From contig JAGHTU010000034.1 of the NCBI GenBank assembly GCA_018065185.1, positions 25,646-89,645 of the forward strand: a stretch of 64,000 nucleotides of DNA. Reading direction: 5' to 3'. Of this stretch, positions 1 through 64,000 are shown in pieces. The DNA is from Candidatus Equicola faecalis (lineage in GTDB: Bacteria > Bacteroidota > Bacteroidia > Bacteroidales > Bacteroidaceae). Made by a program: the position numbers and the translations under genes. The notes below the pieces were generated by a model, which was not told the origin of the DNA, made no database searches, and saw only the letters and a program-made list of their open reading frames with translations. Position 1 is the first letter of the stretch. Every line of letters begins with the position of its first letter.

Positions 1-533
1 TTTATGTCATTCACCTTTTTGGTCACTGCCATCGAAGCGGGATTCTCGGGCGAGATGCTCTTGAACATCCTCAGCCCCAGCTCCTTTGCCACACGGTTCA
101 TTGCGACTCCCATCTCACCGGCAATACCCATCCCACGATGGTCAATGCCCACCATATACCCCTTGAATGCCTTGCCGTTCACGAACGAGCGCATAAAGAA
201 GTAGCCCACAATCTCATCCCCGTCCATAGCCAGAAACGTGAGGAACGACTTGTTGAGCACCACCTTCCTGACGCCCTTCTCATCGAAATCGTGAGGCTGG
301 AAGAACCTGAAAGCCTCCTTAGGCTGTGCATCGAAGAAAGACTTCATCCGAGCAATATCCTCCTTGGAAGCCAGCCTGAGCGAATACCTGCCCGAGCACT
401 CCTCCAGCAGCTCAGGCAATCCCTTTATCGCCCTATGGTGCATCAAGGCAAATGCCTCCGCATTGCCCCATTCAATGGCATCCCACAGGAACCCGAACTT
501 GTCTTTGACTATATGTGCGATTTCGTAAAGCAT
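1..533 (-). CDS. GNAT-like N-acetyltransferase, 3' end cut by window edge
   Basis: The ORF track misses this gene because it runs off the left edge. Reading the minus strand from the ATG at 531-533 gives at least 177 residues without a stop. The C-terminal half resembles a GNAT acyltransferase: a strand with FLAMDGDEIVGYFFMRS is followed by VGIDHRGMGIAGEM, which fits the acetyl-CoA pyrophosphate-binding loop, and then SPENPASM. About 75 residues precede the GNAT fold and I do not recognise them. It is the most downstream gene seen in the minus-strand glycan locus, 14 bp after the previous stop, so it is probably co-transcribed and may acylate a sugar. The plus-strand ORFs here are its shadows. 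Confidence 0.7.
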   Translation of the reverse strand, partial: MLYEIAHIVKDKFGFLWDAIEWGNAEAFALMHHRAIKGLPELLEECSGRYSLRLASKEDIARMKSFFDAQPKEAFRFFQPHDFDEKGVRKVVLNKSFLTFLAMDGDEIVGYFFMRSFVNGKAFKGYMVGIDHRGMGIAGEMGVAMNRVAKELGLRMFKSISPENPASMAVTKKVNDI

Positions 534-547
534 AACTGATTATCTTT

Positions 548-1657
548 CTATACTCTATCTTTATTAATCCTATTCAAAGCCAGTGTCCAGAATGAATCCA
601 GGAGGCTTTCGTTATAGACCATCTTGTATTTCCATCTGTTGCGCCACCAGCGGCGGGTCATGAAGATGCCGTATCTCACTATGTGTCTCTTGCGGTCGGG
701 CACATCGCCTTCTTCTTGCGGGAGGAAGATGTCATCCAACACCCGTTCGGCAAGTGGCTTATTGATAGTCACGCCTTCGAATGCCGACAAGTCCATACCA
801 AGATGCTCCACACATATAGTCCCTATGACATCATAGAACGGCATCATCTTCTCTTCACGGAAAACCTTCAGCACATACTGCCAATCTATCTTTGAATGAT
901 TGCTACTTATGAAAAGTCCAAAATCAAGTATCTGTCTCAAACAAATCTCGTGAGCGGCAAAATGTTCTCCAGCGTGCCGCAGCAAGAACAAGGCATTGAA
1001 TGTGGCACTGGGGAGCAATACGGTTTGCCCTCCCACCGGAAGCTCTTCCTTGGGATAATCCTCGGAATCGTTCAGCTGCTGAAGAATCCTCTCGAACTTG
1101 CGATTGCTCCTATGCTTTATGTCGTCCAGGAATTTCAGGTGATTCTCAACGATGATGCCCTCCATCTGGAATGACGAGTGCTTGTGATATTCCGCCACCA
1201 CGTCTATTCCTGCAGCACGAAACGCCTCATCACCTGCCGATCCTTGGAATAAGTCTATATCTCCCAAAGGGCGATGTTCCGGAATCGGATAGACCTGCGA
1301 GAGCGCATATCCTTTGAGCAGGATGGGCCTCTGGTTGTGCTCAGACAGTATTCCGGCAAGGGATTCTATAACCGCCTTATACCTCTGGTAATCATCCTCC
1401 GCTTGCATCACCTCCCCGAACCACTCGTACTTCGAGTCTTCAAGCTCCTCAGAATCAATTTCGAGCTCAAGGCCCGGGTTTGCCTCATAGAGTTTCTGCA
1501 GGCCGTCAACCGCAATGGCGGCAACGCCTTGGTCAAAGGAGAGGTCGACCACCTGCTGCCAGCAAATCTTTGAAATAGCAGGCAAATCTCGCTTTGCCCC
1601 AACCGTTCCAAGTGACGAGCGAAGCAAAAAGAAAAGTATATCCTGGGCTTCCGTCAT
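548..1657 (-). CDS. NTP_transf_5-type nucleotidyltransferase family protein
   Basis: This 369-residue protein belongs to the uncharacterised nucleotidyltransferase family (PF14907 type) often found in polysaccharide loci. The signature is near residues 110-135: ILLKGYALSQVYPIPEHRPLGDIDLF, with the GDIDL acidic pair typical of a polymerase-beta-like metal site. The rest is helical with no signal peptide, so it should be cytoplasmic. It starts 1 bp after the stop of the upstream glycosyltransferase, which implies translational coupling. The substrate is unknown; family members are only inferred to transfer a nucleotidyl group. Full length with no visible damage. Confidence 0.75.
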   Translation of the reverse strand: MTEAQDILFFLLRSSLGTVGAKRDLPAISKICWQQVVDLSFDQGVAAIAVDGLQKLYEANPGLELEIDSEELEDSKYEWFGEVMQAEDDYQRYKAVIESLAGILSEHNQRPILLKGYALSQVYPIPEHRPLGDIDLFQGSAGDEAFRAAGIDVVAEYHKHSSFQMEGIIVENHLKFLDDIKHRSNRKFERILQQLNDSEDYPKEELPVGGQTVLLPSATFNALFLLRHAGEHFAAHEICLRQILDFGLFISSNHSKIDWQYVLKVFREEKMMPFYDVIGTICVEHLGMDLSAFEGVTINKPLAERVLDDIFLPQEEGDVPDRKRHIVRYGIFMTRRWWRNRWKYKMVYNESLLDSFWTLALNRINKDRV

Positions 1658-1658
1658 A

Positions 1659-2810
1659 CTATTTCAGAATCTTCCTATAAAGTTCCGCCACCTGCGGCCA
1701 CATCACAGAGAAGTCATACCATTCAAGAACCTTTCTGCGGCCAGCAGTTCCAAGACTGCTTCTCAACTTGTTGTCCAACATAAGTTCCATCCCTGCACAA
1801 ATGCTTTCCGGAGTCAATTCAATATACTCCCCTGTCTCATGCTCAACAATAGAATCAACACATCCGTGAGAGCGACTAACCAAAATCGGGACTTCCATAG
1901 CCGATGCTTCTATTACGCACATTCCAAAACCTTCCCGATGAGACGGAAAGACAAAGCAGTCCATCAATATGTAATAGTACGGTATCATTTCTCTGCTCAC
2001 TCTTCCGGTCAACACGATATCCACTGACTCCTGCATCTTCTTTTTGGTCTCCTCCGGCAAGATATCCCTTTCGTCAAAAGGTCCTACCAGCAGCAGTCGG
2101 GCCGTCAAGCCAGGGTTCCGTTTTTTGAACATTTCGAACCCATCGATCAATTCCGGAGTGCCCTTGTCTTTGCAGAACCTGCCACAGAATCCGAATACAA
2201 TGTCCGCATCATTCAACCCAAGGCGTGTCCGCTCCTGGTCGAGACGTTCCGCACTTAGCCGCTCCAGATTGAATATATTCTGAGCATCTATGCCGCCACA
2301 AGTTCCCTTGCCAATAACATATTGTTTCTCTGCCCCATTTATACCATCTTTCACACACTTGGCTCCCAATGATGGTGACACGTTGACAATGCCTGTCGCC
2401 AAAGTACTGACAAACTTTTCCTCCGCAATGAAGATTGACTTCTTAAGTCCTTCCATTGTGGAATAGATAATACCATGTCTATAGTAGATTCGATTCTTTA
2501 CTCCTGCCATCTTGGCTGCAATCATTGCAACCAACGCCCCAACCGGTGTATGTCCGAATACAGCGTCCGGCTTCTCCGCCTTGATTATTTTCCTGATGGA
2601 AGAAATGGATTTCAATACCGCCAGCGGAGAGATACTTCTGGGAATATCCACCGGAAAATACTTGATTCCATTCCTCTCGGCAAATTCTTCAACACCATCT
2701 TCCGGCTTGGCGGCCAAGAGTATTTCATAGCCTTGTTCCGAAAGATAGCGGAATTGACCGTCAAAAAAATATGATGTACGGGCGAGCGTAAAAACGTGTA
2801 GGGCTTTCAT
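1659..2810 (-). CDS. GT4-family glycosyltransferase
   Basis: The protein is a GT-B fold glycosyltransferase of about 383 residues. The N-terminal domain begins MKALHVFTLARTSYFFDGQF, and the C-terminal domain shows FGFCGRFCKDKGTPELIDGF and the nucleotide-sugar site SHREGFGMCVIEASAMEVPILVS (an E-x7-E type motif). The ORF track starts 10 codons earlier at 2840, but that would overlap the preceding gene. The ATG at 2810 lies 1 bp after that gene's stop and matches the family N-terminus, so I prefer it. It probably adds one sugar to the lipid-linked repeat unit on the cytoplasmic face; the donor and linkage cannot be read from sequence. Confidence 0.85.
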   Translation of the reverse strand: MKALHVFTLARTSYFFDGQFRYLSEQGYEILLAAKPEDGVEEFAERNGIKYFPVDIPRSISPLAVLKSISSIRKIIKAEKPDAVFGHTPVGALVAMIAAKMAGVKNRIYYRHGIIYSTMEGLKKSIFIAEEKFVSTLATGIVNVSPSLGAKCVKDGINGAEKQYVIGKGTCGGIDAQNIFNLERLSAERLDQERTRLGLNDADIVFGFCGRFCKDKGTPELIDGFEMFKKRNPGLTARLLLVGPFDERDILPEETKKKMQESVDIVLTGRVSREMIPYYYILMDCFVFPSHREGFGMCVIEASAMEVPILVSRSHGCVDSIVEHETGEYIELTPESICAGMELMLDNKLRSSLGTAGRRKVLEWYDFSVMWPQVAELYRKILK

Positions 2811-2811
2811 T

Positions 2812-3858
2812 TCAAATAGTATGTTCTTGATTATTTGCAATGAACTTCTTGTTCAACTTAGCAACAATCTTTTCATTCAATGGGGAACAAATATAGATTC
2901 TGAGTTTATCAACAAAAATGCAACACATATAAAATACCACAACTGTCGCGACCAATAGCAAGCCGGCAGGTATCGGAGCAAAAGTGTCGTAAATATAATG
3001 ACATGCTCCGAACAAAACTTTTCCGCCAACTGTCTGGGAATGTATTAGATAAACCGAAAGTACTGATGCGCTTATCCAGTTTATCCACTTGTTTTGAATC
3101 TTCCAAGTCATTACCCAGTGGAAAAAAGTGACTGAAGCCAGTAACACCATCGGTGAATTGTATCTGAAAGAAAACAGAATAGCCATTGGAGTAAACCCAA
3201 CTTTTATGGCATGCATCATTGTGCATAAAACACAGATTGCCAACCATTTATACCCCCCCCCAGTTTGTAGAGCTTTAATTGGCTTTTCTGATATGAAGCA
3301 GCCAATGTAATAGAGGACTATAAAATGAATAACATGATATCCGCTCACGCTGACCTCGGCACTTTGATGCATATATCCAAGATAAACGTCAAGAATGAGC
3401 ATCATCATCAACATGGGTGTCTTCTTGGAGTCTGGCAGATTATCATATCCTGCATTAAGCAATGGCGCGATAAGGTATAATCCAAAATAGGCAACGATAA
3501 ACCACATTCCACTCTCACTTAATGCAAAGACGCTTCTCTTCAACGCATCCATCCAAGTTACCTCGTGTAACACAAGACCTATTGCAGAGAACGTTATTGC
3601 ATAGAATGCACATTGCGTAAAGAGATTAACAAAGCCTTTCCAACTCTGCTCGATACGGAAATATCCACTTATCAGGACGAAGCAGTTAACCGCAATTATT
3701 GACATGCTCATAAGAAAAACCTGAAAGTGATGAGCAGGATAATTCACGGCTATATTCAAATCCGCATACAAAGATTGTAGGACATGATTGCATAATACCC
3801 CAAGCATACAAAGTATACGAAGGAGTTCAAAATTGGATTGTCTTTCTTTTGATGCCAT
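2812..3858 (-). CDS. Acyltransferase 3-family membrane O-acyltransferase with poly-G tract
   Basis: This 348-residue integral membrane protein starts SNFELLRILCMLGVLCNHVL, the usual opening of acyltransferase-3 proteins with the conserved RILxxxGVxxxH pattern. About ten hydrophobic segments follow, and the family acylates cell-surface sugars. At 3253-3261 the coding strand has nine consecutive G, read as three glycines in LQTGGGYKW, so the frame is currently open. A change of one base would truncate the protein a little past its middle. Its stop is 1 bp before the next start and it overlaps its upstream neighbour by one base, so it sits inside an operon. The poly-G tract suggests phase-variable O-acetylation. 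Confidence 0.85.
   Translation of the reverse strand: MASKERQSNFELLRILCMLGVLCNHVLQSLYADLNIAVNYPAHHFQVFLMSMSIIAVNCFVLISGYFRIEQSWKGFVNLFTQCAFYAITFSAIGLVLHEVTWMDALKRSVFALSESGMWFIVAYFGLYLIAPLLNAGYDNLPDSKKTPMLMMMLILDVYLGYMHQSAEVSVSGYHVIHFIVLYYIGCFISEKPIKALQTGGGYKWLAICVLCTMMHAIKVGFTPMAILFSFRYNSPMVLLASVTFFHWVMTWKIQNKWINWISASVLSVYLIHSQTVGGKVLFGACHYIYDTFAPIPAGLLLVATVVVFYMCCIFVDKLRIYICSPLNEKIVAKLNKKFIANNQEHTI
3253..3261 (-). repeat. Poly-G(9) homopolymer in acyltransferase gene
   Basis: The plus strand reads nine C in a row, so the coding strand has G9. The host gene is in frame at this length. Two other runs of 9-10 G occur within about 16 kb, each in a predicted acyltransferase-type gene, which makes a chance composition effect unlikely in this AT-leaning locus. 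Confidence 0.9.
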
Positions 3859-4796
3859 TATCTTAGTTTTGAAGCTAATTTACTTGTTACTATCGGAAAG
3901 AGATGAAATAAGCAAAAAAGTATTTTAAAAGAAGTTGGAATATACATAGATGAGGATATCACAGCAAAACTCTCATCAAAGCGAGCTTTTACAAATTTTC
4001 TTTCTTCATCTGAAAGATTTGGATTGTTATATATCAACACCATTGACTTGCAAAACTGCATGCGAGAGCAATGTTCCAGGTCTTTTTCCTTAGTTCTGAT
4101 AAAAAATTTGATGCGCTCTTCATAAGCTTCAAGAAAATCCCAATTAGGTTTCTTTGCATGCATTGACATAGTACTTTGCTGGTTATCCACATAGTAATAA
4201 AGTGGCACATTTGTTACTCCGATTGTATTAGCAGCATAATACCACTTCCATGTTGTGAAATCATCCTCGAAAAACTTATCCTCTGTCATAAGTCGTCCGT
4301 CAAAGATGTGTCGTTTATATAGTTTTCCCCAAACCACAATCTTTGCCACCTGATTCAAGAAAATGCTATGATTGTCATACATCGTAATCTTCTCCACCAA
4401 CTTAACTTCGGGAAATTTTGCAGCAACACCTCTAAGGAAACCACATTGAGCAATATCAACCTGCTTAGTCATAATGACACTGAGCATCACCTTCAGAAAA
4501 TCCTTGTGCAGATAATCATCTCCATCCAAAAATGTGATGTATTCACCTCGTGCAATACGCAGAGCTGCGTTACGAGCCTTTGCCACACGCCCGTTTTCTT
4601 TGTGTATGACTACGATTCGGCCGTTATGACGAGCATACTCGTCACAAATATAGGGGCACCTGTCCGGACTACCATCATCCACAAGTATGAGTTCCCAATT
4701 GGAGTATGTCTGATTAATTACGCTCTCTATGCAATTGGATAGGTATTTCTCAACCTTATAGACGGGTACTATTACGGAAACTAAAGGTTCTGTCAT
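3858..4796 (-). CDS. GT2-family glycosyltransferase
   Basis: The 312-residue protein has the classic GT-A opening VSVIVPVYKVEKYLSNCIESV, then LILVDDGSPD (nucleotide binding) and EYITFLDGDDYL (DxD-type metal site). These place it in GT2 as a cytoplasmic or membrane-associated inverting sugar transferase. The C-terminal third is helical and basic, common for capsule GT2 enzymes. It overlaps the genes on both sides by 1-4 bases, showing tight operon packing. Donor sugar unknown. Confidence 0.88.
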   Translation of the reverse strand: MTEPLVSVIVPVYKVEKYLSNCIESVINQTYSNWELILVDDGSPDRCPYICDEYARHNGRIVVIHKENGRVAKARNAALRIARGEYITFLDGDDYLHKDFLKVMLSVIMTKQVDIAQCGFLRGVAAKFPEVKLVEKITMYDNHSIFLNQVAKIVVWGKLYKRHIFDGRLMTEDKFFEDDFTTWKWYYAANTIGVTNVPLYYYVDNQQSTMSMHAKKPNWDFLEAYEERIKFFIRTKEKDLEHCSRMQFCKSMVLIYNNPNLSDEERKFVKARFDESFAVISSSMYIPTSFKILFCLFHLFPIVTSKLASKLR

Positions 4797-6091
4797 TTGA
4801 TTATATATTTTTCAAATGTAGTTTTTAACTGATTTTGTATTCTATCTCGTGAATGGTTCTTTTTTCCACATTCGTATGCCTTCTTAGCATACTCTCGTAG
4901 AACGTCAGGATCATCAACTATTCTTTGCAGTTGTCGCAGAATCTTGTCATACGAATCAATACAGATTGCAGCATCGAACTCTTTCAAATACTGATAACCG
5001 GTATGCTGATTCCAGCATATAGCCATTATTGCACAAGAGGATGCCATAAGATCAATAATCTTAGTAGAGAAGGAAACACGTGTTGCATACTTGTATTTTT
5101 TGTCAAACGACTCAACATGAAGGGCAATATCCGCTTCTTTGTAAATGCGAGCCAACTCCGAACCTAGGACAGAACCCTTTACATAAATATGATTCTCTTC
5201 ACAAAGCGACTTCCCCTGTTCCTTTGTGAGCTGTTCTGGCGTATAGATATCAAGTATCATCTTGACGCTATTCTTGTTTATCTCATGCAAAGCCTCACCT
5301 ATAGCAGCCAACGACTTCCAGCGATTGCAATATAATTTTCCGGCATACACCAAACGAATAGGTCTGCCCACCGGTTTCGATTCAAAGTTTTCAGGGAAAA
5401 CGCCACACTTATAAAGCGTGCCAGTTTTTATTCCGTATTCAGCGGTATATTCCTTTGCCTGATCCTTTGAGAACATCAAATACTCCTTGTAGATAGGCAT
5501 CGTCTTCTTCAATGCCCTGTGGCAATACCAACGCCTCAACCAGTAAAGAGGAGAATAGTTTACTTCTGTGTATGAAGCTTCATCATCCGCTGTGAATGCA
5601 ATGAATGGGGCATTTGTCATCGTGTGTACCAGCCGCTCAAGTCTCAGAAGTTTAGGAGTTGCAAGTCTGGGGCAATAGACGACATCCGGGCTGAAATCAT
5701 CTATGAATTTCTTCAATGCCACCTTATCATATCTGCCAAATCCCCAAATTGCATCACGCAACATTACAACCGGGGTGTGAATCAGCAAAGAGAGTTTTTT
5801 CATCTTCCCATATATCCCTTGCCTCTGCAGATTCACTTTGGATGCTTCTTGATTTATTCCATCAGAAGGAATAGAAACAGTACTTCCTGCCTTATGCTTT
5901 GAATATATGCTTTTAAGCATTTGGCTATCCGTAATTCGAAAATATCTGGAACAGATTCCATTATTTGGCAACCCCGGACTACAATAGATTTGAGCGAAAT
6001 CAGCATCAAAACCTTGAAACCAATTCGTCAGGACGTTATTGCCGTAAACATAATCGTTCCATTCTTCGTCTGTGATGAGGAGAATTTTCAT
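4793..6091 (-). CDS. Glycosyltransferase, GT4-like
   Basis: The protein is about 432 residues from the ATG at 6091; the track's longer start at 6124 would overlap the previous stop and adds 11 residues that do not look like a GT-B start. MKILLITDEEWNDYVYGNNVL opens the N-domain, and the C-domain includes RLVYAGKLYCNRWKSLAAI and a later segment with ASSCAIMAICW. The pattern fits a GT-B retaining glycosyltransferase, though the E-x7-E motif is weak. Its 3' end overlaps the GT2 gene by 4 bases. Role inferred as a repeat-unit assembly enzyme. Confidence 0.72.
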   Translation of the reverse strand: MKILLITDEEWNDYVYGNNVLTNWFQGFDADFAQIYCSPGLPNNGICSRYFRITDSQMLKSIYSKHKAGSTVSIPSDGINQEASKVNLQRQGIYGKMKKLSLLIHTPVVMLRDAIWGFGRYDKVALKKFIDDFSPDVVYCPRLATPKLLRLERLVHTMTNAPFIAFTADDEASYTEVNYSPLYWLRRWYCHRALKKTMPIYKEYLMFSKDQAKEYTAEYGIKTGTLYKCGVFPENFESKPVGRPIRLVYAGKLYCNRWKSLAAIGEALHEINKNSVKMILDIYTPEQLTKEQGKSLCEENHIYVKGSVLGSELARIYKEADIALHVESFDKKYKYATRVSFSTKIIDLMASSCAIMAICWNQHTGYQYLKEFDAAICIDSYDKILRQLQRIVDDPDVLREYAKKAYECGKKNHSRDRIQNQLKTTFEKYIIK

Positions 6092-6123
6092 AAAAGAAGA
6101 ATTATTCTGTAGCCGCAATAACA

Positions 6124-7113
6124 TTAGTGGCGTCTCAATGGTTTAATGCATTTATTATAAAAAGTACTAAAATACCTTAGAAGAAGTGCCTTTAGAAATA
6201 CTTTTATCCATAGTTTATTATGTAATACTCTTTCCTTATAGAAAACTTTATCATTCATTACTGAGTATTCAATTTTGGGCATATACTTAATTGAATTTAT
6301 GTCAATGTCATGCATGTTCAATTCGGAGTATAGAACCGAAGAGGAATCCTTGACACTACGTCTATCTGTATTTGCCCCGTAATCTAACCCAATATTTTTA
6401 ACCATATTCTCATTGGGATAAATAGTCAACATATCATTTCTGTGAACCAAAAAATTCATTTGGGTATCGTATGTATTCTGCCTATGTCCTGTCTTTACGC
6501 TATTAACATAACCTTTGAATATGATTTCTGAAAGTAGTTTTTGTTTTTTCGAAAAGAAAGAATTCTTATAAATTGCTTCCTTTCTTGCATTTGCATAACC
6601 AATCATATCATAATCATATAATCGATATACGCGCTTCCACGTTCCCATAAAATATGTTGCAGATGGAAATCTTGAAACAAAGTAAGAGTATTCTCCGAAC
6701 TTCGGCCCATAATTTACAGCTCCCACATACGCTATCCGTTCTTCATCTTTATATTTTTCAAGCATAGCTTCGACGAAATAAAAAGCAGAAATTGATGCCA
6801 ATCCATCATCTTCGACAAAGATCATTCTATCCTCAAACTGGAAAAACCAATCCCAAGCTGTTTTTCCAGATAGCGTACAACCTAGATTTTTTTCCTGAAT
6901 GAGATAGTGTGTTTCACAAGGCCAATCTACATTCTTGACGATTTTTTTTACCTTATTACAATTCTCCACATCGTCAGGCCTGCTTTCACGAGGCGCGTCT
7001 ATAGCCACATAAAGCTTTGTTGGAGCAGCTTTCCGAATGGCAGCGAATGTTTGTTCCGTTTTTTCGGGTCTATTAAAGACTAGAAATAACACAGGTGTTT
7101 GTATTTGTTTCAT
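6124..7113 (-). CDS. GT-A fold glycosyltransferase
   Basis: The 329-residue protein opens TPVLFLVFNRPEKTEQTFAAI, a start shared by GT-A sugar transferases of Bacteroidales capsule loci (sometimes labelled hemolytic-protein-like). DRMIFVEDDGLASISAFYF provides the acidic metal-binding residues. The C-terminus is basic and helical. About 170 bp of AT-rich sequence separates it from the upstream polymerase-like gene, where an internal promoter is possible though none is clear. Donor and acceptor unknown. Confidence 0.75.
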   Translation of the reverse strand: MKQIQTPVLFLVFNRPEKTEQTFAAIRKAAPTKLYVAIDAPRESRPDDVENCNKVKKIVKNVDWPCETHYLIQEKNLGCTLSGKTAWDWFFQFEDRMIFVEDDGLASISAFYFVEAMLEKYKDEERIAYVGAVNYGPKFGEYSYFVSRFPSATYFMGTWKRVYRLYDYDMIGYANARKEAIYKNSFFSKKQKLLSEIIFKGYVNSVKTGHRQNTYDTQMNFLVHRNDMLTIYPNENMVKNIGLDYGANTDRRSVKDSSSVLYSELNMHDIDINSIKYMPKIEYSVMNDKVFYKERVLHNKLWIKVFLKALLLRYFSTFYNKCIKPLRRH

Positions 7114-7281
7114 TGTGCATACTTATAATGTCTGGATAAATATCCAAGACGATTTAACAAAATAAACTTTTATTAGTTATGAGACATTCTTTTGATTGAA
7201 AGTAGAATTACATCAACCTTCCGGGGAAAAGTGTCATAATACAACTTTCATTATGGCAAAATACTAACAAACGACACATAT

Positions 7282-8547
7282 TCATTGCTTTTGTTTTATA
7301 TAACTGTTACATGATAATATTATACATGGCGAAATTACACCCCAAAAGAACCATCCTTCTTGTCCGAAAGCAGATTTTTGGTATAATAGCAAGAGTGTTA
7401 ATAGAAATGTAATGATATAATAGAATCTTGTCTTTTCATCTAATACCCATTTTTTCCATATATCAAAAACTGAAAATATAATCATTATAAAAGGTAACCC
7501 GCCAAATAATCCCATTCCACCAAGTCGATCCATAATTGAAGAATGCCCACCAACTTTTACATCCGCATCATACAAAGCCTGACTGGCATCGGAATAATAT
7601 TGTCCTTTTTCGGAAGAAACTCCAAATATTGGATTTTGAAAAAAAGAGTTTATGGACTTCGTATGCAAGCCTTGCCTTCCTGAAATGCTACCACCAGACG
7701 CATCACCTTTGTAAAAAAGATTCTCAAAATCATAAACTTTTGTTTCAACAGCAGTTCCTTGAAAAAAATTCTCAGAGAAATGAAATATCCCTCCCATTAT
7801 ACTGGTAGAACTTACAATAATCAGTAGTAATCCAATACAAATGAATCTAGCCCATCTTTTTTGAGGATTTTGGTGATAAGACGCCATCGCAATAAAAGAT
7901 AGAAACAGCATAATGATGCAAGTAGTTATATAGCATCTAATGATAATATAACTAAACAATAGTATTACACACCACCATAATACTTTCTTCCATCTGGTAA
8001 AAAGATGTTTAGTAAAAAGCATAGCAGGCATAAGGAGAACATAAGTGTGCATAAGTGTATAACTGGGCAAGCCTATGCGTCCATGGTAAATGCTACTGTC
8101 AAAAAAATTATCCCTCAAAAGATCTGTGGAAACATATAAAGTCGGAAGAACATACACGAAAGAGACTATTAATGAAATAATCGCTGTAAGTGCAATAGTT
8201 TTCAGATATTTAACATCCCCAAGGTACTGTAATATAGAAATAATATATAAAGAAGGTAAAATAAAGGCACTTTCAATAACCAATTGTTTAGGATCGGATA
8301 CCGTTCCTATTCCAAGTGCTAGTTTCTTCCCAATTAATACATAAAAACCTAATACAACGAAGTAAATAAAAAACCAACGAATTGCCTTTGTCGCAAATAA
8401 TTGGTTCGGATACATCGCAATACAAAATAGTGCAGTAATTATACTAACAACGTGAATAGGTATATGTGTTAAATCGGCAACTAAAGGCGATGTAAGATAT
8501 ACAGCGTAAAAACACGCCAATATCAAGAACAGTTTATCTTTTTTCAT
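7282..8547 (-). CDS. Wzy-like O-antigen/capsule polymerase
   Basis: This 421-residue protein is almost entirely hydrophobic, with about ten to twelve membrane helices and a large periplasmic loop around residues 230-330 containing the ISGRQGLHTKSINSFF and GGHSSIMDRLGGMGLFG segments. That layout, with an Arg- and His-containing loop, is typical of O-antigen ligase/polymerase-like proteins. Primary sequence is poorly conserved in this class, so the call rests on topology and context. It would polymerise undecaprenyl-linked repeat units in the periplasm. It lies 6 bp after the amidotransferase gene. Confidence 0.72.
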   Translation of the reverse strand: MKKDKLFLILACFYAVYLTSPLVADLTHIPIHVVSIITALFCIAMYPNQLFATKAIRWFFIYFVVLGFYVLIGKKLALGIGTVSDPKQLVIESAFILPSLYIISILQYLGDVKYLKTIALTAIISLIVSFVYVLPTLYVSTDLLRDNFFDSSIYHGRIGLPSYTLMHTYVLLMPAMLFTKHLFTRWKKVLWWCVILLFSYIIIRCYITTCIIMLFLSFIAMASYHQNPQKRWARFICIGLLLIIVSSTSIMGGIFHFSENFFQGTAVETKVYDFENLFYKGDASGGSISGRQGLHTKSINSFFQNPIFGVSSEKGQYYSDASQALYDADVKVGGHSSIMDRLGGMGLFGGLPFIMIIFSVFDIWKKWVLDEKTRFYYIITFLLTLLLLYQKSAFGQEGWFFWGVISPCIILSCNSYIKQKQ

Positions 8548-8553
8548 TAGCCA

Positions 8554-9684
8554 TTATTTGCTTTGAACCAATGGTGATGGCTCAAACAAATTTTTTATCT
8601 TAATAATCCAGTCAACCACTGATTTAATGTTTTTATAATCGTCATAGCCCTTCAATGGCATATCAAAATATGATTGCAACTCCTCTTCTGAAATTTCTAA
8701 TTTTGCTGCAATTTGAGAAAAAATTTCTTTGCCCTCTTCTTCTGACAATGAAGGATGCGATAATTCTTCTAAGGCCTGTTCTCTTGTCATCTGTCCGGTA
8801 ACAACTAAGCTTGATAACTGAGCAATCCGGATATCTGCACCAAAACGTTTTGGACACCAGTATCCCTCAATAAATTTAGTCATCAAAGACTCAAAATGCT
8901 TTTGCCTATATGGCTCCCATCCATATTCATTAACAAGAAGTTTAGTTGCAATATCTTTTGAATAAGGTATGTAATCAAGTGGTTTGAAACATTTAGGCCC
9001 AATATGGAACAACTTACTAAATAACTTTCTGGTATAAGACGGAAGAAAAGGATATCCTTTCATGTCAACGGTTCCAAACTTCTTTAAAATATCTTTCATG
9101 AAAACGACATCATTACCACCATAACACCAAGCCTTCGGGTTTGTAACGACCTCTGTTGCAATATTTCCACCGTTTAATAGATATTTAATTCTATATTTTT
9201 TTGCATATACTCCTACATATGTTGAGAATGCTACGTCTTGTGGTGTGTCAAGGGCAGCGACACCAGCTTTAAACAGAGCTAACTGAAAATTTCGTTCTTG
9301 CTCCCAATTTATTTTTTGAACAAGTAAATTGACCCCCAATTTATCAACCAACTTCTTGATATTATCTTGCGCAACTGGTAAATCCCAACCAGAATCCACA
9401 TGAAGAACTAGAGGTCTTAATCCCCATTCCCTTACTGCCATATGAAGCATATAAGAACTATCAAAACCTCCGCTGAGTCCAATAATACAGTCATACTCTT
9501 TTCCCTTTCCAGCTCTTTTTATTTTTTGAATCATAGCGTTGAGCTCATTTTCACGCCCCTTACCATAGTTCCACATTGGAACTATCCTTGATTCAAACTC
9601 ATTGCATCTTGTACAAATACCTTTTTCATCAAACTTCAGATCTGGATCTGATGTGTCCATGACACAGTGATTACATCTTTTCAT
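8554..9684 (-). CDS. N-acetyl sugar amidotransferase (WbpG/PseA-like)
   Basis: The 376-residue protein starts with a zinc-ribbon-like Cys cluster, MKRCNHCVMDTSDPDLKFDEKGICTRC, followed by an ATP-pyrophosphatase PP-loop, CIIGLSGGFDSSYMLHMA. These together define the WbpG/WbuX family, which converts an acetamido group on a sugar to an acetamidino group. Known members act with HisH-like glutaminase and HisF-like cyclase partners that supply ammonia. I see neither partner in the window, so they may be elsewhere or ammonia may come another way. It is preceded by a GT4 gene with 14 bp spacing. Confidence 0.85.
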   Translation of the reverse strand: MKRCNHCVMDTSDPDLKFDEKGICTRCNEFESRIVPMWNYGKGRENELNAMIQKIKRAGKGKEYDCIIGLSGGFDSSYMLHMAVREWGLRPLVLHVDSGWDLPVAQDNIKKLVDKLGVNLLVQKINWEQERNFQLALFKAGVAALDTPQDVAFSTYVGVYAKKYRIKYLLNGGNIATEVVTNPKAWCYGGNDVVFMKDILKKFGTVDMKGYPFLPSYTRKLFSKLFHIGPKCFKPLDYIPYSKDIATKLLVNEYGWEPYRQKHFESLMTKFIEGYWCPKRFGADIRIAQLSSLVVTGQMTREQALEELSHPSLSEEEGKEIFSQIAAKLEISEEELQSYFDMPLKGYDDYKNIKSVVDWIIKIKNLFEPSPLVQSK

Positions 9685-9698
9685 AATATATGTATTAA

Positions 9699-11015
9699 TT
9701 AAATGTTTGTTCCTTTAAAAAAAAGTTCTTCGGGGATAAAATCACCGTTGTGATAATGATTATAAACAGACTTTAAATCGTCAACCAAAAGATCTACCTT
9801 TTGTTCGTTTGTCATCATTTTGCCGATATACTCCAATGCATTCATCTTCATTTTTTTTGCAAAATCAATATCTTCATATAAACGAATCATATTAAGTGCC
9901 AACTCTTGAATATTATCAATAGGGGTAAGAGCCACACATTCTTTTTCTTTATTTAGTTGGGGCGTCCCAGAAGTAATGTTGGTAATAACTGGTAGTCCTA
10001 ATGCCATTGCTTGAGTTACAGTCCCTGGTATTACATCAAGTTTTACGGGTAGAACAGCAAAACGGGATTTCTTTAAGTGTTTAAACAAGTCATTTTGTTC
10101 CTCAAAGAAATTCGTAAAGAAAACCGATTCCCGAATATTATTCCTTTCAATTATGTCAGTCATTATTGACTCCGCTTCGGAATCACGCATACCACATATA
10201 TTTAAAGTAACTCCTGGATATTCCTTATGAACAAGCACAAATGCTTCTAAAGCATCAAACGTGCCCTTGCTTGTACTACAATTCTGTGCAAAAGTTACAA
10301 AGTCATAGGTAGGTATCAGATTTTCAGCATCCTTTATATCTCTTGGGTCGTTATTGGGAAACGAAAAACGAAGCGCTATTGCGTCAGGTCTTTTGGATTT
10401 CAGTAAATTGTAATGCAACTGGCTGGCGCAAGCATAATATTTAACATGTTTAAAAACCTCTGTTTCTATAAACCAATTATGTACATCGACAACACTATGT
10501 TTGTACCTGTCCGGATTTGTATAAACTGTTTGTAAGGCTACAAGAATAGGAATATCTCTTATGCGTAAAACAGTAGAAGAGAAATATGCGCCATCAGAAC
10601 CAATTAGATTTATTATATCAGGTTTTTCCTTATTAATAATCCGTCTAACAATCGAAGAATTCGGTTCAACAATTCTCCATAATTTGGGATTTGTAAATAA
10701 CCTCTTTAAAAAAAGAGAAATGTCAGTATTGAAGAAATAGTATCGCACGGAATCCAAATCAAAATGAGAAAGAATCCTTTTCATCCCCGTATGGGCAGAA
10801 ATAACCACTAATTCTATATCTTCTTTTTTTTTGAATTCGTTTATTATCATAGTAACCCACGGCGACACATCTGGAAACATCATTTCTGATGACATTTTCG
10901 CAGTACTTCTTCCTAAAACTCTGTTAACAAAAAAATACAACCTTCTCTTATAATCAAGAGGCAACTTAGCACGTACCTCTTTATTGGAAAAATGACAAAT
11001 TAATGCAACTTTCAT
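9699..11015 (-). CDS. GT4-family glycosyltransferase
   Basis: From the ATG at 11015 the protein is about 438 residues; the track's start at 11102 runs back into the upstream gene, while 11015 is 1 bp after its stop and matches a GT-B N-terminus (MKVALICHFSNKEV). The C-domain shows YDFVTFAQNCSTSKGTFDALEAF and FAVLPVKLDVIPGTVTQAMALGLPVIT, the donor-site region of GT4. A run of nine A on the coding strand (10824-10832) encodes lysines and is in frame. Likely a capsule repeat-unit transferase of unknown specificity. Confidence 0.82.
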   Translation of the reverse strand: MKVALICHFSNKEVRAKLPLDYKRRLYFFVNRVLGRSTAKMSSEMMFPDVSPWVTMIINEFKKKEDIELVVISAHTGMKRILSHFDLDSVRYYFFNTDISLFLKRLFTNPKLWRIVEPNSSIVRRIINKEKPDIINLIGSDGAYFSSTVLRIRDIPILVALQTVYTNPDRYKHSVVDVHNWFIETEVFKHVKYYACASQLHYNLLKSKRPDAIALRFSFPNNDPRDIKDAENLIPTYDFVTFAQNCSTSKGTFDALEAFVLVHKEYPGVTLNICGMRDSEAESIMTDIIERNNIRESVFFTNFFEEQNDLFKHLKKSRFAVLPVKLDVIPGTVTQAMALGLPVITNITSGTPQLNKEKECVALTPIDNIQELALNMIRLYEDIDFAKKMKMNALEYIGKMMTNEQKVDLLVDDLKSVYNHYHNGDFIPEELFFKGTNI

Positions 11016-11016
11016 A

Positions 11017-11781
11017 TTAATTCTGTTTTTCTCTAGGGCACAACAATCCTTTGTTGATGAGCCCATTAACTTGTTGGTTATATAATCTCTCCGCTCTATC
11101 ATATACGAACTGATGAACGCGAGCTCTTGGTGACATCACTTCTTCGGTCCAATTGGCATCGTGAGTGAGAACCTGAAGGTGCTGCACACTTTCATTGTTC
11201 AGTACATCTTCCAACCTGTCGAAACGCCAATAGCCAAGACTGTCGCCACAGTAGTTAAAATTGTTCTTGAAGTGCGAAGAATAGACGTTAATCAGTCCCC
11301 CATACATTGGTTCAAGACAACTCTGAGTGAATGGTGTGGTGTTATGGAAGGAAAATGTATCAATCTTTACCTTAAGAACGCGCTCGAAATACTCCTTGTC
11401 AAGCTGGATATACTCATTCAGTTGACTCTCGTTTTCGATACCATAGTAATGGCTGTCGAAATGAAGTCCGACAAAATGTCCCAAGGATTTTATCTTGTTG
11501 AACACTTCTGTATAGTGAGGGTCAAAGATATTATAATATGGGCAATGAATCTGGAAAAAGTATGTGGCTTTAGCGCCTAACGAACTTTCTATTTCTGCCA
11601 TCTTCAAAGCGATATCCGGCTCAAACTCCACATCGTGCCGCCAAAGGATGTCTTTTCTTTCCTGTACGAACTCATCCGTATATGAAATGAACTCAAAGCC
11701 CTTCTCCAAAGCCAAAGCAACCAAACGCCTGTAATTGTCAAGCGTAAAGTCGTCAAAACGGTATTTCTCGCGATTGGTCAT
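11017..11781 (-). CDS. Polysaccharide-deacetylase-like (NodB fold) protein
   Basis: The 254-residue protein has ILWRHDVEFEPDIALKMAEIE and GAKATYFFQIHC, resembling the first catalytic strand of NodB-type carbohydrate esterases where the HD pair binds metal. A second His-rich strand, GHFVGLHFDSHYY, fits the H-x3-H motif region. Near the C-terminus VLTHDANWTEE may supply another ligand. There is no signal peptide, so it may act on a cytoplasmic nucleotide- or lipid-linked sugar rather than on exported polymer. Its ATG sits next to the previous stop, so it is operonic. Confidence 0.65.
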   Translation of the reverse strand: MTNREKYRFDDFTLDNYRRLVALALEKGFEFISYTDEFVQERKDILWRHDVEFEPDIALKMAEIESSLGAKATYFFQIHCPYYNIFDPHYTEVFNKIKSLGHFVGLHFDSHYYGIENESQLNEYIQLDKEYFERVLKVKIDTFSFHNTTPFTQSCLEPMYGGLINVYSSHFKNNFNYCGDSLGYWRFDRLEDVLNNESVQHLQVLTHDANWTEEVMSPRARVHQFVYDRAERLYNQQVNGLINKGLLCPREKQN

Positions 11782-12407
11782 TATTTGATTAATATTTTTG
11801 CAGGAGAACCAATATATACTCCTGATTCGTTTAGTGTTTTAGTTACAGTTGCTCCACACCCTATTGTACAATTTGCAGGTATTGATACTCCATCTCTGAA
11901 TGTACTATTTACGCCCAAAAAGCAGCATTCCCCAATAGAAACTTTTCCAGCCAAGACTGCACAAGGTGCAATATATGTGTGGTCTTCAATAACATCATAA
12001 TTTCCGACATGTGCCCCAGCCAAAATAATAATATTATTACCTATCTGAGATTCATAGTTAACGATAGCTTTTACACCCACAAAAACACCTTCTCCCATTT
12101 TTACCGTTGAGTTAATAAAGGCTGTAGGATGAATGATGTTGGCAAATGGAACCTTTCCTTTGAAATTTTCGTATATCTTCTTTCTGATATTAAAGTGAGC
12201 ATATCCAATTCCAATAAAGAAACAATCGACTTCTCCTGATTTGTATAGTTCTTCAATGTCTTCGTCATTCCCAATTATTGGGTATTTTGAAGAAGCACCA
12301 TCTTTATTATCTATTAATCCAACAATTTTATAATCGTTTGTCTGTTCAACCTGATCTATTATCTGGTCTGCAAGTTCTCCAGAACCAATTATTGCTAATT
12401 TTTTCAT
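11781..12407 (-). CDS. NeuD/PglD-like sugar acetyltransferase (intact paralogue)
   Basis: The 208-residue protein combines an N-terminal Rossmann-like domain (KKLAIIGSGELADQIIDQV) with a left-handed beta-helix of hexapeptide repeats ending in GVYIGSPAKIL. This is the NeuD/PglD architecture, which uses acetyl-CoA to acylate an amino sugar or hydroxyl. The predicted catalytic His would be in the HVGNYDVIEDH region. The adjacent upstream gene is a diverged copy of the same family that is out of frame at a poly-G run, so this copy is the one now expected to work. Confidence 0.82.
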   Translation of the reverse strand: MKKLAIIGSGELADQIIDQVEQTNDYKIVGLIDNKDGASSKYPIIGNDEDIEELYKSGEVDCFFIGIGYAHFNIRKKIYENFKGKVPFANIIHPTAFINSTVKMGEGVFVGVKAIVNYESQIGNNIIILAGAHVGNYDVIEDHTYIAPCAVLAGKVSIGECCFLGVNSTFRDGVSIPANCTIGCGATVTKTLNESGVYIGSPAKILIK

Positions 12408-12443
12408 AAACTGTAATGCTTTGTCGGCATCACAGTCTATGTG

Positions 12444-13068
12444 TTACTTAAACTGCTTTGCCGGATTTCCTATATAAGTATGATTTGATTCTTCTATATC
12501 TTTAACCACATTGGCTGCACAACCCACAGTGGTGTAATCTGCTATTGCTATATGGTCTTTGATTGTACTATTTAATCCTATAAAACTACATTCTCCTATT
12601 CTTGAATAACCCGCTATTGCAGCACGGCCAGCTATGTACGAATGATTCCCAACAATTGTATTATGCTCAACAAGGACACTCGAATTGATTACTACGTTAT
12701 TGCATATTTCTGCTTCTTTATTGATAACCACATTCGGTCCGATAAATGAACCTTCTCCAATCTTAGCAGAAGGGCTGACAACTGCTGCCGGATGAATAAT
12801 AGTGACAAATGGAATCTGCTTCTGCGAGAACTTATCATACAACTTCTTGCGTAAGTCAAACCTTGCATAGCCGATTCCTATGAACAAATAGTCGAACGCG
12901 CCTTGTTCATATAGCGTAACAACTTCATTATCAGAGCAAAATACCCCCCCCCCGAACAGGATTATTATCCACAAAACCAACGAGTTTCATTGAGGAGTCA
13001 GCCTTGATAAAATCAGCCAACTGTGATGCCCATTCTCCTGAGCCTAATATTGCAATACGTTTTGTCAT
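12444..13068 (-). pseudogene. NeuD/PglD-like acetyltransferase, phase-OFF by poly-G(10)
   Basis: The gene starts at the ATG at 13066-13068, overlapping the ATP-grasp stop as ATGA. It encodes MTKRIAILGSGEWASQLADF and reaches FVDNNP, then a run of ten G. At ten, translation goes RGGGILL and stops. With nine (or twelve) G the frame continues VFCSDNEVVTLY into the 178-residue beta-helix listed in the track (12444-12980), ending TYIGNPAKQFK. All other parts look intact, so I read it as a switchable gene in the OFF state rather than a decayed one. It is a paralogue of the next gene downstream. Confidence 0.82.
12944..12953 (-). repeat. Poly-G(10) homopolymer, frame-breaking
   Basis: Ten C on the plus strand give G10 on the coding strand inside the linker between the Rossmann domain and beta-helix of the NeuD-like gene. 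Ten bases put the second half out of frame; nine would restore a full-length protein of about 207 residues. This is the only one of the three poly-G runs that is off in the assembled sequence. Confidence 0.9.
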
Positions 13069-14252
13069 TTTATTGTAATCAATTTGGATATATTCTTTTC
13101 GTATTCACTCAATCTTTCTTCAACTTCTTTACGAGTTTCCCCACTTACGATAAACTCCCCATACCTATTCAGGCTGCTGGTAATCTTTCCAACAATATCA
13201 CCTTCCTTCAACTTAAGGTTGAAAGCATATACTCCAGGCCAAGAAGCAGCTTCAGAAATCTTTGAATCTATCCTCGTCACTTTTCCTTCCGGAAAATCAA
13301 AGAAGCAAACTCCAGAAGCCTTGTTTACTCGACCAGAAGCGGTATCCACCTTCTCGCCAAGAGCGATATGAAGCAGTTGGTCTTCCATATTGATACCCGT
13401 TGAAAGAGGTGTGAGAGTAGAAGTGATGTAATCACCACCCAACCTCGGACTGGTCTCAATCACAAAAATACCTCTCTCATTCACCTTGAGTTCAGTATGT
13501 GACGGGCAGTTCTCAAACTTCAAGGCAACACCTATCTTCGAAACAATTTCCCGAATCTGATTCTTGACATCACCGGAAAGGTTAGCTGGCTGTTTGTGTC
13601 CAAGTTCCACATTATAAGGAAATGGAGTGGTCTTTTTCTCCGTAAACTGAATCGCCTCTGACTTGCCATCATAGTGAAGACTTTCGATGCTGTACTCAGG
13701 GCCTTCGATTACTTCCTCAACAAGAACAGAATCCAGATGAGAATACTGGAGAGCTTCATCAATCGATTCTTTCAGTTCAGCAGGAGTATTGCAAATCTTC
13801 ACCCCACGAGAGCCGGAATTGTCTCTTGGCTTTACTATAATCGGATAATTCAAGTCCTCGGCTTCCTCAATGCAGGATATCAGACGGCCTTTCGCACAAG
13901 GTACACCTCCTTCAATGAATCGTTGCTTCATCTGAAACTTGTCGGTTGACCATCGAGCTGTCTCTTCTGAATAGAACGGAAGGTTCATAGCCTTGGCAAC
14001 ACGTGCCATCATAACCAGAGGCTTATCAGTAGCGGCTGTCACAATAGCTGAAACACCATATTTCTTAGCAACAGCTATTGTACCTTCATAGTCCTGACCA
14101 CCTACTACCTCAAAGGCATCGCAATCGTCTTTGGCAAAGGCATCTTCACAAGGGTCGATACCAACCACATAGAGTCCCATAAGATGAGCTCTATTGATAA
14201 TACTCTTCTGGAGTTCACCAACGCCAAAGACAAGTATAGATTTCTTATCCAT
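13065..14252 (-). CDS. ATP-grasp enzyme
   Basis: The 395-residue protein starts with a Rossmann-like segment (KSILVFGVGELQKSIINRA) and continues with an ATP-grasp fold: YPIIVKPRDNSGSRGVKIC for ATP binding, VLVEEVIEGPEYSIESL, and FVIETSPRLGGDYITSTL for metal ligands. It resembles carbamoyl-phosphate-synthase-like and PurK-like ligases, which join a carboxylate to an amine. In a glycan locus next to NeuD-type acyltransferases and an aminotransferase it may attach an amino acid or other acid to an amino sugar, but that is inference. Its stop overlaps the NeuD-like start. Confidence 0.8.
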   Translation of the reverse strand: MDKKSILVFGVGELQKSIINRAHLMGLYVVGIDPCEDAFAKDDCDAFEVVGGQDYEGTIAVAKKYGVSAIVTAATDKPLVMMARVAKAMNLPFYSEETARWSTDKFQMKQRFIEGGVPCAKGRLISCIEEAEDLNYPIIVKPRDNSGSRGVKICNTPAELKESIDEALQYSHLDSVLVEEVIEGPEYSIESLHYDGKSEAIQFTEKKTTPFPYNVELGHKQPANLSGDVKNQIREIVSKIGVALKFENCPSHTELKVNERGIFVIETSPRLGGDYITSTLTPLSTGINMEDQLLHIALGEKVDTASGRVNKASGVCFFDFPEGKVTRIDSKISEAASWPGVYAFNLKLKEGDIVGKITSSLNRYGEFIVSGETRKEVEERLSEYEKNISKLITIK

Positions 14253-15387
14253 AAATCTCTTTTATTCCTTTAGCCACAACCTCACAAATCTCATCAACCT
14301 GCTCCATTGTGAGTGCAGCATACATTGGCAAAGTTACTTCATTATTTGTCACATATTCCGTCTGAGGAAGAACTGCTCCAAGATCTTTGTAGGTTGAGAA
14401 CAGGTGTGCAGCAGGATAGTGGACGGAAGTCTGGATTCCTTGTGCGTGAATGTATTCACGAAGTGCATTGCGTTTCTCTTTGGTGGAGTCCTTTATCACT
14501 ATCGGGAAGATATAGTTGCTGGTGAACTCTTCGCAATCAGCGAAAGGAACAACCACACGGTCAATTTTCTTCAGGTTATCCTCGTAACGTTTACGCACCT
14601 TGATACGTGTCTCAAGGTCTCCAGGGAGTTTCTTGAGCTGTTCGATAGCGATGGCAGCACGAATATCATCCATACGGAAATTGTAGCCAAGGCAAGTGAT
14701 GTCGTATTCTGTTGCGTGACCGGAAGCTCTCTGATAAGACATTGTGCTCATTCCGTGAGAACGGATAAGACGTGCCTTCTTCTCCATCTCCTCGTTGTTG
14801 GTGATGAACATACCGCCCTCACCTGTAGAGATATTCTTGTTTGAGAAGAAACTGAAAGCAGCACAATCGCCAATGGTTCCGAGTTTCTTGCCCTTGTATT
14901 CAGAAAGAGGTCCGTGGCAAGCATCTTCGATAACCTTCAGATTATGCTTCTTTGCTATTGCCATAATCTCATCCATCTTAGCAGGATAACCAGCAAGATG
15001 AACCACAACTATTCCCTTGGTTCTTGGAGTAATCTTGCGCTCAATGTCTGCCGGATCAATATTTATATGGTCAGGACCGACAATATCAGCAAACACAGGA
15101 GTCGCACCCACGTAACGGATGCAGTTGCAGGAAGCGGCAAAGGTGAGTGAAGGACAGATGACCTCATCACCAGGGCCGAAACCGCAAACCATGCAACACA
15201 CATGAAGGGCATCTGTGCAGTTCGACATAGAAACTGCATATTTCACCTTCCACATATCAATGAACATCTGCTCAAGTTCAGCATTCTTGGGACCAGTGGA
15301 AATCCAGCCTGACTTGATAGTATCGTACGCTGCCTGAGCCTCGCGCTCGTCGAAGTTCAGATTGAAAAGAGGAATTTTGTATGACAT
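14245..15387 (-). CDS. DegT/DnrJ/EryC1/StrS sugar aminotransferase
   Basis: This 380-residue PLP enzyme is full length. YAVSMSNCTDALHVCCMVCGFGPGDEVICPSLTF, VIEDACHGPLSEYKGKKLGTIGDCAAFSFFSNKNIST and GEGGMF are the family hallmarks, with the Lys of FFSNKN as the Schiff-base residue. It would transfer an amino group to a 3- or 4-keto nucleotide sugar, probably one made by the dehydratase at 18.7-19.9 kb. It overlaps the ATP-grasp gene by 8 bases. N-acylation of the product could be done by the NeuD-like pair downstream. Confidence 0.9.
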   Translation of the reverse strand: MSYKIPLFNLNFDEREAQAAYDTIKSGWISTGPKNAELEQMFIDMWKVKYAVSMSNCTDALHVCCMVCGFGPGDEVICPSLTFAASCNCIRYVGATPVFADIVGPDHINIDPADIERKITPRTKGIVVVHLAGYPAKMDEIMAIAKKHNLKVIEDACHGPLSEYKGKKLGTIGDCAAFSFFSNKNISTGEGGMFITNNEEMEKKARLIRSHGMSTMSYQRASGHATEYDITCLGYNFRMDDIRAAIAIEQLKKLPGDLETRIKVRKRYEDNLKKIDRVVVPFADCEEFTSNYIFPIVIKDSTKEKRNALREYIHAQGIQTSVHYPAAHLFSTYKDLGAVLPQTEYVTNNEVTLPMYAALTMEQVDEICEVVAKGIKEIYG

Positions 15388-15443
15388 AATTGTTAATGTT
15401 TTATTTCGTATTTTTATTTAATAATTAAGATAAATCTCTGTTC

Positions 15444-16970
15444 CTATCTATGATGTGGCTTTGTTATTTTACAAAACCCAATTATTTTATTTACTGGTTC
15501 TATTATTAAATTCCGCTCATACGAATCTAAGGCAATTTTCCACATAATGGTGAAATAAATAACCGTAACCAAACAACCTTTAGTAACGAAACCCACCCAC
15601 CCGTCGAGTGGAATATAATGGCAAGAATAACATAAAGCAAACGAAATAATAAAAGGCACTCCCATCTTAATAAATACATTCTGAAAAAACAATCGTGTAT
15701 TTAATCTTAATTTGTGTTTAAAAATCCAATCCAATCCAATGTTCCGAATATTATATGCTATAAAAATTGAACAGCACAAACCCAAACATCCCCATTTTTC
15801 TGCAAAGAAATAGCCTAATACAATATTACAAACACCCATAAACAAATACACTAATGCTTGGTGTTTAATTTTATTTTGTACCGCTATATAACTACATCCT
15901 ATTTCTTGAGGCACGTATATCATTGATGGTAGTATTATCAAAACTGAAGCTATATAAACAGGTGTATAGCCGTCTCCTAACCACACTTCAATAAACTCTC
16001 TACCAATACTAACAAAACCTACTATAACCAAGCCAACTATAAAGAACAACAATCTACCTACTTTTATCATTAATGTTAAAACATCTTCGTTGTTTTTAGC
16101 TGCAATTTTGGAAACACGTGGCAAAAACAAACCATTTAATGCCCCTGCAAAACTATAAACATAACCCTCAATTGTACTAGCAATCCCAAAAAGTGCAATC
16201 TCTACAGAGCCGGAAACCATCCCTAATACAGTTGGCGATAGCGTAAAAATCATTCTTTCCGAAAAAGATTTTACCGTCACCCATCCTGAGAATCCGAGGA
16301 TTTCTTTAAATTCAGTTCCATTATAATAGCCAAAATTTACTTTAGTATTTGTATCTCTTTTTATAAAGAGCAACTTTAATACGATCGTAGCTAACCCAGA
16401 GAAAACATGTACTAATACAAGAGCATACAAGCCATAACCGAGAAATAAACATACGCTCATAGCAACAACCATAAATAACTTGTTAGCTAAATCGCATAAT
16501 TTCAACTGTATGAACTTTTCATTTGCAGTAAGTACTCCATTGACAGGGATAAAGGGGAAAGAAATTACACTAAAAAAAGAAACGGCAATGTAAATAATTT
16601 TAAATTTCTCTATCTCTTCAGGTGTCAACTCTTGATATATCTGTGGGATAAAGAAATAAAATGATACTAGAATAATAAAAAGGAAAATATCAATATAAAA
16701 ATATAATTTATATACTAAGCCTAAACAGTTGTTTGCTTTCTGTAAATTTCCTTCTGCTAAGTATTTAGCTATGAATCTTGTAACCGCTTGACCTATGCCA
16801 AAATCAAAAACGAATAAAGAAATCACAGAAAGAGCTAAAGTATACAAGCCATAATCTTCCCTCCCTATTGAATTAATCATCCAAGGAGTATAGATTAATC
16901 CAACTAAAATGTTAATAGCAAGCCCTAAATACGATAAAGCAGCTCCAAATTTCAATTGATTAACTCGCAT
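15444..16970 (-). CDS. Wzx-like oligosaccharide flippase
   Basis: The 508-residue protein has 12-14 hydrophobic helices and opens NQLKFGAALSYLGLAINILVGLIYTPWMI, typical of MATE/MVF-type polysaccharide flippases. GREDYGLYTLALSVISLFVFDFGIGQAVTRF is a recognisable first-helix-pair motif of this family. It would move the lipid-linked repeat unit across the inner membrane for polymerisation by the Wzy-like protein at 7.3-8.5 kb. It begins 3 bp after the Nudix gene. Confidence 0.85.
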   Translation of the reverse strand: MRVNQLKFGAALSYLGLAINILVGLIYTPWMINSIGREDYGLYTLALSVISLFVFDFGIGQAVTRFIAKYLAEGNLQKANNCLGLVYKLYFYIDIFLFIILVSFYFFIPQIYQELTPEEIEKFKIIYIAVSFFSVISFPFIPVNGVLTANEKFIQLKLCDLANKLFMVVAMSVCLFLGYGLYALVLVHVFSGLATIVLKLLFIKRDTNTKVNFGYYNGTEFKEILGFSGWVTVKSFSERMIFTLSPTVLGMVSGSVEIALFGIASTIEGYVYSFAGALNGLFLPRVSKIAAKNNEDVLTLMIKVGRLLFFIVGLVIVGFVSIGREFIEVWLGDGYTPVYIASVLIILPSMIYVPQEIGCSYIAVQNKIKHQALVYLFMGVCNIVLGYFFAEKWGCLGLCCSIFIAYNIRNIGLDWIFKHKLRLNTRLFFQNVFIKMGVPFIISFALCYSCHYIPLDGWVGFVTKGCLVTVIYFTIMWKIALDSYERNLIIEPVNKIIGFCKITKPHHR

Positions 16971-16973
16971 TCT

Positions 16974-17501
16974 TTAAATAGTTAAAAGTTTGTACAATGG
17001 GGCTTGCATAATGCCCTCAATGATTTTACCTTCGTTGAGTATTTTCGTCAACTCGTCAAGTGTCAAGAAATGGACCTTTATATCTTCCGTCTGCTCTCGA
17101 TGAGGCTCTGAGATTTGTTTCACACTTTTAGCAAGGAACGTATGGCAGACATTATTCATAGAGTTTGGATTAGGTGCAGTCACCAAAAACTCTTCCCATT
17201 CGCCTCCACCAAAGCCAGTCTCTTCAAGAAGTTCTCTTTTTGCTGCCTCAAGTGGTGATTCACCTTGCTCTACACATCCTGCACAAAGTTCAAAATTGAC
17301 ACGCTGAAGTCCGTGGCGATATTGTTCTTCTATTATGAACCTATTATCTTCCGTTATGGCAATCACATTAACCCAATCTGGATATTCCATCACATAGAAA
17401 TCCTCCATCTCGCATCCAGATGGCTGACGTATATGGTCTTTACGAACCGTCAACCAACGATTGCGGATAAAATAGTCGCTATGTAATATTTGCCATTTCA
17501 T
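16974..17501 (-). CDS. Nudix hydrolase
   Basis: The 175-residue protein carries a complete Nudix box, GCVEQGESPLEAAKRELLEETGF, which matches Gx5Ex7REUxEExGU. The N-terminal part has a beta-rich layout similar to ADP-ribose/ADP-sugar pyrophosphatases (NRFIIEEQYRHGLQRVNFELCAG). In this operon it may remove or recycle a nucleotide sugar, but the substrate is not visible. It starts about 18 bp downstream of the DUF418-like gene. Confidence 0.85.
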   Translation of the reverse strand: MKWQILHSDYFIRNRWLTVRKDHIRQPSGCEMEDFYVMEYPDWVNVIAITEDNRFIIEEQYRHGLQRVNFELCAGCVEQGESPLEAAKRELLEETGFGGGEWEEFLVTAPNPNSMNNVCHTFLAKSVKQISEPHREQTEDIKVHFLTLDELTKILNEGKIIEGIMQAPLYKLLTI

Positions 17502-17519
17502 TTGAGTGAATCTTGAATA

Positions 17520-18653
17520 TTAAGCTTTCCGAAATTGTAATAACCTACGCTCAGTTGCGCAACGCCACAAATATTCCATCGGCCCATTATTAAAACGAGA
17601 GAGCCACCATCTGCAGAAAACATTCTGAAGTATAAAGAACAGAATAGCGCATAACATTATCGCCACAAAGGAATATCCATTGAAAGCCAGACCAAAGTAA
17701 TATAAAAATATAGCGGAAAACCAATTCTGCATAGAATAGTTTGTTAAACCACATTTTCCATAGCTTTCAAACCATGAAAGAACTTTATGTGCAATACGCA
17801 AATGGTTATAACTCCATATCACTACAATAGTATAGAAAGTACCTCCTGCAAGATTGAATGCACAACCGACAACGTCATGTAAAGCACTAACATCTTTATA
17901 GAAAGGAAGATAAGTGGCCGCAATCAACAAATAAATAATAGCGGAATATAGCATATGTTTTTTCTGAAATAGCGAGTCCCATTTTTCAATTAACCCAATC
18001 CTTCCCAACCAATATCCTATACAAAAATTTGCTAATGTAATCAAATGGGCAGGTGACAATAAATCTTTAACATAAATCCATAAAGAAGGAAGATATAATT
18101 CATGACATTCCCTAAATGAAATATTTTCGCCATGTCTTTTTAGTTCATTAGCATTATGAAACAATGACAAATCCAGATATTGTAGAACAAAAAATACAAT
18201 ATACAAGAACATCGCAAAGATAATTATCCATTTTTTTGGAAAATTACGCACAAAAGTCAATAGCATTCCGCAAAAACCATAAATCATCAAAATGTCACCA
18301 CCATAAAAGTACTTGTTAATAGCTCCTATCAGCATTAGAATAAAACATCTCCAGGCAAATTTCAAACTCGAATATGATGGCTTTCGCAATATTAAATAGA
18401 AACTAATGCCAAAAAGGACATTGAAAATTAAAGCACATCTTCCATTTACCAATGCAACTATTATTTTTTCCAAATATCGGCTAATTACTGAGGCATTTAT
18501 ACTATCCACTAAACCTATTCCGAATCCATTACCTGTGTGAATCAGTAAAATTCCAAATAATGCAAATGCACGAAGAGCATCTATGGAATGAATCCTTTGA
18601 GGTTTACCCCCCCCCATCGTGCTGTTTATCAACATCTTATTATCAATTTCCAT
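17520..18653 (-). CDS. DUF418-type membrane protein (putative acyltransferase) with poly-G tract
   Basis: The 377-residue multi-pass protein has RIHSIDALRAFALFGILLIHT near the N-terminus and SRFNNGPMEYLWRCAT at the C-terminus, both typical of DUF418/YeiB proteins, which are distantly related to acyltransferases. About ten membrane segments lie between. Nine G at 18607-18615 directly follow T-A-T-C of the complementary strand so that codons 13-16 read MGGG; the frame is open now. A one-base slip would stop translation almost at once, giving a clean on/off switch. The substrate is unknown; a sugar acylation role is inferred from family resemblance and locus. Confidence 0.75.
   Translation of the reverse strand: MEIDNKMLINSTMGGGKPQRIHSIDALRAFALFGILLIHTGNGFGIGLVDSINASVISRYLEKIIVALVNGRCALIFNVLFGISFYLILRKPSYSSLKFAWRCFILMLIGAINKYFYGGDILMIYGFCGMLLTFVRNFPKKWIIIFAMFLYIVFFVLQYLDLSLFHNANELKRHGENISFRECHELYLPSLWIYVKDLLSPAHLITLANFCIGYWLGRIGLIEKWDSLFQKKHMLYSAIIYLLIAATYLPFYKDVSALHDVVGCAFNLAGGTFYTIVVIWSYNHLRIAHKVLSWFESYGKCGLTNYSMQNWFSAIFLYYFGLAFNGYSFVAIMLCAILFFILQNVFCRWWLSRFNNGPMEYLWRCATERRLLQFRKA
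18607..18615 (-). repeat. Poly-G(9) homopolymer near start of DUF418-type gene
   Basis: Nine C on the plus strand form a G9 run on the coding strand about 38-47 bases into the gene. The present length keeps the frame. Its early position means any other length not differing by three would remove nearly the whole protein. Confidence 0.9.
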
Positions 18654-18690
18654 TTCTTTTCAAACAATAAGTAGTTCAATTAATTGATAT

Positions 18691-19899
18691 TTACATTTTC
18701 TGATCCAAGTTCTTCCCTTTTTCTTCGTGCTCAAAGTTAGGGATAAACATCTTAATAGCCTCAACAACTTCAGCCTTAGTGAAATCGGCTTTTGCAAAGA
18801 GAGATTCAAGGTCGGTGAAGAAGGTGTTGACCTCTTCCATATTCCTTCTACTCGTTTGCTCAACTACACCAAGAGCAGAGAAACGCTCCATATTGATTTT
18901 CTCCCCAGGAACATAGAACTCTTCGTAGGCTTTTTCGCCAGTGGTGTCTGATTTGAAATATACGACTGGATAATCTTCGGATTCGTATGACATCTCAGCC
19001 GCAAACTTCTTTGCCTCTGGGTCATTAGAGCATTCAACTTTCTTGAATCCCTCTGCCTTTACGAAATCATCACAGATTGCAGAGAAGGTGAGCATCTGGT
19101 CTTCGCCCAACTTCGGAAAGAAGACTTCGCCACCATTACCAAGAATACAAGCTAACATACAAATCTGACCGGATTCCTCTGGACTTACAAAATAGCGTTT
19201 CACATCTGAAGGAGCTGCCAACGGTTGCTTCTTCTGGAGCCTGTGAATCCAACCGTCAGGAAGAGAACCATTGCTGAATGCGACATTGGCAAAACGTGCT
19301 GTCGTTACTTTGAAGTATTTGTTGTAAGCCATCACAAGGTCTTCCATTATACGCTTGGAAGCGCCCATGATATTTACAGGATTGGCAGCCTTATCTGTGG
19401 AAACACAGAAGAAATGCTTTGGAGGATATACTGTAAGCAAGTCCATCAGTTTCTTTGCTTTGATGTCGTTATTCTCGATAAGGGCCTGTACACTATATCT
19501 GTCCTTCTCTGAACGCACGTGCTTGTGTGCTGAGAAATTGGCTACAATATCAAAGCCCTTCTCCTCGCAGAAGATGCGCTCGAATATAGGATCGGCAAAG
19601 TTGAGAGTATAGCAACGGAACTCATCAGGAACATAGAGACCTTCGGTAGAACGCACGTCACGCACCAGTTCTGCAAGACCATTCTCGTTAAGGTCAACAA
19701 CTACAACTTTGGCTGGTTCAAACCTGAGAACAGCCTTGATGAAACTGGAACCAATAGAACCAGCCCCACCTATGACACAAACGGATTTGCCTTTGATTTC
19801 AGCCGTTAGCTTTTCGCTATTAGCCGTTATATCTTTTTGGAACATCGACTCCGGACGGAATGTCACGGAATCGGATATGAATTTGTATAGGTTGAACAT
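18691..19899 (-). CDS. NDP-sugar dehydratase/epimerase (CapD/FlaA1-like SDR)
   Basis: The 402-residue protein has the NAD(P) loop VCVIGGAGSIGSSFIKAVL, then HKHVRSEKD and CVSTDKAANPVNIMGASKRIMEDL, features of the CapD/FlaA1 branch of extended SDRs acting on UDP-GlcNAc-type sugars. It differs strongly from the capE copies at 26-39 kb, so it belongs to another pathway. The likely product is a 4-keto-6-deoxy sugar passed to the DegT aminotransferase. The last 60 residues are charged and probably form an extra helical domain. Confidence 0.82.
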   Translation of the reverse strand: MFNLYKFISDSVTFRPESMFQKDITANSEKLTAEIKGKSVCVIGGAGSIGSSFIKAVLRFEPAKVVVVDLNENGLAELVRDVRSTEGLYVPDEFRCYTLNFADPIFERIFCEEKGFDIVANFSAHKHVRSEKDRYSVQALIENNDIKAKKLMDLLTVYPPKHFFCVSTDKAANPVNIMGASKRIMEDLVMAYNKYFKVTTARFANVAFSNGSLPDGWIHRLQKKQPLAAPSDVKRYFVSPEESGQICMLACILGNGGEVFFPKLGEDQMLTFSAICDDFVKAEGFKKVECSNDPEAKKFAAEMSYESEDYPVVYFKSDTTGEKAYEEFYVPGEKINMERFSALGVVEQTSRRNMEEVNTFFTDLESLFAKADFTKAEVVEAIKMFIPNFEHEEKGKNLDQKM

Positions 19900-19910
19900 A
19901 TTGTGCTTCT

Positions 19911-20969
19911 TTATTTCTCTACAAATTGTTTTAAGTATTCATCCCAGTTGCCTACGTCAATCCAGGAACCTTCATTGATTGGATAGACACCAACTCTACG
20001 ACCTTCTTTCATCAGTTTTTCGATGAGGAAGGTGATGTGATAGAAGGTATTGACCGGTATCTCCTTTATAAGATGTGGCTCAAGAATATACATTCCTGTA
20101 TTTATTTTAAAGGTATAGTTCGGTTTCTCCTTGATGTCTGCCAAGAGCCCGTCTTCCTTGGTCTCAAGAGTTCCGTATGGGATAGCCATATTCTTGATGG
20201 CTGCCACTATTGTGATTTCATTGTGGTTGTCACGATGATATTTCAGGATTTCGGCATAATCATCGACAATAATGCTATCGCAATTGGAAACGAAGAACGT
20301 GGTGTCAATCTGACCGTTCAGAAGATGAATGCTCCCGGCTGTACCGAGAGGTTTGTCCTCTTGAAAATATGAAATATGGTACTGAGGCTTGTTCAGATTG
20401 TCGAAATAACGTTTGATGGTGTCTGCCTTGTAGTTGACCGACACATAGAACCTGTCGCAACCGCAATCGAGGAACCTGTCCATAATATCCTCCATCATAG
20501 TTTGCTCACCGATTGGGATAAGTGGTTTCGGGAGGACATTGGTAAGCGGTCTCAGTCGTGTTCCCTGTCCACCAGCCATAATGATTACCGGAATGTTGAG
20601 ATTAGCTTTCGGCTTCTCAGGTTTTGCCTGGAAGAGGTCTTCCCAGAAGATAACATCGGATATGTGGTTCTGCTCGTCAATGACAGGCATAAACTCATTC
20701 TTGCACTCCTTCATAGAAGTTTTTACCTTATCCATATCATCATAGACAGAAGCGACTTTTGTCCCCTCGCGAAGGATTCCCTCGATAGGAGCATTCATAT
20801 CAATGCCCTTGATGATGGCACGCTGAATATCACCGATACTGATGATATTGAAATAGAGTTCGTCTTTAGTGACGATAAGAAGCTTGTGCTTTACTTCGTT
20901 CATCTGCTTCAGTGCCGATATGACTGAAGCCTTGTAAGAAATACAGAGTTCTTTTATTGCGTCTTTCAT
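19911..20969 (-). CDS. CBS-domain sugar-1-phosphate nucleotidyltransferase (PtmE-like)
   Basis: The first 110 residues resemble a CBS-domain pair (SVISALKQMNEVKHKLLIVTKDE and EFMPVIDEQNHISDVIFW). The remainder is a RmlA-type nucleotidyltransferase: VIIMAGGQGTRLRPLTNVLPKPLIPIG and FFVSNCDSIIVDDYAEIL. This fusion matches PtmE-like GlcN-1-P guanylyltransferases, which supply GDP-amino sugars in legionaminic-acid pathways, but other genes of that pathway (neuB- and CMP-synthetase-like) are absent here. It probably activates the sugar handled by the next dehydratase. It overlaps the LpxD-like gene by 4 bases. Confidence 0.8.
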   Translation of the reverse strand: MKDAIKELCISYKASVISALKQMNEVKHKLLIVTKDELYFNIISIGDIQRAIIKGIDMNAPIEGILREGTKVASVYDDMDKVKTSMKECKNEFMPVIDEQNHISDVIFWEDLFQAKPEKPKANLNIPVIIMAGGQGTRLRPLTNVLPKPLIPIGEQTMMEDIMDRFLDCGCDRFYVSVNYKADTIKRYFDNLNKPQYHISYFQEDKPLGTAGSIHLLNGQIDTTFFVSNCDSIIVDDYAEILKYHRDNHNEITIVAAIKNMAIPYGTLETKEDGLLADIKEKPNYTFKINTGMYILEPHLIKEIPVNTFYHITFLIEKLMKEGRRVGVYPINEGSWIDVGNWDEYLKQFVEK

Positions 20970-21871
20970 TTCTTCTCAAGTTTATGTGCGGGATTTCCAA
21001 TCCAAGTTTCACCTGCTGGTATGTCTTTGACTACCACTGCCCCCATACCGACAAAAGCATTTTCACCAATATGGACGTAACCTCTGAGGGATGAGTTGGG
21101 AGCAATCCAGACATTGTCGTCTATGATGTTTCCGCCAGATACGTTCACACATCCGGCAATGACGACATTACGTCCTATTTTGTTGTTGTGAGCGATATGG
21201 CAGAGATTATTGATTTTCGTATGATCGCCTATGACGGTATCCGAAAGTGCTCCACGGTCGATGCAGGTGTTTGCTCCAACCTCAACATCATCGCCCATAA
21301 TGAGCGAGCCAATCTGAGGGAAGCGGAAACGGTTGCCATCTTTGTCTCTTTCATAGCCAAAACCGGCTCCACCAAGGATTGCGCCAGATTTGATATAGCA
21401 CCCCTTACCCATCTGGACATCGTCATAGATTTTGACATTGCTGTCAATGAAGCAATTGTCGCCTATGGTGGCTTTCCCTATTACCGTATAAGCGCCCACA
21501 TAAACATCCTTACCTATCGTTGCATCTGGATCGATGATTGCGGTTGGATGGATTGATGGCTTCGGGTGGTTGACAAAGAAGTGATTGCCTACTTGCGCAA
21601 GTGCCATCTTGGGATTCTTGACTACAATCAGAATCTTCCCGTCAACATATTCGACAGTCTCATCCACAAGCATCACCCTGGCTTTGCTCGCCTTCACTAT
21701 CTCCTGCTTATTCGCTTTGGTAGGATTCACCCAATCAAGAGTAGTCTCATTAACCCTATCCACATCGGACAGGTTGTCAATGTAGATTCCTTCGTGCAAG
21801 CCCATCACCTTGATGATGTCCTTTCCAAGGAAATCGATTATTTCATCAACCAGTATCTTTTTAATAATCAT
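20966..21871 (-). CDS. LpxD-like beta-helix N-acyltransferase
   Basis: The 301-residue protein has an N-terminal domain followed by about nine hexapeptide coils, from HPTAIIDPDATIGKDVYVG to AFVGMGAVVVKDIPAGETWIGNPAHKL. NNLCHIAHNNKIG contains the His expected for acyl transfer in LpxD-type enzymes. The N-domain (ILVDEIIDFLG) is LpxD-like but diverged, and the gene sits in a glycan operon rather than beside lpx genes, so it more likely acylates a nucleotide-linked amino sugar. It is the first gene of the left operon after the accessory island. Confidence 0.78.
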   Translation of the reverse strand: MIIKKILVDEIIDFLGKDIIKVMGLHEGIYIDNLSDVDRVNETTLDWVNPTKANKQEIVKASKARVMLVDETVEYVDGKILIVVKNPKMALAQVGNHFFVNHPKPSIHPTAIIDPDATIGKDVYVGAYTVIGKATIGDNCFIDSNVKIYDDVQMGKGCYIKSGAILGGAGFGYERDKDGNRFRFPQIGSLIMGDDVEVGANTCIDRGALSDTVIGDHTKINNLCHIAHNNKIGRNVVIAGCVNVSGGNIIDDNVWIAPNSSLRGYVHIGENAFVGMGAVVVKDIPAGETWIGNPAHKLEKK

Positions 21872-22018
21872 AGTTGTATATGTTTGTCTGTCAGCTTTTT
21901 TTGATGTTAAATGTTAATTTGTTAACTGTTACCGATGTTACCTTGGTTACTCTTGTTTTTCTCTATCCCAGTAGTCTCTGCAACCACCTGGAGCAGTGGC
22001 GGACATTCACGAGCCCCT

Positions 22019-22056
22019 GAAGAGCACTCTATCGCGCCAGCGATTGGGTGCGTGGG
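22019..22056. repeat. 38-bp direct repeat, left copy
   Basis: The core gaagagcactctatcgcgcc... is identical over 38 bp to 26377-26414, in the same orientation, and weaker similarity extends about 25 bp to the left. The two copies bracket the 127-residue gene and the large P-loop NTPase. The stop of the small gene lies inside this copy. Confidence 0.9.
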
Positions 22057-22412
22057 CGATTATCATCTCTCCATTTATAACCCTTAACGTGCCCGTTCCG
22101 GATTTCAAATACCCGCGCATCTTCACTCAAGACTATTTTTAATATCCTTCCTGCCGCCTTCCCAGCTTCTCTATGAGCATACTGGTGACTCCTTTGTCCA
22201 CCTCTCCTATAATAATCGTATAGTATCTGAACAGGTGTCGTATTCCAATCGCGATTCTCTCCACCAAGAAAGTTACGAACACGAAAAACTTTATGTTTCT
22301 TCTCCGAATTGCACCAAGCATAAACTGCCCCTCGCAGATACACTTTTATTCTGTCAATATCTTCTTGAGATATTCCGTGAACACCAATTAATCTTTCAGA
22401 TGTAGTGAACAT
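22029..22412 (-). CDS. Hypothetical partner of the YobI-like NTPase
   Basis: I do not recognise this 127-residue protein. It starts 6 bp after the NTPase stop, so the two are almost certainly co-transcribed. ISQEDIDRIKVYLRGAVYAWC and FLGGENRDWNTTPVQILYDYY are dense in conserved-looking residues. A second segment, ILKIVLSEDARVFEIRNGHVKGYKW, looks like a small beta-rich tail. The C-terminal residues NRPRTQSLAR are encoded by the direct repeat and may be an accidental extension. It has no signal peptide or membrane helix. It may be an accessory subunit or effector of the NTPase; function unknown. Confidence 0.65.
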   Translation of the reverse strand: MFTTSERLIGVHGISQEDIDRIKVYLRGAVYAWCNSEKKHKVFRVRNFLGGENRDWNTTPVQILYDYYRRGGQRSHQYAHREAGKAAGRILKIVLSEDARVFEIRNGHVKGYKWRDDNRPRTQSLAR

Positions 22413-22418
22413 ACCGTT

Positions 22419-25400
22419 TTATACATTAGGGTTGCGATGATAAGTCACCTTAATATTATCGCCCTTATCTATTTTATTGCTAATATATTTCAAATGAGAG
22501 CGCAAATAATCGACAAGCTCGTTGTTCTGTGGATTATTATCTAAGATAGTCTGAGTGTGATATGTATTAAGTTCCGTATAAGGTTCAAGCAACGTCTCAA
22601 CCATATTCACAGTTCGTTCTTCATTAAATGTTGTTGAACGATGCACCTTGTTAATCAATTCAATCCTAATGAACCATGTTCCTTCTCCATTATAAATATT
22701 GAGAGCCTTAGTTATTAGATTGTAATCAGCATCCGAACAATCATTCTGATGATAGAACTCACAAATCATACGAGCATATTCATTTAATCCATCATTATGA
22801 CCTTCCGCCTCTATCAGGCAAGCGTAATCTCTGAGGAAGATATTTTTCTTTTCATCAGGAAGATCCGATGAAAGAATTTCTATTCCAAGTCGGTTTGAGT
22901 TGGTAAAATTCACTTCCCCTTCTGCTGTATCCATTTCGTCAAAATACTTGATGATATATTTGGCTAAGAGGTGAGGGGAATACTTCGACATAAACGCATT
23001 GTAATCTGGACTATAATCCAACAAGTCATTATCTAAGAAAATTTCCAACCTTTCTTCGCTAATACCATCTATCTCTTCCGGGTCAAAGATAAATGTGCAA
23101 CAACCTATCAACTTCTCAAAGGCATAATTATCAAGGGTAGTATTATCTCCGAATAGAAGAACTTGTAGATTTTCGTCACCATCAATGAACTTATATTGTG
23201 ACAATTTATCCGCATTACTGTTGATAAACGGAGCCACATTTGATAATTCATCAAATATTGAAAAGTATTGACGAACGTTCTCCCAGGAAGGTTTTACAAA
23301 GCCGCCCTTGAATACTAATTCATATCTGGATGCCGGTACGTCTTTGAGAAGAGATATCTTATTCTTTTGTTCAGACAAATATAGTCCAACTTGTTCATCA
23401 GTCAACTCTTCATTTTTTACCACATATATCAACGCCTGTTCTGTCTCCTGTTTGCTGGTTGGAGGCAATTGAGAGTACAGCTCCTTTATGCGCCTCAGCA
23501 AGTAAACTTTTACCCGTTCATTGCCTGAGAGAATGCAGCTTATGCTTTCCGTTTTGAACTTTTCACCATAGATAACGAGAAGATTATCAAGATTTATAGT
23601 AAAGTGCTTGTTGTTGATTACATAATCAAACAAGTCTTTTGTTTCCGTCTCAGGGGCTATCAATTTATCAAAGCACAGGCCGGAAAATTCTATGAAACCT
23701 TTGATTTTGCTGCCTTCGAAATTTGATATATGGTTGGCAATAAAAGCATACTTGGAATTCAAAAATTGTTTTTCTTCTAAAGAGATAGAAATGGACTGGG
23801 GTGCTTCGCGGAAATATATAGAGAGGATACTCGCCTGCAATGAATCATCTTCGCAAGCCATTATCACACTTACACATCCATTCCAACCATTGAATAGCTC
23901 AGTAAAGAATTTATTATTCCTGTTTTTATACAAATCATACCCCACTACGAAATCAAGAAAACTCCGGGCAGTATTTGCGAACATACTACACTGTGTATCC
24001 ATATCATTTCGTGAGAAAATATAATTAGCGAGATCATAGTTCAATATACTACGATCAGAAAAATTGTCAGTTGTGATGCCCGAGATAAAAGATGAAATAT
24101 TCTTTAATGGATAGTTATAATCCAAATGTTGTCCCTGAATCACTGAATGCAAGAAATTAGACTCGTCTTCATTAAAAGTTCCATGATAAGTAAAAGAAAT
24201 ATATGATGCATAATCTTCGGCAATATATTCATTTCGAATCATGCTATGGATAGTTTCCGCAAGTTGGCATAACTTATTCTCGTCTTCAGGATGTTTTGAA
24301 GCATTCTTACAAATATCATAAACCATCGGAATAGTAACATCTCCATTTCCAATCTTTCGCATAAGATGGCTGAAGGAATTATTACATATAGCATTGATTT
24401 GGCTTTCCAATGAACGCTTCTCGATTGTATTTACTTCCAACTCAGTCTCCCTATTATACATTTCTTCGTCAAAGTTACCATCTGGATCAATTTCCACAAT
24501 AATATCTTTAAACAGCATGTTATAGCTGGTAGGATTAACCTCATCTGATTCTTGCACAAAACACTGGTCTATTCGATTATTTTTGAATGAATCAAATAAT
24601 TGTTTTGATTTTGAGACTTCCTCAAGGGAGTATTGCTTTCCGCCTATATTTAATTTGACGATAGAATGTTTGTTGTTCAAACTATCCAAAACTGACTTTC
24701 GTAATTTTATAATCGATTCACGATTTTCATCAACAGTCACATTGACTTTTGCAAGATTTGCTTCCAAGTCCTGAGTAAGTCGTTGTGAAAATACCTTCTT
24801 ATTATTTAGAACAGCATAAAGGCAGCCTTCTTTATCATGAAGGTACGAATAATCTCCCGGAAATAGATTTTTGTAAATTGTTATGGCGAGTAACTTCCTC
24901 TTAGACATATTTGAAAAATGGATAGTCTTTTCATAGAGTTGGTACTCATTTATGATGTTTATCAAATCTCTCATTCTGGAGACATAAAGTCCCATCTGTT
25001 TTAAATCCGAGTTACTTATTCCTTTGAACAAATCCTTATGATGGTCAATCATATATTCGCCCGAATTGAAACAATCAATTACCGGGATGACAGGTATGAT
25101 GTAATCAAAGAACTTGGTACGCACCTCGTTCTGGAAGACATCGTCCTTTATGGCATATACAAAGCGTATGATGCGATCCTTTTTTTTGAAATACTCTGAT
25201 TCGTTGAGCAGAATATTCATTTCGCGCAACTTAAGGAACAACTCCTGAGGATGTGAAATACGGTCTAAATCTTCAAAAACAACGATTTCGTATTCGCCAG
25301 CCTTGAAAAAGTATAGAATATCGTCAAGCCATTTGCTGAACAGAGGTTCTTTGTCCTCAAAATTAATTTCACAGTCTTTTGCTTTGATACTTTTTACCCT

Positions 25401-26210
25401 GAAACTGTACAACTTTGGGATAAATATATAGAGAATGCGAAAGACTATAAAAGCCATTATGATTGCTGATGAAATGTCCGCAATAGTGTTGACTATTCCA
25501 CTCTTATCTTTGAGTATATCAAAATATGCATCATAAAATGACTTAACCTGAAGGATCTTCGGCTCAAACAGTACGACAAAGCATACGAAAAACAGGATTA
25601 TGTCAAATGCTATTCTCGTGATTGTGCATTTGTCAAGAACATTTATATGTCTATGACGTGATTGAGCAGTTTTACGGTAATCAGCTTTCTGTATTATTTG
25701 CTGAAAGATTTTATATTCAATCTCGTTCTCATAAACAGTATGCGATTTCGCTTTTTCTTCATCCTTATTGGAAGTTTCTGTTTGGGATACATTATCTGTT
25801 TTCTGCCCATCTTTTGTGCCATTAGTCTCCTCAGATTCCGCGATGTCTGCTGCCAGCAGAGCTACAGTATTATTTGCTACAGATTGCGACTCAAGAAGAT
25901 TTGACAATGAGATACGAAGTACTTTCTTTGATACGCCCTTCAAGGAAAGACACGTATTGATGACACTGCTTTTCCCCGAGCCAAAAACACCAGTAAGAGC
26001 GATATTCCTACATTCTGGCAAAGACAAAGCATACCTAAGTTCCTCTACACTATGGAAAGATGAATCTTCTTTTGCCAGAATGCGAGGAGCCAGCGAGGAA
26101 CGTGTTTCCTCTGAAACCCGTTTCTCTTCAACCTTGTCTTTACGCAGATGTACACAATACGATATATGTTTCTGCACAAATGTTTTGGCTCTTTCGAAAA
26201 GTGTTAACAT
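22419..26210 (-). CDS. YobI/KAP-like P-loop NTPase, candidate defence protein
   Basis: The 1263-residue protein has a Walker A motif near residue 77, NIALTGVFGSGKSSVINTCL, and a Walker B-like stretch EIVVFEDLDRISHP near residue 317. Between them lie two hydrophobic segments (ITRIAFDIILFFVCFVVLF and IIMAFIVFRILYIFI), so the NTPase probably spans the inner membrane, as in KAP and YobI-type ATPases. The C-terminal 700 residues form a long helical region without a known catalytic motif. KAP-like NTPases are repeatedly linked to phage defence, but no such role is shown here. It is transcribed with the downstream 127-residue gene and sits between direct repeats inside a capsule operon. Confidence 0.75.
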   Translation of the reverse strand: MLTLFERAKTFVQKHISYCVHLRKDKVEEKRVSEETRSSLAPRILAKEDSSFHSVEELRYALSLPECRNIALTGVFGSGKSSVINTCLSLKGVSKKVLRISLSNLLESQSVANNTVALLAADIAESEETNGTKDGQKTDNVSQTETSNKDEEKAKSHTVYENEIEYKIFQQIIQKADYRKTAQSRHRHINVLDKCTITRIAFDIILFFVCFVVLFEPKILQVKSFYDAYFDILKDKSGIVNTIADISSAIIMAFIVFRILYIFIPKLYSFRVKSIKAKDCEINFEDKEPLFSKWLDDILYFFKAGEYEIVVFEDLDRISHPQELFLKLREMNILLNESEYFKKKDRIIRFVYAIKDDVFQNEVRTKFFDYIIPVIPVIDCFNSGEYMIDHHKDLFKGISNSDLKQMGLYVSRMRDLINIINEYQLYEKTIHFSNMSKRKLLAITIYKNLFPGDYSYLHDKEGCLYAVLNNKKVFSQRLTQDLEANLAKVNVTVDENRESIIKLRKSVLDSLNNKHSIVKLNIGGKQYSLEEVSKSKQLFDSFKNNRIDQCFVQESDEVNPTSYNMLFKDIIVEIDPDGNFDEEMYNRETELEVNTIEKRSLESQINAICNNSFSHLMRKIGNGDVTIPMVYDICKNASKHPEDENKLCQLAETIHSMIRNEYIAEDYASYISFTYHGTFNEDESNFLHSVIQGQHLDYNYPLKNISSFISGITTDNFSDRSILNYDLANYIFSRNDMDTQCSMFANTARSFLDFVVGYDLYKNRNNKFFTELFNGWNGCVSVIMACEDDSLQASILSIYFREAPQSISISLEEKQFLNSKYAFIANHISNFEGSKIKGFIEFSGLCFDKLIAPETETKDLFDYVINNKHFTINLDNLLVIYGEKFKTESISCILSGNERVKVYLLRRIKELYSQLPPTSKQETEQALIYVVKNEELTDEQVGLYLSEQKNKISLLKDVPASRYELVFKGGFVKPSWENVRQYFSIFDELSNVAPFINSNADKLSQYKFIDGDENLQVLLFGDNTTLDNYAFEKLIGCCTFIFDPEEIDGISEERLEIFLDNDLLDYSPDYNAFMSKYSPHLLAKYIIKYFDEMDTAEGEVNFTNSNRLGIEILSSDLPDEKKNIFLRDYACLIEAEGHNDGLNEYARMICEFYHQNDCSDADYNLITKALNIYNGEGTWFIRIELINKVHRSTTFNEERTVNMVETLLEPYTELNTYHTQTILDNNPQNNELVDYLRSHLKYISNKIDKGDNIKVTYHRNPNV

Positions 26211-26376
26211 AGTAATCGTTAACTTGTGAGGTCTATACTATTTGCTTAAGTTTCTTATCAGCATTATAAAGGTTTCTGCTGTCTTACAGTTCTTACAAAT
26301 TTCAAATTTACTACTTCTTCTCAATTCTGTAGCCTCTCTGACCGAAGAGAAGAGTGGCGGTCTCTCTATAGCCCCC

Positions 26377-26414
26377 GAAGAGCACTCTATCGCGCCAGCG
26401 ATTGGGTGCGTGGG
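26377..26414. repeat. 38-bp direct repeat, right copy
   Basis: Identical over 38 bp to 22019-22056. It lies 4 bp beyond the 3' end (stop at 26419-26421) of the first broken capE copy, between that remnant and the NTPase gene. The repeats therefore mark the ends of the NTPase module. Confidence 0.9.
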
Positions 26415-26506
26415 GCGTTTACTTCGCCAAATTCCCAACCCCCTTCAACTCGTTCTGTATATATTCGAGAGAAGCAATCTTCTCCTTGGTCTCTTCCAAA
26501 TCCTCC

Positions 26507-26575
26507 TTCGAGTACCTCAGGAACCACCCTTCGAGTACCTCAGGAACCACCCTTCGAGTACCTCAGGGACCACCT
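26507..26575. repeat. Three 23-bp tandem repeats (ttcgagtacctcaggaacc type)
   Basis: Units begin at 26507, 26530 and 26553 and are nearly identical. A related inverted-looking sequence, cttcgacaagcggttgccg then gtcgaggtacaggaacc, follows at about 26597-26636. Similar repeats commonly accompany small GIY-YIG nuclease ORFs in bacterial genomes, and a GIY-YIG remnant lies 40 bp away. Confidence 0.85.
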
Positions 26576-26677
26576 CCGCGTATTATCCGAATTGTCCTTC
26601 GACAAGCGGTTGCCGAGCTCGTCGAGGTACAGGAACCACTCTGTCAGCACATTGCATTTCTTATCTCATTCCTTATC

Positions 26678-26866
26678 TTATTTCCTATACGGCAGTTCTC
26701 CATTTGACCAAAGTATTTTCTTAGCTCTACTCCAACCATGGATTTGACGTTCGCGAGCATATGCTTCTGCGTATGAGGAATGTTCTTCTGCGTACACAAG
26801 TCGAAAAGGTAAATGGGCTTTGGTGAATATATTCAAGGCTTGCAATCTTCTCTTTGGTCTCTTCAA
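26678..26866 (-). pseudogene. GIY-YIG nuclease C-terminal fragment
   Basis: LPFRLVYAEEHSSYAEAYARERQIHGWSRAKK matches the second half of small GIY-YIG (URI-type) endonucleases, including the conserved E and the RExxxGWSRxKK end. The catalytic GIY and YIG strands are missing, replaced by the tail of the capE copy. It is therefore a truncated passenger, not an active nuclease. Confidence 0.8.
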
Positions 26867-27189
26867 GATTCAAACGTCTTGTACGTTGCCGTAGCGGGTG
26901 CAGCATATCTTGGTGCCGTGGAATTGCCCATTCTCATCGTAAGTGCCTGATACTCGTGACGCATATCATCCTGCTTCTTCTCGTCGCGTGAGAAGATGCG
27001 GATTTCGCCTATATCCGTGCGGAGGAAGCGGTTGAGTACCGCATTGCCGAATGATCCCGTCCCTCCGGTAATCATCAATGTCTTTCCTGCGAATATGCTC
27101 ATATCGTACGCTCGTAGAAGTAAGTTTCTCTCCGATTCTCTCCTTTTTCTCTCCTTTATTGAAATTTCAGTATGCAGTATATCAGGCAG

Positions 27190-28899
27190 TTACTCATTTT
27201 TCTTCTTCAGTACCCATGCTCTTTTCTCTCCTATTTCTATCCTTCCGCTCATGCGGAGAGAAGTCAGAAGCTTTCCTATTTTCCTAACTTTCTGATCAAA
27301 AGTCAGAGCATCGCTCAACTTGTCCATCAACAGTTTATCAATCTCCGGGCGTTTGGCCGCACCAAATTCAGTGATATAGTTGATAATCAGGCCACGGAAG
27401 TAATCATCATCGAAACTCTTGTTCTTTATATAGTCCGTTTTGAGGCCAACATGTCTGGTAGGCGCTACTACTTTTGCGGAAAGATACAAACTGTTCTTCC
27501 TTCCCTCAACAAAGTTCATTTTCCGCAGATAAGCCACCTGCTCCTGCGAGAGTTTCTTGCCTTTCTGGACCTTATCCAACAACATGATATCAGGGAGTTT
27601 CAGCATAGGGTTGTTTACAAGGATACGGGCAAATTCCTCGTCCATCACCTTCGCATTAATCTCTACGCGCACCATTTCATCCTTCAGGTCATATTCCGGC
27701 ATAGGGAAGAAACGTTTCTTCTGCTGAAGGAACAATTTCCTTATACCGCCTCCTTCGGTTTCAATCATGTGGATATTCTTCATTGCCTCACACAGAAATG
27801 GATTCCTATAGTGCGACTCCGGGCTGTCCGCCATCACCACATCCTCAACAGAGTCGGGAAGAAACTGCCCGTGATTCCTGAACACCAGCTTTTCTCTTAC
27901 GTGCTCCATCACTTCAATCCTGGCATTTTTCATATAGTCCTGATGCGCAATGCAGTTGCAGATTGGCTCTCGAAGCGTGAAGACATCGTACATCTTCATT
28001 GTGTCAGGGAAAATGGAGCCTTCTATCGTATATTCATACCTTGTATTGAAAATCAGGTTCGAGAGTTTTGTCACAGACAGTACCATCGGGATGCCCAGAA
28101 TCTCATGGTTTATGTTCTCATCTCCACCATCATTCTGCACCCACCGTATCTGACACACGTGCGGGAGAAGCCAATGTTCCGCCTCGCTTCGTCCCACAAG
28201 AATCAGAGCCGTATTGGTAATCTTTCCGCCGATTGTCAGTTTTGCCTTATTAAGGAAGGTGATGTCATCCCAACTGTCACACTCTTCCTGCTTGTCGGGA
28301 TGCAGTTCCTTATACTGATTTCTTGCCTCTGCAATAGCCTTCGGGTCCAAGTCGTCAATCGTAGCTCCCTCGACCACTTGTGCCGTCCAATCAATGCTGC
28401 TGTTGTAAATCTGTCTCAAGTAATCAGGAAATTCTTTGAGTTTGGTAAGGTTGCTGCCGATACGCACGTACATCTCGTTTTTGAATGCCACCGGCACTCC
28501 GTGCGTTGAAGGTATCTCGAAAATCACAATACGTTTGCCCGGGGAGAACTCGAATTCTTCAATCACAAAGTTGATTATCGGATCCAGATTCTTCCGCAGC
28601 CACAACTCATAATCCTGTCCACCGATCTTGACATCACGCATCACCAGATTCGTTCCCACGATATCCCACGTCCCGTTTTGCACGCCAAGGACAAGGTAGC
28701 CATGGTCTTTATATTTCAGGCAGGCGCTATTGCTTAATCCCGATAAATAGCAGCCCACACGTTCATACGTGATGCTGGAATGAGACTCACTGATATTGGT
28801 TTTGAACTCCAACCAATCCGCCTCTCCTTCTTTCCCCCTGCCCTTTGCAAAAGCAATCAGCTCAAGCAAAAGCTCTATCTGTTTTTCCTTAGTTCTCAT
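27190..28899 (-). CDS. AlbA_2 (Schlafen-like) ATP-binding transcriptional-regulator-type protein
   Basis: The 569-residue protein has an N-terminal AlbA_2 domain: EADWLEFKTNISESHSSIT, then SNSACLKYKDHGYLVLGVQNG. A GHKL-like C-domain follows (REPICNCIAHQDYMKNARIEVMEH and ETEGGGIRKLFLQQKKRFF), and the last 80 residues look like a winged helix (AKRPEIDKLLMDKLSDALTFDQKV). Such proteins are usually called RNA- or DNA-binding regulators or accessory defence proteins; the true role is unclear. It lies between two broken capE copies and has its own promoter-like TAACTTTAT just upstream. Confidence 0.78.
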   Translation of the reverse strand: MRTKEKQIELLLELIAFAKGRGKEGEADWLEFKTNISESHSSITYERVGCYLSGLSNSACLKYKDHGYLVLGVQNGTWDIVGTNLVMRDVKIGGQDYELWLRKNLDPIINFVIEEFEFSPGKRIVIFEIPSTHGVPVAFKNEMYVRIGSNLTKLKEFPDYLRQIYNSSIDWTAQVVEGATIDDLDPKAIAEARNQYKELHPDKQEECDSWDDITFLNKAKLTIGGKITNTALILVGRSEAEHWLLPHVCQIRWVQNDGGDENINHEILGIPMVLSVTKLSNLIFNTRYEYTIEGSIFPDTMKMYDVFTLREPICNCIAHQDYMKNARIEVMEHVREKLVFRNHGQFLPDSVEDVVMADSPESHYRNPFLCEAMKNIHMIETEGGGIRKLFLQQKKRFFPMPEYDLKDEMVRVEINAKVMDEEFARILVNNPMLKLPDIMLLDKVQKGKKLSQEQVAYLRKMNFVEGRKNSLYLSAKVVAPTRHVGLKTDYIKNKSFDDDYFRGLIINYITEFGAAKRPEIDKLLMDKLSDALTFDQKVRKIGKLLTSLRMSGRIEIGEKRAWVLKKKNE

Positions 28900-28920
28900 A
28901 TTATTAAGTCTTTCAAACCA

Positions 28921-28929
28921 ATAAAGTTA
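28921..28929 (-). promoter_or_regulatory. Promoter-like TAACTTTAT upstream of AlbA_2 gene
   Basis: On the minus strand TAACTTTAT lies about 22 bp before the ATG and resembles the Bacteroidetes -7 element TAnnTTTG. Variants of it precede several other accessory genes in the island. No clear -33 box is seen. Confidence 0.4.
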
Positions 28930-28999
28930 CAAAATAATCTCTTTACATTCTCCCTTGCATCTCCGAGCCTTCTCCGAACCTTCTCCGAACCTTGCGGCA

Positions 29000-29919
29000 T
29001 TACTTCGCAAGGTTAGCAATGCCGGCGAACTCGTTTTGAATATACTCCAGACTCGCAATCTTCTCCTTCGTCTCTTCCAGATTGAGCCTCCGTGTATTAT
29101 CGGAATTGAACTCATCTATCGTAGCACGCTTGGTGTCGCCCTCTTTGAAGTACTTGTCATAGTTCAGCCCTCTGTTATCCGCCGGCACACGATAAAAATT
29201 CCCCATATCCTCTGCCTTAGCACACTCTTCTTTCGTCAGCAAGGTCTCGTACATCTTCTCCCCGTGCCGTATTCCAATCACTTTGATATCCTCTTTCTTC
29301 CCACCAAAGAGCTCGCACACCGCCTCCGCCTGAGTCTGGATGGTGCAGGCAGGAGCTTTCTGCACAAGGATATCTCCATTCTGCCCGTTCTCGAAGGCGA
29401 AGAGCACGAGGTCAACTGCCTCTTCGAGACTCATTATGAATCGTGTCATCTTGGGCTCTGTGAGGGTGATGGGGTTGGGGCCTTGCTGATGCCCATTGCA
29501 TTGATAGGGTATGCTGCCTTATCTGTCGAAAGGCAAATGACACATTTGACACCTGCATCAATTGCGGTTTCAAGTACATTATCTGTACCTATAACATTTG
29601 TCTTGACAGCTTCCATCGGGAAGAACTCGCAGGAGGGCACCTGCTTGAGGACTGCCGCATGGAAGATGTAATCCACTCCCTTCATTGCGGTCTTCAGGGT
29701 TGACTTGTTGCGGGCATCACCGATGTAGAACTTTATCTTCCCTGCCACCTCGGGCATCTTGGCCTGATACTCGTGACGCATATCGTCCTGCTTCTTCTCG
29801 TCGCGCGAAAAGATGCGTATTTCGCCTATATCCGTGCGGAGGAAGCGGTTGAGTACCGCATTGCCGAATGATCCCGTCCCTCCGGTAATCATCAAAGTCT
29901 TTCCTGTGAATATGCTCAT
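29000..29919 (-). pseudogene. Broken capE-like dehydratase copy 2 (internal deletion)
   Basis: Two ORFs (29446-29919 and 29000-29449) match the N-terminal and C-terminal parts of the intact CapE-like protein. Against that copy, about 53 codons between GISKA and NPITLTEP are missing and the join is out of frame, so the first half ends in PTPSPSQSPR. The rest is well conserved, including GTGSFG and [16 protein letters not shown]. The deletion removes an essential middle region. The site where the intact copy carries a small palindromic insert is empty here. Confidence 0.85.
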
Positions 29920-30126
29920 ATTGTGAGGTGTTAAATTGTTAATTCCATCTCTTTCTTATCCGTCAAGTGTCAACCGTTCCCGACTTCCTTTATTTCAGTC
30001 GCCCGACTTCCCAGCGGCCCCCGATGGTAGGTCCGAATCTGGGGTTCAATCTGGGGTTCAAATTGGGGTTCATCCATTTTTGTGCCTTTCCTCCAGATTA
30101 TCACTCTGAAATCTGTTTGTCGGATG

Positions 30127-30163
30127 TTTGCGCATTACGCGAGTGACTTGCGTTTTGCGCAAA
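30127..30163. repeat. Palindromic repeat acgcgagtgacttgcgt, copy 1
   Basis: The sequence tttgcgc-n-acgcgagtgacttgcgttttgcgcaa forms an imperfect hairpin (arms ACGCGAGT/ACTTGCGT). It recurs with one core mismatch at 38240-38274 and partly at 44882-44898, always between genes. Confidence 0.75.
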
Positions 30164-30166
30164 GGG

Positions 30167-30391
30167 TTATGCATTTGTTGCGTTAGGTTGGTTGATGCAA
30201 CTGTAAACGTACCCGGGGCTCTGGAAGTAGAGTCTGGAGTCGGGGTTGCGGAGTGCATCGTAGATGGGTGATGTATATACCTTGTTGAAGGCTTCGGGCA
30301 TGGAGAGGCCTTCGCGTTCCATTACTAGGCTTATGAGGTCGGTAGTCATATCTTCGACCATCAGTTCGAATTCTTCGTTTCTGACTGTCAT
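30167..30391 (-). CDS. Small protein of the DUF3990/DUF3791 trio
   Basis: The 74-residue protein is probably soluble (VRNEEFELMVEDMTTDLISLVMEREGLSMPEAFNKVYTS). It overlaps the DUF3990 gene by 4 bases, so it is in the same operon. The phrase SRLYFQSPGYVYS looks like the end of the usual domain, and the last ten residues (INQPNATNA) may come from junction sequence. I infer an antitoxin-like or accessory role from operon context only. Confidence 0.6.
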   Translation of the reverse strand: MTVRNEEFELMVEDMTTDLISLVMEREGLSMPEAFNKVYTSPIYDALRNPDSRLYFQSPGYVYSCINQPNATNA

Positions 30392-30855
30392 ATCTTATGA
30401 AGGAGTTTTACGGCTTCGGGGGTGCAGAAGGCGTATTGAAATGTGATGCCCTGTGGATATTTGATTTCTTCGAGGAACTGCTCGAAGCTTATGTTCTGAA
30501 AACGGAATTTACGCATTTGCTTACCGATGTAGTCATCTGCTATGGGGCCGAAGACTATGTCGTACGGGTGGGTGAAATCCTGACGTTCATCTCTGTTGTC
30601 ATAGACGAATCTTGCCCATTCTCCGCAATACTCATTGAATATCTTGCGGTTGAGCTGAGTCATCTGTGTCTCATCCACTTCGAATGCCGTCACGCAAGGG
30701 GTTCCGCCAAACTGAATGCATTTGGCTTGGGCCATTTCCATCGCCTGTGCGTTGGTGTCGGACAGGTAGAATGCTCTCCCAAAGTCTTTGTTCGGCTTGG
30801 AGAGGGAGAGGTCGATGGTCCCGATGGGTACGTTGGAGCCGTGGTAGAGTATCAT
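30388..30855 (-). CDS. DUF3990 protein, putative ADP-ribosyltransferase-like toxin
   Basis: The 155-residue protein begins MILYHGSNVPIGTIDLSLSK and continues NKDFGRAFYLSDTNAQAMEMA. This YHGS...GRxFYLS arrangement is typical of DUF3990 and resembles the first two catalytic strands of ADP-ribosyltransferase folds. A Glu-containing third strand may be TFQYAFCTPEAVKLL. It is flanked by two small genes with 4-base overlaps on both sides, the usual layout for a toxin with antitoxins. Activity is inferred, not shown. Confidence 0.72.
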   Translation of the reverse strand: MILYHGSNVPIGTIDLSLSKPNKDFGRAFYLSDTNAQAMEMAQAKCIQFGGTPCVTAFEVDETQMTQLNRKIFNEYCGEWARFVYDNRDERQDFTHPYDIVFGPIADDYIGKQMRKFRFQNISFEQFLEEIKYPQGITFQYAFCTPEAVKLLHKI

Positions 30856-31079
30856 ATTGTCAGTGTGCCGCCTTGTCGTTTACAGTATGAGGCCATTCCC
30901 TCGACCATATCGGCAAAGCTGAGGGTATGGAGTATGTTGTAGTGCTCGAGATACATCTCTATGCCTCCATAACGGTGGATGTATTCGAAGGATTGCTTGT
31001 CGGTAAGCGAGAACCGTCTGGCAAACTCGTTGATGAGTGCCACAAGGAATCCGATTTGGTTTCTTTTCAGTTCGCTCAT
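30852..31079 (-). CDS. DUF3791 protein, putative antitoxin
   Basis: The 75-residue helical protein (NQIGFLVALINEFARRFSLTDKQSFEYIHRYGGIEMYLEHYNILHTLSF) fits DUF3791, which is regularly encoded with DUF3990. It is first in the three-gene operon and overlaps the next gene by 4 bases. A TACCTTTAC promoter-like element lies 24 bp upstream. Confidence 0.72.
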   Translation of the reverse strand: MSELKRNQIGFLVALINEFARRFSLTDKQSFEYIHRYGGIEMYLEHYNILHTLSFADMVEGMASYCKRQGGTLTI

Positions 31080-31102
31080 AGCGTATTCTGTTGGTTAATC
31101 TT

Positions 31103-31111
31103 GTAAAGGTA
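31103..31111 (-). promoter_or_regulatory. Promoter-like TACCTTTAC upstream of DUF3791 gene
   Basis: Minus strand CACTACCTTTACAAG lies 24 bp before the ATG at 31079. It belongs to the shared CACTAcCTTTAC motif found before several island genes and resembles the Bacteroidetes -7 element. Confidence 0.5.
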
Positions 31112-31211
31112 GTGTTAAAATGTTAATTTGTTAAGTGTTAACTCTATTTTCCTGCTTGGGGCTATTATGACCATTTCGGTGATGTCAACGAAATGATATT
31201 GGGTTGTGAAG

Positions 31212-31963
31212 TTAGCTATTTTCGAACTGCTTGGGGTCTGGCATATTGTCTATCAGGTACTGGCGTATGGTTTCTTCGGACGGGAGATGGAGCATATATT
31301 TGCCTACATAGATGTCTTCGAGTCCTTCGGTTGAGTACTTGACAAGCGTTTCGTTATAATCGGTGCAGAGGAGCAGGCTCCAACCTTTCAGTTGTAATTC
31401 TCGTTTTACGGCTTCTTCTTGGGTTTGGTATTCTTCGTAATATACAAGTTCTACAGGCAGATGCTGCTTGGTGAGGATATATGTGTTTGCCATGGCTCAG
31501 AAGATTTTGCAACCGCTGATTGCAAAATTGGTAACGATTGATTTTCAGTCGATTGAAATATTGCGGGCAGTGACCGCAATTTCTTGGCCGGTAGTTCTGT
31601 AGGCCTTTGCATCTGACTCTGTAGATAGTTGAGGATCTCGCTCTGCAACTGTGGATATACATTGTAGAATGCGCGATATTCGTAGAGGCGTCTCCATGTC
31701 ATCCCCTTGCGGTTGATGCGTTTGGCGAGGGTCTTGAGGAGCTGTTCACCATATTGTGCGCGATCGGCTCCGTGTTGCTCGAACTCCACAATGTAGAAGC
31801 CGATGAACCAGTTGCGAGCGGTGAGCATGCAGTTGACGGCATGGGCGGCCTGCTGACGGAGAGTTTCGTCAACCTGCACGATGCGGTCGGCAAGTTGCCC
31901 AAGGGTCATTGCACCCTCGGTTCCTGCTGTCATTGGCTGTATGTTGTTTTTGTCGTTGGACAT
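31212..31963 (-). pseudogene. DUF1016 (YhcG-type) nuclease gene disrupted by GIY-YIG fragment
   Basis: The N-terminal DUF1016 domain is intact in frame 31451-31963 (LLKTLAKRINRKGMTWRRLYEYRAFYNVYPQ). The frame then reaches RSLPAIFQST and ends. In another frame, 31212-31493, a GIY-YIG half (LPVELVYYEEYQTQEEAVKRELQLKGWS) is joined to what looks like the C-terminal end of DUF1016 (LLCTDYNETLVKYSTEGLEDIYVGKYMLHLPSEE). The catalytic PDDEXK core between the two ends is gone. The gene looks like a deletion/insertion chimera left by a GIY-YIG element. Confidence 0.75.
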
Positions 31964-31980
31964 AAATCGTTGTTTTTCTT

Positions 31981-31989
31981 GTAAAGGTA
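31981..31989 (-). promoter_or_regulatory. Promoter-like TACCTTTAC upstream of DUF1016 remnant
   Basis: Minus strand GCGCAAGACCGCTACCTTTACAAG lies 18 bp before the ATG at 31963. It shares the GCGCAA..CC.CTA.CTTTAC arrangement with other island promoters. Confidence 0.5.
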
Positions 31990-32010
31990 GCGGTCTTGCG
32001 CGTTGGTTCG

Positions 32011-32853
32011 TTATTCGGCGAGTTCGGCTTTGATATCCAGGGCCTTCTTGTCGGAGGCGTTGGATTCGGAGAGGATGGAGTGGCCGAGTCGAGATTCGAT
32101 GTCTTCGCGGGCGTTTTTGGCAACAGAGCCTCCCTCCTTCGCAATGTTGCGGCTCAGACTGAATGTTTCAGGCTGGCGTGACTTCGATATGGATGTAGTG
32201 GTGACTTCCACCAGCATATTGAGCACCAGCTCCAGATTGGTCATATTGTCGCGCAGGCTCTCCTTTTTCAGCCCCTTCATCTGTTTGTATTCTTGAACAG
32301 ACATTCCGCTCCAGGCGCGTGTCATATCGTTTGTCAGGATTGCGTATTCCTTTTCCTTGGTGATTCCGCGGGCCTTCCACTCGTCCGTCAACTCCTTGCG
32401 CATCTCTATCGTCTGGAGCCGCTGGTTAATCCAAGCTTCGGGATAGCCCTTGGCGCGATAATAATCAGCACCCCTGAGAATCGCCTTCTCCGGATCGGCT
32501 ATCTCGTCAAGGCGCTCACTTCCCACCTGCGCGAGCCACATCTTGAACGGCTCTGCCTTGGGAGATGGGATACTCTGGATAAGCCGTAGCGTGTCGGCAG
32601 TAGTGAAGCAGTCGGTCTGATAAAGTTTCCCATTGGACGCTTTCATTTTCAACTCGTGACAATTTGTCACGACTTCACTGCCTTCCTTCAAAAGCCTCTG
32701 TTTCAACTTCCTCCAGTAGGCCGTAGGGTCCTTGCTGGCGGACTCAGCCAATACATTACAGACATCAGCAGCAGAGAACAACCATTCCTCGTTCTCCGCA
32801 TCCCAAGCATAGCGCACCTTCACGCCCTCAAATAATTGAATTTTGTTCTCCAT
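32011..32853 (-). CDS. Bro-N domain protein (phage antirepressor-like)
   Basis: The 280-residue protein has a Bro-N domain at residues 1-110: VRYAWDAENEEWLFSAADVCNVLAES, YWRKLKQRLLKEGSEVV and TDCFTTADTLRLIQSIPSPKAEPFKMWLAQVG. The remaining helical part (KEKEYAILTNDMTRAWSGMSVQEYKQMKGL) matches the usual C-terminus of Bacteroidales members. These are DNA-binding proteins related to phage antirepressors and DinD; a regulatory or stress role is inferred. It ends about 50 bp before the DUF1016 start. Confidence 0.8.
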   Translation of the reverse strand: MENKIQLFEGVKVRYAWDAENEEWLFSAADVCNVLAESASKDPTAYWRKLKQRLLKEGSEVVTNCHELKMKASNGKLYQTDCFTTADTLRLIQSIPSPKAEPFKMWLAQVGSERLDEIADPEKAILRGADYYRAKGYPEAWINQRLQTIEMRKELTDEWKARGITKEKEYAILTNDMTRAWSGMSVQEYKQMKGLKKESLRDNMTNLELVLNMLVEVTTTSISKSRQPETFSLSRNIAKEGGSVAKNAREDIESRLGHSILSESNASDKKALDIKAELAE

Positions 32854-32957
32854 AATTTCTTTGAATAAAGAATGTTGATTTCCGTTACCTGGGTTACCTT
32901 CGTTATTTCTATCTCACCGTCATACAAATTGTAAAAATACTGCTTCTTCTTGGAATT

Positions 32958-33347
32958 TCAGTTGCTTCTCGCTTCCTTCTCTCCCTCGACAAACTCGGGA
33001 TAAACTCCGGTTCCTCCATACCGGCCTGCGTGCGACTGGATGCCGATGGCTCCGGTTTTCTGTATCCATTCCTTGACAGTGAGGATAAACCGATTTGTGC
33101 CGGCCGAGGTTTTAATCCCATCGAATTCGATGGGATTAAAACAAGGATTGTTGAGCTTTTCCCATATTCCAAGGTAGTCTATCGTGTCTTTGAGCCGTAA
33201 CCAGTTGCCTATTATCATGTCAGTGCGGACAGGGTCGGGCTCGTATGCCTTTATCATGTCTGTAAGACTGATATAGTTGCTCTTGTCGAAGCCCTGCACC
33301 ACACTTATGGGCTTGTCGTTGATGGTTATCTGTGCTGTCTTGGACAT
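32958..33347 (-). pseudogene. KilA-N protein, C-terminus replaced by repeat
   Basis: The first about 105 residues are a typical KilA-N domain (ISVVQGFDKSNYISLTDMIKAYEPDPVRTDMIIGNWLRLKDTIDYLGIWEKLNN and IQKTGAIGIQSHAGRYGGT). After GGT, where intact members read on into a conserved YAH-type motif, the frame enters a repeat encoding VYPEFVEGEKEARSN and stops. The PEFVEG-type sequence comes from the same repeat class as the cttcgacaag elements. The protein is therefore truncated; residual DNA binding is possible but not assured. Confidence 0.72.
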
Positions 33348-33360
33348 ATCTTGAGTTTTT

Positions 33361-33369
33361 GTAAAGGTA
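33361..33369 (-). promoter_or_regulatory. Promoter-like TACCTTTAC upstream of KilA-N gene
   Basis: Minus strand CCCACTACCTTTACAAAAAC lies 14 bp before the ATG at 33347. Same motif class as at 31103, 31981 and 34933. Confidence 0.5.
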
Positions 33370-33530
33370 GTGGGTTTTGTTCAATTGTTATTGTATAGGT
33401 TTACTTATTATCCGTTGGATCCTGCGGCTTTTCTTCGTTGGCTTGGGCTTTCTTTGTCGCGCCACCTGTTCAGTCACAATGCCGTCACTATGCCCGGAAT
33501 GGCACGTAACTGAGGTCGGAGGTTCTCAAA

Positions 33531-33809
33531 CTATTCTATTTCTTTTCTTCCGGTGTCGGTGAGACGGTAGCGCTGGCCTCGGTGGTTGTGGTTTTCCGGA
33601 TGGGTCATCGTTACAAGGCCATCTGCTATCAAGCTGTTTAGAACTGACAACCGGAAACTTCGTTTGTCTTTGTATCCTGCCGCTTTCATAAGTTCCAGAA
33701 TGCCTTTCTCGCCATTTGCCAGCAAACGCATTACTGCCAACTGCTGACTTGTGAGTGGTTTGTGGGTAGTCCGACTTAATTTGTGGGTGGTTTGTGGGTG
33801 GTTTGACAT
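33531..33809 (-). CDS. Small winged-helix protein or remnant of an AlbA_2 regulator
   Basis: The 92-residue product has a winged-helix-like body (TSQQLAVMRLLANGEKGILELMKAAGYKDKRSFRLSVLNSLIADGLVTMTHPENHNHRGQRYRLTDTG). It resembles the C-terminal domain of AlbA_2/RecG-like regulators. The N-terminus has a short repeat (PQTTHKLSRTTHKPL), as seen in linkers of such proteins. I suspect a remnant of a larger gene, because the upstream sequence has stops in all frames. It may still be expressed as a small DNA-binding protein. Confidence 0.5.
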   Translation of the reverse strand: MSNHPQTTHKLSRTTHKPLTSQQLAVMRLLANGEKGILELMKAAGYKDKRSFRLSVLNSLIADGLVTMTHPENHNHRGQRYRLTDTGRKEIE

Positions 33810-34038
33810 TCCCTTTTCCCACCTCTCTATCCTGCACTCGTGTTTCTTGGTCTTCTTGTTGTAGTTTATGCCTACGAGCAGGTTTCACCCGCAAATTTTC
33901 CTTCTTATCACGAAATTAAGTTACACATTATCTTTTTACTTGAAATCAAAGCATAGATACGTTTTTAACCGCCTCGAATTTCACACGGTTTGTCGTCTGA
34001 TTTGGTAAAGGTGGCGGGGTTGCGCAACTTCTCGCGGG

Positions 34039-34902
34039 TTAGTCGTTCTTCGGCAGTTTCATGGCGGTCTTGACGATTTGCTTTTCTTCGGAGGCTACTT
34101 TGCGCTCGACTTTCTTTATGTCTTCGGCTGCCGGAAGGTTCTCGGGGCGTATGCCTCGCGCTCCAAGCATCTTACGGACTGTGCGGTTGTTCTGGATATG
34201 CTCGGTGGTGATGGAGGCTTCGCCCTGAAGGTCTTTCTGGTCAACGTTGTAGTTGGTCATCTCGGTGGCGAGATTCTTGGCCGCAATGGTGAGGGTGGGC
34301 AGAAAATCGGCCAGCGGGCGGGTGGATTTGATGCCGAGGCGCTTCTTCATATCTTCGGTGGTGTGGCCGCCAAAGAGTGCTGTGTCGCCCTTGGAACGGA
34401 TGCAGCCGTAACCACGGTCATCGACTCCCCTCTCGAAGATGTTCTGCGAAAGTTGTTTCTCGGATGCACGAAGCCGGTCACGGGTCTCGAGTCGGGAGAG
34501 CAGATTGAGGCGCTCTTCAATGAGTTCGACCTTGCGGGTCTGAACGGCAAAGTAGCTCTGTGCGAAGGCAATCTCCTCTTTCTTGGGATCACCGTTCATC
34601 GCTATAAGATAGCAGGCGTATCGGGTGAGCATGAAGTCGTCAACTTCTCGCTGGCCGCCTTTGCCGATGGTTATCATTTTCGTGACCTCACGAAAATGAT
34701 CATCCGCATTGATTTTCTGCGACTTGCACGATTCGATGGCGCGCGCAATGGCACTCTGGAAGTTTTCCCAACGAGCATAACCGAGGACTGTCATCAGCTC
34801 GCGTGCGAACCATACCTCCACCTGCTCTCCCCTCTCGCCTTCGATGTACTGCGCAATGCTGTCCAGCGAGCCTTTGTACCTGATTATGCTGTTCCTGTCC
34901 AT
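34039..34902 (-). CDS. dinD: DinD-like DNA-damage-inducible protein
   Basis: The protein is about 287 residues from the ATG at 34902; the track start at 34977 would overlap the upstream gene and cross a promoter-like element. It matches DinD along its length: VEVWFARELMTVLGYARWENFQSAIARAIESC, FHF-type HFREVTKMI, DDFMLTRYACYLIAMNGDPKKEEIAFAQSYFAVQTR, and the C-terminal KKLERK-like KKVERKVASEEKQ. DinD inhibits RecA filaments in E. coli and is SOS-induced there; whether that holds here is unknown. The gene stands alone with its own promoter-like motif. Confidence 0.85.
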   Translation of the reverse strand: MDRNSIIRYKGSLDSIAQYIEGERGEQVEVWFARELMTVLGYARWENFQSAIARAIESCKSQKINADDHFREVTKMITIGKGGQREVDDFMLTRYACYLIAMNGDPKKEEIAFAQSYFAVQTRKVELIEERLNLLSRLETRDRLRASEKQLSQNIFERGVDDRGYGCIRSKGDTALFGGHTTEDMKKRLGIKSTRPLADFLPTLTIAAKNLATEMTNYNVDQKDLQGEASITTEHIQNNRTVRKMLGARGIRPENLPAAEDIKKVERKVASEEKQIVKTAMKLPKND

Positions 34903-34932
34903 ATTGTTATTTTGTCTAATATGCTGTTTACT

Positions 34933-34941
34933 GTAAAGATA
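34933..34941 (-). promoter_or_regulatory. Promoter-like TATCTTTAC upstream of dinD
   Basis: Minus strand TTGCGCAAACCACTATCTTTACAG is 31 bp before the ATG at 34902. It contains the TTGCGCAA palindrome and the CACTA.CTTTAC box shared with other accessory genes. It overlaps the 3' region of the neighbouring pRiA4b ORF-3-like gene. Confidence 0.5.
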
Positions 34942-34955
34942 GTGGTTTGCGCAAA

Positions 34956-35765
34956 CTATTTGCAGAAACTTTCGCAAATTTCTTCAGCATATTCGCTGTC
35001 GAATTCCTCGGGGTCAAGATCCTGAGGGTCGATGCCGAGCCATTCAAGGCGCTCCTTTTCTTCTGAGGTGAGGCGCTTGCGGGCGCGTTTCTTCTCAATT
35101 ATTGCCAGCAGGTCCTGGTAGCCCCACGGTCCTCCGATGTCTTCGGGCGGACAGGCGCGTTCGCCTTTGATGAAACGGACGACCCGGGGTTCTCCGTCTT
35201 CGTAGTCGGCAACTGATGAGAGCTTGACCTCGTGGAGCCAGCCGTCTCCGAAGTCATATTCGAGCTCAATAGCCTTGCCCTTTTCGCTCAGAACTTCAGA
35301 AAGAGTGAAGTCTTCCTGATTGTGGTTGCGGTCTTCATCAAACGGCAGGAAGAAGCTGTCCTCTCCTTCGCGCTGGTAGGCCGGCGAATAGTCGTGCCCT
35401 TTGATGTGGAAGGCATTGAGGTGACCTCCTATCCATCCCATCAGGTCAAGGATGAGGTCGGCAAGGTGCCTGAGGGTGATGTTTGACGGGACCTCGAATT
35501 TGCGGTAGATGGCAGGAGTGATATGCTTGAGGGTCACCCTGAGGGTGTATTTACGTGCCGGATCGTCCTCGCGGAAATGAGGGTAGCGCGTTTCCGTATA
35601 TGTCGGTCTCTTTTTGGAATGCTTGCCCTCTTTAGACTGTACGTCCTTGCCCTCTGGTGACTTCGCCATAAACATCTGGACAAATTTCATCATGTCCTCG
35701 CGCTCGGCCGGGGACATTGAGGCTATCGCCTGATAAAGTTCGTTTTCATCTATTGGCGCTTTCAT
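34956..35765 (-). CDS. Plasmid pRiA4b ORF-3-like protein
   Basis: The 269-residue protein has the family core at residues 70-220: YTLRVTLKHITPAIYRKFEVPSNITLRHLADLILDLMGW, AFHIKGHDY, ELEYDFGDGWLHEVKL and ACPPEDIGGPWGYQDLL. The family is widespread on plasmids and in accessory regions with unknown function. Extra charged segments lie at both ends, and the C-terminus is acidic (DPQDLDPEEFDSEYAEEI). It is cytoplasmic and full length. Confidence 0.82.
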   Translation of the reverse strand: MKAPIDENELYQAIASMSPAEREDMMKFVQMFMAKSPEGKDVQSKEGKHSKKRPTYTETRYPHFREDDPARKYTLRVTLKHITPAIYRKFEVPSNITLRHLADLILDLMGWIGGHLNAFHIKGHDYSPAYQREGEDSFFLPFDEDRNHNQEDFTLSEVLSEKGKAIELEYDFGDGWLHEVKLSSVADYEDGEPRVVRFIKGERACPPEDIGGPWGYQDLLAIIEKKRARKRLTSEEKERLEWLGIDPQDLDPEEFDSEYAEEICESFCK

Positions 35766-35778
35766 CGTGTAAGGCGTA

Positions 35779-35809
35779 TTTGGGGTTTCAAAATTCGTTT
35801 CTATATTTG
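35779..35809 (+). promoter_or_regulatory. Bacteroidetes-type promoter for the fimbrillin-like gene
   Basis: TTTG at 35779-35782 is followed after exactly 19 bp by TATATTTG at 35802-35809, a close match to the -33 TTTG and -7 TAnnTTTG pair. It points to the plus-strand lipoprotein gene at 35954, giving a leader of about 140 nt. Confidence 0.65.
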
Positions 35810-35953
35810 CGGTGTCATCGAGGGACCGTGGGGTGAGATTTGAGGCGTGACACTATTTCGCTTTGATTACCGTAGGACGGTTGCTTTTGGGCAGCTGTCT
35901 TTTTTGTTTCCGGATGACAGGCGAAATGGATGTTTCATTTTAATGATACAATT

Positions 35954-36865
35954 ATGTTACACTCAAATCATTACGTGCTTGCGGCCCTGGTGGGGCTGGC
36001 GGCAATTTTCAGTTCCTGTTCCGTTAAGGAAGACTTCGACACTTGCAACAAATCTCAGGTTCAACTTGATGTTCGGGCGTTCGGCATCGAACAGTCGGCT
36101 TTTACGAAGGCTGGTGGCGGGAAAGACCCGCATCGCATTGTGTTCAAGGCGTTTGACGCTTTGGGCGCTGTGGCTTTCGAGACCGTTCAGGCTTCGGGTC
36201 AGGAGGGTTTCGGTGTCCTCAACTTCGAGCTTTCTCCGGGTTCGTATACTTTTGTGGCGGTAGCTCACGACCTTTCGAGTGCCGCTCTTGCTGCCGATGA
36301 GGGCGGAAATGTTGCCGCCAGCCTTAATTCTGCCCAGGAGGCGGTTTTGCCGGAGGGGTATGTGGCGGACTGCTTCTGCGATACGCTCAATGTGACTATC
36401 AAACCCGGGGTGCCTTTCGCTTCCGGTATGACGCTTCCGCGCGTTATTTCCAAATTCAAACTGACCATCAACGATGCCCTCCCAGCGGGTACGGCCAAAA
36501 TCAAATTCATCCTCAACAGCTCTGCCGCTGCTGCATCGGGCAACCCTTCTTTCAACCCCTCAACCGGATTCGCACTGAAGAACAGGCAGTATGTCAGAAG
36601 TTTCGACATTGGGGACGGATCTATCGGCAAGTCCGGTGTTTCGCTCAGTGTCAGTCTGCTGCTGACCGCTGAAACTCAGGATATTGACGTGACCGCTGCG
36701 GCCTATGATGTCGAGGGCAATCTCATCATCTCGCACGAGATCAAAGACGTCCCGATGAAGCTGAACCGCACAACCGTTGCCAAGGGCAATTTCTTCTCGG
36801 CCACCGGCGGAGGATCTTTTTCATTTAACACCGAATGGGATGACGATGCTGAGGTAAACTATTAA
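35954..36865 (+). CDS. Fimbrillin-like lipoprotein
   Basis: From the ATG at 35954 the protein is about 303 residues; the track's start 8 codons earlier is possible but weaker. HYVLAALVGLAAIFSSCS is an SPII signal with Cys at about residue 21, so it should be a lipoprotein. QVQLDVRAFGIEQSAFTKAGGG resembles the first strand of fimbrillin/FimB-like domains, and VPMKLNRTTVAKGNFFSATGGGSFSFNTEWDDD matches their usual C-terminal strands. It is the only plus-strand gene I support in the first 50 kb and converges on ugd with 15 bp between stops. Possible surface adhesin or fimbria subunit. Confidence 0.75.
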   Translation: MLHSNHYVLAALVGLAAIFSSCSVKEDFDTCNKSQVQLDVRAFGIEQSAFTKAGGGKDPHRIVFKAFDALGAVAFETVQASGQEGFGVLNFELSPGSYTFVAVAHDLSSAALAADEGGNVAASLNSAQEAVLPEGYVADCFCDTLNVTIKPGVPFASGMTLPRVISKFKLTINDALPAGTAKIKFILNSSAAAASGNPSFNPSTGFALKNRQYVRSFDIGDGSIGKSGVSLSVSLLLTAETQDIDVTAAAYDVEGNLIISHEIKDVPMKLNRTTVAKGNFFSATGGGSFSFNTEWDDDAEVNY

Positions 36866-36880
36866 TCTTTGCGCAACTAT

Positions 36881-38227
36881 TCAATCTCGGCGGAACAGGT
36901 CGCGGGTGTAAACCTTCCCCGCCACATCATCCAGGCTCGTGTCGTAGCGGTTGGCGATGATTGCGTGACTCTGTGCCTTGAAGGCAGCGAGGTCGTTGAC
37001 TACACGGCTGCCGAAGAAGGTATCGCCATCAGGCAGAGTGGGCTCGTAGATGATGACAGTGGCGCCTTTCGCCTTGATGCGCTTCATAATGCCCTGGATG
37101 GCGCTCTGGCGGAAGTTGTCGGAATTGGACTTCATCGTGAGACGATAGACTCCCACCACCACTTCCTTCTCCTTACCGGACTCATACTGTGAGTTTTCAT
37201 TATAATAACCGGCCATCTTCAGCACCTGGTCAGCGATGAAGTCCTTTCTTGTGCGGTTGGACTCTACAATGGCTGTCATCACATTCTGGGGCACATCCTG
37301 ATAGTTGGCCAGAAGTTGCTTGGTGTCCTTCGGCAGGCAATAGCCCCCATAGCCGAAACTCGGGTTGTTGTAGTGCGTGCCGATGCGCGGGTCGAGCCCG
37401 ATGCCGTTTATTATTGCCTGAGGGTCAAGGCCTTTGACCTCCGCGTATGTATCAAGTTCGTTGAAGTAGCTGACTCTCAGCGCGAGATAGGTGTTTGCAA
37501 AAAGTTTCACCGCCTCCGCCTCCTTCATACCCATAAAAAGCGTATCGATATTCTCCTTGATGGCGCCCTCCTGAAGAAGCTGCGCAAAGGTGTGGGCAAA
37601 TTGTTCAGCCTGAGGGTTGCCGATGGCCTCGATGGCTGCATTCTCCTCGTCCCATCTCCTTTCGCTGCCTGTAGGGAGCATCTTGGGGTATCCGACTATT
37701 ATACGACTGGGGTAGAGATTGTCGTACAGCGCCTTGCTCTCGCGCAGGAACTCGGGGCTGAAGAGAAGGTTGAATTTTTTGCCCTTGAGGGCCGGATCCG
37801 TTAGGAACTTAAGGGCATACTTCACATACAGGCTTCTGGTGTAGCCCACGGGGATGGTCGATTTGATGACCATCACGGCATCGGGGTTGACGCTGATTAT
37901 CAGGTCGATAACCTCCTCCACGTGCGAGGTGTCGAAGTGGTTCTTCACCGGGTCGTAGTTGGTGGGGGCGGCAATCACCACGAAGTCGGCATCTTTGTAG
38001 GCCGCCGCTCCGTCGAGGGTGGCGGTAAGGTTCAACTGCTTCTTTTTGAAGTACTTCTCTATATATTCATCCTGTATGGGTGAAATGCGCCTGCTGATTT
38101 TCTCCACCTTCTCCGGTATCACATCGACTGCCGTCACCTTATGGTGCTGGCTCAACAGCGTCGCGATAGACAGGCCGACATAACCCGTGCCGGCTACTGC
38201 TATCTGAATGTCCTTTAATTCTCTCAT
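36881..38227 (-). CDS. ugd: UDP-glucose 6-dehydrogenase
   Basis: The 448-residue protein has the NAD loop [64 protein letters not shown] and the active-site segment [19 protein letters not shown] with the catalytic Cys. It oxidises UDP-glucose (or a related UDP-sugar) to the uronic acid. FLRES and GGYCLPKD fit the UDP-glucose branch, though UDP-HexNAc dehydrogenase activity cannot be fully excluded. It is downstream of capE and preceded by a palindromic repeat, so it may have partly independent expression. Confidence 0.88.
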
Positions 38228-38239
38228 TGGTATGCTGAG

Positions 38240-38274
38240 TTTGCGCGGACGCGAGTGACTCGCGTTTTGCGCAA
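38240..38274. repeat. Palindromic repeat acgcgagtgactcgcgt, copy 2
   Basis: The core ACGCGAGT-G-ACTCGCGT is a perfect hairpin with a one-base centre, flanked by tttgcgc and tttgcgcaa. It lies between capE and ugd and matches 30127-30163 with one core mismatch. Confidence 0.8.
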
Positions 38275-38279
38275 CTTTG

Positions 38280-39386
38280 CTATTTTGCGAGGTTTGCTAT
38301 TCCGTTAAGTTCGTTCTGTATATATTGGAGGCTGGCGATTTTGGCTTTGGTCTGAGCCACGTCCAGGCGAACCGTATTATCGGAATTGAACTCGGTAAGG
38401 ATATTGCGCTTCTCATCCCCTTCCTTAAAGAACTTGTCGTAATTCAACCCACGGTTATCAGCAGGAACACGATAAAAGTTACCCATATCGACCGCCTTGG
38501 CGCACTCTTCGTTCGTCAGCAACGTCTCGTACATCTTCTCCCCGTGGCGGATGCCAATGACCTTAATCTCGGGACCTTCCCCTGCCCCTTCCTTAAAGGA
38601 CGGCGATTGGTGCCTGAACAACTCCCGCACTGCCTCTGCCTGGGTCTGGATGGTGCAGGCAGGAGCCTTCTGCACGAGGATATCTCCGTTCTGACCATTC
38701 TCGAAGGCAAAGAGCACGAGGTCAACAGCCTCTTCGAGGGACATTATGAAGCGGGTCATCTTGGGTTCGGTGAGGGTGATAGGGTTGCCATTCCTTATCT
38801 GGTCAATCCAGAGAGGAATGACAGAGCCTCGGGAGCACATCACGTTGCCGTAACGGGTGCAGCAGATTTTGGTGCCGTGGAAATTGCCGTTTTCATCGTA
38901 AGTTCCGCTGTTGCGCGAGCGTGCCACAGCGATTTTCTCCTCCAGCGCCTTGGAGATTCCCATCGCGTTGATGGGGTATGCGGCTTTGTCGGTGGAGAGG
39001 CAGATGACGCACTTAACTCCCTCATCTATAGCTGCATCCAAAACGTTATCGGTACCGATGACATTGGTCTTTACAGCTTCCATCGGGAAGAATTCGCAGC
39101 TCGGCACCTGCTTGAGGGCGGCTGCGTGGAAGATGTAATCCACGCCCTTCATTGCGGTCTTGAGCGTGCTCTTGTTGCGCACGTCACCGATGTAGAATTT
39201 GATTTTTCCTACAACCTCAGGCATCTTGGCCTGATACTCGTGGCGCATATCGTCCTGCTTCTTCTCGTCGCGTGAGAAGATGCGGATTTCTGCGATGTCT
39301 GTCTTTAGGAAGCGGTTGAGAACCGCGTTGCCGAAGGAACCCGTTCCTCCTGTGATCATCAATGTTTTACCTGCAAAAATGCTCAT
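38280..39386 (-). CDS. capE: UDP-GlcNAc 4,6-dehydratase/5-epimerase, CapE-like (intact)
   Basis: This 368-residue SDR is the intact member of three related copies. It shows [68 protein letters not shown] (with Met replacing the usual Tyr, as in CapE/FlaA1 types) and GEKMYETLL. With CapF and CapG nearby it would start UDP-N-acetyl-L-fucosamine synthesis from UDP-GlcNAc. Residues in [16 protein letters not shown] are an in-frame insert absent from copy 2 at 29 kb; they lie before the [14 protein letters not shown] strand and are probably tolerated in a loop. Confidence 0.88.
38571..38613 (-). repeat. Small palindromic in-frame insert in capE
   Basis: Minus strand tcgccgtcctttaaggaagg encodes [11 protein letters not shown] and includes a small inverted repeat. 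The homologous position in capE copy 2 reads ELFGGKKEDIKVIG with no insert, so this window shows a filled and an empty site. Confidence 0.75.
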
Positions 39387-39402
39387 AAAAACTTCGTTTT
39401 TA

Positions 39403-39835
39403 GTTTAGAGCTTAGAGTTTAGAGCTTAGAGAGAAGGGAGGTGCGGTAACCCGAAAGGATTCGCGCCTGTTCTTCTATTATACGCTCCATGTTCTGATGC
39501 TCTTCTTTGTTTATATAATTTAAATCTAATGCTAAATCCAACTGACTCATAACTTCCATTAACGAGCCATACGACAGTTCTATGAAATGAGCCTGATCCT
39601 TCAGTGACTGCCTTCCTGTTCCTTCCGCAATATTCGAGGTCACACTTACAGCAGCCCTTCTCAACTGATCGCCCAGAGCAAATTTCTCGTCTTGAGGAAA
39701 ACATTTCACCAATCTATACACTTCCCCCACCAACGCTCTACCTTTTTGATAGCAGATTAGCCTTCTGAAATTAAACTCCGCTCTTTCCATAATCTCTAAG
39801 CTCTAATCTCTCACCTCTAAGCTCTAATCTCTCAC
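39403..39835. mobile_element. Repeat-flanked four-helix-bundle (IVP-like) element
   Basis: The left end carries ttagagcttagagtttagagc and the right end ctctaagctctaatctctcac; the units are inverted copies (TTAGAGCTTAGAG against CTCTAAGCTCTAA). Between them is one small ORF (39419-39790). The element sits exactly between capG and capE, 16 bp from the capE start. Confidence 0.8.
39419..39790 (-). CDS. Four-helix-bundle protein (23S rRNA intervening-sequence protein family)
   Basis: The 123-residue protein is all helical: FRRLICYQKGRALVGEVYRLVKCFP, FALGDQLRRAAVSVTSNIAEGTGRQSLKDQAHFIELSYGSLMEVMSQLDLA and a last helix ending ILSGYRTSLLSKL. This is the signature of the IVP/four-helix-bundle family, first known from insertions in 23S rRNA genes. 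Biochemical role is unknown; nucleic-acid binding has been proposed. The gene starts and stops within inverted repeats, showing it moved in as a unit between capG and capE. Confidence 0.85.
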   Translation of the reverse strand: MERAEFNFRRLICYQKGRALVGEVYRLVKCFPQDEKFALGDQLRRAAVSVTSNIAEGTGRQSLKDQAHFIELSYGSLMEVMSQLDLALDLNYINKEEHQNMERIIEEQARILSGYRTSLLSKL

Positions 39836-40995
39836 CACTCCTTCCTCCACACCATCTTGTTGACGATGCCGACGTAGCTCTGGATGATTTTAACCACCTT
39901 GGTGCTGACATTTTCATCGACATAGTTGGGCACGGGGATGCCGTGGTCACCGTTGGCGTTCATCTCGACTGCCGTGTCAACTGCCTGAAGCAGACCCTTT
40001 TCGTCAATTCCACTAATAAAGAAGCATCCTTTATCAAGAGCCTCTGGACGTTCGGTAGATGTACGGATACAGACGGCTGGGAACGGATGCCCAACTGATG
40101 TAAAGAATGATGATTCCTCAGGAAGTGTGCCTGAATCGGAAACGACCGCAAATGCGTTCATCTGAAGACAATTATAGTCGTGGAATCCGAGAGGCTCATG
40201 CTGGATGACGCGTGAATCTAATTTGAATTGCATAGCTTCAAGTTTCTTGCGACTTCTTGGATGACAGCTATAGAGGATAGGCATGTCGTATTTCTCAGCC
40301 ATTGCATTAATGGCGTTGAAGAGACTGAGGAAATTCTTCTCGGTGTCGATGTTTTCCTCACGGTGGGCACTCAAAAGAATGTAGCGACCCTTTTGCAAGC
40401 CCAGGCGCTGGTGCACATCCGATGCCTCTATCTCGGCAAGATTCTGGTGAAGCACCTCTGCCATCGGGGAGCCAGTGACGTAGGTGCGCTCCCTTGGCAA
40501 TCCGCACTCTGCAAGATAGCGTCTTGCGTGCTCGGAGTAAGCCATGTTGACATCACTGATGATATCCACAATGCGGCGGTTCGTCTCCTCTGGAAGGCAT
40601 TCGTCTTTACAGCGGTTCCCTGCTTCCATGTGGAAGATAGGAATGTGGAGGCGTTTTGCTCCTATTACGCTCAGACAACTGTTGGTGTCGCCTAACACAA
40701 GCACTGCATCTGGCTTGATCTCTACCATCAATTTATAGCTCTTGTCTATAATATTGCCCATAGTCTCACCCAAGTCTGCTCCTACTGCATCCATATAGAC
40801 ATCAGGGTCTGCGAGTTTCAAGTCCTTGAAGAAGATGCCGTTAAGGTTGTAGTCGTAGTTCTGGCCTGTGTGCGCCAGTATGCAGTCGAAATACTTACGG
40901 CATTTGTTGATGACGGCTGCCAAGCGAATAATCTCAGGACGTGTGCCTACTATAATAAGCAACTTGAGCTTCCCGTTGTTTCTAAATTCTTTCAT
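39832..40995 (-). CDS. capG: UDP-N-acetylglucosamine 2-epimerase family, CapG-like
   Basis: From the ATG at 40995 the protein is about 387 residues; the track start at 41067 adds 24 residues encoded by the inserted cgcagatt repeat and is unlikely. KLKLLIIVGTRPEIIRLAAVI, LAHTGQNYDYNLNGIFF, LVLGDTNSCLSVIGAKR, HMEAGNRCKDECLPEETNRRIVD and VTGSPMAEVL are hallmarks of the WecB/CapG group. With CapE and CapF it would give UDP-L-FucNAc. It is separated from capF by a GxxExxY element and from capE by an IVP element. Confidence 0.88.
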   Translation of the reverse strand: MKEFRNNGKLKLLIIVGTRPEIIRLAAVINKCRKYFDCILAHTGQNYDYNLNGIFFKDLKLADPDVYMDAVGADLGETMGNIIDKSYKLMVEIKPDAVLVLGDTNSCLSVIGAKRLHIPIFHMEAGNRCKDECLPEETNRRIVDIISDVNMAYSEHARRYLAECGLPRERTYVTGSPMAEVLHQNLAEIEASDVHQRLGLQKGRYILLSAHREENIDTEKNFLSLFNAINAMAEKYDMPILYSCHPRSRKKLEAMQFKLDSRVIQHEPLGFHDYNCLQMNAFAVVSDSGTLPEESSFFTSVGHPFPAVCIRTSTERPEALDKGCFFISGIDEKGLLQAVDTAVEMNANGDHGIPVPNYVDENVSTKVVKIIQSYVGIVNKMVWRKEW

Positions 40996-41011
40996 TTCAT
41001 TCAATAATTTA

Positions 41012-41461
41012 GCGCAGATTACGCAGATTCTTTTGATTTCGCAGATTGTGCTATAGATTATTTGCACGTCTGTAAATGGATTTTGCGATATCTGTGGTTT
41101 TAAAATTAACTAATATTCCTAATTTCTTGCCTGTCAGTTTCAAATACGTCATTAGCTGAGAGAAAAAGACCTCTTGCATAGTTGCTACTGCCTTCAGCTC
41201 CACTATAACCTTGTCGTCAACCAGCATATCAATGCGAAAAGCATTGGGAATGGTCACACCTTCGTATATAATAGGTAGGCTAACCTGCGTCTTTACCAGA
41301 CATCCCATCTTTTCCAATTCGATACGCAATGCAACTTCATAGGCAGATTCCAGTAAACCTGGGCCAAGTTTATTGTACACATTAAATATTGCCCCACGAA
41401 TCTTATATGATATTTCGTTTTCTATCTCCATATCTATCTGCGTAATCTGCTCAATCTGCGC
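41012..41461. mobile_element. Repeat-flanked GxxExxY element
   Basis: The left end has gcgcagattacgcagatt, the right end atctgcgtaatctgctcaatctgcgc; the right is an inverted copy of the left. The enclosed ORF is a GxxExxY protein. The element lies directly after the capF stop, next to a small palindrome ccctgtggtcacacaggg. Confidence 0.82.
41051..41431 (-). CDS. GxxExxY protein (PD-(D/E)XK-like)
   Basis: From the ATG at 41431 (the track start at 41482 adds residues read from the repeat) the protein is about 126 residues. SYKIRGAIFNVYNKLGPGLLESAYEVALRIELEKMG contains the GxxExxY motif (GLLESAY), and FRIDMLVDDKVIVELKAVATM fits the D-ExK part of a PD-(D/E)XK nuclease-like fold. Function is unknown; the fold suggests DNA binding or cleavage. 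It is bounded by inverted cgcagatt repeats. Confidence 0.85.
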   Translation of the reverse strand: MEIENEISYKIRGAIFNVYNKLGPGLLESAYEVALRIELEKMGCLVKTQVSLPIIYEGVTIPNAFRIDMLVDDKVIVELKAVATMQEVFFSQLMTYLKLTGKKLGILVNFKTTDIAKSIYRRANNL

Positions 41462-41468
41462 CCTGTGG

Positions 41469-43133
41469 TCACACAGGGTCAAAGAATGTATCTGGTTTGT
41501 TGGGATCGAAGATTTCGTTGCAGTACATTACTGTGACGAGATCTTCGGTGTCGGAGAGGTTGATGATATTGTGAGTGTAGCCAGGGAGCATAATCACGCT
41601 TTGGATACGTTCGCCAGAGACAAAATAATTCAGTACAGGCCTCTCTCCAACTCTCCCCACAAGGAAGAGGGCTTTTTTTAGGATGTTGGTGGTGTCGTCT
41701 GTCTTGAAAAGCACCTCTTCATTTGTGAAACGAATGACTGAAAATCCATGCTTTTGCAGATAAACTGTACGTTGGAAATCTAATCTCTTTTGTTCAGTTT
41801 CATTATGATAGCCACCATCAATCTCTATAACCAGTCCACTTGCCAAATCCACGAAATCAACAATATATTCACCAATGATATGTTGACGACGAAATTTTGC
41901 ATCAAAATTTCCTCTTCTCAAAATCTCCCACATAACAGATTCTGCTTCTGTAGGATTCTTTCGCATCTCAACAGCCTTTTCTTCTAATTCTGTATAAAGA
42001 GAAGGATCTGCCGTATTATAAAGCTTCTCTCCCTCCCTTGTGGGGAGGGCTGGGGAGAGGCTTCGCATCTGTATAAGTCCGTGGCCTTTGACTACGATGA
42101 ACTGTTCCCATTTGGTGTGGTGCCAGTGTTGTCCCTTGGTGATTCCGGGTTTTGAGACGTTGATGCTGACCTGTCCGCAGTTGAGTGTATGAACCAGCTC
42201 TGTGAATGAGCCACGATTATCAACATTCATCTTTAGGTCGAAGATAGCCCCTTCTTTTGGAAGATAGCTCAGATACGTAGAGTAGAGTCGTTTAGCGAAG
42301 CTGTTTGCCGGAATCTCTGGAATCATCAATGTCTGAAGCATTTGTTTGAATTGATTCAGGAGGTCAACTATCTGTCCGAGGGTTGCCTTATGAGTCACTG
42401 GACAATAGCAGTACTTCCCTTCCTCTGCAGGTATGACTTTGAGTCCTTCAAACTCACAGTGATGTTCTGCTCCTTTAAGAGCGTTTATCATCTCTGCAAT
42501 GAGGTCGTCAATATAAAGTAACTCCAGTTCGACACTTGGGTCGTTGACCTGTATCGGGAGATCATTGGCGATGTTGTTACAGAATGTGGCAACTGCACTG
42601 TTGTAATTGGGCCTGCACCATTTACCATAAAGGTTCGGGAAACGATAGATTAACACGCGAGGTGTTAATCCCGCAGATTCCGTGTAAACCGCAGATTTCG
42701 CAGATTTATCTTGATTTCGCAGAAATTCGGCCTCATATTGCAGGAAAAGGTCTTCGCCCGCCTTCTTGCTACGACCGTACTCGCTATTACCGAAGCGTCC
42801 GGTGAGTGAAGCTTGCTGACTGCTGGAAAGCATCACGGGACATCTGTTGTCATATCTCTTCAGCGTATCGAGCAACGTGCTTGCGAACCCGAAGTTGCTT
42901 TGCATAAACTCTTCTTGATTCTGAGGTCTGTTCACCCCTGCCAGATTGAACACGAAGTCCGCTTCTTTACAATATGCTTCAAGTTCTTCTGGAGTAGAAT
43001 CAATGTCATATTCGAACACTTCTTCAATAGACAAGTCGCCATAGCACTTGGCTTTCCCGTCCTTGATATTCCTGAGTTCTAGACATAAGTTCTTGCCCAC
43101 AAATCCTTTTGCACCTGTTACTAATATCTTCAT
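41469..43133 (-). CDS. capF: CapF/WbjC-like reductase-cupin with in-frame DUF559 insertion
   Basis: The 554-residue ORF joins an SDR domain (MKILVTGAKGFVGKNLCLEL, LSSSQQASLTGRFGNSEYGRSKKAGED, IYRFPNLYGKWCRPNYNSAVATFC) to a cupin (INVSKPGITKGQHWHHTKWEQFIVV and LPGYTHNIINL). That is CapF/WbjC, the second enzyme of UDP-L-FucNAc synthesis, normally about 370 residues. About 142 extra residues (roughly 356-497) sit inside the cupin: a repeat end (SPALPTREGE), a DUF559 endonuclease domain (MRKNPTEAESVMWEILRRGNFDAKFRRQHIIGEYIVDF) and a closing repeat. The frame stays open on both sides and cupin motifs resume at PVLNYFVSGERIQSV. A second insert of about 19 residues lies near residues 138-156. Confidence 0.87.
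   Translation of the reverse strand: MKILVTGAKGFVGKNLCLELRNIKDGKAKCYGDLSIEEVFEYDIDSTPEELEAYCKEADFVFNLAGVNRPQNQEEFMQSNFGFASTLLDTLKRYDNRCPVMLSSSQQASLTGRFGNSEYGRSKKAGEDLFLQYEAEFLRNQDKSAKSAVYTESAGLTPRVLIYRFPNLYGKWCRPNYNSAVATFCNNIANDLPIQVNDPSVELELLYIDDLIAEMINALKGAEHHCEFEGLKVIPAEEGKYCYCPVTHKATLGQIVDLLNQFKQMLQTLMIPEIPANSFAKRLYSTYLSYLPKEGAIFDLKMNVDNRGSFTELVHTLNCGQVSINVSKPGITKGQHWHHTKWEQFIVVKGHGLIQMRSLSPALPTREGEKLYNTADPSLYTELEEKAVEMRKNPTEAESVMWEILRRGNFDAKFRRQHIIGEYIVDFVDLASGLVIEIDGGYHNETEQKRLDFQRTVYLQKHGFSVIRFTNEEVLFKTDDTTNILKKALFLVGRVGERPVLNYFVSGERIQSVIMLPGYTHNIINLSDTEDLVTVMYCNEIFDPNKPDTFFDPV
41641..42060. mobile_element. DUF559 endonuclease element inside capF cupin
   Basis: The left end carries ctctccaactctccccacaaggaagaggg and the right end ctctccctcccttgtggggagggctggggagagg; they are inverted copies. 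The interior encodes a DUF559 domain (Vsr-like PD-(D/E)XK family): FRRQHIIGEYIVDFVDLASGLVIEIDGGYH and VIRFTNEEVL. The whole insert is a continuous frame with the host gene. Confidence 0.85.
42667..42722 (-). repeat. cgcagatt repeat insert inside capF SDR domain
   Basis: Minus strand ctgcgaaatcaagataaatctgcgaaatctgcgg is read in frame as RNQDKSAKSAVYTESAG between the ALEKF-like helix and VLIYRFPNLYGKW. The units are the same class as those flanking the GxxExxY gene 1.2 kb away, but there is no ORF here, so it looks like a non-autonomous copy. Confidence 0.78.
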
Positions 43134-43266
43134 TTGTTAAAATGGTTTATTATTTATATTTTGTCTACGAGCCTACGAAAACTTGTTGACTTAGTTACTC
43201 TTTCAGTTAATCCCATTCGCGTCGGTTAAGCCTTTGGCTTTTCAGATTTCAAATTAAGTTGAATTG

Positions 43267-44841
43267 TTATTCCACGTAAGTGATTCTGCCTTCAACTTTT
43301 CCCGCTGATTCGGGGATGTGACCGGCAAGAGTTTCGGTGACATACTGTAGCAATAACTGGTCGTCGGTCAGATAAGACTTTAAAGCTAGACGCTCTGCGT
43401 TTTCGAATATGATTCCGTTGCCTCCTTCGAGCAGCACATACGACGAACCGCCTATTGTGTATTTCTCGTTGTCAGCTATGTCAACAAAAGTTCCGTTGCC
43501 GGCAACATCCACCTTCACGCTCCTCACACGGTTTCCCTCGGCGGCAGTCTTGTCTATAAGCACCTTCATGCCGGAGATTTGATAAAACCCTCCGAAATCG
43601 TCAATATGGGCATACGACATTTCCAATGCGTTCTTCAATGATCGTCCGCTGACTTTAATCATACACACCTCGTTTTGGAAAGGAAAGACAGCCAACAAGG
43701 AGGCGTAAGTGATATCGCCGGCTTTAATTTCAGTCCTCATACCACCTGCATTTACAATACCAATCTGCGCACCGGTCACTGCCCGGAAAGCGTCAGCACA
43801 GAAATTCCCGATTGGACATTCTTCAAGACGTGCAATGTACTTGCCATTGGCGTCATTTTCAGTAAGATAGGCATCCGAATGACCTATCACCTCCTTGGTA
43901 CGCCTTTCTATATCCTGATTGTATCTATCTACCACATTGCCCACAGTCTCGCTTCTTTTGCTCACTGACTCAGTTGCAATCAACGAGCTTTTCACTTTGC
44001 CATCCTTTGTTATCGATACACGGCCTATGTTCTCCATCTGAGTACCCGTCGAGGTCCAGAGTACGTCACTGCCATCTTTGTCCTTAATGTATGAACCCGG
44101 TTCGGTGGTGTGTTTATGTGCATCGAGCACTACGTCTATGCCGCTTGTCTTGCTGATGACCTCCGGCAACAAGTCGTCTCCGATGTGCGACAGCAGTACG
44201 ACAGTCCGGGCCCCCTCAGCCCTGGCTGCGTCCACAGCGTTCTGTAGCATCCCGGCAACGTTCCCGCCACCAAAATCATATATGTAATTCCCGTCTTCGT
44301 CAATCAGAGTCGATGTGGATACCACTGTCTCCATGTATGGATATGTGACGCCGACATAGCCTACTTTTATTCCGCCATAATCTTTCACTTCATACTCTTT
44401 GAACAGCGGCAGGCCGGTCGCTCTGTCGTTGAAGTTGCAGCAGAGGGGCTGCACCTGAGTCTCATCCAGAAGGTTCAGAAAAGTGGCCATCGAGAAATCA
44501 AAGTCGTGATTCCCGGGCACCAAATAGTCATAGCCGACACTTTTCATTATATCAATGACAGACTGTCCCTGATATAATGCAGTTAGATTTCCCGAAATGC
44601 AGTCGCCACACGACACAGTAACCACATACTTAAACGTATCGGCCACAGCATCTCTGTATCCTGCAAATATTGGATAACCGTCTATTGCGCCATGCACATC
44701 ATTTTCAAACAGGATGACGACCTCATCCATACGTTTGTTTATCGGAGTATCAGTATCATTGTGACAACCTGTAAAAGCAATCACAACCGTCATCAAAATC
44801 ATGGTGGCGACACGTCTTACATTGATAAAATTCTTTCTCAT
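43267..44841 (-). CDS. 5'-nucleotidase/UshA-like metallophosphatase lipoprotein
   Basis: From the ATG at 44841 the protein has about 524 residues; the track start 18 codons upstream adds non-signal sequence. RRVATMILMTVVIAFTGCHND is an SPII signal. The metallophosphatase domain shows ILFENDVHGAIDGYP, SCGDCISGN, YLVPGNHDFDF, LLSHIGDD and VLDAHKHT; the C-domain shows NAGGMRTEIKAGDITYASLLAVFPFQNEV. It probably hydrolyses nucleotides or UDP-sugars outside the inner membrane. Its place between capF and fcl is unusual; it may recycle nucleotide sugars or may be incidental. Confidence 0.85.
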   Translation of the reverse strand: MRKNFINVRRVATMILMTVVIAFTGCHNDTDTPINKRMDEVVILFENDVHGAIDGYPIFAGYRDAVADTFKYVVTVSCGDCISGNLTALYQGQSVIDIMKSVGYDYLVPGNHDFDFSMATFLNLLDETQVQPLCCNFNDRATGLPLFKEYEVKDYGGIKVGYVGVTYPYMETVVSTSTLIDEDGNYIYDFGGGNVAGMLQNAVDAARAEGARTVVLLSHIGDDLLPEVISKTSGIDVVLDAHKHTTEPGSYIKDKDGSDVLWTSTGTQMENIGRVSITKDGKVKSSLIATESVSKRSETVGNVVDRYNQDIERRTKEVIGHSDAYLTENDANGKYIARLEECPIGNFCADAFRAVTGAQIGIVNAGGMRTEIKAGDITYASLLAVFPFQNEVCMIKVSGRSLKNALEMSYAHIDDFGGFYQISGMKVLIDKTAAEGNRVRSVKVDVAGNGTFVDIADNEKYTIGGSSYVLLEGGNGIIFENAERLALKSYLTDDQLLLQYVTETLAGHIPESAGKVEGRITYVE

Positions 44842-44898
44842 ATTATTGACTCCTGTGATGCTTTGGCTGATTAAATTACCCTGCGTTTTGCGCAACTT

Positions 44899-45840
44899 TT
44901 ATCTTTCCGCGCGCATAGGGTTGTTGAGGAAATCTTCGTACGCAAGTCTGATTCCATCCTCAAGTTCCGTCTTATATCTCCACCCCAGTTTCGTCGCCTT
45001 GCTCACATCCAGCAGCTTGCGCGGAGTTCCGTTCGGCCTCGAAGTGTCCCACTTGATCTCTCCTTCATAACCGACGATGCGCGCCACGAGCTCGGTAAGC
45101 GCCTTGATGGTCAACTCCTTGCCGGTACCGGCGTTGACGGTTTCGTTGCCGCTGTAGTTATTCATCAGGAACACGCAAAGGTTCGCCAGATCATCCACAT
45201 AGAGGAACTCTCGCAGCGGTGAGCCGTCGCCCCAGCAGGTAACCTCTTTCAAACCGTCAACCTTAGCTTCGTGGAACCTGCGGATGAGGGCCGGCAGCAC
45301 GTGGGAGTGCTCGGGATGGTAGTTATCGTTGGGGCCATATAAGTTGGTGGGCATCACGGAGATATAGTCCGTACCGTACTGACGGTTCAGAAACTCGCAA
45401 TACTTGAGGCCAGAGATTTTCGCCAGCGCATACGCCTCGTTGGTCTTCTCCAACTCGGAGGTGAGAAGGCAGCTCTCCGGCATTGGCTGGGGAGCCATTC
45501 GGGGGTAGATGCAGGAGGAGCCGAGGAATTCGAGTTTGCGGCAACCGTTTTTCCACGCTGAATGTATCACATTCATCTCTAAAATCATATTGTCGTACAT
45601 AAAGTCGGCAAGGGCTGATTGGTTGGCAATGATGCCTCCCACCTTGGCAGCGGCAAGGAAAACGTATTCGGGTTTCTCTGCCTCGAAGAAGGCTTCGACC
45701 TGCTCCTGACGGGTGAGGTCAAGCTCCTTGTGGGTGCGGGTGATTATGTTGGTGTAGCCCTGACGCTGGAGTTCGCGGACGATGGCGCTTCCCACCATTC
45801 CACGGTGGCCGGCGACGTAGATCTTTGAATCTTTATTCAT
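44899..45840 (-). CDS. fcl: GDP-L-fucose synthase
   Basis: The 313-residue SDR has KIYVAGHRGMVGSAIVRELQ, FLAAAKVGGIIANQ, GSSCIYPRMAPQPMPES and YALAKISGLKYCEFLNRQYGTDYISVMPTNLYGPND, all diagnostic for Fcl/WcaG, with the SYK catalytic residues. It converts GDP-4-keto-6-deoxymannose to GDP-L-fucose, following the gmd product. It is separated from gmd by the phosphoribosyltransferase-like gene. Length is standard. Confidence 0.92.
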   Translation of the reverse strand: MNKDSKIYVAGHRGMVGSAIVRELQRQGYTNIITRTHKELDLTRQEQVEAFFEAEKPEYVFLAAAKVGGIIANQSALADFMYDNMILEMNVIHSAWKNGCRKLEFLGSSCIYPRMAPQPMPESCLLTSELEKTNEAYALAKISGLKYCEFLNRQYGTDYISVMPTNLYGPNDNYHPEHSHVLPALIRRFHEAKVDGLKEVTCWGDGSPLREFLYVDDLANLCVFLMNNYSGNETVNAGTGKELTIKALTELVARIVGYEGEIKWDTSRPNGTPRKLLDVSKATKLGWRYKTELEDGIRLAYEDFLNNPMRAER

Positions 45841-45861
45841 ATTTTCTTTTTGAGTTTGGGG

Positions 45862-46665
45862 TTATCCCATTTCCGCCATCAGGTTCTTGCGGCCAAGGAG
45901 GCTGAAGATGGTGATGGAGTTGTCTTCGTTGAGTATTCTGAGCGTCCTGAGGATTTCGTCCAGGGTGGATCCGCTGGTGGTGATGTCGTCTATGACGAGA
46001 ATGTTCTGGTTCTTGATGGTTGTGCAAAGTTCACGGTCGGTCTCTGTAGCGAACTGCAGGAACTGGAGCATATAGGGACGGAGTTTGCTCTTCTTCACAT
46101 CTTTAGCAATGGTGAAGTAGTCTTTGCTGTGGATGAGGTCCATCATCTTGCCGATGGAGGCGAGGGCTTCATCTTTTTGTGCCTGGGTGTATCTGGGGAG
46201 ACCGTTTTCGAGAACGTCATCGAGGTACTGCCTTGTGTATGCATCCGTGTCGAATGCGATGCTTGACGGGAGTGCCTTGACAAGCTGCATCTGCCTGAGA
46301 GTGGGCTGGGCGAACCGGTAGATGTATCTGAGCATGTACTGATTGACCTGACTGGAGGACTCGGGGTAGATGACGAGGTCGTAGTCATAGAGGTTGATCT
46401 TGGCGTTCAGGTCGTTGATGGCCTTCTGGATGAAATGCGAGAGGTTCTCGTCCTTCTGGATGGAAGTGGAAAACTTGACGTATTGGATGAACTTCGTCCT
46501 TGTTTCGCTGTCTATTTCGGGCTCGAATTCATAGCCGTAGTAGAAGCATTTGCCGAATGCCTCCACCTGATAGCCGCTGCCTGTGATGGTTATCAGGTCG
46601 CTCTTTCCGTCGTGCTCGAAGTCAAACTGGAACTTCTGCTGCTCTATGTCAAAGGTTATACCCAT
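45862..46665 (-). CDS. Phosphoribosyltransferase-like protein
   Basis: The 267-residue protein has a C-terminal PRPP-type motif, NILVIDDITTSGSTLDEILRTL, as in PRTase and ComF-like proteins. The N-terminal two thirds (DLVIYPESSSQVNQYMLRYIYRF) are not recognised. It lies between gmd and fcl with its own promoter-like element, so it may be an inserted accessory gene. A role in fucose synthesis is not expected. It could act in nucleobase salvage or as a regulatory PRTase. Confidence 0.65.
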   Translation of the reverse strand: MGITFDIEQQKFQFDFEHDGKSDLITITGSGYQVEAFGKCFYYGYEFEPEIDSETRTKFIQYVKFSTSIQKDENLSHFIQKAINDLNAKINLYDYDLVIYPESSSQVNQYMLRYIYRFAQPTLRQMQLVKALPSSIAFDTDAYTRQYLDDVLENGLPRYTQAQKDEALASIGKMMDLIHSKDYFTIAKDVKKSKLRPYMLQFLQFATETDRELCTTIKNQNILVIDDITTSGSTLDEILRTLRILNEDNSITIFSLLGRKNLMAEMG

Positions 46666-46683
46666 AATTTTTGTTTTTAACTT

Positions 46684-46692
46684 ATAAAGTTA
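46684..46692 (-). promoter_or_regulatory. Promoter-like TAACTTTAT upstream of PRTase-like gene
   Basis: Minus strand GTGCAAAACCGCTAACTTTATAAG lies 19 bp before the ATG at 46665 and shares the GCAA..CCgCTAnCTTTA arrangement with the island promoters. Confidence 0.45.
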
Positions 46693-46708
46693 GCGGTTTT
46701 GTGCAAGA

Positions 46709-47818
46709 TTACATCTGCGATTTGAGGTAGAGTTTGTGGACGAATTTCATGTCGTGGTCTATCATTATCTTGACGAGCTGCTCGAAGCTGGTCTTGCGGG
46801 GATTCCAGCCGAGGAGGGTCTTGGCTTTGGTGGGGTCGCCGAGGAGCTGTTCGACTTCTGCGGGACGGAAGTATTTGGGATCGACTTCGACGAGGGTCTT
46901 GCCGACAAGTGCGACCAGTTCTACGGGTGCGCCATCGGCTACAGATACGCAGATGCCTTTTTCGTCAATGCCTTCGCCCTCCCATTTGAGTTCGATGCCT
47001 ACGTTCCTGAAGGCGAGGGTGGCAAATTCGCGCACTGTGTGGTATTCGCCGGTTGCGATGACGAAGTCTTCGGGCTTTTCCTGCTGGAGGATGAGCCACA
47101 TGCATTCGACATAGTCTTTGGCATAGCCCCAGTCACGCAGGGAGTTGAGGTTGCCAAGGTAGAGTTTGTCCTGATAGCCCTGGGCTATACGGGCAGCGGC
47201 AAGGGTGATTTTGCGGGTGACGAAGGTCTCTCCCCTGCGTTCGGACTCGTGGTTGAAGAGGATGCCGTTGACTGCGAACATCCCGTAGGATTCACGGTAG
47301 TTTTTGGTTATCCAGAAGCCGTATTGCTTCGCAACTCCGTATGGGCTTCTCGGATAGAAAGGTGTTGTCTCTTTCTGCGGCACTTCCTGCACGAGGCCGA
47401 AGAGTTCGGAGGTGGATGCCTGATATATCCTGCATTTCTTCTCGAGACCGAGGATACGCACTGCTTCGAGAAGTCTCAGCACGCCTGTCGCATCGGCTTC
47501 GGCCGTGTATTCCGGGCAGTCGAAGGATACCTTCACGTGGCTCTGTGCGGCAAGGTTGTATATCTCATCTGGCTGAACCGTCTGGATGATGCGCACGAGG
47601 GAACTGCTGTCGGTCATATCTCCGTAGTGGAGATTAACCAAACGCTCCTGCTTCATGTCGCGTACCCATTCGTCCAGATAGAGGTGCTCGATGCGGCCCG
47701 TATTGAACGAACTGCTGCGGCGGATGATGCCGTGAACTTCATATCCCTTCTCCAAAAGAAACTCTGCCAGGAAGCTTCCGTCCTGACCTGTAATACCTGT
47801 GATAAGTGCTGTTTTCAT
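46709..47818 (-). CDS. gmd: GDP-mannose 4,6-dehydratase
   Basis: The 369-residue SDR has [99 protein letters not shown] (YxxxK) and [17 protein letters not shown]. These identify Gmd with confidence. It makes GDP-4-keto-6-deoxymannose, the precursor for GDP-L-fucose. It is the first gene of the minus-strand capsule block seen here, downstream of a 500-bp region with a TACCTTTG element. Confidence 0.94.
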
Positions 47819-47839
47819 ATATTTTTATTTCGTTAAATC

Positions 47840-48018
47840 TCATTTCACTTTCAACTCTACGCTTCGTGTAGTGCTCTCAAAAGCCACCTGTTCTATCTGC
47901 GCTATTCGAAAGGTAATCTTAGGGGTGTCAAAAACTACCGAATCCGTATCGTCAACCATCCTCTCGCAAGAGGCGAACAAGAGTATGGAAAGTATCAAAA
48001 AGAAAGAATTTTTCATAA
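47840..48018 (-). pseudogene. Fimbrillin-like lipoprotein N-terminal remnant, frameshifted
   Basis: An ATG at 48016-48018 opens MKNSFFF and meets a stop after a run of seven T on the coding strand. One more T would give a continuous frame reading an SPII signal (ILSILLFASCERM), then DDTDSVVFDTPKITFRIAQIEQVAFESTTRS, which resembles the start of fimbrillin-type domains. The frame then ends at 47840 without the rest of the domain. So it is both frameshifted and truncated. Confidence 0.5.
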
Positions 48019-48029
48019 CCCAATAAAGT

Positions 48030-48640
48030 TAAATAAAGTTTCAAAAAATACCGTTTTATTCCTACTTCGAAAAATTTCACACTATTTTCTACTACAAATG
48101 TATTTTTGAGAAATAAGTATATGTTTAAACCTTGCAGTAATGTTTGGTGTATAGCACAAACCTTCTCACCTCCAGCACTTAAACGCCAAAGGTTCAATAA
48201 TTTAACAAGCAACCGACGAATAACTTGCAATATTCGCCTTTACAAACAGATTTACGCCTTAAGCAGAGTTACCACCTTAACAGCCTTCATCCATTTGTCT
48301 ATATATTTCCGTACTGTCAGCCATATTTTTATGTCCAAACGGCTATTCAGCGTGCAAAGGTACACTTTTTATTCAAAAAACATCTCATTTGAGACGAGTT
48401 TTATATAATATATAAAATTTGACAAAATTGGCAGGTTGGAACACACCTCAAAAAAATGGACAAACATATTGCTATTTTGCTATAAACAATAGACTGACAC
48501 TTAGCATTTCTGTACTCGGCAACGAGAGAAATATCCCGAGTCTATTTTTACGATAAAACCGAGTAATTTATCTTCAAAAAATACAATAATGCGCTCATCA
48601 AATACACATTATTGTATTACCTTGCAAAGATATCTAAACT
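48030..48640. other. Gene-poor intergenic region
   Basis: No convincing gene is seen. It is AT-rich, contains TACCTTTG on the minus strand at 48355-48362 and TATCTTTG at 48619-48626, both heading toward gmd. A minus-strand stretch around 48250-48340 reads FGHKNMADSTEIYRQMDE, faintly like a tyrosine recombinase end, but it is too short to support. Confidence 0.6.
48355..48362 (-). promoter_or_regulatory. TACCTTTG -7 element, possible capsule promoter
   Basis: Minus strand GTACCTTTGCACG matches the Bacteroidetes -7 element and points to gmd, 537 bp downstream. No clear -33 TTTG is found at 19-21 bp, so this is a weak call. Confidence 0.4.
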
Positions 48641-48641
48641 A

Positions 48642-49082
48642 TCATTCCACCTCTTCTTTCGCATGACCACCGACGAGGACGAAATGAACACGGATACGCT
48701 TTCCCCAGCGCCCCTCAAGGGTTGCATCAAAAGAATTACTGCGTGACGTAATATCATAAAAATCGGCATAAGTTCCATCAGCATAATCCAAATAGAGATT
48801 ACCATTACGAACTTCCCAATCAAACGGACAACTATCATACAATTCTACAGGACGGTCGAAGAAACGCTCCTCACGGCCAGCACCATATCTTGTCGATCGG
48901 CCGGAATAAAAAGTAAACTCACTAAACAGAGGTTCGCCACAATAGTTCTCACCTAGGTCAACTTCCCATGTTTTACCGATGATACCGGAGATATCAAAAC
49001 CTATATCATTATCATCCTTATAACATGAACTAAGGAGCAGCAACGTCAAACAGAGGGCGATGATTGTAGAAAACTTTTTCAT
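48642..49082 (-). CDS. Small lipoprotein of unknown function
   Basis: From the ATG at 49082 the protein has 146 residues; the track start 14 codons earlier is not signal-like. MKKFSTIIALCLTLLLLSSCYKDDND is an SPII signal with the lipobox LSSC. GKTWEVDLGENYCGEPLFSEFTFY and CPFDWEVRNGNLYLDYADGTYADFYDI suggest a beta-rich lipocalin-like domain of the kind often seen in Bacteroidales stress lipoproteins. Its function is not recognised. It is isolated and has no close operon partner. Confidence 0.7.
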   Translation of the reverse strand: MKKFSTIIALCLTLLLLSSCYKDDNDIGFDISGIIGKTWEVDLGENYCGEPLFSEFTFYSGRSTRYGAGREERFFDRPVELYDSCPFDWEVRNGNLYLDYADGTYADFYDITSRSNSFDATLEGRWGKRIRVHFVLVGGHAKEEVE

Positions 49083-49380
49083 AACGGTATCGTATATAAT
49101 TATTATTTGAATTATTATTGTCATGCAAAAGTACGGAATTTCTAATGAAATTGAAATATGAAATCCCTAAAACACAAGGGGATTTCCCTATCAGCCTTTG
49201 CCATTTGAGTAGTTAGCGGTACACCTTATTCAGCATAAGTTCGACGAAAACATATTTATAAGAAAGTAATCAGGAGTCATCAACAAGTCCAAATGTGACA
49301 CTTTTTAATCCTTTCAGAGCCACCTTTTACCACATAACGCCTCAAGGCCTTGCACTTGATGCCTCAAGGTCAAACCAACA

Positions 49381-49480
49381 GAGCCTCCAACTTGTCACGA
49401 TGATTTACCCAAATGATCGCGATGATTTCATCAAATGATCGTGATGATTTTATCAAATGATCGTGATCATTTGGAGGCTC
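49381..49480. repeat. 22-bp tandem array bounded by 10-bp inverted repeat
   Basis: Three units of 22 bp (atgatttcatcaaatgatcgtg type) run from 49400 to 49465. The array is bounded by gagcctccaa at 49381-49390 and its perfect inverse ttggaggctc at 49471-49480. The rest of 49083-49874 has no gene I can support. Confidence 0.75.
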
Positions 49481-49664
49481 CGAGCGGAAGAGAAAGAGGC
49501 TAAGATTAGAAGACATAGATTTACTGATAGTTACAAAACAGATTTCCATCAAGTTCACATTATATATTATCGCGCGCGAAGGAAAGCAAAGAAAGTCATA
49601 TTTTAATGGAAACTATTGGTTAAGATTTGACGCTCCGAAATAATCAAACGTACGCGTAGGGTTA

Positions 49665-49840
49665 GGCAAACCATCGCGTAAAATCGGTCTAACCATCAAG
49701 ACAAAAACTCGACAACTCGATTCATCCAATTCGACAACTCGATTCGCCCAGGTTGATAGGTCGATTCACTCAGGTTGATGGGTCGATTTGACCAAATCGT
49801 CAGTTTGATTTGACAAGGTCGATAGGTTGCTATAAATTTG
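49665..49840. repeat. 22-bp degenerate tandem array upstream of rnpB
   Basis: Units begin at 49709, 49731, 49753, 49775, 49797 and 49819, each 22 bp and of the form tcgacaactcgattcatccaat, becoming more diverged toward rnpB. The spacing of ccatc at 49671 and 49693 suggests one or two older units to the left. The last unit includes the -33 TTTG of the rnpB promoter. Confidence 0.75.
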
Positions 49841-49868
49841 GCTTTACCAACGGTTTGTGTTACCTTCG
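49837..49868 (+). promoter_or_regulatory. rnpB promoter
   Basis: TTTG at 49837-49840 is followed by TACCTTCG at 49861-49868 (20 bp spacing after TTTG, or 19 after TTTGG), close to the Bacteroidetes consensus. The predicted start is about 7 nt further on, at the RNA 5' end. Confidence 0.65.
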
Positions 49869-49874
49869 CAGACG

Positions 49875-50224
49875 AAAAGCCAGTGTTACGGTCTGTCGCT
49901 TGCACATGATTTCATTGCAAGAGGAAAGTCCGGGCAGCACAGGGCACTCCGCTGTCGAAATGACAGCTATTGGTGACAGTAGGCTAAAGTAGAAGAAAAC
50001 AACCGCTCCACATCCCGTGGAGTAAGGGTGAGAAGGTGAGGTAAGAGCTCACCGGCAGGCGGGTGATCGTCTGGCCGTACTTGCCGGAGGCTGCAAGTTC
50101 ATGTAAACTGCCGTTTGAGGGTAGCCCGTCCAAGGCAGAGGGTAGAATGCTTAGATAAATGACAGACACTCCCCCATCCCAACCCTAGGAGTACAGAACC
50201 CGGCTTATAGTGATACTGACTTTT
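49875..50224 (+). ncRNA. rnpB: RNase P RNA (bacterial class A type)
   Basis: The conserved core gaggaaagtccgggc lies at about 49920-49935 and the 3' core agaatgcttagataaatgac and acagaacccggcttatag at about 50146-50210. The ends pair as P1: aaaagccagtgttac at the 5' side with gatactgactttt at the 3' side, which sets the approximate boundaries. It processes the 5' ends of tRNAs. The length of about 350 nt fits bacterial type A RNA. The minus-strand ORFs here are shadows. Confidence 0.93.
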
Positions 50225-50416
50225 CATTTTACACATCAGGAATGGAGAACATTCCTTTATTTTTATCAAAAAATGCTAAAAAAGCCCATGATTTGGATAA
50301 AGAAATAAACTTTGCACTAATTTTGCCATCATTATAAACGTAGGGAAGTGAAGTCCTGATGTTTATTTGAAAGATATAATTATAAATAAAGTATATAGAC
50401 ATAAAAAGAAAGGAAT

Positions 50417-51889
50417 ATGAAAAAGACTTACAAACAACTGGCAACTATTGCCATGCTGGCAATAATGACCATCACTCCTGCCGCATGTACGGCAAATCCT
50501 AAAGAAGCTCCATTGCAGAGCGCAGCACAAACCACGGCCGGTCAGCCTGTAGATCTCACTTACGCAGCAGAACAGGCAGTACAGGCGGTTGTACACATCA
50601 AATTCGTTCAAAACTCTAAGACACAGACCGTAACGGTGGAAGACCCTTTCGGAGATTTCTTTGACCCATTTGGATTTTTCGGACAGGGGCGTGGCAACGG
50701 TGGTCATCGCCAACAGCAGGTGCAGACCCCAAAACGCGAAGGTATCGGTAGCGGTGTCATCATCTCCGCCGATGGTTACATCGTAACAAACAACCACGTG
50801 GTGGAAGGTGCCGACGAACTATTGGTAACACTAAACGATAACCGCGAGTTCTCTGCAAAAATCATAGGTACGGACAAAACTACAGACCTCGCACTCATCA
50901 AGATTAACGGCAAAGAGCTCCCTACCCTGCCTATCGGCGATAGCGAGAAGCTACGCATCGGGGAATGGGTGCTGGCAGTGGGCAACCCAATGGGACTCAC
51001 CTCAACCGTGACAGCAGGTATCGTTAGTGCAAAGGCCAGGAGCATCGGTGCAAACGGTGTTGAGAGCTTCATTCAGACTGATGCTGCCATCAACGCAGGT
51101 AATTCCGGAGGTGCATTGGTAAATGTCAACGGTCAACTCGTAGGCATCAATGCCATGCTCGTTTCACAGACAGGAAGTTACAGCGGATATGGCTTTGCCA
51201 TCCCTACCACACTCATGAACAAGGTGGTGGACGACATCAAACAGTACGGTACAGTACAGCGTCCTATGCTCGGCATTGCCGGTCAGGATGCACATAAATA
51301 CATTGATGCCGAAAAGAGCAAGGGTAATGAAGTTGACCTCGGCACAAACGATGGTATCTATATCGCAGAAATACAGGCCGATGGTTCTGCAGAGGATGCA
51401 GGCTTGAAGAAGGGCGACGTCATCATCAGCATTGACGGAAAGAAGATTACGAAGATGGCAGAACTGCAGGAATACTTGTTCATGAAGAAGCCTGGCGATA
51501 AGGTAGAGGTAACCTATCTGCGCAACAAATCAAAAAAGACCATCACGATGACCCTCAAGAACGAGCAAGGCAATACGAAAGTGGTGAAGGGTGCTGCAGA
51601 CCTCGACATTCTCGGAGCACAATTCCGTCCGATTACAGAACAGATGAAAGAAGACCTCGGAATCAAATACGGGCTGGAGGTAACGAAAGTCAGTGGTGGC
51701 AAGATGAAAGAAGCAGGCGTTCCACGCGGTTTCATCATACAGAAAGCTAATGACACCACAATAAAGACCATTGAGGACATGCAGGATGCTGTAAAGAGTG
51801 CTTCGACAAGCAAGGAACCGGTGCTCTACATAAGCGGATACTTCCCAACAGGAAAGAAAGCATATTTCGCTGTACCGCTCCAAGACTGA
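50417..51889 (+). CDS. htrA: HtrA/DegP-family periplasmic serine protease
   Basis: The 490-residue protein has an N-terminal signal (ATIAMLAIMTITPAACTANP, possibly a lipoprotein). The protease domain carries the triad in IVTNNHVVEGADELLV (His), KTTDLALIKING (Asp) and INAGNSGGALVNVNGQLVGIN (Ser). Two PDZ domains follow: DGIYIAEIQADGSAEDAGLKKGDVIISIDG and a second around LEVTKVSGGKMKEAGVPRGFII. It degrades misfolded envelope proteins. A terminator hairpin follows, so it is probably monocistronic. Confidence 0.93.
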   Translation: MKKTYKQLATIAMLAIMTITPAACTANPKEAPLQSAAQTTAGQPVDLTYAAEQAVQAVVHIKFVQNSKTQTVTVEDPFGDFFDPFGFFGQGRGNGGHRQQQVQTPKREGIGSGVIISADGYIVTNNHVVEGADELLVTLNDNREFSAKIIGTDKTTDLALIKINGKELPTLPIGDSEKLRIGEWVLAVGNPMGLTSTVTAGIVSAKARSIGANGVESFIQTDAAINAGNSGGALVNVNGQLVGINAMLVSQTGSYSGYGFAIPTTLMNKVVDDIKQYGTVQRPMLGIAGQDAHKYIDAEKSKGNEVDLGTNDGIYIAEIQADGSAEDAGLKKGDVIISIDGKKITKMAELQEYLFMKKPGDKVEVTYLRNKSKKTITMTLKNEQGNTKVVKGAADLDILGAQFRPITEQMKEDLGIKYGLEVTKVSGGKMKEAGVPRGFIIQKANDTTIKTIEDMQDAVKSASTSKEPVLYISGYFPTGKKAYFAVPLQD

Positions 51890-51913
51890 TTCCTATATCA
51901 AACAATCACAATA

Positions 51914-51950
51914 AAAAAGGAGCTTCTGAGCATCGGAAGTTCCTTTTTAT
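51914..51950 (+). terminator. Intrinsic terminator after htrA
   Basis: aaaaaaggagcttctgagca continues to cggaagttcctttttat, giving a stem AAGGAgCTTC/GAAGtTCCTT followed by T-rich sequence. Confidence 0.8.
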
Positions 51951-51979
51951 TATCATGTTAGATTAATAGAAAAATTTTG

Positions 51980-51987
51980 TATCTTTG
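51980..51987 (+). promoter_or_regulatory. rpoD -7 element TATCTTTG
   Basis: TATCTTTG ends 8 bases before the rpoD ATG at 51996, so the start of transcription would fall within about 5 nt of the start codon if this is the promoter. No strong -33 match. Confidence 0.5.
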
Positions 51988-51995
51988 CACATTGA

Positions 51996-52859
51996 ATGAG
52001 AGCACTTAAGATACAGAAATCAATTACTAACCGCGACAACCGCTCGCTGGAACGTTTCCTTCAAGAGATAGGTCATGAAGAACTATTGACTATTGACGAG
52101 GAAATAGAATTGGCACAGCGTATAAAGAAAGGTGACAAGAAAGCACTTGACCGATTAGTAAGTGCCAATCTTCGTTTTGTCGTTTCCGTGGCAAAGCAAT
52201 ACCAAAACCAAGGACTGCCACTTGAGGATATCATCAACGAAGGTAATATCGGGCTGATACGTGCGGCGCAGAAATTTGACGAGACTCTCGGCTTCAAATT
52301 CATCTCCTATGCCGTATGGTGGATTCGTCAAAGCATCATACAGGCCATTGCAGAACAGAGTCGGTTGGTAAGGCTTCCACTCAATCAAGTGAGCAACGTA
52401 AACAAGATAAGGAAAGAGATAAATCGCTTTGAGATGCTGAACGAGCGCACTCCTTCCACAGAAGAGTTGGCAACACAGGCCAACCTCAGGGAGTCTAAAG
52501 TGGAAGAAGCTCTACGCATCAGCGGACGACACACGTCGCTTGATGCACCTTTCTCAGAAGGCGAGAACAACACCCTGCTTGACGTTTACATAAATTCCGA
52601 CTCGCCGATGGCAGATGATAAACTTGTAACCCAATCACTTGCCGACGAAATAGACCGCGTGTTGGACACGCTCAACGACAGAGAACAGAAAATCCTGAGA
52701 GCCATTTATGGGCTGGATGGAGAAGAAATGACATTCGATGAGATTGCAGGCATTTATGGTCTGACACGCGAACGCGTACGCCAGATTAAAGACAAAGCAA
52801 TAAAGAAACTACGCAAAGGCGCACCAAAAAAGATACTCAAGCCATATTTAGGAAAATGA
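51996..52859 (+). CDS. rpoD: Primary sigma factor, RpoD/SigA family
   Basis: The 287-residue protein begins LKIQKSITNRDNRSLERFLQEIG, the typical start of the short Bacteroidetes RpoD. Region 2 is complete: NLRFVVSVAKQYQNQGLPLEDIINEGNIGLIRAAQKFDETLGFKFISYAVWWIRQSI. Region 4 ends with EEMTFDEIAGIYGLTRERVRQIKDKAIKKLRK. It would recognise the TTTG/TAnnTTTG promoters seen in the window. The stop overlaps the next ATG (ATGA), so it heads an operon with unusual companions. Confidence 0.93.
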   Translation: MRALKIQKSITNRDNRSLERFLQEIGHEELLTIDEEIELAQRIKKGDKKALDRLVSANLRFVVSVAKQYQNQGLPLEDIINEGNIGLIRAAQKFDETLGFKFISYAVWWIRQSIIQAIAEQSRLVRLPLNQVSNVNKIRKEINRFEMLNERTPSTEELATQANLRESKVEEALRISGRHTSLDAPFSEGENNTLLDVYINSDSPMADDKLVTQSLADEIDRVLDTLNDREQKILRAIYGLDGEEMTFDEIAGIYGLTRERVRQIKDKAIKKLRKGAPKKILKPYLGK

Positions 52860-53389
52860 AAAAAATCATAACAATAATATTTCTTCTCGTACTTGGACAG
52901 GTAACACTCTGTCAGGCAAAGATTATCATCACATCAGGTTACGGTTTCGGCTTTGCAGCATCGTTTGCAGATTCGGTTGTATATATCACACCTATACAGA
53001 AGATGGACAGCCTCTTTATGGATAGTAAAAGCAAACTGGTCATCGGCACTGAGAACTTTTCCGCACAGCTGAAAGACTATATGGAATCGCAACTCGATGA
53101 GGCAGGGCGCACATGCGTGTTCTTCTACGACATTAAAGAAGCCAACCTGCAGAAACAGTTAAAGAAACTAAGGAAACGCTACTCCGAATCCAAGAACGGA
53201 CACTTCATCATAAGAGAAGTGAGCGAGAAAGATTTCCGTTTCATCTGCATGGATATGACAGACCAGATGGATGCAAAAAGCAAAGCCCTTGAAGCCAAGA
53301 AAGCTGAAAAGACTAAAAAGCAAGACAAGCATTCCAAGCATAGCAAACGTAGTAAGAAAGCAGAAAAAGAAGTAGCCTCCAAGAAATAG
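52856..53389 (+). CDS. Secreted or periplasmic hypothetical protein with Lys-rich tail
   Basis: The 177-residue protein has a signal peptide (KKIITIIFLLVLGQVTLCQAK) and a central segment (IIITSGYGFGFAASFADSVVYITPIQKMDSLF) I do not recognise. The last 45 residues are strongly basic (KAEKTKKQDKHSKHSKRSKKAEKEVASKK). The start overlaps the rpoD stop by 4 bases and the next gene follows 6 bp after its stop, so it is in the rpoD operon. Confidence 0.72.
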   Translation: MKKIITIIFLLVLGQVTLCQAKIIITSGYGFGFAASFADSVVYITPIQKMDSLFMDSKSKLVIGTENFSAQLKDYMESQLDEAGRTCVFFYDIKEANLQKQLKKLRKRYSESKNGHFIIREVSEKDFRFICMDMTDQMDAKSKALEAKKAEKTKKQDKHSKHSKRSKKAEKEVASKK

Positions 53390-53395
53390 CCTCTC

Positions 53396-54286
53396 ATGAA
53401 TTTCAGGGTAGCCGACCATATAATACAGATTAGTATAAAAGAAAGTCCATATAACAAGTTCGGGCTCATCCCTTCTTTTGCACCATTCAGGATAAGCGAA
53501 GAAGAGACTATAGACGAAAACGATATACTTTTTACCATGCTCGTTGATGACAGCATCTCGGTGGCAGAGACGAAAGAGTCTGTCGGTGAGTTTGATCTCG
53601 GAGACGGGAAAGTAAATCTATGGCGATTTGAAGACGGAGGTTACGAATATTCCATATTTGATCTCAAGGAAAGAGAATGCTGTCTATTACAGACAGATAA
53701 ATCTTTCCGTCATTGCCGCTGTGCATTGAAAGGCGACAGGGCCATGCGCCGTCTTGGTCTAAACGATGCGCTGATGTTTGCCTTTGCCTTTGCAGGAAGT
53801 CGTAAACAGACATTGCTGATTCATGCCTCGACAATATTACATGAAGGCTACGGATATCCGTTCATAGCAAAGAGCGGAACCGGCAAAAGCACACATTCGC
53901 AGTTATGGATTAAGCACATCCCTGGGTCAGAGCTCATGAATGACGATAATCCTTCAGTACGTATCATTGACGGGAAACCCATAATCTACGGTACGCCATG
54001 GAGTGGGAAGACACCATGTTACCGACAGATAAAAGCACCACTTGGGGCAATAACACGCATAGACCGCGCAAAGGAAAACAGCATTGAGCGACTAGACATC
54101 GCACAGTCATTTGCCTCTTTCCTTCCCTCTTGTTCTGCCATGCAATGGGATCGCGAAATTTATGATGGCATATGTCAAACCATTACAGGAATCATCGCCA
54201 CCACACCTTTTTATACACTTCATTGCCTGCCCGATGAAGATGCAGCACACCTATGTCACAAAACGATATCCAGAACATCAAAATAG
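53396..54286 (+). CDS. HPr kinase-like P-loop protein
   Basis: The 296-residue protein carries the P-loop YPFIAKSGTGKSTHSQLW and SELMNDDNPSVRIIDGKPIIYGTPWSGK, which resembles the C-terminal kinase domain of HprK. The first 130 residues lack the HprK N-domain. In Bacteroidales such proteins are often encoded with PqqD-like and S24/S26-like proteins, sometimes in peptide-modification loci. The start of the next gene overlaps its 3' end by 34 bases. Substrate unknown. Confidence 0.75.
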   Translation: MNFRVADHIIQISIKESPYNKFGLIPSFAPFRISEEETIDENDILFTMLVDDSISVAETKESVGEFDLGDGKVNLWRFEDGGYEYSIFDLKERECCLLQTDKSFRHCRCALKGDRAMRRLGLNDALMFAFAFAGSRKQTLLIHASTILHEGYGYPFIAKSGTGKSTHSQLWIKHIPGSELMNDDNPSVRIIDGKPIIYGTPWSGKTPCYRQIKAPLGAITRIDRAKENSIERLDIAQSFASFLPSCSAMQWDREIYDGICQTITGIIATTPFYTLHCLPDEDAAHLCHKTISRTSK

Positions 54287-54717
54287 CAAACGAAATTCTC
54301 ATACCAGAGATTATCCGATTGCTGGAACAGGGACACACGGTGACACTGAAAGTGAAAGGATATAGTATGCGTCCATTTCTTGAACATGAACGGGATGACG
54401 TATTATTAGCAGCAGCAAAAGATATAAGGATTGGAGATGCAGTACTTGCCGAAGTGGCACCGAAATGCTATGTCCTTCACAGACTGATAAAAAACAACAA
54501 CGGGGATGTAACACTCTTGGGTGACGGCAACTTGACACCGGAACACTGCAAATTTACAGACATACACGGCAAGGCTATCGGGTTTTACCGAAAGGGAAAC
54601 ACCCAACCTGACTCTTGCAATGACACCAAATGGAAAATATATTCATGGATATGGACACACTTGTTCCCTATCCGACGTTATCTATTATGGATACATCGAA
54701 AAATCTTAAAACTATAA
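54253..54717 (+). CDS. S24/S26-family peptidase-like protein
   Basis: The 154-residue protein has VTLKVKGYSMRPFLEHERDDVLLA, where the Ser of GYSMRP is the expected nucleophile, and YVLHRLIKNNNGDVTLLGDGNL, the second conserved block of signal-peptidase-like folds. There is no N-terminal anchor, but the C-terminal segment (WTHLFPIRRYLLWIHRKILKL) could be membrane associated. It overlaps the HprK-like gene and precedes pqqD-like by 3 bp. It may process a leader peptide or act as a repressor-type protease. Confidence 0.72.
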   Translation: MSQNDIQNIKIANEILIPEIIRLLEQGHTVTLKVKGYSMRPFLEHERDDVLLAAAKDIRIGDAVLAEVAPKCYVLHRLIKNNNGDVTLLGDGNLTPEHCKFTDIHGKAIGFYRKGNTQPDSCNDTKWKIYSWIWTHLFPIRRYLLWIHRKILKL

Positions 54718-54720
54718 TAT

Positions 54721-54990
54721 ATGCACACAAAACCAGGATTTAACTTAAGGGACGTATGCGGTGAGAAACTGATGCTTGCCGAAGGAATAGAAAATATCAA
54801 TTTCAGTCGATTGATACGTTTCAACGAGACTAGTGCCTATCTTTGGGAGAGCATTAAGGATAAAGAGTTCACTGTAGAAGATCTGACAACCTTACTGACT
54901 GAGCGATATGATGTTGAGCGTGAGCAAGCCTTTGCAGATGCATCCGGCCTTGCAAAGAAATGGATAGAATCAGGAATTGTCGAGGAATGA
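54721..54990 (+). CDS. PqqD-like RiPP recognition element protein
   Basis: The 89-residue protein (FNLRDVCGEKLMLAEGIENINFSRLIRFNETSAYLWESIKDKEFTVEDLTTLLTERYDVEREQA) fits the PqqD fold: a winged helix that binds leader peptides of ribosomal natural products. No radical-SAM or cyclase enzyme is nearby, and I see no clear precursor peptide. It overlaps the next start by ATGA. Confidence 0.8.
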   Translation: MHTKPGFNLRDVCGEKLMLAEGIENINFSRLIRFNETSAYLWESIKDKEFTVEDLTTLLTERYDVEREQAFADASGLAKKWIESGIVEE

Positions 54991-55832
54991 TACTTATTGC
55001 TGATAGCGGAAGTACTAAAACAGATTGGATTCTCACATCTGACCAAACAGCAAACGAACCACTAAGAATCAAAACACAGGGAATAAACCCTGTGTACCAA
55101 AGCAGTAAGGTTCTCACTGGAATACTGCAGCACGAACTATTGCCTTTTGTCAAAAGTTTCGATATTGAGGAAATCAATTTCTATGGCAGTGGTTGTAGGG
55201 ATGGGTACATTCCATCTATGCAATCCACATTTCACAAACTCTTCCCATATACCGATAGGATAAACATTCACAGTGATCTGTTGGGTGCCGCCCGTGCCCT
55301 ATGTAGAGATAAAGAAGGAATAGCCTGCATACTCGGTACTGGTTCTAACTCCTGTCTTTATGACGGGGAAAAAATCACCTATAACGTTCCGTCAATGGGT
55401 TACATACTAGGGGATGAAGGTAGCGGTGCAGTCCTTGGGCGTGAACTCATTAACGCACTTTTCAAAGGCTGTCTCAAAGAAGAACTATGCACAAAGTTCT
55501 GCAACCAGTACAACACCAACTTGGCTGACATAATAAATAAAGTGTATCATCTGCCACTTGCAAACCGTCTTTTGGCATCCTTCTGTATTTTCATCAAGGA
55601 GAACATTGATGATGAAAATATCAAAAGCATCGTAATTGATAATTTCCGAAAGTTCTTTATCAGGAATATCCGTCCATATAGACGTCCCTACCTTGACGTC
55701 AACTGCTGTGGAAGCATTGCTTACTTCTTTCAAAAAGAACTTGCCGAAGCAGCACAGAAGGAAGGATTTAAAGTCGGAAACATATTACGTAGTCCTATAG
55801 AAGCATTGGTATGTTTCCACACCAAACAATAA
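54987..55832 (+). CDS. BadF/BadG-type ATPase, probable N-acetylglucosamine kinase
   Basis: From the ATG at 54987 the protein is about 281 residues; the earlier track start overlaps pqqD-like too far. MILIADSGSTKTDWILTSD is the phosphate-1 loop, CILGTGSNSCLYDG and SMGYILGDEGSGAVLGRELI are phosphate-2 and adenosine elements of the BadF/BcrA ATPase family, and NCCGSIAYFF closes the fold. Family members phosphorylate amino sugars such as GlcNAc. A strong hairpin terminator follows, ending the rpoD operon. Confidence 0.8.
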   Translation: MILIADSGSTKTDWILTSDQTANEPLRIKTQGINPVYQSSKVLTGILQHELLPFVKSFDIEEINFYGSGCRDGYIPSMQSTFHKLFPYTDRINIHSDLLGAARALCRDKEGIACILGTGSNSCLYDGEKITYNVPSMGYILGDEGSGAVLGRELINALFKGCLKEELCTKFCNQYNTNLADIINKVYHLPLANRLLASFCIFIKENIDDENIKSIVIDNFRKFFIRNIRPYRRPYLDVNCCGSIAYFFQKELAEAAQKEGFKVGNILRSPIEALVCFHTKQ

Positions 55833-55849
55833 ACTGACATTTTAGACAC

Positions 55850-55886
55850 AAAAAAAGGAGATGATAAAAATCATCTCCTTTTCTTT
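55850..55886. terminator. Intrinsic terminator between BadF-like gene and tRNA-Pro
   Basis: aaaaaaaggagatgat and atcatctccttttcttt form a 12-bp stem with A and T tracts on the two sides, so it could work in both directions for the converging transcripts. Confidence 0.85.
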
Positions 55887-55889
55887 CAG

Positions 55890-55963
55890 TCGGGGCGACA
55901 GGATTCGAACCTACGACCCCCTGGTCCCAAACCAGGTATTCTACCGGACTGAACTACACCCCG
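55890..55963 (-). tRNA. tRNA-Pro (TGG anticodon)
   Basis: The minus strand folds as CGGGGTG (acceptor) ... CCTGG-TTTGGGA-CCAGG (anticodon arm, TGG at loop positions 3-5) ... GTTCGAATCC (T arm) ... CGCCCCG plus discriminator A. All four arms are present. It converges on the BadF-like gene and is followed by the shared terminator. Confidence 0.92.
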
Positions 55964-56060
55964 AAACTTTCTTTTTTAGAAAGCGAATGCAAAGGTAAGA
56001 ATTATTTGCGAAGAACAATATCTCCAGCAAACGAAATTCTTATCCATTAAACATTTTTAA

Positions 56061-57248
56061 CTATTTAATAATTCCGAATTCCTGAAATACTTTCTTCAGT
56101 ATCTGCACACCGCGCTCTACCTGTTCCTCAGAATGAGTAGCCATAAGGGCAAAACGTACAAGCGTATCATCAGGTGCACATGCAGGTGGCACAACAGGAT
56201 TGATGAACACTCCCTCATCAAGTGCTCTGCGAGTAACCTGAAATGTCTTCAGGAAATCACGCACATACAATGGGATAATTGGACTCTCTGTCTCTCCTAT
56301 CTCAAATCCTTCTTCACGGAAACGTGCCAGAGCGAAACGTGTCAGCGTCCATAACTTCTCAATGCGCTGCGGTTCTGACTTTATTATATGCAGAGCCTCA
56401 CGTGCTGCTGCAGTAGCAGCAGGAGTATTGGATGCGCTGAACATATATGTACGGCAATTATGGCGAAGGAAATTTATCGTTGCACTATCTGTGGCAATAA
56501 AACCACCGATACTTGCCAATGACTTACTGAATGTACCCATGATAAGGTCCACATCATCAGAAAGCCCAAAATGGTCACACACGCCACAACCCTGCTTTCC
56601 AAACACACCGATGCCATGAGCCTCATCCACCATTATGGATGCATTATATTTTTTCTTGAGCCTTACAATCTCAGGCAAGTTCACAAGATCACCCTCCATG
56701 GAGAACACACCGTCCACAACAATCAGCTTTATTGCATCCGGCTCACAGATCTTCAGTTTCCGTTCAAGGTCCTCCATATCGTTGTGCTTGTATTTCAGGC
56801 GCTTTGCCATAGACTTACGGCTACCGTCAACTATACTGGCATGGTCGCGATCATCACAGATGATATAATCATTGCGTGAGCAAAGACATGAAAGCACACC
56901 ATCGTTAACCGAAAAACCTGTTGAAAAGACCAAGGCTTCATCCTTACCTACAAACTCTGCCAACTCTTTCTCAAGCTGTACATGAAGATCAAGTGTACCA
57001 TTGAGGAAACGGCTACCAGCACAACCGGAACCATATTTATCTATAGCATCCTTAGCAGCTTTCATCACACGTTCATCCCCCGTAAGACCTGTATAGGCAT
57101 TTGACCCGAACATGAGGACCTGATGTCCTCCCATATCGACCTCAGTACCCTGTTTTCCGTCAATCTCCCTGAAATAAGGATAGATACCTTGCCTCATCAA
57201 CTTTTGAGGCTCTTCGTAACTTTTGAATTTATCCTGTAATAGTCCCAT
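56061..57248 (-). CDS. spt: Serine palmitoyltransferase-like alpha-oxoamine synthase
   Basis: The 395-residue PLP enzyme has YGSGCAGSRFLNGTLDLHVQLEKELAEF, DDRDHASIVDGSR, VVDGVFSMEGDLVNLPEI, VDEAHGIGVFGKQGCGV and MGTFSKSLASIGGF with the Schiff-base Lys. These mark the alpha-oxoamine synthase family; the N-terminus (MGLLQDKFKSYEEPQKLMRQGIYPYFREI) resembles the Bacteroidales serine palmitoyltransferase that starts sphingolipid synthesis from serine and palmitoyl-CoA. Kbl or BioF activity is less likely. A TAACTTTG element lies about 50 bp upstream. Confidence 0.85.
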   Translation of the reverse strand: MGLLQDKFKSYEEPQKLMRQGIYPYFREIDGKQGTEVDMGGHQVLMFGSNAYTGLTGDERVMKAAKDAIDKYGSGCAGSRFLNGTLDLHVQLEKELAEFVGKDEALVFSTGFSVNDGVLSCLCSRNDYIICDDRDHASIVDGSRKSMAKRLKYKHNDMEDLERKLKICEPDAIKLIVVDGVFSMEGDLVNLPEIVRLKKKYNASIMVDEAHGIGVFGKQGCGVCDHFGLSDDVDLIMGTFSKSLASIGGFIATDSATINFLRHNCRTYMFSASNTPAATAAAREALHIIKSEPQRIEKLWTLTRFALARFREEGFEIGETESPIIPLYVRDFLKTFQVTRRALDEGVFINPVVPPACAPDDTLVRFALMATHSEEQVERGVQILKKVFQEFGIIK

Positions 57249-57407
57249 AACTAGCGAACATATTTTCTAATTGTCTTTACTTTGTAAAAAAAGCGGTGCA
57301 AAGTTAAAAAATATTTTAAGAATTAATAACATTATACTCTATTTTTTCATATTGGTTCAAAATAGAGCGTAAACAGAAAAAACAGCACTTTATTAAAAAA
57401 CATTCAT

Positions 57408-57415
57408 TACCTTTG
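57408..57415 (+). promoter_or_regulatory. TACCTTTG -7 element before lipid kinase
   Basis: TACCTTTG ends 7 bases before the ATG at 57423, so the mRNA would be nearly leaderless, as also suggested for rpoD. Confidence 0.5.
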
Positions 57416-57422
57416 TAGCGTA

Positions 57423-58439
57423 ATGGACAAGAAGAGAATCATTTTCATAATAAATCCTATCTCCGGATATGGGATGAAGGACGAGATTCCACATCTCGTT
57501 CATAGATATCTTGACCATACACGATATGCTCATAGCATTATATACACGGAATACCCTGGCCATGCGCAAGAGATTGCCAAACAGGCCGTCGATGATGGAG
57601 TGGACATCGTAGCGGCTGTAGGAGGAGACGGTACAGTGAACGAGATTGCCCGCGCCATCGCACACACCGATACGGCACTTGCTATCATCCCATGTGGCAG
57701 TGGCAATGGACTCGCCCGTCATCTAAAGATTCCGATGAATGTCAAAGGAGCACTAAAAATCATCAACGCCTGCGAAATACACGACCTTGACTATGGCAAG
57801 ATTAACGACATACCTTTCTTCTGCACCTGCGGAATGGGATTTGACGCATGCGTATCGCTGAAGTTCGCGTCTTCGGGCAGACGTGGGCCTATTGCCTACA
57901 TAGAGACAGCCCTGTCGGAAGTTATCAAATACAAGCCCGAGACTTACGACATTGAAGACGAGGACGGAGTGGAGTCACACCGTGCATTTCTCATCACTTG
58001 TGCCAATGCCTCACAATGGGGTAACAATGCATATATTGCTCCTCACGCTTCTATGAGTGACGGACTGATGGACATCATCGTCGTTGAGCCGTTTACGGCC
58101 TTTGACGTACCAGCACTCGCCACGCAGTTATTTGCTAAAATTATCGACAAGCATTCGCGTATTCAGACATTCCAAAGTCGTAAGATACATATCCATCGTA
58201 GCAGACCGGGCGTGATTCATTTTGACGGGGACCCGATAATGACCGATGCAGATATCATAGTTGAGACAGTGCCGAAAGGAATAAAGATGGTTGTCAATCC
58301 TAATAAGCATCCAGATAGAAATCTTCCGTCAGGCGATGATACCACTCAGACTTCTGCCCAGCATTCAAATACATTATCTCTTCACACTCCATTATATTAT
58401 TTGAGGGAATTTTTCCGAATTCCAATAAAACCCTTTTAA
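57423..58439 (+). CDS. Diacylglycerol-kinase-family lipid kinase
   Basis: The 338-residue protein opens KKRIIFIINPISGYGMKDEIPHL and has VDIVAAVGGDGTVNEIARAI (the GGDGT nucleotide loop), IIPCGSGNGLARHLKIP and IHFDGDPIMTDADIIVETV. These define the YegS/DagK/LCB5 lipid kinase family. Its divergent position next to serine palmitoyltransferase suggests a sphingoid base, ceramide or diacylglycerol as substrate. The last about 45 residues lie in a 140-bp convergent overlap with trmN6 and may be non-conserved. Confidence 0.85.
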   Translation: MDKKRIIFIINPISGYGMKDEIPHLVHRYLDHTRYAHSIIYTEYPGHAQEIAKQAVDDGVDIVAAVGGDGTVNEIARAIAHTDTALAIIPCGSGNGLARHLKIPMNVKGALKIINACEIHDLDYGKINDIPFFCTCGMGFDACVSLKFASSGRRGPIAYIETALSEVIKYKPETYDIEDEDGVESHRAFLITCANASQWGNNAYIAPHASMSDGLMDIIVVEPFTAFDVPALATQLFAKIIDKHSRIQTFQSRKIHIHRSRPGVIHFDGDPIMTDADIIVETVPKGIKMVVNPNKHPDRNLPSGDDTTQTSAQHSNTLSLHTPLYYLREFFRIPIKPF

Positions 58440-59031
58440 CGTTTTTTGACGGCAGGGTATGTACCCCTACCCTTCTTTGCAGGAACAACCCGTAAATGGA
58501 TGCAAAACGCTGTGCTTCAGTGGCTGTCTCCAATGGCAGGATAAAAGAGGCATGTGCTCCGTCTTCATCCGAGAGTAATCTGCAAGAATGCCTTATAAGA
58601 TCTTCCATAGACAAGGAATCCGTATGACGTGCCACGCTGCGTTGGGAATCCGGACTTTTCATTGAATTGATAAAAAACGGCGGATTTGAAACGATAACGT
58701 CAAACACCTCATCACCAACCTCCTGTAATGCCTGCCGGCGAATAGATATACGTTCCTTCCATGGCGATGATGCGACATTCTCCCTTGCCTCGTCCACGGC
58801 CATATCATCAATATCTATCCCCACAATCTCTGCCTGTGGCATCCGTTGCGCCACCATCAGGGCTATAAGTCCTGTCCCTGTACCAATATCAAGCACGCGT
58901 AATGGTTGCCTTTGTAGGACACCGGAACTTCCTGCCCATGCACCGATAAGTACACCATCCGTACCAACATTCATTGCGGCACGGCATTGTGACACCACAA
59001 ACTGCTTAAAGCGGAACTCATCCATTTTCAT
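58300..59031 (-). CDS. trmN6: tRNA1(Val) (adenine(37)-N6)-methyltransferase
   Basis: The 243-residue protein starts EFRFKQFVVSQCRAAMNVGTDGVLIGAW and shows the SAM site RVLDIGTGTGLIALMVAQR, and NPPF in VIVSNPPFFINSM, typical of N6-adenine methyltransferases of the TrmN6/YfiC type. The C-terminus (LEFGKIPSNNIMECEEIMYLNAGQKSEWYHRLTEDFYL) is also family-like, so the convergent overlap with the lipid kinase gene is real rather than a wrong start. A TATTTTTG element lies upstream. Confidence 0.88.
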   Translation of the reverse strand: MKMDEFRFKQFVVSQCRAAMNVGTDGVLIGAWAGSSGVLQRQPLRVLDIGTGTGLIALMVAQRMPQAEIVGIDIDDMAVDEARENVASSPWKERISIRRQALQEVGDEVFDVIVSNPPFFINSMKSPDSQRSVARHTDSLSMEDLIRHSCRLLSDEDGAHASFILPLETATEAQRFASIYGLFLQRRVGVHTLPSKNVKRVLLEFGKIPSNNIMECEEIMYLNAGQKSEWYHRLTEDFYLDAY

Positions 59032-59097
59032 ACTTACTCACGTCGTGCAAAAATAGCAAAAACACTCTATTTCATTCATGCTTTACATGCTTTTTCT

Positions 59098-59105
59098 TAT
59101 ATTTG
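59098..59105 (+). promoter_or_regulatory. TATATTTG -7 element before rhaM-like gene
   Basis: The element matches TAnnTTTG and lies 33 bp upstream of the ATG at 59139. Confidence 0.5.
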
Positions 59106-59138
59106 CCACAGATAAAAACTAATCATTATAAAAACAAT

Positions 59139-59453
59139 ATGAAGAGATTTGCATTCAAAATGTTTCTCAAGCCAGGGATGGAAGAGGAATATAAACGCCG
59201 TCATGCCCAATTGTGGCCGGAGATGAAAGAGATGCTAGAAGAAAAAGGTGTACATAACTACAGTATCTATTGGGATAAGGACACCAACATCCTTTTCGGT
59301 TATCAAGAAGTGCATGGCGAGAGTTCTTCTCAGGATGGAGAGATTGCTGAAATAAATCGTCGTTGGTGGGACTTCATGGCACCGCTGATGGAAGTCAATG
59401 ACGATAATTCGCCAATAACTATTGACCTTCCAGAGATGTTCCATCTTGACTGA
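59139..59453 (+). CDS. rhaM: L-rhamnose mutarotase-like protein
   Basis: From the ATG at 59139 the protein has 104 residues. MKRFAFKMFLKPGMEEEYKRRHAQLWPEM, GVHNYSIYWDKDTNILFGYQEV and WWDFMAPLMEVNDDNSPI match RhaM, including the conserved His and Tyr/Trp residues. It interconverts alpha and beta L-rhamnose (some members act on fucose). No other rhamnose catabolic genes are adjacent. The track start 12 codons earlier overlaps the promoter-like element. Confidence 0.88.
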   Translation: MKRFAFKMFLKPGMEEEYKRRHAQLWPEMKEMLEEKGVHNYSIYWDKDTNILFGYQEVHGESSSQDGEIAEINRRWWDFMAPLMEVNDDNSPITIDLPEMFHLD

Positions 59454-59469
59454 AGAAAACATCTTACGT

Positions 59470-59501
59470 TTGGACTTTTCATTGAAATACATTACCTTTG
59501 C
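59470..59501 (+). promoter_or_regulatory. Promoter of the corA leader
   Basis: TTTG at 59470-59473 is followed after 20 bp by TACCTTTG at 59494-59501. It would start a leader of about 170 nt that holds a small ORF before corA. Confidence 0.65.
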
Positions 59502-59528
59502 GCCAGTAAAACATATTTTAAACAAAAA

Positions 59529-59609
59529 ATGGACGATTATCACGCGGCAAATTTAGAACAGACTCTCGTAGGGATGGTGCTCACGGGAAGCCTTGCTGAA
59601 GCGAGGTAA
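59529..59609 (+). CDS. Small upstream ORF in corA leader (26 codons)
   Basis: ATG at 59529 opens MDDYHAANLEQTLVGMVLTGSLAEAR and stops at 59607-59609. It starts about 20 nt after the predicted transcription start. Nearby sequence can form stems (for example gatggtgctcacgg with a later tcaccat). It may be a leader peptide controlling corA or a chance ORF in a structured leader; I cannot tell. Confidence 0.4.
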   Translation: MDDYHAANLEQTLVGMVLTGSLAEAR

Positions 59610-59679
59610 TCACCATGTCGGAATCCTAAACACCGGCTGATCCTATCCCCTGAACGAGACATTATTATAGGATTGGCTT
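59610..59679 (+). promoter_or_regulatory. Possible structured leader upstream of corA
   Basis: The segment between the small ORF and corA is GC-richer than nearby intergenic DNA and can pair partly with the ORF region, for example tagggat near 59568 with atcctat near 59641. I do not recognise a known Mg2+ riboswitch pattern. Confidence 0.3.
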
Positions 59680-60606
59680 ATGAAAAGATTCTGGAACATA
59701 AATCAAAATCTTAGCGTAATTGACGAATGGCAGCCAGGCTGTTGGGTTCAGGTTACGTGTCCGACAAAAGAAGACATCAAATGGCTTGAGGAAACGTTTG
59801 AAATACCGGACTATTTCATCTCCGACATTTCCGATAATGACGAGCGTGCACGTTACGAATTCGAAGACGGATGGCGTCTTGTGATTCTCCGTGTGCCTCA
59901 TGCGAAAGAGGTGCAGAGCCGCACACCGTTTTCCACCGTTCCGTTGGGCTTCATACAGAAAGGCGATGTCATCATCACAATATGTTTCCATGAAACAACG
60001 ATGATGATTGATTTTGTCAGTTACCAGCAAAAGCGCGGCATGGGCTTTACGGATTATGTAGATATGATATTCCGTCTGTTCTATTCCGCCGCAGCATGGT
60101 ATCTAAAACGGCTGAAACAGATTAGTACGCGTATTGAAAAAGCCAAGAAAGACCTTGACAGAGAAGTGAACAACGAATCGCTCATCAATCTGTCGCGTCT
60201 GCAAGATTCACTCACCTATTTCATCACATCAATACGTGGCAATGAGAACCTGTTGCAGAAACTGAAATTCAAACTGCAGGTGGACGAGGTGGATGCCGAC
60301 CTTATCGAAGATGTCAGCATTGAGATGAGTCAGGCACGTGAAACGACGAACATCTATTCCGACATTCTCGAATCTACTATGGACACCTACTCCAGCATCA
60401 TCAACAATAACGTTTCCACCGTGATGCGTACCATGACATCAGTATCCATCATCCTGATGCTCCCTACGCTTGTAGCCAGTATTTTCGGTATGAATCTGGT
60501 GAGTGGGCTTGAGACCACCCCGTGGGGATTCTGGTTTGCCATCATCCTGTCCGTACTCGTTTCTGGAGCATTATGGTGGTTTATGAGACGTAAACGGCTG
60601 TTATAA
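59680..60606 (+). CDS. corA: CorA-family divalent metal transporter
   Basis: The 308-residue protein has a cytoplasmic N-domain (QPGCWVQVTCPTKEDIKWLEETFEIPDYFISDISD), a long coiled-coil helix and two C-terminal membrane helices. SIFGMNLVSGLE contains the GMN signature that defines CorA Mg2+ channels, and the C-terminus is basic (WWFMRRKRLL). It imports Mg2+ (possibly Co2+ or Ni2+). The long leader suggests post-transcriptional control. Confidence 0.92.
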   Translation: MKRFWNINQNLSVIDEWQPGCWVQVTCPTKEDIKWLEETFEIPDYFISDISDNDERARYEFEDGWRLVILRVPHAKEVQSRTPFSTVPLGFIQKGDVIITICFHETTMMIDFVSYQQKRGMGFTDYVDMIFRLFYSAAAWYLKRLKQISTRIEKAKKDLDREVNNESLINLSRLQDSLTYFITSIRGNENLLQKLKFKLQVDEVDADLIEDVSIEMSQARETTNIYSDILESTMDTYSSIINNNVSTVMRTMTSVSIILMLPTLVASIFGMNLVSGLETTPWGFWFAIILSVLVSGALWWFMRRKRLL

Positions 60607-60675
60607 GCGATAATATAACTCCAGTGACATTTGTTAAAAAACTTTAACATACAATAACAAGCAACATACTTTTCA

Positions 60676-60683
60676 TATCTTTG
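60676..60683 (+). promoter_or_regulatory. TATCTTTG -7 element for DUF349 gene
   Basis: The element lies 20 bp upstream of the ATG at 60704 and matches the Bacteroidetes -7 consensus. Confidence 0.55.
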
Positions 60684-60703
60684 TTGCAAAATGTACTGAT
60701 ACT

Positions 60704-62656
60704 ATGGAAGACTCTCAAGAAAAAGTTATCAATCAGGAGCAGAACACACCACAGCCAGAGGTTGTGGAAGAAGTTCAGGAAGAGATTGTAGAAAACGTTG
60801 TTGACGTTCCACAGGCAGAGACTGTGGCAGAGGAAAGTATTGAAACAAAGGCGGTAGAAGATGAGCCTGAAAAGAAGGTGGTATTCGCCACGAAGGGAGA
60901 AGTACTGAAGCGCACTTCGGAATTAGCTCATGGTGAGGAGACACCAGACAAGGCCGAAGTCGATGCCCTGAAGACAGCATTCTACAAGTTCCACACAGCA
61001 GAACGTGAGGCACAATACAAAAAGTTTATTGACGATGGTGGCGACCCAGAGGCGTATGAGGTTGTTCCGTCAGAAGATGAAGAGTCTTTCAAGGCAGAAA
61101 TGACTTTGATTAAGGAGAAACGCGCTGAAGCATTCCGCCAGAATCAGGAAGAACAGAAAGAGAACCTTGAAAAGAAGTTGACCATCATTGAGAAGATAAA
61201 AGAGATGGCAACATCACCTGAGGAAGCAAACAAGTCATACAAGCAGTTCCGCGAGTTGCAGCAGGAATGGCGTGAGATAAAGAACGTGCCAGCAGAAAAG
61301 GCAAGCCAACTGTGGCGCAGTTACCAGTTGTACGTTGAACAGTTCTACGACCTGCTGAAGCTCAATAATGCTGCACGCGAATACGACTTCCGCAAGAACC
61401 TTGAAATCAAGCAACATCTGTGCGAAGCAGCCGAAAAACTTGCCGAAGAGGAAGACGCTGTAAGTGCTTTCCACCAGTTGCAGAAACTGCATCAAGAGTT
61501 TAGAGAGACTGGTCCTGTGGCAAAGGAGTTGCGTGAGGAGATATGGAATCGTTTCAAGGCTGCATCTACGGTGGTCAACAAGCGTCATCAGGCACACTTC
61601 GAAAGTTTGAAAGGCATGGAAGAGGAAAACCTTGCCAAGAAGACTGCCCTATGCGAACAGGTTGAAGAAATTGCAAGCACCGAAGTAAAAAACAGCGGAG
61701 AATGGGAGAAGCTGACAGAGACTATCCTTGTCATACAGGCAGAATGGAAGAAGATAGGCTTCGCACCGCAGAAGATGAATGTCAAGATTTTTGAGCGTTT
61801 CCGCAAGGCATGCGATGACTTCTTTACAAAGAAATCAGAATATTTCACGACATTAAAGACCCGTTTTGCCGAGAATGCAGAAAAAAAACGTGCGCTCATC
61901 GCTCGTGCTCATGAGTTGGAAGACTCTACCGACTGGAAGAAGACTGCAGATGAATTCATGCAGTTGCAGAAAGATTGGAAGCAGGTGGGCATGACCACAA
62001 AGAAACTTGGCGATGCACTGTGGAACGAGTTTGTCGGAGCATGCAACAAGTTCTTTGAAGCACGCAATGCCACTGTCGGTGACAAATATAAGGAAGAACG
62101 TGAAAACCTTGCAAAGAAAAAAGACATAATAAGTAGGATGAAAGAACTCCTTGAGCAGATTGGTGACAAGGCTACGGAGGAAGCAAAAACCCTTATGGGC
62201 ACCCTCACAGAAGAATACAACAAGATAGGGCATGTACCTTTCCGCGACAAGGACAAAATTTACAAGGAATATCGTGAGGTCAGCGACAGCATACGCAAGG
62301 CTCTCAACATAAGTTTCGGTCAAAAGAGCGTAGAGAACTTCCGTTCAAAGGTCAAGAGCCTTGCCCGCAGTGGAGAAGAAGCAATACTTGATGAGCGTGC
62401 ACGCCTGATGCGTCAGTATGAAGCAATCAAGCAGGAGGTGCAGACTTATGAGAACAACCTTGGTTTCCTGAATGCTGCAAGCAAGACTGGTAACTCTCTC
62501 GTTGCAGAGATGAATCATAAGGTGGAGAGACTCAAAAGTGAAGTAAAGACTATCTACGAAAAGATTAAGGCTATTGACGAAGAACGCACCGCAGAGCCTG
62601 CCGAAGAAACACCAAATACAAATGAGCCCGACGAAGATACGGAAGAAACGAAGTAA
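60704..62656 (+). CDS. DUF349 repeat protein
   Basis: The 650-residue protein starts with an acidic Glu-rich region of about 60 residues and then carries several helical DUF349 repeats, recognisable by FRELQQEWREIKNVP, LHQEFRETGPVAKELREEIWNRFKAAS, IQAEWKKIGFAPQKMNVKIFERFRKACDDFF and LQKDWKQVGMTTKKLGDALWNEFVGACNKFF. It is cytoplasmic and largely coiled-coil. The function is unknown. A clear terminator follows, so it is monocistronic. Confidence 0.85.
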   Translation: MEDSQEKVINQEQNTPQPEVVEEVQEEIVENVVDVPQAETVAEESIETKAVEDEPEKKVVFATKGEVLKRTSELAHGEETPDKAEVDALKTAFYKFHTAEREAQYKKFIDDGGDPEAYEVVPSEDEESFKAEMTLIKEKRAEAFRQNQEEQKENLEKKLTIIEKIKEMATSPEEANKSYKQFRELQQEWREIKNVPAEKASQLWRSYQLYVEQFYDLLKLNNAAREYDFRKNLEIKQHLCEAAEKLAEEEDAVSAFHQLQKLHQEFRETGPVAKELREEIWNRFKAASTVVNKRHQAHFESLKGMEEENLAKKTALCEQVEEIASTEVKNSGEWEKLTETILVIQAEWKKIGFAPQKMNVKIFERFRKACDDFFTKKSEYFTTLKTRFAENAEKKRALIARAHELEDSTDWKKTADEFMQLQKDWKQVGMTTKKLGDALWNEFVGACNKFFEARNATVGDKYKEERENLAKKKDIISRMKELLEQIGDKATEEAKTLMGTLTEEYNKIGHVPFRDKDKIYKEYREVSDSIRKALNISFGQKSVENFRSKVKSLARSGEEAILDERARLMRQYEAIKQEVQTYENNLGFLNAASKTGNSLVAEMNHKVERLKSEVKTIYEKIKAIDEERTAEPAEETPNTNEPDEDTEETK

Positions 62657-62682
62657 GATACTCAGCACAATACGAAAAAGAA

Positions 62683-62713
62683 TGAGGATATGTTTTGCAT
62701 ATCCTCTTTTTTT
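62683..62713 (+). terminator. Intrinsic terminator after DUF349 gene
   Basis: gaggatatg-ttttg-catatcctc forms a perfect 9-bp stem followed by seven or more T. Confidence 0.92.
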
Positions 62714-62776
62714 ATGTCTAAAGATTGAATCTGTTTATGATATTAGCTTAAACGATAGGAGTGCTACCATTTGGCC

Positions 62777-63511
62777 TTATTCAAAATAGAAGATAAGCGT
62801 TATCATCTTGCTCCGTGCATTATTGACGGCACCGGTATAGCGACGCAAATTCTCGTCTTTCAGTTCTTCGGCATGCTTAGTGTCAATACAGTTGCTCAAC
62901 CCATAAGAGAAACGGAGTTCCGGAATGAGTTTGAAGAAAGGCAGATAGAAATCACATCCCAGTCCGATATTTAGGAAAGCATCTGCCTTATTCAGTTGCA
63001 GTATATCCTGCTTCTTCCCTGTGATATTCAGCACGGGAGTGACACCAGCGAATATGTATGGTCGCATATTATTGTATCGTTCTGCTGCAAACTTTATATC
63101 CAGAGGCAGAGCCACATACGTCGTCTTCATATCCTGCTGCATGGTGATGTTGCGCCCAGCTTCATCAAACTCTTTCAGGTTGAGAAATTTCAAATGTTTC
63201 TGTCCGAAGTGCATTGATGGTGACACACGGAACGAGAAGTTATTATTCAGTCGGAGTTCAGCCAGCACACCCACACTGAAACCTGGATTCCAGTTGTCCA
63301 CATCTGCCACAATCTCGCTACCATCAGCCTGCACACCGACATTATCCAGCATCAGATCCTGCATATTCACACCGAAATGAATGCCGTAATGAATGGTACG
63401 CAAATCACAATACGGGCGGTTCTGCACTGTGCGTTTCTCCTGCGACATAGCCACCGGTATGGATAATGTCGTAAGAAGAATAAAAAAAACTATTTTCCTT
63501 ACTGCATACAT
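62777..63511 (-). CDS. porT: PorT-like outer-membrane beta-barrel protein
   Basis: The 244-residue protein has a signal peptide (VRKIVFFILLTTLSIPVAMSQ) and alternating beta strands throughout, such as HYGIHFGVNMQDLMLDN, NPGFSVGVLAELRLNNNFSFRVSP, TYVALPLDIKFAAERYNNMRPYIFAGV and the C-terminal aromatic strand MITLIFYFE. The start RPYCDLRTIHYGIHFGVN resembles PorT of the type IX secretion system, though generic porin-family proteins look similar. It has no obvious operon partner. Confidence 0.72.
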   Translation of the reverse strand: MYAVRKIVFFILLTTLSIPVAMSQEKRTVQNRPYCDLRTIHYGIHFGVNMQDLMLDNVGVQADGSEIVADVDNWNPGFSVGVLAELRLNNNFSFRVSPSMHFGQKHLKFLNLKEFDEAGRNITMQQDMKTTYVALPLDIKFAAERYNNMRPYIFAGVTPVLNITGKKQDILQLNKADAFLNIGLGCDFYLPFFKLIPELRFSYGLSNCIDTKHAEELKDENLRRYTGAVNNARSKMITLIFYFE

Positions 63512-63604
63512 ATTCTATATATAGAAACGCAAGACGCTTGTGCTTATTGTATATGAATGATTGAAAAAAACATAAGATTTTATGAGTATAATGAAAAGTT
63601 TATA

Positions 63605-63612
63605 TACCTTTG
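63605..63612 (+). promoter_or_regulatory. TACCTTTG -7 element for ferredoxin gene
   Basis: TACCTTTG lies 40 bp upstream of the ATG at 63653. Confidence 0.55.
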
Positions 63613-63652
63613 CAGTAGTAATAAATGTTTAACTATTAAAATAAAAATTATT

Positions 63653-63823
63653 ATGGCTTACGTAATTAGCAATGATTGTATTAAGTGTGGAACTTGTGCC
63701 GATGAGTGTCCTGTAGGAGCTATTTCAGAAGGTGCAGATAAGTATGAGATTGATGCAGATGCATGTACAGAATGTGGCACATGCGCTGACGCTTGTCCAT
63801 CAGAGGCAATCTCCCTGCCTTAA
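63653..63823 (+). CDS. 2x[4Fe-4S] ferredoxin
   Basis: From the ATG at 63653 the protein has 56 residues (the track start 32 codons earlier crosses the promoter). It has two clusters: CIKCGTCADECP and CTECGTCADACP, both CxxCxxCxxxCP. This is a clostridial-type bacterial ferredoxin, an electron carrier for low-potential reactions. A hairpin terminator follows immediately. Confidence 0.95.
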   Translation: MAYVISNDCIKCGTCADECPVGAISEGADKYEIDADACTECGTCADACPSEAISLP

Positions 63824-63842
63824 TTATCATTAAGGAATAAAG

Positions 63843-63871
63843 AAAAGGCGTACCCCTTAGGTGCGCCTTTA
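63843..63871 (+). terminator. Intrinsic terminator after ferredoxin
   Basis: aaaaggcgtaccccttaggtgcgcctttatt forms a stem AAAGGCGTACC/GGTGCGCCTTT with one mismatch and a T-rich tail. Confidence 0.8.
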
Positions 63872-63901
63872 TTCGTTTGTGTCTTCTCCACCACAAACAA
63901 A

Positions 63902-63932
63902 AAAGAAGTCCCATTTTTTGGAACTTCTTTTA
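63902..63932. terminator. Hairpin at window end, possible terminator
   Basis: aaagaagtcccattttttggaacttcttt forms a stem GAAGTcCC/GGaACTTC flanked by A and T tracts. It is framed by two copies of ctccaccacaaacaaaa (63887-63903 and 63984-64000). Confidence 0.6.
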
Positions 63933-64000
63933 GGGTGGAGGGTGGGACTCGAACTTGCGTTTCATTGCTTGCGCTATGTCCACCTCCACCACAAACAAAA

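Follow-up and report, generated by a model that had tools for sequence, protein, structure and literature searches.

A predicted GxxExxY nuclease gene flanked by inverted arrays of 9-nt units: a probable mobile cassette at operon junctions of Bacteroidota

The element at positions 41012 to 41461 of the window, i.e., the whole stretch of 64,000 nt analyzed here, consists of a GxxExxY gene (PF13366/TIGR04256, PD-(D/E)XK) between inverted arms of approximately 9-nt units (CGCAGATTA) and is probably a small mobile cassette, putatively driven by its nuclease. Comparison of related genomes indicates that such cassettes are mobile, with repeated gain and loss at gene boundaries, mostly between co-directional operon genes; that the nuclease drives the movement is what we infer. 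The data suggest an apparently undescribed and widespread type of mobile DNA behind a family of "hypothetical proteins."

RESULTS

The GxxExxY element and its surroundings

The window represents a capsule locus in a Bacteroidota genome (G000:C42) with the minus-strand gene order capF, GxxExxY, wecB, S23 gene, capD, and ugd. The relevant features are as follows.

39402 to 39839, minus strand: S23/four-helix-bundle element (23S rRNA IVS protein family) with CTCTAAGCTCTAATCTCTCAC inverted ends
39832 to 40995, minus strand: wecB/UDP-GlcNAc 2-epimerase gene, downstream of the GxxExxY element
41012 to 41047, plus strand: left arm, three inward-pointing CGCAGATT units
41051 to 41431, minus strand: GxxExxY gene, 126 amino acids, PD-(D/E)XK nuclease superfamily
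41436 to 41461, minus strand: right arm, CGCAGATT-GAGCAGATT-ACGCAGAT, in inverse orientation to the left arm
41469 to 43133, minus strand: capF-like host gene (UDP-2-acetamido-2,6-dideoxyhexulose reductase), upstream of the element, with two in-frame inserts
41639 to 42061, minus strand: DUF559 nuclease-domain element, in frame within capF, with GCCTCTCCCCAGCCCTCCCC... inverted ends
42666 to 42726, plus strand: gene-less, repeat-only insert of CGCAGATT units, in frame within capF

Both arms are composed of two to three tandem units of about 9 nt, CGCAGATT(A), directed inward; in the left arm, CGCAGATT is found at positions 41013, 41022, and 41040 of the plus strand. The preliminary description had interpreted the two ends as inverted copies of one 18-bp unit. 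Inverted copies are indeed present, with 16 of 18 positions complementary between 41012 to 41029 and 41444 to 41461, but the proposed unit is better read as tandem units of about 9 nt, and a better inverted pair (15 of 15 positions) is formed by GCAGATTACGCAGAT at 41014 to 41028 and 41436 to 41450. A chance origin of the repeats was ruled out by shuffling and random placement: CGCAGATT occurs eight times in the window versus 2.5 times expected, a count reached in none of 100 shuffles, and the inverted-repeat score within 60 nt of the GxxExxY gene is 30, whereas random placements in the window yielded at most 24 (n = 5,644).

The assignment of the gene product as a PD-(D/E)XK-like GxxExxY protein was borne out by profile matches above the curated cutoffs, both for TIGR04256 (E = 2.8e-39, 134.1 bits, cutoff 35) and for PF13366 (E = 6.8e-38, 130.1 bits, cutoff 22). 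Without exception, the 94 proteins compared, that of the window included, have the G, E, and Y residues of the eponymous motif as well as D, ExK, and Q, and since these nuclease residues are kept throughout, the nuclease is probably active. The best PDB fold match of an AlphaFold model of the window protein (pLDDT 75, four sequences) was SSO0001, a RecB/Cas4-like nuclease (E = 0.011), which is no more than suggestive of a RecB/Cas4-like fold; I-Bth0305I was a weak fold match. A phage gene was considered and rejected, as GxxExxY had no significant match in PHROG.

As described before, the element lies directly at the capF stop codon (41469 to 41471), from which it is separated by 7 nt. On the opposite side, the likely ATG start codon of wecB at position 40995 is 16 nt away from the element, and the listed GTG start falls within the arm. 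A short palindrome (CCCTGTG TGAC CACAGGG, 41462 to 41479) spans the capF stop; its counterpart in the rumen MAG L066 (CCCAGTG TAGC CACTGGG, approximately 3831 to 3850) features a change on one side that is compensated on the other. The palindrome may be a trace of how the insertion arose. The only Rfam families found in the window were RNase P and a tRNA.

Related cassettes and inserts in the same locus

Two further cassettes with the same layout, other genes, and other arm sequences are located near the GxxExxY element. The S23-family element, located in the same operon at a distance of 1.2 kb, contains a gene (39419 to 39790) identified as PF05635 by profile match. The DUF559 insert is missing from capF in five relatives. 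The site of the repeat-only capF insert is empty in L008, L010, and L011, and at the loop where the window holds this insert, capF of L009 and of L066 carries differing in-frame inserts; this one loop thus contains inserts of differing sequence, all in frame, in three genomes. In L066, capF has a second loop insert, which is encoded by GCAGAT units.

Two copies of CCCCTTCCTTAAAG(A/G)AC, 168 nt apart, are found in capD (38417 to 38433 and 38585 to 38601), one of them coding for a 14-residue stretch; they look like a gene-less insert of the DUF559 type. DUF559 domains also occur in frame within unrelated host proteins (L014, L016, L018, L022, L023, and L025), which, with names assigned by eye from sequence, include an ABC-F ATPase, a helicase-like protein (two genomes), a DegT aminotransferase, and an NAD-epimerase; the L014 host reads as a leucyl-tRNA synthetase and carries a second, gene-less in-frame insert. 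The order of capD, capF, and wecB varies among L112 (G044), L066, and the window (38280 to 43133), with cassettes in the gaps, and the cassettes may be recombination points.

Gain and loss at operon junctions

That the element was inserted, as originally proposed, is supported by gain and loss and by empty sites in relatives. Without the element, capF and wecB overlap in G049 (L010) and are separated by approximately 110 nt in G009 (L011). The insertion found in the window is also present in L066 (capF|GxxExxY|wecB, protein identity 90%), i.e., some copies are stably inherited, and in G044, where the order of the two host genes is reversed, a related GxxExxY gene separates wecB from capF and S23 elements occupy the adjacent gaps. 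The same gene order without repeats in most relatives, a pattern indicative of old vertical inheritance, was not observed.

The korA-korB junction was read at 70 congener loci, and changes were counted on a korB tree. The junction is empty at 23 of the 70 loci (gap of at most 12 nt, or overlap), and 21 have short gaps, several with repeat units only. GxxExxY is present at 12 loci, S23 at 6, and DUF559 at 2; six loci have longer gaps, of which four resemble gene-less hairpins of the S23 type and one is probably due to a misplaced start. The remaining one, L234, has the appearance of a GxxExxY element with an internal deletion, most of the gene being gone and both arms retained. The distribution of GxxExxY on the korB tree corresponds to at least 11 gains or losses, 6 of which are forced by well-supported branches. 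Sister genomes differ at the junction in carrying DUF559 versus GxxExxY or S23 versus an empty site; a sister pair with GxxExxY versus S23 has weaker support. At 67 of 82 loci, GxxExxY is co-directional with both neighbors, as expected if the gene needs operon transcription or if other orientations have been purged.

Inverted arms as a property of the protein family

GxxExxY was found in 130 of 200 congener genomes, with zero to eight copies each, and in 59 of 118 Bacteroidota. Similar repeats around other GxxExxY genes, which the preliminary description had suggested looking for, were found both genus-wide and phylum-wide. When the upstream flank was compared with the inverted downstream flank at 92 genus loci, the median was 43 for true pairs versus 18 for mispaired flanks (Mann-Whitney, p ~ 1e-49), the loci being phylogenetically nonindependent and many of the genomes incomplete MAGs; in the phylum-wide sample (28 Bacteroidota loci), the values were 31.5 and 20 (p ~ 4e-14), with a mostly CACAGAG-like unit. 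Two-unit matches cluster in the GxxExxY flanks and are mostly oriented inward. The unit sequence varies between elements (e.g., CACAGATTT, CGCAGATTA, CACGGATTA, CACGAATT, ACGAAG, CACAGAG, and AAAGATTT) and is common to both ends of one element. Arm similarity grows with protein identity (74 loci, orthologous pairs left out; Mantel rho 0.217, null SD 0.031, 0 of 2,000 permutations). Paired and mispaired flanks also differed for S23 elements (p ~ 1e-11) and DUF559 elements (24 loci, p ~ 2e-7), each with its own repeat class; the S23/four-helix genes (window 39402 to 39839; L129 to L157) have cognate tandem-unit arms of the GAGTT type. A copy on a Gemmatimonadota plasmid has CGCAGAGGA-type hairpins on either side, the upstream one being perfectly paired in the predicted fold, and no clear arms were seen around fusobacterial and Persicobacter copies.

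Two GxxExxY genes of G138 (L056 and L071) are 99.5% identical, reside in paralogous host loci, and differ in the arms immediately next to them: one has the arrangement arm-gene-arm, whereas the other is flanked by two complete gene-less hairpins.

Gene-less copies

Two-unit matches CRCRGATNNCRCRGAT numbered 2,301 in the 200 genomes versus 66 for the reversed control, with a mean of 15.6 per genome in the presence and 3.9 in the absence of GxxExxY (p = 9e-6). Gene-less copies that were inspected are often hairpins of 60 to 130 bp at gene ends. The hairpin class of G045 (19 matches) is that of the arms of its own GxxExxY gene, L098, and is missing from 103 of 120 genomes. The ACGAAG class is confined to 5 of 200 genomes, 4 of which have GxxExxY with ACGAAG arms; these four genes count as one event because they are orthologous copies. 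Seven genomes (G103, G081, G119, G048, G074, G067, and G060) contain many CRCRGAT units and no PF13366 match, and units are thus maintained or spread where no gene is detected; in these genomes, the gene may have been lost, its contig may be missing, or another mobilizer may be present. In the genome of the window, a search for the unit class of the element located it at the capF-wecB locus only, with a solo in-frame array and no dispersed doublets.

The flanks of L037, L055, L071, and L073 contain gene-less units with a multi-hairpin insert of about 150 nt between the arms, whose closing stem is CAGATGA...TCATCTG and which has no Rfam match. Gene-less hairpin relatives of the S23 elements occur at korA-korB. 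An Rfam search of 19 loci returned no family, and known structured RNAs therefore do not account for the inserts.

DISCUSSION

Comparison with known systems

In its layout, the GxxExxY cassette resembles the S23 intervening sequence (IVS) of 23S rRNA in Leptospira and Coxiella, an element of approximately 430 nt with one small ORF inside inverted repeats, a patchy distribution, and a proposed selfish or mobile origin, whose ORF has long been suspected to serve mobility (PMC4990558). S23 cassettes occupy the korA-korB slot, as GxxExxY cassettes do. In contrast to the IVS, GxxExxY is an unrelated PD-(D/E)XK nuclease (PF13366) and not the S23 four-helix protein, its sites are boundaries of protein genes (capF/wecB in the window) and not 23S rRNA helices, and its arms are made of tandem 9-nt units, for which selection on RNA pairing was not seen.

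The dispersal of the GxxExxY units matches that of REPIN/RAYT systems (PMC3116915). In both cases, a low-copy nuclease gene is flanked by a repeat class that corresponds to the gene and is dispersed as gene-less inverted doublets (hairpins); cognate flanking and dispersed repeats were found for the GxxExxY family as a whole, the genome of the window lacking the dispersed form. RAYTs are HUH/Y1 transposases, whereas GxxExxY is RecB/Cas4-like PD-(D/E)XK according to Pfam and predicted fold, its units are tandem and 8 to 9 nt long, and the gene is gained and lost along with the arms. The in-frame insertion of Rickettsia palindromic elements is matched by the repeat-only and DUF559 copies (PMC10969869). 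With these elements and with MITEs, the cassettes share short gene-less inverted repeats and in-frame copies in host proteins; the difference is that no transposase-bearing parent is known here, the candidate parent encoding a nuclease. Compared with insertion sequences, the element has terminal repeats but no transposase. Small selfish nuclease genes are likewise represented by homing endonucleases, free-standing or in introns, whose folds are of the PD-(D/E)XK or Vsr-like type (I-Ssp6803I and I-Bth0305I); these are not known to have terminal inverted arms or dispersed copies lacking the gene.

The cassette belongs to none of the S23 IVS, REPIN/RAYT, and Rickettsia palindromic elements, from each of which it differs in its protein, its target, or both, and we read it as an S23-IVS-like layout with REPIN/RAYT-like dispersal and an unrelated nuclease. 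In a search of open-access journal articles, no description of mobile GxxExxY elements was found, nor were there matches for DUF559 with inverted repeats as mobile, for PDDEXK_3, or for the family names combined; a passing mention of GxxExxY was found.

Proposed mechanism and alternative explanations

We tentatively propose, at somewhat less than even chances, that GxxExxY acts as mobility enzyme for a hitherto undescribed class of transposable elements, in which a RecB/Cas4-like PD-(D/E)XK nuclease recognizes tandem 9-nt arms and spreads its own gene as well as hairpins without the gene to operon junctions, the S23 and DUF559 cassettes being parallel systems that use different proteins and repeat codes. 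Under the mobile-cassette reading, which we consider more probable than not, the protein would recognize its own unit, as duplex or as folded single-stranded DNA, and cut either this unit or a target; repair or replication by the host would then copy the arms plus gene, or an internally deleted hairpin, into the new site. GxxExxY and its unit would thereby be a counterpart of REPIN/RAYT pairs in their presumed mode of action, based on a different enzyme. Dense operon junctions would be favored because both neighbors stay intact and the gene obtains operon transcription. Annotations of the common gene families GxxExxY, S23, and DUF559 usually go no further than "hypothetical" or a domain name. 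Should these genes form mobile cassettes, each with its cognate repeat code, many operon genes called "hypothetical" would be selfish inserts and many unexplained palindromic repeats would acquire a source; in addition, the old question of whether the rRNA intervening-sequence ORF has a role in mobility would become testable in a system that offers an obvious nuclease and DNA substrate along with naturally empty sites.

S23 is not a nuclease and yet has the same layout, so the nuclease may not be what moves the cassette. Accordingly, hairpin repeats might owe their spread to replication or recombination in the host or to another enzyme acting in trans, with GxxExxY, S23, and DUF559 as captured cargo. 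Such a passenger role would explain why three unrelated proteins, including the non-nuclease S23, share one layout and the same slots, why units are present in genomes without PF13366, and why the nearly identical genes L056 and L071 differ in their arms. It is nevertheless rather unlikely, since every protein family has its own repeat class, the arms follow the protein phylogeny, and the active-site residues are invariant in a manner not expected of neutral cargo.

It is very improbable that the element is instead an intervening sequence acting at the RNA level, the arms of which pair in the transcript and are excised by RNase III, rendering the insertion harmless. The layout is that of the S23 IVS (PMC4990558), and co-directional elements are transcribed; the predicted excess of changes producing G-U over those producing A-C in the arms was absent, however (184 versus 182 at 81 loci, i.e., no bias indicating selection for an RNA stem), and the elements are mostly intergenic, where excision is unneeded. 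Little credence can likewise be given to fixed regulatory hairpins (terminators or attenuators) next to an old, vertically inherited accessory nuclease, e.g., for phage defense or DNA repair: gene-less hairpins do often follow stop codons or lie between convergent genes, and a Cas4/RecB-like fold would suit such a nuclease, but gain and loss at a single slot are patchy, arm sequences are specific to each element, regulatory hairpins would be expected to be conserved by site and not by nuclease clade, and PADLOC gave only weak Cas4-like matches for the protein, upon which a defense system was rejected.

Two unusual arrangements of GxxExxY genes were encountered. The L058 region (G086:C68:6002-6838) contains a tandem pair with equal match scores, 495 nt apart. 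In three genomes of one genus (G225:C9, G253:C1, and G237:C22), GxxExxY lies within an 883-residue open frame, which may represent either a fusion or an in-frame insertion.
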